From NCBI GenBank assembly GCA_015493495.1, contig WGDB01000120.1:1-38386 (forward strand): a stretch of 38,386 bases of DNA, in the 5' to 3' direction. Positions 1 through 38,386 of the stretch are shown in pieces; within the stretch, counting starts at the first letter, position 1; each line of letters starts with the position of its first letter. The translations under genes were made by a program, and so were the position numbers. The notes beneath the pieces are model-generated. The model saw only the letters and a program-made list of their open reading frames with translations. It was not told the DNA's origin and searched no databases. This DNA comes from Helicobacteraceae bacterium. GTDB taxonomy: Bacteria > Campylobacterota > Campylobacteria > Campylobacterales > Sulfurimonadaceae.

Positions 1-93
1 GCCTATATATATCAATATTGCAAAAAGTGTATACCCAAAAATTGTATTAATTATTCCTACAATTAAAAATCTAATCAGTTGTTTTTTTAACAA
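1..93 (-). CDS. GtrA-like membrane protein, N-terminal part only
   Basis: Only the first 31 codons lie in the window; the gene runs off the left edge. The translation starts with a Lys-rich tip and continues as a hydrophobic helix containing FLIVGIINTIFGYTLF, the characteristic first helix of GtrA-family proteins. These small four-helix proteins are thought to flip polyprenyl-linked sugars across the inner membrane. The reading frame is closed upstream by a stop and has no ATG, so a TTG at 91-93 is the likely start; it overlaps the last codons of the upstream glycosyltransferase by 7 bases. The GtrB-like partner next door supports the call. Confidence 0.7.
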   Translation of the reverse strand, partial: MLKKQLIRFLIVGIINTIFGYTLFAILIYIG

Positions 94-1022
94 TTTATTG
101 TATCTTTAACTATATATATCTGTCTATTTTTAGTTTCATCAAATATTTTACCCAAGTATAATCCTAAAATACCCATATTAGCAAATAATAATCCACCGAT
201 AAAATATATAGAAACCATTACAGATGTCCATCCTGCTACAGGAACACCAAATAAAAAGTATCTACTTATTAAGTATATTGCAAAAATCATAGATAACAAC
301 GAAAGTAAAAAACCAAATTGTATAGAAAGTCTCAAAGGTTTATTGGATTGAGAAACTATACTATCAACAGCAAAGTTGATAAGTTTACTGAGTGTATATG
401 AACTTTTTCCTTCTTCTCTTGCAGCATGTTCAATATCAATTTGAGCTACATTAAAACCAAGCCATTCAACAAAAAGAGGAAAGTTTCTATTTTGTTCTTG
501 CAACTTGCACAACTGTTTTACTACTTGTTTAGAAATAATACTAAAGTTGGCAATTGAACTGTCGCTCTTTTTTTCTGTAAAATAGTCATAAACCTTATAA
601 AAAAGTTTAGATCCAAGTCTTTTAAAAAAAGAGTCTTTTCTATCTACTCTTTTACCCCAGACAACATCATACCCTTCTTGGACTTTCTCATATAGTTTTA
701 GAATCTCTTCAGGTTGATCTTGGAGATCACAATCCATAACTACTGTCCAGTCCCCTTGAGCATAATCCAGACCTGCTGTTATGGCTCTATGCTGGCCAAA
801 GTTCCGTGAAAAGTTTATGCCTTTTACTCGGCTGTCCTGTGATGCCAAGAGTTTGATCTTTTCCCAGGCGTTGTCTGGGCTTGCATCGTTGACCATGATG
901 ATCTCAAAGTCATCAGTTATAGATGAAAGCGTTTTTATTAAGCGTTCATATAGTAGATCTAGACTTGCACAACAACCGTAAACTGGCGTTACTACTGATA
1001 TATGAATATGATTATTTTCCAA
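87..1022 (-). CDS. Family 2 glycosyltransferase, GtrB/DPM1-like, membrane-anchored
   Basis: This 311-residue protein begins with a GT-A fold: ISVVTPVYG near residue 8, a VNDASPD loop near residue 44 and the metal/nucleotide-sugar motif DCDLQDQPEE near residue 97. The C-terminal third holds two membrane helices, about residues 235-258 and 268-293. This architecture is that of GtrB-type enzymes, which transfer a sugar from a nucleotide donor to undecaprenyl phosphate on the cytoplasmic face. The start is a TTG preceded by AGAAGG at good distance; no ATG fits better. It overlaps the GtrA-like gene, suggesting translational coupling, and the pair probably supplies a lipid-linked sugar for surface glycan modification. 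The sugar cannot be read from sequence. Confidence 0.85.
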   Translation of the reverse strand: MENNHIHISVVTPVYGCCASLDLLYERLIKTLSSITDDFEIIMVNDASPDNAWEKIKLLASQDSRVKGINFSRNFGQHRAITAGLDYAQGDWTVVMDCDLQDQPEEILKLYEKVQEGYDVVWGKRVDRKDSFFKRLGSKLFYKVYDYFTEKKSDSSIANFSIISKQVVKQLCKLQEQNRNFPLFVEWLGFNVAQIDIEHAAREEGKSSYTLSKLINFAVDSIVSQSNKPLRLSIQFGFLLSLLSMIFAIYLISRYFLFGVPVAGWTSVMVSIYFIGGLLFANMGILGLYLGKIFDETKNRQIYIVKDTINC

Positions 1023-1033
1023 AGATAGACCTT

Positions 1034-1171
1034 CTAACGTTCTACATTACGATTCAAAAAAGCCAAAACCAAAGCAATAACCAATAGTACACCAAACATC
1101 ACCATCCAAATCGTTCCATCTGCTCCGCCAACCATACTTTGGTTGGGATCATTTAAGTCTTCTATCTTCAT
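1034..1171 (-). CDS. Small single-pass membrane protein, 45 residues
   Basis: A short open frame starts at an ATG at 1169-1171 and ends with TAG at 1034-1036. It has a polar N-terminus (MKIEDLNDPNQSMVGG), one hydrophobic helix at about residues 21-39 and a short basic tail (NRNVER), so it should sit in the inner membrane. A GAGA stretch lies upstream of the ATG as a modest ribosome binding site. It ends 11 bases before the glycosyltransferase start and probably shares its transcript. I do not recognise a family. The clean helix and charge pattern argue for a real gene, but length alone leaves doubt. Confidence 0.55.
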   Translation of the reverse strand: MKIEDLNDPNQSMVGGADGTIWMVMFGVLLVIALVLAFLNRNVER

Positions 1172-1329
1172 AATGTCTCACTGTAATAAAAGTATTTTTT
1201 ATATCATATCCAAAACTTTATTATGCCCCTTTTGGGATACAAGCTTTTAAGTACAGATCTCTTCATCTTCTCATCGTAACTCTTTGGGAAAATAACCTAT
1301 AATGTCATCATCAAAGCTAAAGGCGACCA

Positions 1330-2097
1330 TTGGACATTTTTCAAGCCATTATTATTGGGATTATTGAAGGGTTTACAGAGTTCCTACCTATCTCTTCGAC
1401 AGGGCACATGATCGTTGCGAGTGAGTTTTTGGGTGTCTCTCAAGACAACCTGACTAAAGCTTATGAGGTCATCATACAGTTTGCTGCTATTTTAGCGGTG
1501 ATGTTGGTCTACAGAGAGAAACTCACCCTCAAAAAGATCGATCTTTGGAGTAAACTGATGGTCGCATTTTTTCCATTGGCGATTGTTGGATTTATTTTTA
1601 AAGATGTGATTAAAGAACTTTTTACTGTGAACACTGTTGCTGTTATGTTTATAGTTGGTGGGGTGATATTTCTCGTCGTTGAAAAGTTTTATAAGGAGAA
1701 AGAGAGCCATACTAACGAAGTAGAAAATGTCAGTTACAAGCAGGCACTTGTTGTTGGTTTTGCCCAGATATTTTCACTTATCCCTGGTACCAGTCGTGCC
1801 GGCGCTACCATCATCGGGGGCATGCTGATCAAGATGAACCGTAAGACCAGTGCTGAGTTCTCATTTCTTCTTGCCATCCCTGTTATGGGAGCTGTCACGG
1901 CTTATGATCTTCTCAAACACTACAGCGAATTCGCCGATGCCAACTGGCCTGCCTTTATCATCGGCTTTATCGTAGCCTTCATCGTAGCCTATATAACCAT
2001 CAAACTCTTTTTAGTCTTTTTACAGCGCTTCACATTTGTAGCATTCGGAATCTACCGCATCCTCTTCGGTATCATCCTCTTACTAGTAGCACAATAA
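1330..2097 (+). CDS. uppP: Undecaprenyl-diphosphatase
   Basis: The 255-residue polytopic protein matches UppP/BacA. It carries the two signature motifs of the family: EGFTEFLPISSTGHM near residues 13-27 and PGTSRAG near residues 153-159, which form the active site that removes a phosphate from undecaprenyl pyrophosphate and so recycles the lipid carrier for peptidoglycan and surface glycans. About eight hydrophobic segments fill the rest. The start is TTG at 1330 with AAAGGCG upstream. It is divergent from the preceding glycosylation genes, which draw on the same lipid carrier. Overexpression of the family is known to give bacitracin resistance. Confidence 0.95.
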   Translation: MDIFQAIIIGIIEGFTEFLPISSTGHMIVASEFLGVSQDNLTKAYEVIIQFAAILAVMLVYREKLTLKKIDLWSKLMVAFFPLAIVGFIFKDVIKELFTVNTVAVMFIVGGVIFLVVEKFYKEKESHTNEVENVSYKQALVVGFAQIFSLIPGTSRAGATIIGGMLIKMNRKTSAEFSFLLAIPVMGAVTAYDLLKHYSEFADANWPAFIIGFIVAFIVAYITIKLFLVFLQRFTFVAFGIYRILFGIILLLVAQ

Positions 2098-2123
2098 ACA
2101 TCTCATTTTAATTACTTAACTTC

Positions 2124-2143
2124 ATTCCTGTCCAGACAGGAAT
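2124..2143. other. Perfect 9-bp inverted repeat after uppP
   Basis: ATTCCTGTC and its complement GACAGGAAT are separated by two bases, giving a compact stem 27 bases after the uppP stop. No U-run follows, so it is not a classical intrinsic terminator; it may protect the mRNA 3' end. Confidence 0.5.
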
Positions 2144-2189
2144 AAGACAAGCGAAGTGCCATCTTCCTCCGACCCGTTAGAAGAAGAGA

Positions 2190-2276
2190 TTTGGTGCAGT
2201 TTGTGCAAAATGTCTGACCAATAGCGTACTGCTGTACGTGGAGTATCAGACTTTTGTGCAAAATGTGCCGAAGCTA
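2190..2276 (-). repeat. 87-nt intergenic repeat, copy 1, at the rubredoxin 3' end
   Basis: This stretch aligns without gaps to 27315-27401, with about 60 of 87 positions identical by my count. The best conserved parts are ATAGCGTAC with a GTACG complement a few bases on, and GTGCAAA followed by GCCGAAGCTA. The core can fold as a hairpin (CGTAC/GTACG), and in this copy GTCTGA/TCAGAC extends the pairing. Its right edge contains the rubredoxin stop codon. Both copies sit directly after a minus-strand gene for a small redox protein, so the element is probably transcribed as a 3' untranslated tail. Confidence 0.7.
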
Positions 2277-2441
2277 TTCTTCTAACAACTCGAAGTCTTC
2301 TTTTGTTGCACCACAATCTGGGCAGACCCAATCTTCAGGAATATCCTCAAACGCCGTTCCCGGAGCTATCCCGCCTTCAGGGTCACCCACTTTAGGATTA
2401 TAAACCCAATCACAGACTGTACAAATATATTTTTGACTCAT
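2274..2441 (-). CDS. Rubredoxin
   Basis: The 55-residue protein has the two iron-binding knuckles of rubredoxin, [12 protein letters not shown] near residue 5 and [10 protein letters not shown] near residue 38, giving four cysteines for one Fe. The length is normal for the family. The start chosen is the ATG at 2439-2441, preceded by GAGGAG at good distance; the frame is open a further ten codons upstream but that extension lacks a ribosome binding site and is absent from the family. Rubredoxins carry single electrons in the cytoplasm, often to oxygen- or peroxide-reducing enzymes. No partner oxidoreductase is adjacent. Confidence 0.93.
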
Positions 2442-2827
2442 AATAGACTCCTCTATATATAGTCTAACCAATCTAAGCAGTTATACACTGTAAAGATATA
2501 TTACAAAAAAAGTTAAAGGTTATATAAGTGTAGAAGAAGAGGGAGGGTGGGGTCTGATGTGTTGATTTTAGAAGTTAAGGAGTTCACTACTCAACACATC
2601 AAGGTAAAAGGGATGAAAATAAATAAGTAAGACACTACGTAGTTGTAATGCTTATGAGAATTATAAGTTTAATACACTGTCAAAGAGCTTAAAAAATGAC
2701 GTTAAAAATAAATATATTGAGTAGTTTAAACGTCAATATATACGTCACTATAAAAGGAGTCAATCATTTTACTCTCTTTTCTTCTGTAGTACTTCTTAAG
2801 TCTCTGTATCCCCACAGGTTGATACCA
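2442..2827. other. 386-bp intergenic stretch with one inverted repeat
   Basis: No convincing gene is seen. The stretch is AT-rich and holds the inverted repeat annotated at 2697-2735, a further ACGTCA at 2742-2747, and a purine-rich run near 2535-2560. It separates rubredoxin from the end of the cytochrome operon, so the rubredoxin promoter should lie here. Confidence 0.5.
2697..2735. promoter_or_regulatory. Inverted repeat TGACGTTAAA/TTTAAACGTCA, possible operator
   Basis: TGACGTTAAA at 2697-2706 is mirrored by TTTAAACGTCA at 2725-2735. A very similar pair with the same 39-bp total span lies at 5038-5076, upstream of the rhodanese operon. Equal spacing at two sites suggests a shared DNA-binding regulator. 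Which gene this copy serves is unclear; rubredoxin starts about 256 bases downstream on the minus strand. Confidence 0.4.
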
Positions 2828-3544
2828 TTACTGCTCTATGATCCATTGAGAGAGTGTCTTTAACTCTTTGTTTGTCATCTGTTTAAATGAAGGCATCTTC
2901 GCATGGCGGGATTCAGTCCATCGATCTTGAGAACCGAGACTGATGCTTTCACTGATCTGTTTACTGTTATCTTTATAACGCTGAGCAATGGCACTAAATG
3001 AAGGTCCCATCTTCTTTTTCTTTATGCCATGGCAGCTTAAACATCCATTTTTTCGGGCAAGACGCTCACCCACTTCTATATTACGCAGTATCTCTCTCTG
3101 TTTCATAATCTTCAAAAAGTTCTCTTGATTATAATGATCAAACATATAGATAGCAATCGCTTCAACTTCATCTTCACTAAGCTTCCCTTTTTGTGAAGGC
3201 ATCAGACCATAATCATTTAAACTTTTTTCATCACAAAATGATTTTTCCTTAGTCGGATTAAAGACATAATCCTTTACAAAAGCGATTGAAGATGGAACCT
3301 TCTCTGCCGGCGTACTGACTTTGATAAAGTCATATACATGAAAAGCCACAGCCATCATCGGTGGTGCCGGTTCATCAGGAGATGTCTCAGGCGGCATGTC
3401 AAGGTTGTGACATGAAGCACATTTTGCCGTTAACAAGGCCTTGCCATCCAGGGTATGACGCTTTTTCTGTTCTTGTGAACAGGCTGTAAAAAGCAGCAGG
3501 ACCAGGGTGATCGTGAAAAAGGTCTTGAAGCTGTTTTTCATCAT
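2828..3544 (-). CDS. Diheme c-type cytochrome, predicted lipoprotein
   Basis: The 238-residue protein begins with a lipoprotein signal (hydrophobic stretch ending LLFTAC, acylated Cys near residue 22). Two heme c attachment motifs follow: CASCH near residue 42 and CLSCH near residue 168. Each lies in a cytochrome-c-like domain with later Met candidates (PPMMAV, KMPSF) as distal ligands. It should be anchored on the periplasmic face of a membrane and pass electrons singly. The start ATG overlaps the TGA of the upstream flavin reductase-like gene as ATGA, so it is the last gene of the operon starting at 5000. Partner enzymes are not obvious; sulfur or other inorganic electron donors are plausible in this group. 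Confidence 0.85.
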   Translation of the reverse strand: MMKNSFKTFFTITLVLLLFTACSQEQKKRHTLDGKALLTAKCASCHNLDMPPETSPDEPAPPMMAVAFHVYDFIKVSTPAEKVPSSIAFVKDYVFNPTKEKSFCDEKSLNDYGLMPSQKGKLSEDEVEAIAIYMFDHYNQENFLKIMKQREILRNIEVGERLARKNGCLSCHGIKKKKMGPSFSAIAQRYKDNSKQISESISLGSQDRWTESRHAKMPSFKQMTNKELKTLSQWIIEQ

Positions 3545-4134
3545 GGGATTTTTGGTGCAGGTACTGCTTTTCCCAGCATGGCGTAACTTTTGCCAACACG
3601 AGCGACAGGAGCATAATCAATATGCATCTTCTCTTTGTCAACAATACACCGTTCATCAATAAACTGCTGCTTGATCTCAACAACCAAAGGAATCGTCTTG
3701 GAACCTTTCAGCTCGATCTCCTGATAGAACTCACAGAAAAATGCTGTCGGTGTCCCCTCCACCATAGGGGGAAAATCCTCAAATGGCCGCGTCAGAGCAA
3801 TGTCAAAAGCTTCAGTCTCACTCTGGGCAGCGTCAAGCTCTTTCGAGCTGAAATGCATCTTTTGAAGCAGCGGTTCATCGACCATACAGATGGTACACTT
3901 TTTACTTTCACGCAGATTATGCAGCGTATCTTTCTCGCTGCCATCACTTTTATGTCCAACAGAGATCAGCAAAGTGGCCGGTTCTGATGAAAGTCCAATG
4001 AAGTAACTAAAAGGCGCGGCGTTCACCACCCCATCCTTTTCTGTGACTACCCAAGCGATAGGCCTTGGAATGATAGTCTGTGCCATCAACTGATACCGCT
4101 GGGTAAGCTCTTTATCACTGTAATCAACGAACAT
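3541..4134 (-). CDS. Flavin reductase-like, FMN-binding split-barrel protein
   Basis: A 197-residue protein whose first part, with TIIPRPIAWVVT near residue 19 followed by NAAPFSYFIGLSSEPATLLISVG, is typical of the DIM6/NTAB flavin reductase-like split barrel that binds FMN. Family members reduce flavins or act as flavoproteins of unknown substrate. I take the ATG at 4132-4134, which has AAAGGAG five bases upstream; an extension of 24 codons is open but overlaps the preceding gene and lacks support. It starts ten bases after the NifX-like gene and overlaps the cytochrome by four bases, so it is translated as part of the same operon. Confidence 0.85.
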   Translation of the reverse strand: MFVDYSDKELTQRYQLMAQTIIPRPIAWVVTEKDGVVNAAPFSYFIGLSSEPATLLISVGHKSDGSEKDTLHNLRESKKCTICMVDEPLLQKMHFSSKELDAAQSETEAFDIALTRPFEDFPPMVEGTPTAFFCEFYQEIELKGSKTIPLVVEIKQQFIDERCIVDKEKMHIDYAPVARVGKSYAMLGKAVPAPKIP

Positions 4135-4144
4135 ACTTTCTCCT

Positions 4145-4516
4145 TTAATGCTTGTGAGTATGACCTTTTTCATGTTTAGCGATGATCTGCTGCACCTTTT
4201 CTGCACTTAGTGTCTCAAGGTCACCGATCTCATACTTGGTAATAAGCGCATTTATCTCAATACGCTCATCACCGGCATATAAAAGTTTGATACCTCTTTT
4301 TTTCACCTCACCATAAGGGCTGCTTCCCATCTCTTTAATGATCAGAGTATCAACACCTTTTGCTGCAAGCCAATTGACAACGGAGACACCGCCTTTATGC
4401 TCATTTTTCTCTATAGAAACACCATGTCCATCATAAAAAGCAAAAAACTTTGCTTTGCCAAACAGTGGTGAGACCGCTGTGTTCTCTTTGTCTGTTTTTA
4501 CTGCTACTGCTAACAT
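4145..4516 (-). CDS. NifX/NifB-C family (dinitrogenase Fe-Mo cofactor domain) protein
   Basis: The 123-residue protein is a single NifX/NafY-type domain: AVAVKTDKENTAVSPLFGKAKFF at the N-terminus, GGVSVVNWLAAKGVDTLII in the middle and a GI(K)LLYAGD stretch later. Small stand-alone members outside nif clusters are common and are thought to bind or deliver metal clusters; nothing here indicates nitrogen fixation. The C-terminus is unusually His-rich (KHEKGHTHKH), suggesting metal binding. The start has AGGAG upstream. It lies between the rhodanese and flavin reductase genes with short gaps. Confidence 0.8.
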   Translation of the reverse strand: MLAVAVKTDKENTAVSPLFGKAKFFAFYDGHGVSIEKNEHKGGVSVVNWLAAKGVDTLIIKEMGSSPYGEVKKRGIKLLYAGDERIEINALITKYEIGDLETLSAEKVQQIIAKHEKGHTHKH

Positions 4517-4532
4517 CTTATCTCCTTCTATC

Positions 4533-5000
4533 TTATTTTAAAGGTGCGTTTTTAGGATTGTCACCTTGAGCCAGACCAACCATGCCATTTTTCATCACCC
4601 TTGTATTTTTAAATCCGATCATCTTTAAGTTCATAACTGCCATCTTCGCACGAGACCCTGAATGGCAGACTATGATGATAGGTCTGTCCGTCGGTAACCT
4701 GTCCAGGTTCTTTTTTTCAAACAGATGCTCAAGCGGAATCTCCAGTCTGTTGTCTGTCTTCAAACCCAAAACTGCCATCTCTCCAGGTGTTCTTATATCT
4801 AAAAAAACAAACTTTTTCTTCTCACGTAGCATCTTAAGTGCTTCATCACTGTCGATCATCAATTTTGATTTGGCTGCATGTTCTTGAGTGACATGTGAAA
4901 ATACTTTATTAAACGCTTCTGCTTTGGCCGTATCGTAAGCCAATACATTTGAACTCAAAATCCCTGTTAAAACAACACCACTTGCAATTTTTCTTATCAT
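4533..5000 (-). CDS. Periplasmic single-domain rhodanese
   Basis: The 155-residue protein has a signal peptide (hydrophobic core, cleavage likely after LAYD near residue 22) followed by one rhodanese domain. The domain shows FVFLDIRTPGEMAVLG near residue 64 and the active-site loop VCHSGSRAKMA near residue 110 with its Cys. Rhodanese domains transfer sulfane sulfur through a Cys persulfide; export points to periplasmic sulfur handling. It is the first gene of the four-gene minus-strand operon. An inverted repeat at 5038-5076 lies immediately upstream of the start and could control it. Confidence 0.88.
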   Translation of the reverse strand: MIRKIASGVVLTGILSSNVLAYDTAKAEAFNKVFSHVTQEHAAKSKLMIDSDEALKMLREKKKFVFLDIRTPGEMAVLGLKTDNRLEIPLEHLFEKKNLDRLPTDRPIIIVCHSGSRAKMAVMNLKMIGFKNTRVMKNGMVGLAQGDNPKNAPLK

Positions 5001-5037
5001 AACCTGTCCTTAATTAATTTATAAGATTGTATGCAAT

Positions 5038-5076
5038 TGACGGTTAAAATAAACTTATACTATAGTTTTAACGTCG
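5038..5076. promoter_or_regulatory. Inverted repeat GACGGTTAAAA/TTTTAACGTC upstream of the rhodanese operon
   Basis: The half-sites at 5038-5049 and 5066-5076 mirror each other and match the pair at 2697-2735 in sequence and in span (39 bp). The position, 38 bases before the rhodanese ATG, suits an operator or activator site. Confidence 0.45.
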
Positions 5077-5224
5077 AAATTAATACGTGTGATATTTTTG
5101 GTTTTGAGTAGCAAAGAGTTATCAAAATGACTGAAAAATGTGTTGCTATAGATGAAAGGTCATTTTAGGTTTTAAAGAGGACAGCAGAGTTTATGATGTA
5201 TTAGAGCAGTAGGAGTAACACCTT

Positions 5225-6811
5225 TTAATAGACCTTCCGCTTCTTGATCTTTTTCAGTTCGCGTGTAATGACAACAGGTTCATGTTCCATCGTGATCCAA
5301 AAGCGTTGTGATTTGTACCCTTTTTTACTAATGAGTATGTCATATTTTCCTGGTTTAAGCTCTATCCCCACCTCATATTTAGGTTTAATATTTAAGATCT
5401 GAATCCTCGCATCATAAGGGGTCGTATTTACAAAAAGCGGGTATGCCGGTTTGATCTCTACTTCTGTCTTGGAGAAGTAGTAACTCATGCCCAAGATCAG
5501 CACAACTATAGGTAAGAGACTTGTCATAAAGATCTTGTTTAAAGAGCGTTCCTTCTCTATCGACTCTTCCTCTTTTTGATGCTGGACCTCTTTTTGGTGG
5601 CGACGCTCTTTTTTAACTTTTTGAAACTCTTCTGCACGCTCTTGTTCGATCTCTTTTAGTGTCTCAAAATCTACCGCCAACTCTTTTGGTGCTTCATCTT
5701 TTGTATCTGGCGCATCAAAGGTCGGCATTGGTTTGGCCGTTGGTTTGACAACACCTTTTTTTGGTGTTGCTTTCTGTGTCTCAACATCGTGCACAGCTGC
5801 CGTTAAACTTTTTTCTATTTTTTCACGTGTCACTTTTTTAGCAGCTTTTGTACGCTCTTTCTCTTTGAGATAAAAGGCATCACGCTGCTCCAAAAAAGCA
5901 TTTTTTTGCTTCTCCCATTTCGACCTGTCATGTTCATGCGCTATGGCATTACCCTCAAAATCACCTTCTACCAAGGTGACATACTCCTCAAAAGAGAGCA
6001 GGTCAGAGAGGTAGAAGTCATTAGAGAGGTCTAGGGCCTCCTCTTCAAAAATGTTTTTATTTAAAAGGTCTCTATCTGTATAAAAAGCCTTAGGTACTTT
6101 ACATGCAGACCAAGAGAGCAGTCCAAAAGCTTCTGCCCTTTTTTGTTGATGTAAGGCTGCTCTAATACGACGTTTGAGTTTTCTTGTTGGGTATATACTC
6201 CGCTCACCCACGGCTATACCCGTAATAATACGGCGACCACTCTTTGCACTTTGGAGTTTTCTTTTCTTATCATTAAGGACAAAACCTGCCTCAGTGACTA
6301 TTTTTCTAATGATCTGCTCTAAGGTCTCTGCAAATTCACGTTGGTTAAACGAGAAGATAAGATCATCCGCATAACGTGTATAGACAGTGTAAGCACCCTC
6401 TTCCGCAATGGTGTTTTTGATCTGTTCATCAAGTTTTAAAAAAGCCAAATTAGCGATTACGGGGCTGGTTGGCAGTCCTTGTCTGGCAATTCCATCTATG
6501 AAACAGAGTTGTTGTTCTTCTTCATTAAGGTACTCTGCTACCATTTCCAGTGTAACACTGTCAAAAAAGTCTTTAAGGTCTAAAGAGAGTGTATAGTTAT
6601 AACCCACGTGTTTTTGCGCATTGCTGACAGGTCCACGTCCACGCAAGAATCCATGGACAATCTGCCCCGTATCTACATTATGTACTTTCTGTTGCAGATC
6701 CAATAAAAATGTTTTGAGTTTTGTTTTGTAAGCTTTTGAAGGGGCATAGATAGTTCTATAAACACCCTTGCCCTTAGAAATTTTAATAATTTTATACTGT
6801 TTAAGTGTCAT
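5225..6811 (-). CDS. Retron reverse transcriptase fused to linker, membrane helix and PEGA-like domain
   Basis: Residues 1 to about 240 are a retron-type reverse transcriptase: NAQKH at 64-68 (the retron NAxxH motif), SLDLKDFFDSV near 76, QGLPTSPVIAN near 111, the catalytic YADD at 147-150, and an ITG at 196-198 where retron RTs have VTG before the thumb. The RT would copy the RNA encoded just upstream at 6827-6927. Residues 290-425 are highly charged (Lys/Glu/Gln), probably coiled coil. A membrane helix follows at about 428-447. Residues 457-518 resemble a PEGA domain (IELKPGKYDILISKKGYKSQ), predicted to lie in the periplasm. Ordinary retron RTs are about 300-350 residues; this one is 528. 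No separate effector gene is adjacent, so the C-terminal half is the likely effector. I do not recall this fusion among named retron types. Confidence 0.88.
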   Translation of the reverse strand: MTLKQYKIIKISKGKGVYRTIYAPSKAYKTKLKTFLLDLQQKVHNVDTGQIVHGFLRGRGPVSNAQKHVGYNYTLSLDLKDFFDSVTLEMVAEYLNEEEQQLCFIDGIARQGLPTSPVIANLAFLKLDEQIKNTIAEEGAYTVYTRYADDLIFSFNQREFAETLEQIIRKIVTEAGFVLNDKKRKLQSAKSGRRIITGIAVGERSIYPTRKLKRRIRAALHQQKRAEAFGLLSWSACKVPKAFYTDRDLLNKNIFEEEALDLSNDFYLSDLLSFEEYVTLVEGDFEGNAIAHEHDRSKWEKQKNAFLEQRDAFYLKEKERTKAAKKVTREKIEKSLTAAVHDVETQKATPKKGVVKPTAKPMPTFDAPDTKDEAPKELAVDFETLKEIEQERAEEFQKVKKERRHQKEVQHQKEEESIEKERSLNKIFMTSLLPIVVLILGMSYYFSKTEVEIKPAYPLFVNTTPYDARIQILNIKPKYEVGIELKPGKYDILISKKGYKSQRFWITMEHEPVVITRELKKIKKRKVY

Positions 6812-6826
6812 GATAAGTATCTTTAA

Positions 6827-6927
6827 AAGGCAGCACGAATTTCAGTGGACACGTCAAAAAAAGTAGGCGAAACGCACTACAAAAACGTGTCTGAACTACG
6901 ATCAAAATCGTAAACAGCTACTGCCTT
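6827..6927 (-). ncRNA. Retron msr-msd RNA
   Basis: Read on the minus strand, the segment has the parts of a retron RNA in order. Repeat a1 AAGGCAG (6927-6921) is complementary to a2 CTGCCTT (6833-6827). TAGC follows a1 directly, offering the branching G at 6918. A small msr hairpin comes next, TACGAT/ATCGTA with a four-base loop (6912-6897). The long msd hairpin spans 6895-6841: TTCAG and ACACGT pair with ACGTGT and CTGAA, then GTAG-GCG pairs with CGC-CTAC around a TTT loop. The RT start codon is 15 bases after a2. The a1/a2 stem is short (7 bp). Exact ends are inferred. Confidence 0.82.
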
Positions 6928-6933
6928 GTGACG

Positions 6934-6939
6934 ATTATA
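6934..6939 (-). promoter_or_regulatory. -10 box of the retron promoter
   Basis: TATAAT on the minus strand ends seven bases before the first base of a1, placing transcription start at the beginning of the retron RNA. There is no good -35 box, which is common for Campylobacterota housekeeping promoters. Confidence 0.55.
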
Positions 6940-6976
6940 AACTACACTTGCTTAATGAAGATTAAACAGAAGTCTT

Positions 6977-7588
6977 TTAACGACTATGTTCCCGTCCCTT
7001 TTTAATAGTACCAAGAACCAGTTTGGCCAGATAAAGTGCTTTTGAACGGTGGGAGAGCCCCTTCTTTATCTCATCATCAAGTTCGCCTAATGTTTTGTCT
7101 AATCCCTCAGGAACAAAACAAGGGTCATATCCAAAACCATTTTCACCTCGTGGTGTTGTGATAACATCGCCATACATCCAGCCATGGACCACCTGCTCGC
7201 CCTCTTTGGTCACTATAGCAATAGCAGCAGTATAGTGCGCAGGTGAACTTTTCAGTCCCTTCTGCTCAACACCCTCCATCAACTTATACAAGTTGTCCTT
7301 GTCAGTCGCCTCTGCGCCTGCATAACGAGCACTAAAGATACCAGGAGCACCATCAAGAACGTCTACACTGATACCACTGTCATCAGAGAGTACAATGGCA
7401 TCTTCATCATCTAAAGCTTTATAGACAGCTTGTGCTTTTAAAAGGGCATTACCTTTAAAGGTTGGGGCGTCTTCTACAATCTCAAAAGGTGTTATGATCT
7501 CACTAAACGCGACAACGTCAAAGTCCTCACACATTGCCTTGATCTCACGGACTTTACCCTTGTTTGAGGTCGCTAAAACTATCTGCAT
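6977..7588 (-). CDS. rdgB: XTP/dITP pyrophosphatase (RdgB/HAM1)
   Basis: The 203-residue protein shows the family's N-terminal LATSNKGKVREI, then ALSDDSGISVDVLDGAPGIFSARYAG around residue 69 and GENGFGYDPCFVPEG around residue 150. The enzyme hydrolyses non-canonical purine triphosphates to monophosphates, keeping inosine and xanthosine out of nucleic acids. The length is normal and the ATG start is the natural one. It precedes the retron on the same strand, but the retron appears to have its own promoter. Confidence 0.95.
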   Translation of the reverse strand: MQIVLATSNKGKVREIKAMCEDFDVVAFSEIITPFEIVEDAPTFKGNALLKAQAVYKALDDEDAIVLSDDSGISVDVLDGAPGIFSARYAGAEATDKDNLYKLMEGVEQKGLKSSPAHYTAAIAIVTKEGEQVVHGWMYGDVITTPRGENGFGYDPCFVPEGLDKTLGELDDEIKKGLSHRSKALYLAKLVLGTIKKGREHSR

Positions 7589-7661
7589 GATGTTTCCTTA
7601 ACAAATCTTTTAAATTGAAAGTTATTTTTGTCATTATTGCCAATCACATAACTTCTTGTAC

Positions 7662-7667
7662 TATAAT
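7662..7667 (+). promoter_or_regulatory. -10 box upstream of the MFS transporter
   Basis: TATAAT on the plus strand lies 109 bases before the transporter ATG. It implies a start near 7674, right at the left arm of the long inverted repeat at 7679-7756, so the hairpin would form at the mRNA 5' end. Confidence 0.5.
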
Positions 7668-7678
7668 GCGCATTCTAA

Positions 7679-7756
7679 ATCAGATTATACAATAGAAACT
7701 ACATGCTTGAACCTTATATTTTGAGGGGTCACTTTATTTCTATTGCATAATCTGAT
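7679..7756 (+). promoter_or_regulatory. Long leader hairpin before the MFS transporter
   Basis: The arm at 7679-7698 and the arm at 7737-7756 are complementary at 19 of 20 positions, separated by 38 bases. The hairpin is in the leader of the transporter mRNA and ends 20 bases before its ATG, near the ribosome binding site AAAAGG at 7765-7770. Such a stem could gate expression, perhaps together with the short frame at 7703-7750. It could instead be a relic or a bidirectional regulator site. Confidence 0.55.
7703..7750 (+). CDS. Possible 15-codon leader peptide (MLEPYILRGHFISIA)
   Basis: An ATG inside the loop opens a 15-codon frame whose stop lies within the right arm of the hairpin at 7737-7756. 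Translation through it would disrupt the stem, as in translational attenuation. No clear ribosome binding site precedes it, so it may be chance. Confidence 0.25.
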   Translation: MLEPYILRGHFISIA

Positions 7757-7776
7757 AAATCTCTAAAAGGTTATCT

Positions 7777-9108
7777 ATGTTTAAAACGATCATGCCACTT
7801 TCGGCTATCTTGTCCCTTCGATTTTTAGGTCTTTTTCTTGTACTACCTGTACTTTCTGTCTATGCCATGAGTATGGAGGGGGCAACACCCCTTCTAGTTG
7901 GTGTTATTGTTGGTGGATATGCACTGACACAAGCCATCTTTCAAGTGCCATTTGGAACCATCAGTGATAAGATAGGACGTAAACCGACACTCTTTGTTGG
8001 TCTTGTTATCTTTATGCTCGGCTCTGTTGTCTCAGCGATGAGCAGTGACATCTATATGTTAATGTTAGGACGTTTTTTACAGGGTGCCGGTGCTATTGGC
8101 GCGGTTGTTACTGCAATGATCTCTGACCTTGTGCCTGAAGAGACACGGGGTAAGGCTATGGCAATGATGGGTGGTACGATTGCTATCGCCTTTGCTGTGG
8201 CAATGGGTCTTGGACCTGTTCTTGGTGCTGCATATGGCGTAGACACACTTTTTTGGATCACAGCAGGTCTTGCTGGTTTAGCGATGTTGCTACTTTTCAC
8301 CAAGGTACCAACACCACCACGTATTCGTCATATCTACCACAACACAACAACAACAATGGATATTTTAAAAGACCCTAACCTACTCGGTATGGTCATTATC
8401 AACGGTATGCAAAAGGGTCTTATGACGGTTGCCTTTGTACTGATCCCACTGATTTTGACAAGTACCACAGACCATGGTGGCTTTGGATGGGAGACATCAG
8501 AACTTTGGCACGCCTACCTTCCAGCTATGATCTTTGGTCTTATCGCTATGGGACCAGCCGCTGTATTTGGAGAAAAGTATAACAAAGCAAAGCAGATTTT
8601 TTTGATCTCGATTGTTCTCTTTATAGTTGCATTTTTACTCATGGGCTTTGCTACTTCATCTTGGATGTTTGTAGTGGGTGTGGTCAGTTTCTTCATCGGT
8701 TTCAACATGATGGAGCCACTGGTACAATCACTGATCTCCAAGTACTCCAAGGTACACCAAAAAGGTGCCGCACTGGGTATCTCTAACTCAGTTGCTTACT
8801 TTATGACCTTCTTAGGTGGTACCTTCGCCGGTCTTATGCTTGACATCTCAAGTCCGCAGATGATTGGCATGAGTCTTGCTGTTGTTGGGATCCTTTGGTT
8901 AGTATGGACAGCACTTAAGCTCTCAAACCCTGCTAAACACAGTCATCTTTTCAAACATATTGATGAAGTCGATATGGAGAAGCTAGAGGCGCTTGAGCAT
9001 GATGCCATCGCTGAATGGTACATCAATGAGACAGAGAATCTTGTTGTTGTTAAGTATCGTAGTGATGATATTAGTGAAGAAGATATTTTGGCTAAAATTC
9101 TAAAATAA
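7777..9108 (+). CDS. MFS efflux transporter, YajR-like
   Basis: The 443-residue protein has twelve hydrophobic segments. Motif A appears between helices 2 and 3 as GTISDKIGRKPTLF near residue 61, and GRFLQGAGAIGAVVTAMISDL near residue 98 is typical of the drug/proton antiporter branch. After the last helix, about residues 385-443 form a soluble tail ending in an alpha/beta stretch (NLVVVKYRSDDISEEDI), like the C-terminal YAM domain of E. coli YajR. Function is probably proton-driven export of an unknown substrate. AAAAGG lies at good distance from the ATG. The leader carries a strong hairpin and a terminator follows the gene, so it is monocistronic. Confidence 0.85.
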   Translation: MFKTIMPLSAILSLRFLGLFLVLPVLSVYAMSMEGATPLLVGVIVGGYALTQAIFQVPFGTISDKIGRKPTLFVGLVIFMLGSVVSAMSSDIYMLMLGRFLQGAGAIGAVVTAMISDLVPEETRGKAMAMMGGTIAIAFAVAMGLGPVLGAAYGVDTLFWITAGLAGLAMLLLFTKVPTPPRIRHIYHNTTTTMDILKDPNLLGMVIINGMQKGLMTVAFVLIPLILTSTTDHGGFGWETSELWHAYLPAMIFGLIAMGPAAVFGEKYNKAKQIFLISIVLFIVAFLLMGFATSSWMFVVGVVSFFIGFNMMEPLVQSLISKYSKVHQKGAALGISNSVAYFMTFLGGTFAGLMLDISSPQMIGMSLAVVGILWLVWTALKLSNPAKHSHLFKHIDEVDMEKLEALEHDAIAEWYINETENLVVVKYRSDDISEEDILAKILK

Positions 9109-9118
9109 GTCCCATTTA

Positions 9119-9141
9119 GGTCCAGTCTCTGGACCTTTTCT
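9119..9141 (+). terminator. Intrinsic terminator of the MFS gene
   Basis: GGTCCAG and CTGGACC form a 7-bp stem with a three-base loop (9119-9135), followed by TTTTCT, ten bases after the stop codon. Confidence 0.85.
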
Positions 9142-9290
9142 AAGTTCTAATAATTCGTTACCTTTTTTTTAATTGCTTCCCTTCTGTCATCTATTTCATA
9201 ACTCTAACACTTTGAACAAAGAAACTTCTTTCATCACTTCGTCACTCATTTTTTCTTGTTTAGCTATTACCTTATTGTTTAAACTGTGGC

Positions 9291-9717
9291 GAACTAAACT
9301 TTTTCTCTCTGTCGCGTCAGAGAGATAATTTTTAGGAAAAAGAGAGAGACGCTGTTGTTGAGAGGAAGGAACTTTCAATCTAAAGTAGTTACTACACCGT
9401 TCTTTAAACTGCTACGGCTCCAGTTGTTAGTGCTGAGAGTTTGTTGGAATTGGGATGAAAGCGATGTAGCTTTCACATAAATCAATGCGTTACCGCCTGA
9501 GCTCTTTCTCTAGCATCTGCAAGGCTGAACGGAGTTTCATTTCTGCCGTAAAGAAAACGGTATTGTCTGAGCAACGCGAGTTTGTCGTTTTTAGGCAGAA
9601 ATGAAATGTAGTGAGGGTAGTCGGTAGCTACCGATCCTGAAGCCCGCTAGAGGCGGTTTTTCTGGTTCTCTTTTTTCCGAGAAAAAAAGAGAACGAATAC
9701 ATGATAAAGTTTAAATA
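9291..9717 (+). repeat. Multi-part structured intergenic repeat, copy A (near complete)
   Basis: This fills most of the 663-bp gap 9109-9771 and aligns with 22600-23022 and, in part, with 19951-20231. In order it holds a leader hairpin CTCTCTG/CAGAGAG (9305-9324), the conserved GACGCTGTTGTTGA, the 84-nt core (9409-9492), and a module bounded by CTCTAGC (9508-9514) and GCTAGAG (9646-9652). Inside that module lies a perfect 13-bp stem (9535-9547 with 9594-9606) and the palindrome TCGGTAGCTACCGA. A terminal hairpin at 9665-9694 closes the element. Short frames within it are not protein-like. I take it for a structured RNA or a non-coding mobile element. Confidence 0.75.
9409..9492 (+). ncRNA. 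HEARO/omega-RNA-like core, copy A
   Basis: The core runs from CTGCTACGGCTC to CAATGCGTTA. It contains GAATTGGGATGAAAGC, a hairpin GAAAGC/GCTTTC and AAATCAATGC. CTC and GAG around a TTGTTA segment can pair in all four copies. The pattern resembles, from memory, the scaffold of HEARO RNAs used by IscB nucleases. No such gene lies nearby, so identity is tentative; the repeat itself is certain. Confidence 0.45.
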
Positions 9718-9771
9718 GAGAAAAAGCAGTTAAACAGAAAGGGGCAAAAAACTATTGAAGTAGACAGCCGT

Positions 9772-10983
9772 CTAAAACCTATCTAGTTTTATAACAGTAA
9801 CACGTTCTCCCGCCTCTTTAGGTCCATCTTCTTCACTACTGACAATAAGCGCAGCATCACCAAGCATATTGGTCAAAATAGCCGATGTACCTACTTTTTT
9901 ACCATCAAAGTCAACAACGTACTTACCTTCTCTAAAAGCGAGGTTACACGCTGTAAACTCACTCTTTTTTGAACGTTTGTTAAACGGCTCGGCCAATGTT
10001 GCTTCGACCACTTCAAAGACCTTTTCAGAACCTAGGAACTTCTTGATCAAAGGGATCACATAAAGTAAAAAAGTAACTGTAGAAGAGTAAGCAAACCCCG
10101 GCAGACCCAAAATGAATTTATCGCCCTTTTGTGCTACCAAGATATGCTGACCGGGTTTGATCTTAACACCTTTAAAGATCACCTCAGCCCCAAGCGCAGG
10201 AATAATGTCTTTAACAAAGTCATAATCACCCACACTCACGCCCCCGGTACTGACAACAATATCTGCCGATGCCAAGGCGTTTTCAAAGGCAGCGGTGATG
10301 GTAGCTCTGTCATCTTTGACGACCCCCATCTGTACCACTTCTGCTCCTGCCATGTTGGCAATAGCAGCAATGGTGTGATGGTTGGAACTTCTGATCTGTG
10401 AACTGTTTTCCTGGGCTTGACCGATTTCTAAGATCTCACTTCCTGTTGAAAGCGTTGCTACACGTGGTTTTAACATGACACTCACAACAGCGATATTGAG
10501 TCCTGCCATCACACCGATCTCAGCAAAACCGATCTTCGTGCCTTTTTTTATCAGTACTTCACCTTCAGAATAACTCTCACCAATAGGACGTACACTGTTG
10601 CCAAAAGGAACCGGTTCGTTGATGATGATCGTGTCACCTTCAACCGTAACATTTTCGATCTGTATCAAGGTATCCGCTCCAGCAGGCATACCAGCACCCG
10701 TAAAGGTCTTAATACACGTTCCACTGCTCACACTGCGTGTCTCATCACTTCCCGCAGGATTGTCGCCCATGATCGTGATCCGACCTGAGGCCAAGTCACT
10801 GTGTAGTACCGCATAACCATCCATAGCTGACGTAGGCTGCGAAGGTGAGTTCTCATCGGCTACGATATCTTTTGCTAAGTAGCGACCAAGTGCATCGTTT
10901 AAAAAGACATTTTCCTGACGTAAGACACCTGCATCAAGTGCATTTAACAACTCTATTGACTTTTCATAACTTAAAAAACCCAT
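9772..10983 (-). CDS. moeA: Molybdopterin molybdenumtransferase
   Basis: The 403-residue protein has the MoeA layout: SQPTSAMDGYAVL near residue 47, FTGAGMPAGADTLIQIENV near residue 93, the MoCF-domain motifs STGSEIL near 180 and STGGVSVGDYDFV near 244, and a C-terminal beta-barrel domain from about residue 325. MoeA inserts molybdate into adenylylated molybdopterin, the last step of basic cofactor synthesis. It directly follows moaE (TAAATG junction). The cofactor could serve the formate dehydrogenase-like enzyme at 28405-30465. Confidence 0.95.
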   Translation of the reverse strand: MGFLSYEKSIELLNALDAGVLRQENVFLNDALGRYLAKDIVADENSPSQPTSAMDGYAVLHSDLASGRITIMGDNPAGSDETRSVSSGTCIKTFTGAGMPAGADTLIQIENVTVEGDTIIINEPVPFGNSVRPIGESYSEGEVLIKKGTKIGFAEIGVMAGLNIAVVSVMLKPRVATLSTGSEILEIGQAQENSSQIRSSNHHTIAAIANMAGAEVVQMGVVKDDRATITAAFENALASADIVVSTGGVSVGDYDFVKDIIPALGAEVIFKGVKIKPGQHILVAQKGDKFILGLPGFAYSSTVTFLLYVIPLIKKFLGSEKVFEVVEATLAEPFNKRSKKSEFTACNLAFREGKYVVDFDGKKVGTSAILTNMLGDAALIVSSEEDGPKEAGERVTVIKLDRF

Positions 10984-11424
10984 TTACTCTCCTAATATTC
11001 CAGACCCGCTGATCGGTGTTGAACGATCTGCTGCGTAGAGACGTTTACCATCTCTAAGGTCATACTTCCAGATCGGAGCACTCGCTTTAAAGTCCTCAAC
11101 AAAATCATTGATCATCTTCAATGCCACTTTACGTTTTGGTGAAAAGACCGCTGCTACATACGACGAGGTGTGCAATGGAACATCACCGCGGGAATGTGCC
11201 ATCTTCAAAATCGCACCCGCTTTTGTAGCCTTCTCTTGCCACGCATCGAACCATGATTCTAAAATAGGTTCATAAATGTCAAAACTCAGTCCACTGATAC
11301 CATCTTCATCACGGATCGTCCCAATAAAAGGGATATAGGCACCATAGTTACTACCCGCTTCTTCCTGGTACCAACGTACCAAAAGCTCCTCAGTGGGAAC
11401 AGGACCATCAAACAGCTCTAACAT
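10984..11424 (-). CDS. moaE: Molybdopterin synthase catalytic subunit
   Basis: The 146-residue protein shows MoaE features: YIPFIGTIRDEDG near residue 30, AHSRGDVPLHTSSYVAAVFSPKR near residue 77 and IWKYDLRDGKRLY near residue 119, including the conserved lysines at the active site. With MoaD it converts cyclic pyranopterin monophosphate to molybdopterin by adding two sulfurs. I use the ATG at 11422-11424, one base after the moaD stop; an upstream extension would overlap moaD and is not family-like. Confidence 0.93.
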   Translation of the reverse strand: MLELFDGPVPTEELLVRWYQEEAGSNYGAYIPFIGTIRDEDGISGLSFDIYEPILESWFDAWQEKATKAGAILKMAHSRGDVPLHTSSYVAAVFSPKRKVALKMINDFVEDFKASAPIWKYDLRDGKRLYAADRSTPISGSGILGE

Positions 11425-11425
11425 A

Positions 11426-11647
11426 TCAACCGCCACAGACAGGAGGAAGCAGTGAGACCTTATCACCCGATTTCAAAGCAGTATCAAGGCTTTTGACCAA
11501 GGTGTCATTTACCGCCACAGCACAATTCTCTAACCAATCTTTGACCTCTGCATCACTTTGCAATGCAGCTGCTACGTCTCTCAGTGTTGAAGCCTCGACT
11601 TCTAAGGCCTCTTTTTGTATGGGACCTAAAAATTCTACACGTACCAT
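11426..11647 (-). CDS. moaD: Molybdopterin synthase sulfur carrier subunit
   Basis: A 73-residue ubiquitin-like protein ending in the essential Gly-Gly (LLPPVCGG), which is adenylylated and thiocarboxylated to carry sulfur to MoaE. VRVEFLGPIQ begins the beta-grasp fold. It is the first gene of moaD-moaE-moeA. The adenylyltransferase and pterin synthesis genes (moaA, moaC, moeB) are not in the window. Confidence 0.93.
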   Translation of the reverse strand: MVRVEFLGPIQKEALEVEASTLRDVAAALQSDAEVKDWLENCAVAVNDTLVKSLDTALKSGDKVSLLPPVCGG

Positions 11648-11753
11648 TATCTATCCTCGATGAAAGCGCTTAGCGCTTTGTTAATGACGCGATTATAACA
11701 TTTAAAGGTAAAGGGGAGTAAGTTATAATGCCACTAAAAAAAGGGAGTTGTCT

Positions 11754-12413
11754 ATGTTGTTTGGCAAGATCGAGTACCTGAACCTGCTCCCTTTTCATCT
11801 TTTTATGAAACGCTATAGCCGCTCTTCACAACACTACATGAGTTTTCGTTACAAAAAAGGGGTTCCCTCTAAGATCAACCGTAATTATGCTGCACATCGT
11901 GTGGATGCCGCCTTCATCTCAAGTATTAAAGCCAAAAAAGAGTCTTATGTGGACCTGGGTATCATCGCCAAACGTGAAGTTTTGAGCGTGCTTCTGATCC
12001 CAAGCGCACAAGAGGTACCTGACCAGGAGAGCGCTACTTCAAACGTTCTTGCCAAAGTTCTTGGACTTCAAGGTAAAGTACTCATCGGGGATAAAGCCCT
12101 GCAACACTATTTACAAGGTGATTCAGAAGCCATAGACCTTGCTTCTGCCTGGTATGAGAAGTACCATCTTCCCTTTGTCTTTGCCCTCCTTTGTCACCAT
12201 CAGCACAAAGAAGAGACTCTAAAACTTGCACACGCTTTTAAAAAAAGTCATCTAAAAATTCCACAGTACCTTCTCCTAAAAGCCTCCAAGCGCACCGGAA
12301 TCTCTACAAAAGATATACAACATTACCTCAACTATATTAGTTATGAACTCGATCATAAAGCCAAACTCAGTCTTAAAAAGTTTTGGTCGCTCTCTAAAAA
12401 CATCGCTAACTAA
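11754..12413 (+). CDS. mqnA: Chorismate dehydratase of the futalosine menaquinone pathway
   Basis: The 219-residue protein starts FGKIEYLNLLPFHLF, the MqnA/MqnD-type periplasmic-binding-like fold, with VDAAFISSIKA near residue 54 and later GKVLIGDKAL. MqnA removes water from chorismate to give 3-enolpyruvylbenzoate, the entry step of menaquinone synthesis used by Campylobacterota. The ATG at 11754 has AAGGGAG six bases upstream; a TTG two codons earlier is also open but overlaps that spacing. It is divergent from moaD and stands alone. Confidence 0.85.
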   Translation: MLFGKIEYLNLLPFHLFMKRYSRSSQHYMSFRYKKGVPSKINRNYAAHRVDAAFISSIKAKKESYVDLGIIAKREVLSVLLIPSAQEVPDQESATSNVLAKVLGLQGKVLIGDKALQHYLQGDSEAIDLASAWYEKYHLPFVFALLCHHQHKEETLKLAHAFKKSHLKIPQYLLLKASKRTGISTKDIQHYLNYISYELDHKAKLSLKKFWSLSKNIAN

Positions 12414-12656
12414 GAAGATATTAGACGTAACTAACAACATAAAAGTGAAGATAGTTCTCAAGTTTTCTGAAGACCATCAACTATTCCTAAAATTAAAAAA
12501 AGTATACATTATCTATGTACTAGCACGCTAGTGGGACCCACCAAGGACTACCATCTCAGAGTGTGAAGTTCTCCTTAAATACATTTTTTATGCTCCCCTT
12601 AAATCTAGGAAATCTCTATATATTCTATGTTACAATTAAATATATAAAGGATTTTC

Positions 12657-15600
12657 ATGCCACAAAAAGAGATGCTCAACGCGATCTGCTCACAACTGCT
12701 CACACCCGATGACATTAACCTCTCTAAAGAGACCATTAAACGTATCGAAGATGAGAAGTTGGTCGTTCAAGTACTTATAAGCAATAACAGTGCTGCCATA
12801 CGTATCTACTCTCTTGAGCCTCGTATGCTCTCATCTATTATGCCTATCCTTCATTATCTTGGTTTCAATGTTATAGATGAGATCGCTTATAGCTTTCAAA
12901 ACACCAATACCACTTACCATCTTAAACGTTTTAATCTAGACTTACAAAAGATCGACAAGATCACCCAAGCTAAAGAGAATATTGAACATGTCATCGCCAA
13001 GGCTCTTATCGCAGATGGGTTCAAGGTCTCCGCACTCTCTTCGCTAGTATGTGAGCAGAATATCAACCTTCGCCAACTCTCACTGCTTAAAGCGATGATA
13101 GAGTACATGAACCAAGCCGTGCTCTCTATTAACTTGGGAAGCTTTATAAAGACATTTACAACGCAATCTGAGATGTCTAAGCTCTTTTTACATTACTTTA
13201 CTACCAAGTTTCAATTAGAGATACCGTCTCGTAACAAAAAGCTTAAAGAGATAGAAGAGGTAATCGAGGCCCATATTAAAAGTGTTCCTAATATTACCGA
13301 TGATAAAATCTTAAAACTCACTTTTGCACTGCTTCAGTCAATGTTACGTACTAACTACTTTTCAAACCAAGAGGCTATCGCCTTTAAGATCAATACAAAG
13401 ACCTTCTCTATTAACCTCAAGGGTCTACAGCCACAAATCGAGACCTTTGTCTTTCATAAAGACTTTTCTGGTGTCCATCTTCGTATGTCAAACGTATCTC
13501 GTGGTGGCTTAAGATGGAGTGATAGACATGAGGATTTCCGGACAGAGATCAAATCGCTAATGATCACCCAAGAGGGTAAAAATGCCATTATTATCCCTGA
13601 TGGTGCCAAGGGTGGTTTTGTCATCCACCGTGACAAAAAAGAGATATCTAAAGCCTTTTTCAAAAAGGTCTACTCAAACTTTATCCATAACCTCCTTGAC
13701 TTGGTTGACAACCGAGTAGATGGTAAAGTAGTCAGAGACCCCAACATCGTCGCCTATGACGATGAAGATGCCTATTTTGTAGTTGCTGCAGACAAAGGAA
13801 CAGCTGCGATGAGTGATGTAGCCAATGCCATCGCCATAGAGCGAAACTTCTGGCTTGGTGATGCTTTTGCAAGTGGTGGCTCTAATGGTTTTGGTCATAA
13901 AGAGCTTGGTATCACAGCTAAAGGATCGCTCAAGTCCACCGAACGTTTTTTCTTAGAAAAAGGCATTAACTTTAGAGAAGAGAGCACAACCGTAGTAGGT
14001 ATTGGGTCTATGAATGGTGATGTCTTTGGTAATGGGCTTTTGGAGTCCAAGCATTTTAAACTTTTGGGTGCTATTTCCCATAAAGAGATCTTCATCGATC
14101 CAGACCCTATCCCAGCAACTTCATTCGAGGAACGTCAACGTCTTTTTGTAGCAAAAGATGGCTCTTGGAGTGCCTATAATCGTTCTCTTATCTCTAAAGG
14201 GGGTGGGGTGTTTTTACGTAGCGACAAGGCGATAGCACTTTCACCTGAGATGCAAAAGATGTTCCATACCCAAGCGGAGAGTATGAGTGGTGAGACCTTG
14301 GCCCGTCATCTTCTCACTATGAAGGTCGACCTTCTTTTCAATGGGGGTGTGGGTACTTATGTTAAACACTCTGAAGAGAGTAATCTTGACCTTGGAGACA
14401 AACAAAATGAGGCGGTTCGTATTGATGCAACAGAACTTCGTTGTGCTATTGTCTCTGAAGGTGGTAACCTTGGCTTTACCCAAAAAGCGCGTATAGAGTA
14501 TGCTATTTCTGGAGGTCGTATCAACATCGATGGTATCGATAATGCAGCAGGTGTAGACACTTCAGACCATGAAGTAAACCTCAAGATCCTGCTCAATATT
14601 CTCAAAGAGAAAGCCCTCATCACGGAAGAAGAGCGTACTAACACTCTAAAATCACTCACACAACAAGTGGTCAACATGGTCTTGTGGAGTAACTACAGAC
14701 AAGCACTTGCACTCTCTCGTGACGAGCAACTGAGCCGGCTCTATCCTGATGACTTTAACCAGACTATAGATATCTTAAGTGAAAATGTTCAAGCCTTTAA
14801 CCGCCGTGACTTTTTCATTCCTAAAACAGAGAACATGAAAAGTGTTCTAACTAAAGAGGGATGTATTGTCAGACCAATCCTCTCTTCTCTACTCTCATAT
14901 TCTAAGATCTTTATCACTAAACTACTTTTAGAAAGTACCCTTATTGATGAGAGTTACGCAGTTGATTTTCTTTATAAGTACTTCCCAAAATCTTTTGTCA
15001 CCGTTTATGAAAATGAAATCAACCTCCACCCACTCAAGCGACAGATCATTGCCACAGCTATTGCGGACACGCTTGTCAATCTTCAGGGTGCCAGCTTCAT
15101 ACATGACTACCAGCGTCTTGGAAACAAAAAGTTTTTGGACAAGATCCGTGCCTATCTCATCAGTAACCAACTCTTTGGCGCCAATGACATCCGTTTTGAG
15201 ATCTTTAGACAAGACTACATTATGGAACTCACTACCCAATACAAACTTCTTAGCACATTAGAAAGAAGCCTCACCTTCTCCACCAAATGGATGCTTAACT
15301 ATTTAGACACCGAACAGATAAATTCTGCCCATATACTCGACTATAAAGAGCGTCTGTTTATACTGCTTGATACAATAGAGACTCCTAAAAAAGAGAAGCT
15401 ATACTTAAAAGACAACAGAGAGTTCAATCACTTTTTTGCTTCCATAGACTATCTCCGCTTTGCAGTTGCCGTAATCATTGTCAAAGAGCACACCGATAAC
15501 CAGTTTGAAAATGTAGCAACACTCTTTTATCTTATTTTCAGAGAGACTAAGATCATGAGTCTACTTCAGATCCTGGATGAATTAAAACTTCACGCAGATC

Positions 15601-15848
15601 TAGACAAGGATCTCAAAGGACAGATGCTCTACTTCATTGAGTTTATTGTGGTAAATATCACTAAAAAAGTACTTAGTTTTCAACGTACCAACGAATCACC
15701 TGAAGATGCTTTCGCAAACTATCTTGAAAACCATGATGCCCACTACGAGAAGACAATAGAACAGATCAATCACCTTCTAGCTGAAGAGCATAAAGAGATG
15801 AAAGTAGTAATAAAGACTATTAATAGATTGATGATGATGGCACTGTAG
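12657..15848 (+). CDS. Large NAD-dependent glutamate dehydrogenase
   Basis: The 1063-residue protein belongs to the large (about 115 kDa) NAD-glutamate dehydrogenase class, not the common 450-residue form. The catalytic part shows RGGLRWSDR at 282-290, GAKGGFV at 316-322 with the catalytic Lys, and DKGTA at 379-383; the dinucleotide-binding loop is GIGSMNGDVFGNG at 448-460. The N-terminal 250 and C-terminal 300 or so residues are family-specific extensions of unclear, perhaps regulatory, role. It deaminates glutamate to 2-oxoglutarate. AAAGGA precedes the ATG. It is convergent with the malic enzyme gene; both feed central carbon metabolism. Confidence 0.9.
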   Translation: MPQKEMLNAICSQLLTPDDINLSKETIKRIEDEKLVVQVLISNNSAAIRIYSLEPRMLSSIMPILHYLGFNVIDEIAYSFQNTNTTYHLKRFNLDLQKIDKITQAKENIEHVIAKALIADGFKVSALSSLVCEQNINLRQLSLLKAMIEYMNQAVLSINLGSFIKTFTTQSEMSKLFLHYFTTKFQLEIPSRNKKLKEIEEVIEAHIKSVPNITDDKILKLTFALLQSMLRTNYFSNQEAIAFKINTKTFSINLKGLQPQIETFVFHKDFSGVHLRMSNVSRGGLRWSDRHEDFRTEIKSLMITQEGKNAIIIPDGAKGGFVIHRDKKEISKAFFKKVYSNFIHNLLDLVDNRVDGKVVRDPNIVAYDDEDAYFVVAADKGTAAMSDVANAIAIERNFWLGDAFASGGSNGFGHKELGITAKGSLKSTERFFLEKGINFREESTTVVGIGSMNGDVFGNGLLESKHFKLLGAISHKEIFIDPDPIPATSFEERQRLFVAKDGSWSAYNRSLISKGGGVFLRSDKAIALSPEMQKMFHTQAESMSGETLARHLLTMKVDLLFNGGVGTYVKHSEESNLDLGDKQNEAVRIDATELRCAIVSEGGNLGFTQKARIEYAISGGRINIDGIDNAAGVDTSDHEVNLKILLNILKEKALITEEERTNTLKSLTQQVVNMVLWSNYRQALALSRDEQLSRLYPDDFNQTIDILSENVQAFNRRDFFIPKTENMKSVLTKEGCIVRPILSSLLSYSKIFITKLLLESTLIDESYAVDFLYKYFPKSFVTVYENEINLHPLKRQIIATAIADTLVNLQGASFIHDYQRLGNKKFLDKIRAYLISNQLFGANDIRFEIFRQDYIMELTTQYKLLSTLERSLTFSTKWMLNYLDTEQINSAHILDYKERLFILLDTIETPKKEKLYLKDNREFNHFFASIDYLRFAVAVIIVKEHTDNQFENVATLFYLIFRETKIMSLLQILDELKLHADLDKDLKGQMLYFIEFIVVNITKKVLSFQRTNESPEDAFANYLENHDAHYEKTIEQINHLLAEEHKEMKVVIKTINRLMMMAL

Positions 15849-15853
15849 GAGAA

Positions 15854-15885
15854 GTCAAAAAAATATGGACACCAAAAGTGTCCAT
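15854..15885 (-). terminator. Intrinsic terminator of the malic enzyme gene
   Basis: On the minus strand an 8-bp stem (ATGGACAC with GTGTCCAT, 15865-15885) is followed by a run of seven T (15863-15857). It lies between two convergent genes and may stop transcripts from both sides. Confidence 0.88.
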
Positions 15886-15906
15886 GAAGTTAGATAGTTG
15901 TAACGC

Positions 15907-17208
15907 TTAAAGCTTACCGTCCAAGTGGTCAGCAAGACGCTGCAACTTGCTTTTGTAAGCATCAAGGTCAAACTCTTTAACACGTGCCACACCATCTTCT
16001 ACTGCTGCCTGAGCAACAGCAGATGCTACATAAACAAGTACACGACGATCAAATGGTGATGGAATGATGTATTCTGGACCAAACTCCATGTTCTCACGAC
16101 CTTGTGCTTTTTTTACATGCTCCGGTACAGGCTCTTTAGCCAGTGAAGCAAGGGCTTTCGCCGCTGCCATCTTCATGTTCTCCGTGATCTTGCTAGCTCT
16201 AACATCTAAAGCGCCACGGAAGATCTGAGGAAAACCTAAAACATTGTTGACCTGATTTGGAAAATCACTACGACCTGTACCAATAATAATATCTTCTCTT
16301 GCCGCTTTGGCAACGTCTGGCATGATCTCCGGATTTGGATTGGCACAGGCAAAGATAATAGGATGTTTATCTGACATCTTTTTGACCATATCGCCTGTGA
16401 TCAGGTTAGGACCACTTAAGCCCAGTACCATATCGGCACCTTCAATAGCATCATCAAGTGTACGGTGAGGTGTCTGCAAAGCAAACGCCTGCTTGTACTT
16501 GTTCAAGTCAGTACGTTCATTATGCACAACACCTTTAGAGTCTAGCATGATGATGTTTTTGACTCCAAACTTTTTATACATATTGCCACAGGCGATAGCC
16601 GCTGCACCGGCACCAATAATAACGATCTTGACATCCTCCACTGTCTTGCCACTCATCTCCATAACATTCATCAAACCTGCAGTTGTGATCACTGCTGTTC
16701 CATGCTGGTCATCATGAAAGACTGGAACGTCACAGATCTCTTTAAGACGCTCTTCGATCTCAAAACATTTAGGCGCTTTGATATCTTCGAGGTTGATACC
16801 ACCAAAACTGTCAGCGATAGCAGCAACGACCTGGATGATCTCTTCAGTGTCTTTAGTGTTAAGCTCGATATCTACCGCATCAACATTTGCAAATGACTTA
16901 AAAAGAACACCTTTACCTTCCATAACTGGTTTTCCAGCGATATGGCCTATGTCTCCAAGTCCAAGTACTGCAGTACCGTCACTGACAACAGCAACAAGGT
17001 TCCCTTTGTTAGTGTACTCGTAAGCTTTTTCAACATCGTCCTGGATCTCCAAACAAGGGAAGGCAACACCCGGTGAATATGCCATAGAAAGTTTGTCTAC
17101 CGTATCACACGGTTTTGTAAGCAGTGTACCTGTCTTTCCAGCAGTATCAAACTCGCCTTTTGCTCTGTGGTACTCTAATGAGTCTTCTTTGAATGTCTCT
17201 TTGTTCAT
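15907..17208 (-). CDS. NAD(P)-dependent malic enzyme, short form
   Basis: The 433-residue protein shows YSPGVAFPCLEI near residue 43, the SDGTAVLGLGDIG segment near 76, KGVLFKSFANVDAVDIEL near 99 with the catalytic Lys, FHDDQHGTAV near 154 and the Rossmann motif GAGAAAIACGNMYKKFG near 199. It oxidatively decarboxylates malate to pyruvate. It lacks the C-terminal phosphotransacetylase-like domain found in 760-residue MaeB proteins, and is of normal length for the short form. It follows gltX by 28 bases and is likely cotranscribed with it. Confidence 0.93.
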   Translation of the reverse strand: MNKETFKEDSLEYHRAKGEFDTAGKTGTLLTKPCDTVDKLSMAYSPGVAFPCLEIQDDVEKAYEYTNKGNLVAVVSDGTAVLGLGDIGHIAGKPVMEGKGVLFKSFANVDAVDIELNTKDTEEIIQVVAAIADSFGGINLEDIKAPKCFEIEERLKEICDVPVFHDDQHGTAVITTAGLMNVMEMSGKTVEDVKIVIIGAGAAAIACGNMYKKFGVKNIIMLDSKGVVHNERTDLNKYKQAFALQTPHRTLDDAIEGADMVLGLSGPNLITGDMVKKMSDKHPIIFACANPNPEIMPDVAKAAREDIIIGTGRSDFPNQVNNVLGFPQIFRGALDVRASKITENMKMAAAKALASLAKEPVPEHVKKAQGRENMEFGPEYIIPSPFDRRVLVYVASAVAQAAVEDGVARVKEFDLDAYKSKLQRLADHLDGKL

Positions 17209-17236
17209 GGGTAATCCTTTATATAATTTGTGTCTG

Positions 17237-18625
17237 TTAACTTAACGCTTCAACCGCATGGTTAATACGCTTGATCGTCTCATCTTTTCCTAAAACAGCC
17301 ATAACGCTGTCCATACCTGGTCCACCCATAGCACCTAAAAGTGCTACGCGCAGTGGCATACCTATCTTCCCAAAACCAATCTCCATCTCAGCGACTAAAG
17401 CTTCCATTGCTGCATGAAAATCTGATGGAAGATGTAGCTCTGTTGTACTTTCTAACTTTGAAACAAATGCCTTTAGTACTTCTTTCGCATCACCTTTAAA
17501 AGCTTTTTTAACTGCTTTTTCATCATATGATTCAGGTGCGTTCAAAATAGCTGGAACCATCTCTGCCAACTCTTTCATGTTTTTAGCACGTTCTTTCAAT
17601 GCATCTAACAAAAACTCTTTTTTATCATGACCTTCAACATCAACACCATACTCTTTTAAAAGTGCTGCAAGTTTCTCATTGCTACTGTTTTTGATGTAGT
17701 GTCCATTTAACCAGTCAAGCTTGTCTACATTGTAAATAGAGGCAGACTTATTGATGTTCGATGGATCAAACAGTTCTATCATCTCATCCATACTGAAGAT
17801 CTCTTGATCGCCATTACTCCAACCCAAACGGACTAAGAAGTTTAGCAGTGCCTCTGGCAGGTAACCCATCTCTTTATACGCCATAACATCTGTTGCACCA
17901 TCACGTTTTGAAAGTTTTTTACCACTTGCATTATGGATCATCGGCACATGATAAAACTTAGGTAACTCAAAACCTAAAGCCTCATAGACAACCATCTGTT
18001 TCGGCGTGTTAGAGAGATGGTCATCTCCACGGATCACTTCGTTAATACCCATCAGTGCATCATCGATCGCTACGACAAAGTTATAGGTTGGAGAGCCATC
18101 ACCCCGTGCAATAATAAAGTCGTCTAAGATATCTTCTGCCTGAAAACTCACACGACCTTTGATCCCATCATCTATCACAATCTCACCTGTCATAGGTGCC
18201 TTAATACGAATTACAGGCTCTATACCTTCAGGAGGTGTCCCCTCAAAGTCACGGTAACGGCCATCGTAACGGGTACGCTCTTTATTTGCCATCTGTGTCT
18301 CACGAAGTTCCGTTAGCTCATCTTTACTCATGTAACACTTATAAGCCTTACCTTCATCAAGAAGTTGCTTTATATACTTAGCGTAGATCTCGTCTCTTTG
18401 AGATTGGTAGACGATGTCGCCATCATGTTCTAGTCCTACCCACTTAAAAGCTTTAACAATCGCCTCAGCAGCAGCCTCAGAATTACGGCTTTTATCTGTA
18501 TCTTCAATGCGCAACACAAACTTACCGCCATTACGACGGGCCCACAAATACGAAAGCAGCGCTGTTCTAAGCCCTCCAATATGGAGATAACCTGTCGGAC
18601 TTGGTGCGAAACGTGTGACAACCAT
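17237..18625 (-). CDS. gltX: Glutamyl-tRNA synthetase
   Basis: The 462-residue class I synthetase has the HIGH motif as PSPTGYLHIGGLRTAL near residue 9 and the KMSKS equivalent KKLSKRDGA near residue 242. It charges tRNA-Glu. Campylobacterota usually carry two GltX paralogues, one of which charges tRNA-Gln for later amidation; this window holds one and I cannot say which. The first ATG gives the HIGH motif at its usual distance from the N-terminus. Confidence 0.95.
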   Translation of the reverse strand: MVVTRFAPSPTGYLHIGGLRTALLSYLWARRNGGKFVLRIEDTDKSRNSEAAAEAIVKAFKWVGLEHDGDIVYQSQRDEIYAKYIKQLLDEGKAYKCYMSKDELTELRETQMANKERTRYDGRYRDFEGTPPEGIEPVIRIKAPMTGEIVIDDGIKGRVSFQAEDILDDFIIARGDGSPTYNFVVAIDDALMGINEVIRGDDHLSNTPKQMVVYEALGFELPKFYHVPMIHNASGKKLSKRDGATDVMAYKEMGYLPEALLNFLVRLGWSNGDQEIFSMDEMIELFDPSNINKSASIYNVDKLDWLNGHYIKNSSNEKLAALLKEYGVDVEGHDKKEFLLDALKERAKNMKELAEMVPAILNAPESYDEKAVKKAFKGDAKEVLKAFVSKLESTTELHLPSDFHAAMEALVAEMEIGFGKIGMPLRVALLGAMGGPGMDSVMAVLGKDETIKRINHAVEALS

Positions 18626-18829
18626 GATCTACCCTTTTGAAACGTCGTTACCGTTTCTCTAAAATTATGATGGAATTTTAGCAAAAAAGCGCTTTATAAG
18701 TAGACTTTTTAGTTGTATTCAGATTTTCGAATATAGATACATTACTTTGCTTCTTAAACTTTAGAGCTTTCTGTTAGATTTAAGTAGGTAAAATACCGCT
18801 AATTATTAACATTTTAAGCGAGCTTTTTT

Positions 18830-19669
18830 TTGAAACTATTTTTACTCCCTTTACTTTTTATGATCACACTTTATGCAGAGACTATTGACGGGGTTGCTAT
18901 TGTGGTTAAAGACCAGGTCATCTCTCTTTACGACATCACCACGACTATGAAAGAGAACAACATCCCTCAAGAACAGGCCATCGAAATACTGGAGCGCCAA
19001 AAACTTGAAGCAATTGAAATCAAAGAGCGCCATATCACTGCCAGCAAACAAGAGGTCTTTGAAGACATTCAACGTATGGCGGAACAGAACAAGATGAGTG
19101 TCATACAGCTTTATCAGGCCATCCAAAGTTCTCAAGGCCTGAGTGAAAAAGCACTAAAAGAGAAGATAAAAGAGAAGATCCTTAACCAAAAGCTCTACAA
19201 TGCCATCGCGTTTTCTCATCTAGAACAGCCTAATGACGAAGAGATCCAGGAGTACTACGAACTACATAAACAGGAGTTTGTAAAGTCCTCCTCATATACT
19301 GTACTCATCTACCAATCAGCGGATTCTAACCGCTTACAAGAAAAAGTAGACAACCCTATGTTCTACTCACCAGAAGTTACCAGCGAAGAGCGTACCTTTG
19401 AATCAGGAAAAATGAACCCACGTCTACAAGAGCTTTTAGAAAGCACACCTGTTAACAATTTTACGCAAGTGCTTCCTGCTCCAAATGGTGGCTTTATGAG
19501 TTTCTACATCAAAGAGAAGGGCGCTTCTGGAACGCCAGACCTTGAAGCTATTCGTCCTCAGATCTCTAATGCTTTGATGGGGCAAAAAAGAGAGACTATC
19601 TTAAAAGATTATTTTGACCGTCAGCGGTTAAATGCTGATATTAAGGTGATTCGTCTTCCTCAGAATTAG
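18830..19669 (+). CDS. SurA/PEB4-like periplasmic chaperone
   Basis: The 279-residue protein has a signal peptide cleaved near LYAE (residue 16), then a SurA N-terminal chaperone domain starting IDGVAIVVKDQVISLYDI. Residues 150-240 correspond to where a parvulin-type PPIase domain sits, but the usual parvulin signatures are not obvious, so isomerase activity is uncertain. A C-terminal helix returns to the chaperone domain, as in SurA. The role is escorting outer membrane proteins. The start is TTG at 18830 with a weak ribosome binding site. It is divergent from gltX across a 204-bp gap. Confidence 0.8.
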   Translation: MKLFLLPLLFMITLYAETIDGVAIVVKDQVISLYDITTTMKENNIPQEQAIEILERQKLEAIEIKERHITASKQEVFEDIQRMAEQNKMSVIQLYQAIQSSQGLSEKALKEKIKEKILNQKLYNAIAFSHLEQPNDEEIQEYYELHKQEFVKSSSYTVLIYQSADSNRLQEKVDNPMFYSPEVTSEERTFESGKMNPRLQELLESTPVNNFTQVLPAPNGGFMSFYIKEKGASGTPDLEAIRPQISNALMGQKRETILKDYFDRQRLNADIKVIRLPQN

Positions 19670-19731
19670 ACACGCTGTTATTGATACTAAATTATTTCAA
19701 GTCTAAAGCAGTCACAGAACCATCTTTTGTA

Positions 19732-19814
19732 TTGATACGGCTCCAATTGTTAGCGCTAGGAGTTTATTGGAATTGGGATGAAAGCGGGTAGCTTTCACCT
19801 AAATCAATGCATTA
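19732..19814 (+). ncRNA. HEARO/omega-RNA-like core, copy B1 (isolated)
   Basis: This 83-nt copy runs from a TACGGCTCC start to CAATGCATTA and differs from copy A at about a dozen positions, keeping GAATTGGGATGAAAGC and the GAAAGC/GCTTTC hairpin. The leader hairpin and the CTCTAGC module seen in copies A and C are absent around it. It sits 62 bases after the SurA-like gene. Confidence 0.4.
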
Positions 19815-19826
19815 CTACAAAACGTC

Positions 19827-19847
19827 ACTCCGGACTTTATCCGGAGT
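19827..19847. repeat. Palindromic REP-like repeat, inverted copy
   Basis: ACTCCGGA and TCCGGAGT form an 8-bp stem with a five-base loop. The same family appears, in opposite orientation, at 20282-20342. It resembles the widespread ATCCCGGACTTGATCC-type bacterial palindromes. Confidence 0.65.
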
Positions 19848-19950
19848 CTACTCCTTTTGCTCTTTGGACTTATTCCTTTCACTATTTCATTATTCAAACG
19901 CCATAGTATTTGACCAAACTAGTCCCCTCTTGACAATAATAGTGATGGGT

Positions 19951-20231
19951 TCAACTTTTTCTCTTTGCCTTGCCAAAGAGCAAACCTTGAGGAAAAAGAG
20001 AAAGACGCTGTTGTTGATAGACAGTAACGTTCAGTCTAAAGTAAAAACTCATATGTTTTTTATACTGCTACGGCTTTAGTTGTTATTGCTAGGAGTTTGT
20101 TGTAATGGAGATGAAAGCGGGAGCTTTCACTTAAATCGATGCGTTAGCGCTTGAGCTCTTCTCTAGCATCTACAAAGCCGAACGGAGTTTTATTTCTGCC
20201 GTTAAGAAAATGACATTGTTGGTAGCAAATT
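19951..20231 (+). repeat. Multi-part structured intergenic repeat, copy B2 (3'-truncated)
   Basis: The leader hairpin CTCTTTG/CAAAGAG (19961-19980) replaces CTCTCTG/CAGAGAG of copy A with a compensated base pair. GACGCTGTTGTTGA, the core (20065-20146) and the start of the CTCTAGC module with TTTATTTCTGCC follow. The alignment ends near 20231, before the right arm of the variable stem, so the module cannot close. The rest of the gap up to 20382 holds REP-like palindromes and no gene. Confidence 0.7.
20065..20146 (+). ncRNA. HEARO/omega-RNA-like core, copy B2
   Basis: An 82-nt copy from CTGCTACGGCTT to CGATGCGTTA. It keeps GATGAAAGC, the GAAAGC/GCTTTC hairpin with a shorter loop, and the CTAGGAGTTTGTTG segment. 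Confidence 0.42.
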
Positions 20232-20281
20232 AAAGTTTCAAATATCAAAGAATTGAAAAATGTAAAAAGCAAGAGGAGTAG

Positions 20282-20342
20282 ATTCTGAATCAAGTTCAGA
20301 ATGATAGAGCGAAAAGAGTGGACTCCGAATCGAGTCCGGAGT
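20282..20342. repeat. Two tandem REP-like palindromes
   Basis: ATTCTGAA/TTCAGAAT (20282-20302) and ACTCCG/CGGAGT (20322-20342) lie in tandem about 20 bases apart, opposite in orientation to the palindrome at 19827-19847. Together they bracket copy B2. Confidence 0.65.
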
Positions 20343-20382
20343 GATGACTTTCATCAAGAGTAGAAAAGGTTAAAAAGGAAAG

Positions 20383-21456
20383 CTAGTGAATGCTAGCCTG
20401 ATTTTTAGCACTTTTAGTATCTACCCAAATATTAGGAGTAGACCCACCAGGTGTTAAAAAGATCTTAGCATCTTTGTTAACACGAAGTGCTTCATTAAAC
20501 TTCCCTTGAACCTGAATCTGCTCAAGCTGCAGAAGTTTTGTTGTTAATGACTGAGATATAAGCTTGTTTGCCTTAGCTTTTGCATCTGCTTCGATGGTAA
20601 TAGCTTGCGCCTTACCTTGAGCAGCGATCTTAACCGCATCGGCTTGACCTTGCGCCTGAGCTGCACGCTTTAATGCCTCTTGCTTCGCTTTTTGAACCTC
20701 TTGTTCTGCTTGTTGAACTTGCTGCTTTGCCAACTGCACACGCTCGATCTGATCTTTTACTTTTGTTGGAAGCACGATCTCACGAAGTTGTACGGACTGT
20801 AGCTCTGCAGGTGTATTTTTAAGACTTGCAATACTTTTACGCATACCTACTTCAATAGCAGTAGCAATAGCATTACGCTCCGTAGGAAGTGCTTCTGCCT
20901 CATAGTTACCAATAACGTTACGAACAACATCACGAACAACAGGATTAATGATCTTCTCCTCCCAGCTAAAGCCCCAGTTAGAGATCGTCTGAGCAGCATG
21001 TTCTGCATTAAGACGGTACTGAATCGTAATCTCGATGCTAACAGGAAGACCACGCTTGTCCAGAACCGTGATCGCCGGTTTGACTTCGATACCTTCACCC
21101 GCACCTGCATTACGCTCAATACGACTTGCATAGTTAATAATACGTACTTTTGTATCTACAATATAAACTTTTTGAATCCCAGGCATGATAAAGTGAAGAC
21201 CTGGAAGCATTGCTTGTGCCTCATATTTACCATTAGTTGCCAAGATACCGCGCTCACCCTCGGTGATCACAACAAAAGGTTTAGCAAGGATCAACAAAAG
21301 GAAAATACCACCAATAAAATAGAAGATCGTAGCTTTTCCACCGCCAAAATTGAAATCCATTTTTGGTGGTTTTGGTACATTGAAACCATTATTATTGTTT
21401 GAGCTTCCGCCACCGTTTTTCTTCTTGTTGAAGTAGTCGTTCATATCTGATGCCAT
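20383..21456 (-). CDS. SPFH/prohibitin-like membrane protein
   Basis: The 357-residue protein starts MASDMNDYFNKKK, has an Asn/Gly-rich segment, one membrane helix near residues 43-63, an SPFH (band 7) domain from about residue 65 to 245, and a long Ala/Gln/Lys-rich coiled coil to about 310. Such proteins form large ring or cage assemblies at the inner membrane, often with the FtsH protease. I choose the ATG at 21454-21456, which has CGGAG at good distance; an in-frame ATG 11 codons earlier lacks a binding site. It follows ilvE on the same strand. A homologue is conserved in Campylobacter. Confidence 0.85.
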   Translation of the reverse strand: MASDMNDYFNKKKNGGGSSNNNNGFNVPKPPKMDFNFGGGKATIFYFIGGIFLLLILAKPFVVITEGERGILATNGKYEAQAMLPGLHFIMPGIQKVYIVDTKVRIINYASRIERNAGAGEGIEVKPAITVLDKRGLPVSIEITIQYRLNAEHAAQTISNWGFSWEEKIINPVVRDVVRNVIGNYEAEALPTERNAIATAIEVGMRKSIASLKNTPAELQSVQLREIVLPTKVKDQIERVQLAKQQVQQAEQEVQKAKQEALKRAAQAQGQADAVKIAAQGKAQAITIEADAKAKANKLISQSLTTKLLQLEQIQVQGKFNEALRVNKDAKIFLTPGGSTPNIWVDTKSAKNQASIH

Positions 21457-21491
21457 TAAGACTCCGTTATTTTCGTTGTTTTTGTTCATGT

Positions 21492-22409
21492 CTATACGTA
21501 AGTCAAGTAATGATCATACTTTTCAATACGGCCAAAGACCATATCAAAGTATGTTGATTGGATTTTTTCAGTTAGTGGTCCACGTGAACCACCTCCTACA
21601 ACACGGCCATCGATCTCACGTACCGGTGTAACTTCTGCCGCGGTACCTGTTAAAAAGGCCTCATCTGCAATATAAAGTTCTTCACGAGTTATACGGCGAC
21701 GTACCACTTCGATCCCCATGTCTGTTGCTAACTCAATAACCATCTTCTGAGTAATAGACTCAAGAGAGTTGTCACTTGGCGGTGTGATCAAAACACCATC
21801 ACGGATCATAAAAAAGGCTGCACCTGTCGCTTCTGCAACATAGCCTTGATCATCTAATAAAAGACCTTCATCATAACCACACTCTATCGCTTCATACTTC
21901 GCCATCTGTGAGTTAAGATAGTTAGCCGTAGCCTTTGCCTTACCCATGTTCGAAGTGTTAGAAGGACGGTTGATAGAAGAGATCTTCAGACGAATTCCAC
22001 GTCTAAGACCTTCTTCACCCAAATAAGCGCCCCACTCCCATGCGGCTAACACCGTCTCAACAGGAGCCTCTTTATGATAAACACCCATAACGCCGTAACC
22101 TAAAAATGCAAAAGGGCGAATGTAAACATTGTCACCTTCGAACTCGTTTTTCTTAACAAGATCGATCTGCGCTTGGTTGAGCTCTTCTACGGTGTAAGGG
22201 ATGTCTATCAAGGTCATTTTAGCTGACTCTAATAGACGTTTTGTGTGATCATTCAGACGAAAGATCGCATAACCTTTGTCTGTTTTGTACGCTTTTGTTC
22301 CCTCAATAACACCATTTCCATAGTGGAGTGTGTGTGAAAGAACGTGGGTCTTAGCGTCGTCCCAAGGAATGAATTTACCGTTCATCCAAATAAGTTTTGC
22401 TGCATCCAT
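21492..22409 (-). CDS. ilvE: Branched-chain amino acid aminotransferase
   Basis: The 305-residue protein is a fold-type IV PLP enzyme: IWMNGKFIPWDDAKTHVLSHTLHYG at the start, KISSINRPSNTSNMGKAKA near residue 142 with the PLP Lys close by, and AFLTGTAAEVTPVREIDGR near residue 252. It performs the last step of valine, leucine and isoleucine synthesis. The ATG start is standard. It is upstream of the SPFH gene and probably cotranscribed. The 663-bp gap before it holds repeat copy C. Confidence 0.93.
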   Translation of the reverse strand: MDAAKLIWMNGKFIPWDDAKTHVLSHTLHYGNGVIEGTKAYKTDKGYAIFRLNDHTKRLLESAKMTLIDIPYTVEELNQAQIDLVKKNEFEGDNVYIRPFAFLGYGVMGVYHKEAPVETVLAAWEWGAYLGEEGLRRGIRLKISSINRPSNTSNMGKAKATANYLNSQMAKYEAIECGYDEGLLLDDQGYVAEATGAAFFMIRDGVLITPPSDNSLESITQKMVIELATDMGIEVVRRRITREELYIADEAFLTGTAAEVTPVREIDGRVVGGGSRGPLTEKIQSTYFDMVFGRIEKYDHYLTYV

Positions 22410-22599
22410 AATTGTTGTCCTGCTCTTTATATAATGGTGTGGATTTTAGCTGAAATGTGATTAGGTTCTTGTTAATATTTAGGTTTTAGTTTTTGGAAGT
22501 TGTTATTGTTTTGAGATACTTAAATTGGATAACGCCTCGTTATTGAAATTTACTCTATTTTGTACAAAAGCTCCCTCTTTATTTGAACTATTGCACCCC

Positions 22600-23022
22600 G
22601 AACTTTTTCGCTCTGTCGCGTCAGAGAGATAGTTTTCGAGAAAAAGAGAGAGACGCTGTTGTTGATAGGATGTAACTTTCAACCTAAAGTTATAACAACA
22701 CCGTTCTTTAAACTGCTACGGCTCAAACTGTTAATATCAGGAGTTTGTTGTAATGGGGATGAAAGCATATACTTTCACTTTAATCAATGCGTCACCTTTT
22801 GCTCTTTTTCTCTAGCATCTGCAAGGCCGAACGGAATTCTCTTTTTAGCGTTAAGGAAACGGCATTGTTTGAGCGAATAGCGAGTTTGTCGTTTTTAGCT
22901 AAAAAGAGAATGTAGTGAGGGAAGTCGGTAGCTACCGACCCTGAAGCCCGCTAGAGACGATTTTTCTGTTTCTCTTTTTCTCGGGTGAAAAAGAGAAAGA
23001 ATGGGAAGATAAAGGTTAAATA
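22600..23022 (+). repeat. Multi-part structured intergenic repeat, copy C (near complete)
   Basis: This copy aligns with 9291-9717 along its length. The leader hairpin is CTCTG/CAGAG (22611-22626), then GACGCTGTTGTTGA, the core (22713-22794), and the module bounded by CTCTAGC (22810-22816) and GCTAGAG (22950-22956). The stem inside it, 22836-22849 with 22898-22911, is a perfect 14 bp and unrelated in sequence to that of copy A. The terminal hairpin is 22969-22998 (12 bp). The containing gap, 22410-23072, has no gene; 22410-22599 shows nothing else recognisable. Confidence 0.75.
22713..22794 (+). ncRNA. HEARO/omega-RNA-like core, copy C
   Basis: An 82-nt copy from CTGCTACGGCTC to CAATGCGTCA with GGGGATGAAAG, the hairpin GAAAG/CTTTC and TTAATCAATGC. 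Confidence 0.42.
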
Positions 23023-23072
23023 TCCAAAAAATACGATGGCAGATATCAACAAAAAAGAAAGAAGCAGTTTGT

Positions 23073-24038
23073 CTAGTACTTTAGACCAACCTCTTTCAAG
23101 GCTTTATTGATGTTCCGCATCTGCTGATTTTTATCACGACACCAATCCGGAGAGATCAAACTGCTATCATTGATGCCAGCAGTCATCCGCTGCACACTTA
23201 TGTTTTTAGGCTTCATCACAAGTGCCTGTGTCAAGACATCTAGATAGCCCTCTTCACTAATCGGAGTAAACTCACCACGGGCATATTCATTGGCCAAAGC
23301 CGTACGTTTGACCACATAGAGAGAATGGTACTTCACAGAGTCTATGCCCCATTCGTACGCCTCTTTTGCCGTATCTAACATCATCTTTTTGTCTTCACCT
23401 GGAAGACCAAAGATCAGATGTCCACAGACATTAAGGCCCGCCTTTTTAGAACGTATGATCCACTCTTTGACATTTTGTGAATCATGTCCGCGGTTGATCT
23501 TTTCTAAAGTCTCATCGTAGATCGACTGAATCCCAAACTCGATCCATATCTCTTTTGTCTTTGCCAACTCTGCAAGATAGACTAAAGTCTCATCGGTAAT
23601 AGAGTCAGAACGTGTTCCAATACTCAGACCCACTACATCATCAAAACCAAGTGCTTTTTCATAGAGTGCTTTGAGGGTATCAAAAGGTGCATAAGTATTG
23701 GTAAAAGATTGAAAGTAGACCAGAAACTTTGTGGCACCATACTCTCTTCGCAGGCGGGCACTCAGTGCATCAAACTGCTGTTGGAGTTGCAAGAGTTGTT
23801 TATCTAGGTAAGGGTTCTCTACAGAGTCCAGATTTAAGTAAAAACCCTTCAGCTCTTTAACTTCATCAGTGCTCGCACTAAAAGAGTCATTTTCACAAAA
23901 AGTACATCCGCCCTTAGCCACTGTACCATCGATGTTAGGACAGGTAAATCCGGAGATATTAATACCCACTTTATAAACACGCTCGCCAAACTTGTTACGT
24001 AAATAGCTACCGTATGTAAAGATCTGTTCTGTTTTCAA
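23073..24038 (-). CDS. Radical SAM protein, YhcC-like (TIGR01212 type)
   Basis: The 321-residue protein has the cluster motif CPNIDGTVAKGGCTFC near residue 33, a CX11CX2C pattern seen in the YhcC/TIGR01212 radical SAM group. VYFQSFTNTYAP near residue 106, LSIGTRSDSI near residue 138 and HLIFGLPGED near residue 207 are further family features. The iron-sulfur cluster would cleave S-adenosylmethionine; the substrate is not established to my knowledge. It ends the trxB-dapB-purF run, ten bases after purF. Confidence 0.85.
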   Translation of the reverse strand: MKTEQIFTYGSYLRNKFGERVYKVGINISGFTCPNIDGTVAKGGCTFCENDSFSASTDEVKELKGFYLNLDSVENPYLDKQLLQLQQQFDALSARLRREYGATKFLVYFQSFTNTYAPFDTLKALYEKALGFDDVVGLSIGTRSDSITDETLVYLAELAKTKEIWIEFGIQSIYDETLEKINRGHDSQNVKEWIIRSKKAGLNVCGHLIFGLPGEDKKMMLDTAKEAYEWGIDSVKYHSLYVVKRTALANEYARGEFTPISEEGYLDVLTQALVMKPKNISVQRMTAGINDSSLISPDWCRDKNQQMRNINKALKEVGLKY

Positions 24039-24047
24039 AAAAGATAC

Positions 24048-25400
24048 TTAAATAATGTATTCGCCGGTGAAACAGGCCGTGCAGTACTCTGTTCCATCCG
24101 AATTAACACTGCGCATCAAAGCATCATTACTCAAAAATGCCAAAGAGTCAGCACCGATATAGTCACAGATCTCTTGTGTACTCATGTTCGCTGCGATTAG
24201 TTTGTCTTTGTCCGGTGTGTCTACACCATAAAAACATGGATCCGTTGTAGGAGGACTGGAGATGCGCATGTGCACTTCTGCTGCCCCTGCCTCTTTTAAC
24301 ATTCTAATAATACGACGTGAGGTTGTACCACGAACGATAGAGTCATCAATGACAATGATCTTTTTATCCTTGATAAGGTTAGTAATCGGTGAAAGTTTCA
24401 TCTTTACTTTCAAGTCACGCATCTCCTGAGTCGGCTCAATAAAGGTACGACCAATGTAGTGATTACGCATGATCCCCATCTCAAAAGGAATCCCACTCTC
24501 TTGGGAATAACCAATTGCCGAAGGAACACCACCATCGGGGACAGGAACAACCATGTCCGCATCTACCGGCTGCTCTTTAGCCAGTTCAATTCCCATATTT
24601 TTACGTTTTTGGTAAACATTTTGACCATAGACCTGAGAGTCAGGACGGGCAAAATAGACATACTCGAAAATACAGTGTTTTGGTGTAGCCTCATAGACCT
24701 TGATAGACTGGGGTGCCTTTCCTTTTTCAAAGATCAGCATCTCACCCGGCTCGACTTCACGAATATACTCTGCACCAATAAGATCAAAGGCACAGGTTTC
24801 AGAAGCGACCACATAACCGTCACCTACTTTACCAAGACTCAAAGGACGAAAGCCAAAACGATCGCGCATTGCGAACATCTTGGAACGGCTCAAAAATACT
24901 AATGAAAATGCGCCCTCTATCTTTTTGACCGCATCAACAATACGGTCTTTTAGTTTGAGTTGTTCACTTCGAGCGATCAGGTGAATAAGATTTTCAGTGT
25001 CCATAGAACTCTGGAAGATCGCCCCCTGCTTAATAAGCTCTTGACGTACTTCTTGATGGTTTGTAAGGTTACCATTATGAACAATAGAGAGTTGTCCAAG
25101 GTCGTAGTTTGCGTGTACCGGTTGCGCATCCAAGATCGAGTCATCACCTGCAGTAGAGTAGCGAGTATGACCAATCGCCATATGCCCTTTAAGTGTTTCC
25201 AGCTTCTCTTCATTAAAAACCTGTGTTACAAGACCTCGATCTTTAATAGTGTGAAGACGTTGACCATCTCCCGAGCTAATACCCGCTGCTTCTTGACCGC
25301 GATGCTGAAGGGCATGGAGTGAGAAGTAAGCAAGTTTAGATGCTTCTTCATGATTAAAGATACCGACTACCGCACATTTTTCATTGATATTTTCGCGCAT
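24048..25400 (-). CDS. purF: Amidophosphoribosyltransferase
   Basis: The 450-residue protein has the glutaminase Cys at residue 9 (EKCAVVGIF), implying removal of a short propeptide, followed by ALQHRGQEAAGI. The PRPP loop is VIDDSIVRGTTSRRI near residue 351. It makes phosphoribosylamine from PRPP and glutamine, the first step of purine synthesis. The ATG has GAGGAAA upstream. It starts ten bases after dapB. Confidence 0.95.
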   Translation of the reverse strand: MRENINEKCAVVGIFNHEEASKLAYFSLHALQHRGQEAAGISSGDGQRLHTIKDRGLVTQVFNEEKLETLKGHMAIGHTRYSTAGDDSILDAQPVHANYDLGQLSIVHNGNLTNHQEVRQELIKQGAIFQSSMDTENLIHLIARSEQLKLKDRIVDAVKKIEGAFSLVFLSRSKMFAMRDRFGFRPLSLGKVGDGYVVASETCAFDLIGAEYIREVEPGEMLIFEKGKAPQSIKVYEATPKHCIFEYVYFARPDSQVYGQNVYQKRKNMGIELAKEQPVDADMVVPVPDGGVPSAIGYSQESGIPFEMGIMRNHYIGRTFIEPTQEMRDLKVKMKLSPITNLIKDKKIIVIDDSIVRGTTSRRIIRMLKEAGAAEVHMRISSPPTTDPCFYGVDTPDKDKLIAANMSTQEICDYIGADSLAFLSNDALMRSVNSDGTEYCTACFTGEYII

Positions 25401-25410
25401 TATTTTTCCT

Positions 25411-26178
25411 CTACAGTTCTAAACAGTCAGCGATACTGTAAAGTCCGCTCTCTTTTGATATCAGCCATTGCGCCGCACGTATTGCACCCTTGGAAAAGGT
25501 ATTGCGGCTGGTTGCAGTATGGTTAAGTTCAATAAACTCACCATCATTGTAAAAGCCTACTGTATGACGACCAACAATGTCACCGCCACGTAAGGCCATA
25601 ACCGCGATCTCATCTTCACTGCGCTCGCCAATATTTCCATTACGTCCACTGACACGAACACGATCAAGGTCAAGTCCACGGCCTGCTGCTGCAGACTCAG
25701 CAAGTGTCAATGCTGTTCCGCTAGGAGCATCTTTTTTATGTCGGTGGTGCATCTCAACCACTTCAATGTCGAAACCTTCGAGCTTTTTAGCCGCTAGATT
25801 CACTAACTTACTGAGCATCGCTACACCTAAAGACATATTGGTAGCGTGAAGTACCGGCATCTGCTCACTTACTGTCTTAAGCAAGTTAAGTTGGTGCATA
25901 TCAAAACCTGTTGTGCCGGAAACGATAGGCTTAGGGTTTTTAAGGGCTGCTTCAAAAAGTTGCTGTGCTGCTTCTGGTAGTGAAAAGTCTATAACAATGT
26001 CACACTTCTCTAAAAAAGAGGTCACATCATTAGTAACTGTAATGCCATCCGCTAAAGGAAAGTTCAACTCTTTACGAATATGGATCACAGAGACTTCAAT
26101 ACCCTCTGTAACAGCAATGTCATCAATCAACAGACGTCCAACACGTCCACTCGCCCCATAAATACCTGCTTTAATCAT
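25411..26178 (-). CDS. dapB: 4-hydroxy-tetrahydrodipicolinate reductase
   Basis: The 255-residue protein starts with the nucleotide-binding IKAGIYGASGRVGRLL, shows VSGTTGF near residue 91 and the signature EMHHRHKKDAPSGTAL near residue 142. It reduces the dihydrodipicolinate precursor in lysine and diaminopimelate synthesis. The length is normal. It lies between trxB and purF with ten-base gaps, an arrangement that appears to be coregulation by position only. Confidence 0.95.
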   Translation of the reverse strand: MIKAGIYGASGRVGRLLIDDIAVTEGIEVSVIHIRKELNFPLADGITVTNDVTSFLEKCDIVIDFSLPEAAQQLFEAALKNPKPIVSGTTGFDMHQLNLLKTVSEQMPVLHATNMSLGVAMLSKLVNLAAKKLEGFDIEVVEMHHRHKKDAPSGTALTLAESAAAGRGLDLDRVRVSGRNGNIGERSEDEIAVMALRGGDIVGRHTVGFYNDGEFIELNHTATSRNTFSKGAIRAAQWLISKESGLYSIADCLEL

Positions 26179-26188
26179 CTACTTCTCT

Positions 26189-27130
26189 CTACTTATTTTT
26201 TACGCTGTCAACGTAATGGATAACATTAACACCAGCAACAGCACCATCACCGGCAGCTGCTACAACTTGTTTAGGTGCCTCGATGCGGATATCTCCCGCC
26301 GCAAAAAGACCTGGTGTAGATGTCTTCATACGAAGATCTACGATCACTTCACCTGCCTCATTCATATCACAAATAAAGCTGCCGTCTTCTTTTTTAAGGA
26401 CACCGTTGTTCACGTTCATCCCAACAAAAGTAAAGACACCAGGAACATCGATCTGACGATCGCCTTCAGGCTGTTTCACGCTCAAACCTGTCACACCCAT
26501 CTTGTCACCAAATACTTCATTAATTGAAGCATTTAAAACCAACTCTATATTTTCTGTGTTCATAACACGTTCTACAGTGTTTGGTGCCGCTCTAAAAGTA
26601 TCACGACGGTGTACTATGTATACCTTTGAACAGATGTTTGACAGATAGATCGCCTCTTCAAGTGCTGTATCACCACCACCGATTACTGCAACCTCTTTAC
26701 CTTTGTAAAAAAAGCCATCACAAGTAGCACAGGTAGAGACACCTCGGCCAAAGAACTCATCTTCGCCTTTAAATCCTGCACGTCTTGGTGTAGAACCTGT
26801 ACCAATAACTACAGAAAGAGCATCTATGGTGTCACCGTTTTCTTTTGTAATCGTAAAAGTACCATCTTCATTATGTGCCACATTGGTCACTTCAGACATA
26901 TCATGCTTAAGCCCAAAACGTTGACACTGTTCAGGCCATGGCATCATCAAGTCCATTCCCGTGATCTCACCCGTGACACCAGGATAGTTCTCTATCTCAG
27001 AACTGTTAGTAATCTGTCCACCAGGCATCCCTTTTTCAAACATCGTAACATTTGCTAAACCACCACGCGTCGTATAAAGACCCGCCGTAAGACCCGCAGG
27101 CCCACCACCAATAATTGCACAATCTAACAT
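26189..27130 (-). CDS. trxB: Thioredoxin reductase
   Basis: The 313-residue flavoprotein has [17 protein letters not shown] for FAD at the N-terminus, the redox-active CATCDGFFY near residue 134, [10 protein letters not shown] for NADPH near 151 and [11 protein letters not shown] near 279. It reduces thioredoxin with NADPH. It is downstream of trxA on the same strand, the order found in Helicobacter and Campylobacter, but a 278-bp gap with repeat copy 2 separates them. Confidence 0.95.
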
Positions 27131-27314
27131 AGTTATATCCTTGAAAATAGAGATCTTAAAATTACTAAAATAATACCCATTTACTACTAAAGAGTCTCTT
27201 TGTAAATATGATTAATAAGTTTAGAGAAAGGTTTCGACGATGTTGAATTATGAAAAGATAGCGAAGCGTATCTGAGAAAAGGATTATGTTAGTAGATAAT
27301 TAAAAAGTTGTAGA

Positions 27315-27401
27315 TTTGGTGTAAGTTGTGCTGGATGTGATTCCGATAGCGTACGTTGGTACGCCGAGTGATGAACTCCGGTGCAAATTGCGCCGAAGCT
27401 A
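27315..27401 (-). repeat. 87-nt intergenic repeat, copy 2, at the thioredoxin 3' end
   Basis: This is the partner of 2190-2276, aligned without gaps. The core GCGTACGTTGGTACGC makes a strong short hairpin. It ends eight bases beyond the trxA stop on the minus strand, and its transcription would give trxA mRNA a structured tail before trxB. Confidence 0.7.
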
Positions 27402-27408
27402 CATCTTT

Positions 27409-27726
27409 TTATAGGAAAGAGTTGATCTTTGCTGCAAATGCATCTTTAGAAGCTGCACCTACCATAGTATCTACCTGCTGACCATCTTTAAAGAAGATGA
27501 TAGTAGGAATAGAACGCACACCGTACTTAACTGCGATATCTTGCTCTTCATCAGTGTTAACTTTAACGATCTTAGCTTTACCGTCAAACTCTTCTGCTAG
27601 TTCTTCAACTACAGGAGCGATCATACGACAAGGTCCACACCATGGTGCCCAAAAGTCTACCATTGTTACGCCTTCTGCTACTGTTGCGTCGAAATCTGCT
27701 GCTGTTGCTTCAATATATTTAGCCAT
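27409..27726 (-). CDS. trxA: Thioredoxin
   Basis: The 105-residue protein has the active site WAPWCGPCRM near residue 28 and the cis-proline segment VRSIPTIIFF near residue 70, the standard thioredoxin fold and length. It reduces protein disulfides and is regenerated by the TrxB encoded downstream. GAGGT precedes the ATG. Confidence 0.97.
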   Translation of the reverse strand: MAKYIEATAADFDATVAEGVTMVDFWAPWCGPCRMIAPVVEELAEEFDGKAKIVKVNTDEEQDIAVKYGVRSIPTIIFFKDGQQVDTMVGAASKDAFAAKINSFL

Positions 27727-27760
27727 AGGAATTACCTCTTTTTTTGAAATTATAAATATT

Positions 27761-27766
27761 ATTATA
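27761..27766 (-). promoter_or_regulatory. Candidate -10 box for trxA
   Basis: TATAAT on the minus strand lies 35 bases before the trxA ATG; another TATAAT is at 27749-27754. Both are in an AT-rich stretch, so the choice is uncertain. Confidence 0.35.
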
Positions 27767-28073
27767 TCTGTTCAGCAGTAAATAGTTCATTTATTCTCTT
27801 TTACTGCTTGTTATAACCATTTAAGTGTTACTTTTAGATATAAATCGGAGAAATTTTATCTTATTTAAAAATTGCAATCAATCTTTGCTAAAACTATTTT
27901 ATTTTCTTAAGATTATCACAAGGTTTATAGAAAATAAATATCCTACGAGGCAAGCCTATTCAGCTGAACGCTGAATTTTCTCGTAAACTCGAAACGGGGT
28001 ATTTAGGTTGAATCTTTATTTTTATACATACGACCCAAGGGTCGGGGAATTAAACCCTAGTCTAAACGACCGA
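27767..28073. other. Intergenic stretch with structured segment 27945-28073
   Basis: No gene is seen. The half near trxA is plain AT-rich DNA. The half near yraN is richer in GC and in short stems: TTCAGC/GCTGAA (27959-27975), CGACCC/GGGTCG (28031-28044), and matching ACGGGGTATTTA and CGGGGAATTAAA stretches. It looks like a structured RNA or a decayed repeat. I cannot name the family. Confidence 0.4.
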
Positions 28074-28403
28074 TTAAAGGGTAATGTTTTCCAGAAGTGT
28101 CACCTCGTCATCAGTAACAATAACAGCATCTATACAGTACGTTATATCCAGTTGATGCTTTTTCATATAAACATCAACAGTTCGTAGAAACTTCTTCATC
28201 TTTGCAGGGGTAATATTTTGAACTGCTATCTCATAGCTATAAGAACTTTTCACCTCTATAAAGTGCAAGACCTCATTTTTCATTGCGATAATGTCGATCT
28301 CGCCAAAGCGGCTGGAGACATTACGGTCTACCATAGTAAACCCCCGGCCCTGCAGATACTCTACTGCGCGTTGCTCTCCAATATCTCCAACTGCTCTGCT
28401 CAT
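28074..28403 (-). CDS. YraN/UPF0102 family protein
   Basis: The 109-residue protein matches the UPF0102 endonuclease-like fold: GDIGEQRAVEYLQGRGFTMVDRN near residue 6, then SRFGEIDII near 31 and VLHFIEVKSS near 45, giving the Glu-Asp-Glu-x-Lys arrangement of nuclease folds. Biochemical function is not settled. It is conserved between hom and trxA in Helicobacter and Campylobacter. Here it starts one base after the formate dehydrogenase-like gene. Confidence 0.88.
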   Translation of the reverse strand: MSRAVGDIGEQRAVEYLQGRGFTMVDRNVSSRFGEIDIIAMKNEVLHFIEVKSSYSYEIAVQNITPAKMKKFLRTVDVYMKKHQLDITYCIDAVIVTDDEVTLLENITL

Positions 28404-28404
28404 C

Positions 28405-30465
28405 TTATGATGCTACAGGTATCACTTCGACTTTTATCGTCTTGAAGGCTGCCGTCAAGATGACTTCATCACGAGCATCACCAAAAAGTGCATTGATCTT
28501 AGACTTGGCATGATGGAAGGTCGAAAAGAGTGTTTTTGGCTGTACTTTGTCGGTGATCTTGATCGTCAGCGGTGTCGTCTCACCAAACTCACTTCTAAGA
28601 ATTACCTGCTCACTTGTAAAGTCTGCGGCATCCGCTTCACAGACAAGTAAGATATCTTCATCATAACGTTTCATCAAGTTTTCACTACGTGACGTCTGCG
28701 CTGCGTTATTATAGTGTGCTAATGTTCTTCCTGTAGAGAGGTGATAACCCGTCAGCTTCTTCTCCATGATCTCTTTGATCATCCCACGAAGTTTGTACTG
28801 GTTGTACTTGAAGCGACCAAGACCATCATCTGTACGGAAGTCGAGCTGATGCAGTATCGGAGTGTCTTCTGTATGAACTGGCCACTGAAGTCCACGTTTA
28901 CGGTGCTTTTCAAGTCTGTGATAATCAGCCCCGCTAAAACGTCTATAAGCTACTTTTTGGACCTCTTCCCAAACCTCTTTAGATGAAGCATAGTTATAGT
29001 CTCCCCCCATTTTGTTGTCAAGCATCTGTAAGATTTCCCAGTCATCAGGAAGATCAGACTTGACGAGAGGCTGTGAAAGGTGTAGACGACGCATCGCATT
29101 GACATAAACACCGGTCTTTTCATACGCTGACTTCACCCCCACCACGATGTCTGCACGCTTGGCGATGTCCGTCATAAACAGCTCTTGAACAAAGATCATG
29201 TCAAGCTTTTCAAATGCCTTGTCGATTTTGTTTAGGTTCGGATGGATGTGTGTCAAGTCTTCACCGATATTCAGAACAACCTTTACTCTGTCTTCCAACA
29301 TCTCATCCACGAGCTGCGGTGTCATAAGACCCACCTCTTTTGGTGTCTGATAGTCAGGATCATAGTAAGGGAGCATTCCCATGTCACAAGTTCCTTGAAC
29401 ATTGTTCTGTCCACGAAGCGGCATAAGACCTGCACCCGGCTTACCGATATTACCGGTCATCAACGCCAAATGCACCATCGCCATAACTGCATAGCTGCCA
29501 TCTATATGTTCAGTAATACCCAGTCCCCAAAAGATCATCGACTTTTTGAGAGCATACTCACGCGCCACTTTACGGATCATCTTAGAGAGGTACTCATACC
29601 CCTCGATCTCTTTATAATAATCAGGATTGGCATAAGGATCGTTCATGATCTTAGCTTTAAAGTCCAAAAATCCTGTTGTTCGGTCAGCCACAAAACTGTC
29701 ATCATATAACTCTTCATCGATAATGACATAAGCGAGCATATTAAGGGTCAAAAGGTTCGCTTCATGCGGCATAATCGCCTTGTATTTAGAGAAACGGTGC
29801 AGTTTGATCTCTCTAACATCAAACACGGCGAGGTTATCATGCTCTCGTGACACATCGATAATACGGTTCGCGATGATAGGGTGTGCCTCTGTTGTATTGG
29901 AACCAATGACGATCATAAACTCACAGTTGTAGATGTCATTATAAGGGTTGGTAGCAGCACCTTCACCAATGGTCACACGCATCCCCGAAAGTGATGGCGA
30001 GTGACAGACACGTGCACAGTTATCAACATGAGGAGAATCTAGTGTATGGCGTGTAAATTTCTGAAAAAGATAAGAGCTCTCACAAGAGGTTCTCGCCCCA
30101 CCAATAGAACAGATGGACTTACGACCATAATTCTTTTGTGTCTCTTTCATCTTCATCGCACACGCCGTCGTGGCAGCATCAATATCAGTCTCATACCAAG
30201 TCTCGTCGAAATCAACTAAAGAAGAAGCTACTGCCTCTTTAATGGCAGGGTTTTTTTCTAAAAAGCTTTTACGGATACGTGGTATGCGCAGACGGTCATC
30301 TGCATCCACAAAGTCATAGCCGTACTTCCCTTTGATACAGAGCTTACCCTGAGAAACAACCCCGTCCGGATGGGCAAAGATCTTAACGATCTTGTTATCT
30401 TCAACATGAGCAGCAATATCGCACCCCACCCCACAATATGTACATACGCTGTCTATAGTTTCCAT
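28405..30465 (-). CDS. Formate dehydrogenase-like molybdopterin oxidoreductase, Cys type
   Basis: The 686-residue protein opens with a 4Fe-4S site, Cys8, Cys11, Cys15 and Cys43 (CTYCGVGC, KLCIKG). DNCARVCHSPS at 148-158 is the active-site region of FdhF-type enzymes, with Cys154 where E. coli FdhF has selenocysteine. GLGITEHIDGSYAVMA near residue 314 and MPLRGQNNVQGTCDMG near 346 are further family motifs. There is no twin-arginine signal, so it should be cytoplasmic. It would oxidise formate, or reduce CO2, with bis-molybdopterin. No electron-transfer or membrane subunit, and no FdhD, is adjacent; it shares a transcript with yraN. A different substrate cannot be excluded. Confidence 0.82.
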   Translation of the reverse strand: METIDSVCTYCGVGCDIAAHVEDNKIVKIFAHPDGVVSQGKLCIKGKYGYDFVDADDRLRIPRIRKSFLEKNPAIKEAVASSLVDFDETWYETDIDAATTACAMKMKETQKNYGRKSICSIGGARTSCESSYLFQKFTRHTLDSPHVDNCARVCHSPSLSGMRVTIGEGAATNPYNDIYNCEFMIVIGSNTTEAHPIIANRIIDVSREHDNLAVFDVREIKLHRFSKYKAIMPHEANLLTLNMLAYVIIDEELYDDSFVADRTTGFLDFKAKIMNDPYANPDYYKEIEGYEYLSKMIRKVAREYALKKSMIFWGLGITEHIDGSYAVMAMVHLALMTGNIGKPGAGLMPLRGQNNVQGTCDMGMLPYYDPDYQTPKEVGLMTPQLVDEMLEDRVKVVLNIGEDLTHIHPNLNKIDKAFEKLDMIFVQELFMTDIAKRADIVVGVKSAYEKTGVYVNAMRRLHLSQPLVKSDLPDDWEILQMLDNKMGGDYNYASSKEVWEEVQKVAYRRFSGADYHRLEKHRKRGLQWPVHTEDTPILHQLDFRTDDGLGRFKYNQYKLRGMIKEIMEKKLTGYHLSTGRTLAHYNNAAQTSRSENLMKRYDEDILLVCEADAADFTSEQVILRSEFGETTPLTIKITDKVQPKTLFSTFHHAKSKINALFGDARDEVILTAAFKTIKVEVIPVAS

Positions 30466-30649
30466 GTGTCACCCTAGTTCTGAAATAGTTAAGTCTAGCA
30501 TCTACTGATATTACAATTCACTATTTTAGCGCTTAGTTTACAGTGAAGTGACTTAATAAGATTGGAAGTAGATTGAGAAGGGAAATGATTAATGCTTATG
30601 TAAGTGTATCTCTTTCAGACCTTTTTTGAATTCATTTTGATTATCGATC

Positions 30650-31801
30650 TTAGAAGCTTTTCTTCCAGCATCTTTCAAGCTCTGTTAAAAACGCAGATAC
30701 TTCAAAATGCTCTACTTTATAGGCTTTTATCTCATTTGACACCTTACCAATAGCTTGCAAACATACGTCTATTATTTCAGTGTACTCACGAGTACTCAAG
30801 CCACAACTATGTTTGGCAAAGAGCTTATAGGTTTTCTCTTTCCACCACAGTTTGGCACCACTCATCTTCAGTGCCGGTATGTCTTTTTTGATGTAAACGG
30901 TTGTTGTAATGACATCATATATCGGTGAAAGTCGTGCATCCTCAAAATCATTTTCATAGAGGACACCATAGTTTTTAAGGTGTCCATCTCCATTTTGAAG
31001 TAGATGGTTCATAATTAGTGCTTTGAAAAATGTCTTGAGTGCCTCTTTTCTCTTTTGTGGCGGTATGACATCTTTGATGACACGAACGATCTCTTCATAG
31101 CTTCCTTCGTACTTATCATCTGTTCCTCTTGCTGTCAAAACACACATATCTTCAAACCCAAGGTACTTGCCATCTTCTTGAACATCAAAACGTTTTATGA
31201 TAAACATAGATCGGTCATCACTAAGGTAAAAGTCAGGCGTTTCCAAGCCTGCATGCTGCAAGGCTCTCATACAGAAGTATTCATTAAGTGCCAGTTCGGG
31301 ATACTCTTTTTCCCATGACTTGACGATGTAATGCTCAAACTTCATAGTGTTTTTGTTCTGTGCACTGAGCAAAAGCTTAGGTTGAACACCTGAGACACCA
31401 GAACGTATGGAGAAGCACTGCATCAACTCTTCAAAAAGGTTGGCAGTCGAGGTGGTTAAGATATCTTCGAGTACCAAGGCTTCTTCATCTTCTATGATCT
31501 TGTTAAACTTTACACGTCCAAGCATATAAGGTCCGATAAGTCTTAAGAAGTTAAGATCATCCATCTTCTCTATTTTTGAAAAATGGTTTTTGATGACCTC
31601 TTTAAGCACACCTTCGGGCATATTCATCTGAAAGACAGGATGCAGTGTCTTAGAGTTCCAGCTTGCTTTTCTTATAGGCATAGTCAGTGAGACTACAGCA
31701 CTGCTAGCAGGCAAGTAGTTAAAGACGTACTGATCATTTTCAAAATCCAAGATACCGTTCTCACGCTTGTTGACATAGACCTGGAGTGTTCTATCGCTCA
31801 T
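30650..31801 (-). CDS. hipA: HipA-like Ser/Thr kinase toxin
   Basis: The 383-residue protein has the HipA layout: N-terminal subdomain to about residue 100, the flexible loop SGVSGVQPKLLLS at 134-146, the Lys-containing IIKRFD near 201, the catalytic loop NGDGHLKN at 270-277 and the metal-binding SPIYDVITT around 292-300. HipA kinases phosphorylate aminoacyl-tRNA synthetases or other targets and slow growth; E. coli HipA targets GltX. All key residues are present, so it looks active. It overlaps hipB by 11 bases. A short frame beyond its 3' end is discussed under rejected items. Confidence 0.9.
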   Translation of the reverse strand: MSDRTLQVYVNKRENGILDFENDQYVFNYLPASSAVVSLTMPIRKASWNSKTLHPVFQMNMPEGVLKEVIKNHFSKIEKMDDLNFLRLIGPYMLGRVKFNKIIEDEEALVLEDILTTSTANLFEELMQCFSIRSGVSGVQPKLLLSAQNKNTMKFEHYIVKSWEKEYPELALNEYFCMRALQHAGLETPDFYLSDDRSMFIIKRFDVQEDGKYLGFEDMCVLTARGTDDKYEGSYEEIVRVIKDVIPPQKRKEALKTFFKALIMNHLLQNGDGHLKNYGVLYENDFEDARLSPIYDVITTTVYIKKDIPALKMSGAKLWWKEKTYKLFAKHSCGLSTREYTEIIDVCLQAIGKVSNEIKAYKVEHFEVSAFLTELERCWKKSF

Positions 31802-32033
31802 CTTGCAACTCCTCTAAAGTTTTCGGACCACCTTTTTCTCGTAAGCAAAACTCCATCCCTAAAAGGTCTAAGATCATCTCTACTTTTTTGATCCCGACTT
31901 CATCTATGAAGCCATTTTCTATTTTACTGATGGTGCGTTTGGTAATGCCCGAATAGTTCTCCAGGTCAGCTTGTGACCAGGCTTTCTCTTTTCGGAGTTG
32001 TTTGATGTTTTGACCGAGATCTGTAAGTGTCAT
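31791..32033 (-). CDS. hipB: HipB-like HTH antitoxin
   Basis: The 80-residue protein is an Xre-type helix-turn-helix: IKQLRKEKAWSQADLENYSGITKRTISKIENG near residues 9-40. It is first in the operon and overlaps hipA, as HipB antitoxins do. It should bind the palindrome at 32056-32096 and repress its own promoter. The ATG at 32031-32033 has AAGAGAA upstream. Confidence 0.9.
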   Translation of the reverse strand: MTLTDLGQNIKQLRKEKAWSQADLENYSGITKRTISKIENGFIDEVGIKKVEMILDLLGMEFCLREKGGPKTLEELQDER

Positions 32034-32055
32034 TTTTATTCTCTTAAGATGAATT

Positions 32056-32096
32056 ATACTTCATAATTTTACCATAGAACTATAAATATGAAGTAT
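32056..32096 (-). promoter_or_regulatory. hipBA promoter-operator
   Basis: ATACTTCATA (32056-32065) and TATGAAGTAT (32087-32096) are exact inverted copies 21 bases apart. The minus-strand -10 box TATAAT (32058-32053) overlaps the proximal half-site, which fits autorepression by HipB. Confidence 0.7.
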
Positions 32097-32488
32097 TCTT
32101 CTTACTACTTCCAAAAGGTCCATTATTAAAAGATACACATTAAAGGGCATCTCTAATGCTATTAATTAAATGATTTTTGTTTCTAGTGCTTAACATTTTT
32201 ATATTTTTTCAAAATTGCATCACATCTTTAAAGAAGAATGTTTATATAAGTGTATACCTAAAGTAGCACATACACCACTAACATCTTTACAAAATCTTCT
32301 TGGATCTCTATAGTGCAATAATGACGTTTATAAAGATGTTAGAACTTTGAGTTAAGAGCATGTTTATTTACACTGATGCTAACAATAAGTGAAAATTTTT
32401 AGAACATATAAACTTTAAATTAATTTTTATAAACAATAATTAATAATTAATAATTAATAAGGTAGGATTCTATTTTAAAGGAGCCTAA
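32097..32488. other. AT-rich 392-bp stretch between hipBA and the surface operon
   Basis: No gene is seen. It contains the inverted repeat at 32278-32342 and, at about 32436-32460, a tandem ATAATTA repeat of three and a half units just before the next gene. The latter may act as an upstream AT element for the operon promoter. Confidence 0.5.
32278..32342. repeat. 16-bp imperfect inverted repeat
   Basis: CTAACATCTTTA (32278-32289) and its exact complement (32331-32342) extend to 15 of 16 matching positions with 33 bases between. It could be an operator, a strong hairpin or the end of a lost element. Confidence 0.6.
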
Positions 32489-33745
32489 ATGGATAGAAAT
32501 ACAATAATGGGAGCAGTGCTGATACTTAGCACACTGCTTTTGAATGGTTGTTTAAATAACTCGGATACAAAGAACATACAAAAGGATAGTGGGAGAACAG
32601 TAGATGTAGCACAAATTACGCAATTATCAGCTAGTGAAAACATTTATACTTCGGCTTCTATAAATGACGGGAGTACTATTTTATTTGGAGGAGATAATGG
32701 GCTAACTTTTACCTCAATCTCGAATAGGGATCCTATGATTTCTAAAAGTTCCAAACATCTGTTTTTTGATATTCCAACGTTTTCATCTAATGATACAGAT
32801 ATAAAACAAAGCAGTGCACTGAATACAGATGCTAACAAGAGTAAAGTTAAAATATACAGTATTTGTAATGTGGCCAATAGTCTCTATATTGGAGGAAAAT
32901 TTGCATTTGTAAATGGTGTTAAAAAAGACAATATTATCAGATTGACTTCATCTGGCGCTATTGATGATGATTTTAATGCAAGTGTTGAAGGTTCTGTTTA
33001 TAAGATAATTAAAACAGATACAAATATCTTTATAGCAGGTGCATTTGGCTCATATAATGAAAAATATGTACATAGTATTGCAAAATTAGATTTGATTGGA
33101 ACTCTTGATGAATCGTTTAACCCTTTTGCAGATTATATGATAGCACGTATTAATGATATAGCAGTATTGCCAAATGATAAGATTGTATTAGCAGGAACGT
33201 TTCTAAAAGAAGCCAGTATAGAAGACCAAAATTCTAGCATGGAAGAGTTGATTCAAAAAACGAGAGCTGTCATTATCTTAAATGTAAATGGTACGATAGA
33301 TGAATCTCTTTCTGAGAAGTTTGCAGATATAAAGCATGAAGCATATGCAATAGATGTACTTAATGACACCATCTATATTGGTGGAGGATTTGAATTTATT
33401 AAAGAAAAGATATCTTTTAATGATTTAGTCGCATACACTATAGAGGGTGATCTTAATACTGACTTTCATATTGGTAAACTTAGTGGTCTTGTTTTTGATG
33501 TGAAAGCACAAGACGACAAAATCATATTTGCAGGAGACTTTATTTTAGATGATGATTTAAAAACACGTTCATTTTATATGGTTGATCTTTTTGGTAGTAC
33601 TGTTAATATTAACAACTTTTCTGTTGATGCAGATATTTATAGTATAGAGATGTACGAGGACAGTTTAGTGTTATCGGGTGCCGGAGACTTTAAATTGAGT
33701 GGCAGCCAATATAGCAATAGTATTAGTTTAAAACTTGAGGATTAG
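32489..33745 (+). CDS. Lipoprotein with delta-60-like beta-propeller repeats
   Basis: The 418-residue protein has a lipoprotein signal ending LLLNGC (Cys at residue 21). The rest holds repeated pairs: a strand such as LYIGGKF, IFIAGAF, IVLAGTF, IYIGGGF or IIFAGDF, followed 20 or more residues later by GAIDDDFN, GTLDESFN, GTIDESL or GDLNTDF. This is the pattern of delta-60 (DUF5122) repeats, which build beta-propellers. It should be anchored at the cell surface or periplasm. AAAGGAG precedes the ATG. It is first of five closely packed, AT-rich genes. The exact function is unknown. Confidence 0.7.
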   Translation: MDRNTIMGAVLILSTLLLNGCLNNSDTKNIQKDSGRTVDVAQITQLSASENIYTSASINDGSTILFGGDNGLTFTSISNRDPMISKSSKHLFFDIPTFSSNDTDIKQSSALNTDANKSKVKIYSICNVANSLYIGGKFAFVNGVKKDNIIRLTSSGAIDDDFNASVEGSVYKIIKTDTNIFIAGAFGSYNEKYVHSIAKLDLIGTLDESFNPFADYMIARINDIAVLPNDKIVLAGTFLKEASIEDQNSSMEELIQKTRAVIILNVNGTIDESLSEKFADIKHEAYAIDVLNDTIYIGGGFEFIKEKISFNDLVAYTIEGDLNTDFHIGKLSGLVFDVKAQDDKIIFAGDFILDDDLKTRSFYMVDLFGSTVNINNFSVDADIYSIEMYEDSLVLSGAGDFKLSGSQYSNSISLKLED

Positions 33746-33753
33746 GAGATAAA

Positions 33754-34359
33754 ATGAAAAAAATAATAATTGTTTTGTTGGCGGTAAGTTCGAGTGTATT
33801 GTTTGCTGGTGGTGGCGGTGGCGGTGGAAAAGCTTTTGGTGGTGAATATAATGAAGATAAATATGCTAATAGTAACAATTCAGATGGAATCATATACATA
33901 CCTGACACAGCAAATTCCTCATGTGATATGAATATAAAAGTCGCTACCCATTCTTCCGTTCGTTATAGAAGTTGGGTATGGTATGTACACACATGGAAAA
34001 GTGGTTATGCAACAACAACAGTGACACAATGCGGAAAACCTGTCGCTATACAAGATTTAGAAATTACACAATTTTCATACTCAGTAGGATCAGTTTCTTA
34101 TACATATAAACCATCTAATCCACAGTATAACTACGGAGAACAATGGAATAAGGACAACCCTAACGGAGCACTAAATTATATTATGAAAGAAGGAAGTACC
34201 AGTGAGCATGGCTCTAATTATATTAAGCTTGGATTAGAAGAAGTAGACGAAACAGGCACAGTCATAACCATTCATCATTTTAAAACGTACTATAAGCCAG
34301 CCCAACAAACAAGGGTGTCTAATAAGTGGGGGCCGGGAGATTTAAATTTTGAATTTTAA
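33754..34359 (+). CDS. Secreted protein of unknown function with Gly7 run
   Basis: The 201-residue protein has a signal peptide cleaved near FAG (residue 18) and, directly after it, seven glycines in a row. The mature part is rich in Tyr, Thr, Ser and Asn, with two cysteines, at 57 and 93, likely to form a disulfide. Aromatic-rich beta strands (SWVWYVHTWKSGYATTTV) suggest a beta-sandwich. I recognise no family. It starts eight bases after the lipoprotein gene. Confidence 0.65.
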   Translation: MKKIIIVLLAVSSSVLFAGGGGGGGKAFGGEYNEDKYANSNNSDGIIYIPDTANSSCDMNIKVATHSSVRYRSWVWYVHTWKSGYATTTVTQCGKPVAIQDLEITQFSYSVGSVSYTYKPSNPQYNYGEQWNKDNPNGALNYIMKEGSTSEHGSNYIKLGLEEVDETGTVITIHHFKTYYKPAQQTRVSNKWGPGDLNFEF

Positions 34360-34945
34360 AATAGTACAAAGTATAGTGTCATTGATGTTGTTAGCTGAAG
34401 GTCTTTGTGCAAAAGAGACATTTGTTTCTATAGAAATGGCTTTGTCTGCACATCCTATGAATGACGAGTATAGAATAACTGGTTCAGGAGGGTCTTCTTA
34501 CACTAGAGGGACGATGAATACTTTTGGTGTGGGTCGGGAAATAGATCTCTCCTCTTTACACAGTCGAATAGAACCTACATTAGGGTATCAACTTTATAGC
34601 AATCTATCATATTCTCATATTATTTATTTTGAGTTGCCATTACTATACACATACTCTGTGTTGGGGCAAAAAATTAGTATGGGTCCTTCTTTGAAGTATT
34701 TATATATTGCAAAGACGGCTATTAATTCATACAATGGAAATGTCCCTATAGATCAAACAAAAAGTGCTTTTTCATATGGCTTGAAGTTGATGTTAGAAAA
34801 AGACAGTTTTGACTTTTATGTGAAGTATGATTATTTGACACATGCAAATTTTAATATCAATACAGATGATGGCAACACTATAAATCAGATAGATATTGAT
34901 ATGGATGGTAGCTATATGGGACTAGGAATACGGTGGAAGTTTTAG
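34349..34945 (+). CDS. Outer membrane beta-barrel-like protein, paralogue 1
   Basis: The 198-residue protein has a signal peptide (to about residue 21, LCAKE), alternating amphipathic strands and a C-terminal IRWKF ending in Phe, the usual outer membrane barrel signal. It clearly resembles the next protein: SRIEPTLGY, FELPLLYTY, SMGPSLKYLYI and GLGIRWKF have counterparts there. Size suggests an eight-stranded barrel. The start is TTG at 34349 with GGGAG upstream, overlapping the previous gene by 11 bases. Confidence 0.7.
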   Translation: MNFKIVQSIVSLMLLAEGLCAKETFVSIEMALSAHPMNDEYRITGSGGSSYTRGTMNTFGVGREIDLSSLHSRIEPTLGYQLYSNLSYSHIIYFELPLLYTYSVLGQKISMGPSLKYLYIAKTAINSYNGNVPIDQTKSAFSYGLKLMLEKDSFDFYVKYDYLTHANFNINTDDGNTINQIDIDMDGSYMGLGIRWKF

Positions 34946-34956
34946 CAAAATGCAGT

Positions 34957-35553
34957 ATGAGTTTTATTAACATGCTCCGCACTATGACTATTTTAATTCT
35001 GCTAGGTGCTCTATTACAAGCTAATGATACATTTGTAAATTTAAGTATCTCAAAATCATCATTATTGGTTCCTACTGTGGTGACTAACAAGTATTATGGT
35101 TCATCAGTAACAATGGCTAACGCTAATGCTTTTGAACTTTCCATAGCGGCTGGACAAAAGTTACATCTTTATAGAATTAATAGTCGTTTTGAACCAAATA
35201 TTGGCGTGATGGCATTTACAAGTTATGACATCTCTTCTACGGTATTGTTTTTTGAGGTACCATTTATGTATGGATTTTATATATTAAATGAAAGGTTTAG
35301 TATAGGTCCGAAGTTGAAGTACCTCTACTTTACAGATATGACTTATACAGATAATGGAAAAGTGCGGAGCCTTGGTGGAAGGTCTTATGGTGCAGGTGGC
35401 GTTAGGTTAATGTATGAGCGAAAGGATTTTGACTTTTTTGTTGCATATGAGTATTTGCCAAATGCAACTGCCAACTATGAGGATACCGAGTCTAAATCAG
35501 TTATAGATTTTAGTGGTGGTTATGTTGAAGTTGGAATCCGATGGAAAATTTAA
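34957..35553 (+). CDS. Outer membrane beta-barrel-like protein, paralogue 2
   Basis: The 198-residue protein is a tandem duplicate of the preceding one, with SRFEPNIGV, FEVPFMYGF, SIGPKLKYLYF, KDFDFFVAYEYLP and VGIRWKI in the same order. A signal peptide (LLGALLQAND) ends near residue 23. The ATG at 34957 gives the same length as paralogue 1; a GTG at 34933, overlapping paralogue 1, and a later ATG are alternatives. No strong ribosome binding site is seen, so translation may be coupled. Confidence 0.7.
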   Translation: MSFINMLRTMTILILLGALLQANDTFVNLSISKSSLLVPTVVTNKYYGSSVTMANANAFELSIAAGQKLHLYRINSRFEPNIGVMAFTSYDISSTVLFFEVPFMYGFYILNERFSIGPKLKYLYFTDMTYTDNGKVRSLGGRSYGAGGVRLMYERKDFDFFVAYEYLPNATANYEDTESKSVIDFSGGYVEVGIRWKI

Positions 35554-36218
35554 TGTTACAAAGAAGTAAAATCATCATTCTTCTTTTTATTTTTTTGATT
35601 ATAGGTATTTACATATACATTGTCCAATATAGTGGGGTTGATGCTACTTCACCTACTGAGAAACAACTTACATATGACACCAAGATATCTAAAAAGTTTC
35701 CTACAGCAAAATGGCTAGAAAATGGTGATATTGTCTTTCGTAGAGGTTATGGCGTTGACTCAAATATTGCGGTTAATTTTTCTGATGGAGAAAAGAGATA
35801 CTCACATGCAGGAATTATTATAAAAGAGAATGATGTTCTATATGTACTTCATTCTGTTGAGGACAAAAAACAAGACTATCATGGTGTTGTAAAGGAGAAA
35901 CTAAAACTATTTCTTAATAATATGGGTATGTGGGCAGTGTATAGGTATGATTTAGATAAAAAAACTAGAGAAGGCATTACACAATATGCGTTAATGATTA
36001 AAAAGTCGAATGTTTCTTTTGATAAAAAATTCGATCTAAATAGTGATGGTTCAATGTACTGTAGTGAGTACATTTATAAGGTTGTTAATAAAGTTTCATA
36101 CCGTAAAATCATTACAGCAAAAAAAATATTTGCAGGTCGTTTGTTTGTTACCGTTTCTAATCTTTATGAAAATAGGTACAGCATACTTATTGATAGTAGT
36201 CATAAAAAATTATACTAA
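35553..36218 (+). CDS. YiiX/YebB-like permuted NlpC/P60 hydrolase, membrane-anchored
   Basis: The 221-residue protein has one N-terminal membrane helix (about residues 7-26) and then a papain-like fold of the permuted YiiX (DUF830) type: NGDIVFRRG near 57, RYSHAGIII with His85, LHSVEDKK near 100 and MYCSEYIYK with Cys170. His precedes Cys, the reverse of normal NlpC/P60 order. Such enzymes hydrolyse amide or thioester bonds; the target may be peptidoglycan, lipid or a protein. The ATG overlaps the previous stop as TAATG; an ATG four codons earlier is also possible. It closes the operon. Confidence 0.75.
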   Translation: MLQRSKIIILLFIFLIIGIYIYIVQYSGVDATSPTEKQLTYDTKISKKFPTAKWLENGDIVFRRGYGVDSNIAVNFSDGEKRYSHAGIIIKENDVLYVLHSVEDKKQDYHGVVKEKLKLFLNNMGMWAVYRYDLDKKTREGITQYALMIKKSNVSFDKKFDLNSDGSMYCSEYIYKVVNKVSYRKIITAKKIFAGRLFVTVSNLYENRYSILIDSSHKKLY

Positions 36219-36249
36219 AGCTACCTCCGTATGGTTAGTGATACCATGT

Positions 36250-36322
36250 TGAGAGTGCAAAAAATCTGTGTCAATTAGATAATTTGGTACAGAAGGAATC
36301 ACAGATGAAGAATACTCTTTAG
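36250..36322 (+). mobile_element. Remnant of an IS end, IS256-like
   Basis: GAGAGTGCAAAAAATCTGTG resembles the terminal repeat of IS256-family elements as I recall it. It is followed by AGAAGGA and, seven bases on, an ATG opening a frame that stops after five codons (MKNTL). This fits the left end and first codons of a decayed transposase gene. No other part of an IS is seen nearby. Confidence 0.35.
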
Positions 36323-36344
36323 TTTAACTTATGTGCACACTACT

Positions 36345-36369
36345 CAGAAAAAGTGGCTATTACACCACT
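36345..36369 (-). terminator. Weak intrinsic terminator of hom
   Basis: On the minus strand AGTGG and CCACT form a five-pair stem with an eight-base loop, followed by TTTT. It overlaps the hom stop codon. Confidence 0.45.
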
Positions 36370-37627
36370 AAACGATACGGATCATCACTGGTTTTGCTCT
36401 CACAAAATCAAGCTTTTCAGAGATGGCGATCACTTTTTGAATATCACCTTCTATTGCAGTATGTGTTGAGAGGAGTAAGTTTACATTTTCTGTTGCAGAT
36501 GGTCGTTGCAAGATGGTCTCTATGGAGATATTGTTCTCTCCGAAAAGTTTTGTGATCTCTGCAAGAACGCCTGGCTTGTCTGCTACACTGAAACGTATGT
36601 AGTACTTGGAGCTGATCTCATCTTGGTTTTTAAGAGTGAGGCCATTTTCTAATGGCTTATCAAAGCCTAGCATAGGAGAAGACTTACCAGCGCGCGCGAT
36701 GTCAATGATGTTTGCAACTACGGCAGAAGCAGTTGCATCTCCACCAGCACCTGGGCCGTAGTAGAGTGTTTCACCCACTTTGTCACCAATAACACTCACA
36801 CCGTTCATCACACCATCGATCTTGGCGATCATTTCATCTTTAGAGATCAAAGCAGCGTGAACGCGCAGTTCTACTTCATCACCATCACGTTTAGCAATAG
36901 CAAGAAGTTTAATCGCGTAACCAAACTCTTTTGCAAAGGCGATGTCATCTTGAGTCACCTTGTCGATACCCTCAATTAAGATATCTTCAGGCTTAGCATC
37001 AATACCGTAAGCTATAGAAGCAAGGATCAGTAGCTTATGCGCCGCATCAAAACCACCCACATCAAAGCTTGGATCTGCTTCTGCATAACCTAACTCTTGA
37101 GACTCTTTCAAAATGGCGTCATAAGCAACACCTTCATCTGTCATCTTAGTCATCATGTAGTTACAAGTACCATTCATAATTCCCACAATAGACTCAATGT
37201 GGTTTGCTGAGAGACCATCACGAAGGGCGTTAATGATAGGAATACCACCAGCAACACTTGCCTCGTACTCAAAAGGAAGGTCTTTGGCGATGTCTTGAAG
37301 TTCATAACGGTGGTAAGCAAGAAGTGCTTTGTTTGCTGTTACAACAGCTTTACCATTTTGTAATGCTGCTTTAACCACCTCAAAAGGCTCTTCTACCCCA
37401 CCCATCAGTTCAACAACGATGTCGATCTCAGGATCGTTAATAACATCATTAGGATTGTCTGTAAGCTTGATATCAAGACCACGATCTTTAGAGAGGTTTT
37501 TAACAACACCCGAGGTAACAACGATCTCACGACCCGCGCGGGCTGTGATCATCTCTTTGTTGTCGTTTAAGATCTTGACAACAGACGTACCTACCGTACC
37601 TACACCAATTACACCAACTTTTAGCAT
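36368..37627 (-). CDS. hom: Homoserine dehydrogenase
   Basis: The 419-residue protein has VGVIGVGTVGTSVVKIL at the N-terminus for NAD(P), KAVVTANKALLA near residue 93, GIPIINALRDGL near 128 and GTCNYMMTKM near 149, followed by a C-terminal ACT domain (from about 346, YIRFSVADKPGVLAEIT). It makes homoserine for threonine and methionine synthesis; the ACT domain suggests threonine feedback. It starts directly after the alaC-like gene. In Helicobacter and Campylobacter the next gene is the yraN homologue, here about 8 kb away. Confidence 0.95.
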   Translation of the reverse strand: MLKVGVIGVGTVGTSVVKILNDNKEMITARAGREIVVTSGVVKNLSKDRGLDIKLTDNPNDVINDPEIDIVVELMGGVEEPFEVVKAALQNGKAVVTANKALLAYHRYELQDIAKDLPFEYEASVAGGIPIINALRDGLSANHIESIVGIMNGTCNYMMTKMTDEGVAYDAILKESQELGYAEADPSFDVGGFDAAHKLLILASIAYGIDAKPEDILIEGIDKVTQDDIAFAKEFGYAIKLLAIAKRDGDEVELRVHAALISKDEMIAKIDGVMNGVSVIGDKVGETLYYGPGAGGDATASAVVANIIDIARAGKSSPMLGFDKPLENGLTLKNQDEISSKYYIRFSVADKPGVLAEITKLFGENNISIETILQRPSATENVNLLLSTHTAIEGDIQKVIAISEKLDFVRAKPVMIRIV

Positions 37628-38386
37628 CTATTTACCCTCTTCAAACTGTTTTAAAAACTCTTTGATGTTCCGCGCCGCTTGACGGATACGGTTGTCATTT
37701 TCTATCAGTGCTATACGCACATAGTTCTCACCATACTCACCAAAACCGATACCTGGTGCCATAGCAACCTGTGCTTCGACCAAAAGACGTTTGGAAAACT
37801 CTAATGAACCTAAATGCTCTACACACTCAGGGATCTTTGCCCAGACAAACATACTTGCCTGATTCCGACGGATCTTCCAGCCTGCACGGCCAAAGGCTTC
37901 TATGAGTACATCTTGACGGTGGTCATACTTGTCTGTAATGTCTTTAACACACTGCTGATCACCATTAAGTGCAACCGTAGCCGCCACTTGGATCGGTGTA
38001 AACATACCATAGTCTAACCATGACTTGATCTTCTGCAATGCACCAATAAGCTTTTTATTTCCGACAAAGAAACCAACACGCCAACCGGCCATGTTATAAG
38101 ACTTAGAAAGTGTAAATGACTCAACTGCTACATCTTTGGCACCTTCAACTTCCATAATAGAAGGGGTCACATAACCATCAAAAGTGATGTCACCATAAGC
38201 AATATCAGAGATAATATAAAAACGCTCTTTTTTTGCCATAGCAACCAGACGTTTATAGAAGTCCAGTGTCACCGTTGCTGTTGTAGGGTTGTGAGGAAAG
38301 TTTACCAAGACATATTTAGGACGAGGAGAGCTCTCTTTAAAAACCTTTGCAAGATCGGCTAAAAACTTATCTTCATCGATCTTGTA
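37628..38386 (-). CDS. AlaC-like PLP aminotransferase, 5' part missing
   Basis: The gene runs off the right edge; 252 C-terminal residues are visible. They hold FPHNPTTATV, the PLP-Lys segment TLSKSYNMAGWRVGFFVGN, IKSWLDYGMFTPIQVAA and PGIGFGEYGENYVRIALIEN, which closely follow E. coli AlaC (glutamate-pyruvate aminotransferase); LL-diaminopimelate aminotransferases are related. The frame continues open through the window edge. It is upstream of hom with no gap, an order known from Campylobacter. Confidence 0.85.
   Translation of the reverse strand, partial: YKIDEDKFLADLAKVFKESSPRPKYVLVNFPHNPTTATVTLDFYKRLVAMAKKERFYIISDIAYGDITFDGYVTPSIMEVEGAKDVAVESFTLSKSYNMAGWRVGFFVGNKKLIGALQKIKSWLDYGMFTPIQVAATVALNGDQQCVKDITDKYDHRQDVLIEAFGRAGWKIRRNQASMFVWAKIPECVEHLGSLEFSKRLLVEAQVAMAPGIGFGEYGENYVRIALIENDNRIRQAARNIKEFLKQFEEGK

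Follow-up and report, generated by a model that had tools for sequence, protein, structure and literature searches.

The window analysed here, a stretch of 38,386 nucleotides from a Helicobacteraceae bacterium (assembly GCA_015493495.1, contig WGDB01000120.1), carries a compact five-gene operon that is a real, conserved unit assembled from known parts, together with one secreted protein (P2) for which no intact relative was found. The cluster, a rare one of Sulfurimonas-type bacteria, is apparently carried on a laterally exchanged AT-rich segment. It may serve an envelope function in which the membrane-anchored enzyme P5 cleaves or transfers acyl chains for partner surface proteins that the barrels P3 and P4 hold or present, although we put this reading at somewhat less than an even chance.

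Organization of the operon

The five open reading frames are all present on the forward strand at 32489-36218 (Table 1). P1 and P2 are separated by 8 bases, P3, P4 and P5 each overlap the preceding gene by 11-13 bases, and clear Shine-Dalgarno sequences precede P1 (a strong AAAGGAG) and P2. From this spacing, the five genes are probably transcribed as one unit. The operon has a GC content of 33.0%, compared with 39.9% for hipBA and 41.1% for the remaining window, and GC3 is 0.22-0.29 in the operon genes versus 0.37-0.46 in the seven window genes compared. The AT-rich five-gene operon described in an earlier, sequence-only reading of this DNA is thus confirmed.

Table 1. Features of the operon and its surroundings (positions in the window).
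Feature	Position	Strand	Description
P1	32489..33745	+	418 aa, lipoprotein, DUF5122 (delta-60) beta-propeller repeats
P2	33754..34359	+	201 aa, signal peptide followed by Gly7
P3	34349..34945	+	198 aa, small beta-barrel model, signal peptide, C-terminal WKF; TTG start
P4	34933..35553	+	206 aa, barrel paralogue of P3; GTG start, alternative ATG at 34957
P5	35541..36218	+	225 aa, predicted inner-membrane anchor, permuted NlpC/P60 (Peptidase_C92)
hipBA-type toxin-antitoxin pair	30650..32033	-	divergent from the operon, within the same inserted segment
IS256-family insertion sequence, degenerate end	36250..36311	+	match to element end, just 3' of the operon
Segment missing between fdhA and hom in G002 and G004 (same genus)	30571..36367 (approximate)		

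The proposal that P1 is a propeller-like lipoprotein agrees with its lipobox (LLNGC) and with two significant DUF5122 stretches (44.9 bits, Pfam cut-off 27). While P1 has repeats above the cut-off in common with the DUF5122 (delta-60) proteins, it differs from them as a lipoprotein of 418 residues, and among the genomes searched clear homologues were confined to two, each from its own genus. A diverged homologue in G006 (contig C280) is 36% identical across 214 residues. A weak match to the P1 profile in G212 (E 8e-4) was left uncounted.

P2 is rich in Gly, Ser, Tyr and Asn, and its signal peptide and Gly7 run bear out the secreted Gly7/Tyr-rich protein of the sequence-only reading. No believable match was found in Pfam, NCBIfam, PHROGs, PADLOC or the PDB, and no homologue in the genome contigs, plasmids, PDB or 200 relatives searched; a single-sequence structure model (pLDDT 31) was uninformative and was discarded. 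C-terminal remnants of P2 occur on contig C4 of the own genome (G000:C4) and in Sulfurimonas sp. CG01 (G082, record PETN01000054.1). In the latter, a frame 5' of the barrel gene, chosen by eye, holds a 23-residue stretch that resembles the P2 C-terminus with a score of 55, which was reached by 0 of 1000 shuffles. Unlike the other parts of the operon, which belong to known families or fold classes, P2 is without an intact relative in the searched data.

P3 and P4 are 34% identical, and P3, modeled with eight relatives, forms a small beta-barrel (pLDDT 76, mostly long strands), as anticipated for two paralogous outer membrane barrels. In a Foldseek search the closest solved folds were NspA, Ail, OmpA, OmpX and OmpW, with OpcA also among the matches; E-values reached 1e-5 against NspA, Ail and OmpA, with a loose superposition (TM about 0.5). 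The likeness to NspA, Ail, OmpX, the OmpA domain and OmpW extends to size, barrel model, signal peptide and the C-terminal aromatic residue of P3. A sequence search of the PDB, however, gave no match, and the P3 model does not fix the exact strand number. P3 scored 17.7 bits against OMP_b-brl_2, under the Pfam cut-off of 27, and P4 matched neither this family nor the plasmids searched. Judging from their signals, the products are probably localized in the envelope, and the presence of a lipoprotein, two barrels and an enzyme with a membrane anchor supports the earlier proposal of an envelope system.

An altered active site in P5

The P5 protein scores 40.3 bits against Peptidase_C92 (PF05708; Pfam cut-off 27), its relatives score 48.3 and 46.6 bits, and its N-terminus is strongly hydrophobic (mean 2.9 over 19 residues). 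Four residues are of particular note: His89, His104, Phe160 and Cys174. The permuted order of His89 before Cys174 is shared by every one of the 17 complete C92 proteins that were aligned to the 2IF6 segment. In HMMER alignments to YiiX (2IF6) and BcPPNE, with active-site residues as named in PMC3142127, His104 of P5 sits on the Glu of both enzymes, and the catalytic Tyr of YiiX is aligned with Phe160. All four residues are kept in the three operon-type C92 proteins.

The alignment of the 17 complete proteins and the 2IF6 segment separates a YiiX-like group with Glu and Tyr, formed by the stand-alone genes L008-L010, which we set apart as a distinct, YiiX-proper type, from a group with His and Phe that contains the operon type and several others. 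Within the His/Phe group, Asn takes the position of the second His in L006; in a further set (L052, L056-L059) the His lies one column off and the Phe region is missing. The YiiX equivalog model NF007458 gives P5 only 35.1 bits, short of its cut-off of 216. The designation of P5 as a YiiX-type hydrolase therefore holds for the fold family but not for the active site, in which two residues are unlike those of YiiX.

Several known systems can be compared with P5. It resembles the YaeF/YiiX-like enzymes (YiiX, 2IF6; BcPPNE, 3KW0) in fold family, His-before-Cys permuted order and membrane association, but departs from them in the His for Glu and Phe for Tyr replacements, the low YiiX score and an operon with barrels. 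The acyltransferases and phospholipases of the LRAT/HRASLS type use a Cys-His-His (His-His-Cys) active site. By residue alignment the Cys-His-His of P5 fits this set, and the permuted NlpC/P60 class is likewise held in common, with the activity of P5 itself being putative. LnsA is also a permuted NlpC/P60 protein, linked to lipoproteins; in contrast to LnsAB, the operon has no LnsB partner, as no CPBP (LnsB-type) protein is present among the five genes or hipBA. As the P5 clade has Phe in place of the catalytic Tyr of the superfamily, catalysis by P5 can only be called putative. Weak matches to Vat(H), QueG and peptide-binding proteins were judged to be chance.

The Pfam label of C92 as an amidase, and the many wall amidases within the NlpC/P60 superfamily, could suggest that P5 hydrolyses peptidoglycan or peptide bonds, giving the operon a role in cell-wall remodeling or in the trimming of exported proteins. 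We regard this as distinctly unlikely, since the wall-active members belong to the canonical, non-permuted families, the permuted enzymes characterized so far act on lipids or on acylated targets (PMC3142127, PMC12994826), and the Pfam search matched no wall-binding domain.

Among the other C92 loci of the order, 12 of 17 follow a small lipoprotein gene, at -32 to +59 bases upstream. Two of these lipoproteins were tested and are DUF4878, the remainder being judged by eye, and the set is no census, because the search profile favors P5-like genes. These DUF4878 and C92 pairs of the Campylobacterales resemble the operon in having an envelope gene directly 5' of a membrane-anchored C92 gene, but the operon has barrels in the place of DUF4878, and the pairs lack the secreted P2.

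Recurrence of a barrel and C92 core

When 200 relatives were searched with P5, nine genomes contained a C92 match (the own genome, G000, may be counted among the nine), and a close relative of P5 was present only in G082, at 49% identity and encoded directly after a barrel gene. A search with the barrel profile retrieved G448, of another family, in which barrel, barrel and C92 follow in tandem, with 3 bases between the second barrel and a C92 gene whose product is 45% identical to P5. No further operon-type C92 gene was found in the class-level and G448-relative searches, nor was the full five-gene set found outside this locus in the genomes searched. Co-occurrence of the five families, the check proposed with the sequence-only reading, does not hold for the full set; it does hold for the barrel(s) with C92 in two other species, and P1- or P2-like sequences are present at further copies. 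The conserved core is one or two barrels of about 200 residues followed by a membrane-anchored C92 protein, and it is rare as well as conserved, as the searches added only G082 and G448. Weak barrel matches (E about 1e-4) in two further genomes, G102 and G383, were left uncounted; the G102 region resembles housekeeping genes with a receptor-like barrel.

The own genome holds additional copies, including two decayed versions of the core. Contig C172 carries a barrel gene and then a 3' remnant of a C92 gene, and contig C4 has a DNA copy of window positions 34270-34944 (the P2 tail and P3), 88% identical and joined to the P4/P5 junction; its P3 paralogue is 87% identical to P3. Contig C63 has another type of lipoprotein gene together with a fragment and two barrel genes, of which one is truncated where the contig ends; this lipoprotein-barrel arrangement is shared by G006. 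At a site of G006 syntenic with C172 lies a P1 homologue (P1'); the flanks are 91-92% identical up to the break, and homology stops at L023:7260 and L089:657, just before P1'. Since the G006 contig ends inside P1', a full second operon at this syntenic site is something that we infer.

In a tree of eight barrels, in which support is mostly weak, the C63 barrel groups with one G448 barrel (support 95/93), and the second G448 barrel lies near C172, P3 and P4. Given this grouping, the presence of two barrels may be an old trait, and P3 and P4 a pair that arose later.

Divergent barrel paralogues, diverged or decayed copies and lateral exchange would suit surface antigens under diversifying pressure, and the surface proteins NspA, Ail and OpcA are among the closest solved folds. 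This could point to a variable surface or adhesion cassette, with P1, P2 and both barrels being adhesive and P5 acting as a structural or processing assembly factor. However, the presence of OmpA, OmpX and OmpW among the same fold matches means that these are not specific for adhesion, and across families the barrels accompany the C92 enzyme rather than P1 or P2; on balance we consider such a cassette unlikely. It could also be argued that there is no joint function, and that unrelated AT-rich envelope genes have gathered in one permissive site: P1 and P2 are absent from the G448 module, and gene content differs between loci. The overlapping reading frames, and an order of barrel then C92 that two families share and that a further locus of the own genome repeats, make a chance assembly of this kind very improbable.

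Insertion and probable lateral exchange

In G002 and G004, of the same genus, hom adjoins fdhA, and neither hipBA nor the operon lies between them, while in G006 both hipBA and P1 occupy the site that they have in the window. Between G000 and G006, dS is 0.033 for P1, compared with 0.377 for hipA, 0.321 for hipB and 0.227 for fdhA. This synonymous divergence, 7-11 times lower than that of the neighbors, suggests a recent exchange, as seen in one gene over 288 codons. The match at the 3' side of the operon is to one end of an IS256-family element from this genus, for which the transposase was identified. Modules are AT-rich relative to their flanks in every host examined, with GC contents of 0.296 (G448), 0.269 (G082), 0.261 (C172), 0.345 (C63) and 0.335 (C4) against 0.37-0.47 for flanks or neighboring genes. 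We did not find an integration site at a tRNA or Rfam element, and no viral contig matched C92 as phage cargo. Together, the insert between fdhA and hom, the low module GC, the decayed copies, the IS256-family end and the low dS of P1 support the horizontal acquisition proposed earlier.

The lateral exchange, the decay of copies and the adjoining hipBA are also compatible with a competition or defense module (toxin and immunity, or protection against predators or phages) that shares a small island with hipBA, and one antibacterial toxin of the permuted NlpC/P60 type is known (PMC12994826). Against this, P5 is equipped with a membrane anchor and not with a delivery domain, the operon is without secretion-system genes, and the PADLOC defense models match none of the five operon proteins; we therefore hold a defense role to be highly unlikely.

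Proposed function

Of the functions suggested by the sequence-only reading, lipid remodeling is favored. Acyl groups are what the characterized permuted NlpC/P60 enzymes act on: the active site of YiiX holds a fatty acid (PMC3142127), lipoprotein N-acylation needs LnsA (PMC7387801), and phospholipase activity is known for Tox-Act1 (PMC12994826). Because these enzymes act on acyl groups, and because the partners are lipoprotein and outer-membrane proteins, acyl cleavage or transfer within the periplasm is the best reading of the operon; by family, acyl chemistry is the probable activity of P5.

On this reading of acyl cleavage or transfer, the five genes would form one transcription unit serving the cell envelope, the core of which would be one or two outer-membrane barrels with frames coupled to a periplasmic, inner-membrane-anchored C92 enzyme with a Cys-His-His active site. 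A phospholipid or lipoprotein would donate an acyl chain to Cys174 of P5, which would hand it on to water or an amine. P5 would act on, or on behalf of, the exported proteins encoded with it, namely the lipoprotein P1 with its propeller repeats and, possibly, P2, which is rich in Gly. That P1 or P2 is the substrate is a guess, as is a role of the barrels in holding or presenting these proteins at the outer membrane. A fixed lipoprotein substrate is only putative, since the DUF4878 lipoproteins beside other C92 genes are unrelated to P1 or P2 and no lipoprotein is present at the G448 module.

A more specific version would be a mobile, self-contained acylation or deacylation system, in which the target modified by P5 is either its cognate lipoprotein or the N-terminal oligo-Gly stretch of P2, the paired barrels hold or display the product, and the DUF4878-C92 pairs are house-keeping relatives; we think it very unlikely in this complete form.

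The open-access literature searched holds no description of this gene combination, of the altered active site or of the exchange of the module. Little is understood about bacterial permuted NlpC/P60 proteins, and those few whose activity is known act on lipids or lipoproteins. The distinctive active site of P5 is also present in lipoprotein-linked C92 genes of the Campylobacterales, and a compact operon that links a permuted NlpC/P60 protein to a few exported partners would offer a direct route to the substrate of this branch.

Lipoprotein genes associated with C92 loci

A small lipoprotein gene lies immediately 5' of the membrane-anchored C92 gene at 12 (L006, L007, L051-L059 and L061) of 17 Campylobacterales C92 loci, and its product was DUF4878 in both cases tested (2/2). 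We found no description of this gene pair in the open-access literature. A further lipoprotein-type family, with the motif LPPEPDPxxNNxxLLGIDSNNNGVRDDVE, is present at many loci and in 44/180 relatives, often as adjacent copies; its C-terminal ~165 residues had no match in Pfam or NCBIfam.

Repeats and neighboring genes

A formate-dehydrogenase-like gene adjoins the module both in G448, the other-family genome, and in the window, on opposite sides in the two, and this common neighbor may be a coincidence. Elsewhere in the own genome, a stretch of ~60 bp (L068) with the ends GGGACTGTAA...TTACAGTCCC resembles a MITE that descends from the IS256-family element. The inserted segment that carries the operon also holds a hipBA-type toxin-antitoxin pair. 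An imperfect inverted repeat immediately upstream of hipB could be the hipB operator, and the AT-rich region upstream of P1, the propeller lipoprotein gene, holds a second inverted repeat (16 nt, 94% complementary, spacer of 33 nt) that is possibly regulatory.

Coordinates of the features discussed
Feature	Location	Strand
hipBA-type toxin-antitoxin pair	window 30650-32033	
Candidate hipB operator	window 32051-32101	
Inverted repeat upstream of P1	window 32278-32342	
Module with formate-dehydrogenase-like gene	window 28405-36218	
Same, G448	L045:5046-9084	
MITE-like stretch L068	G000:C17:12201-12258	
LPPEPDPxx-motif lipoprotein-type gene	L021:1211-2056	-
Adjacent LPPEPDPxx-motif copies	G102:C1:2366255-2372415	
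Adjacent LPPEPDPxx-motif copies	G016:C1:1427921-1430134
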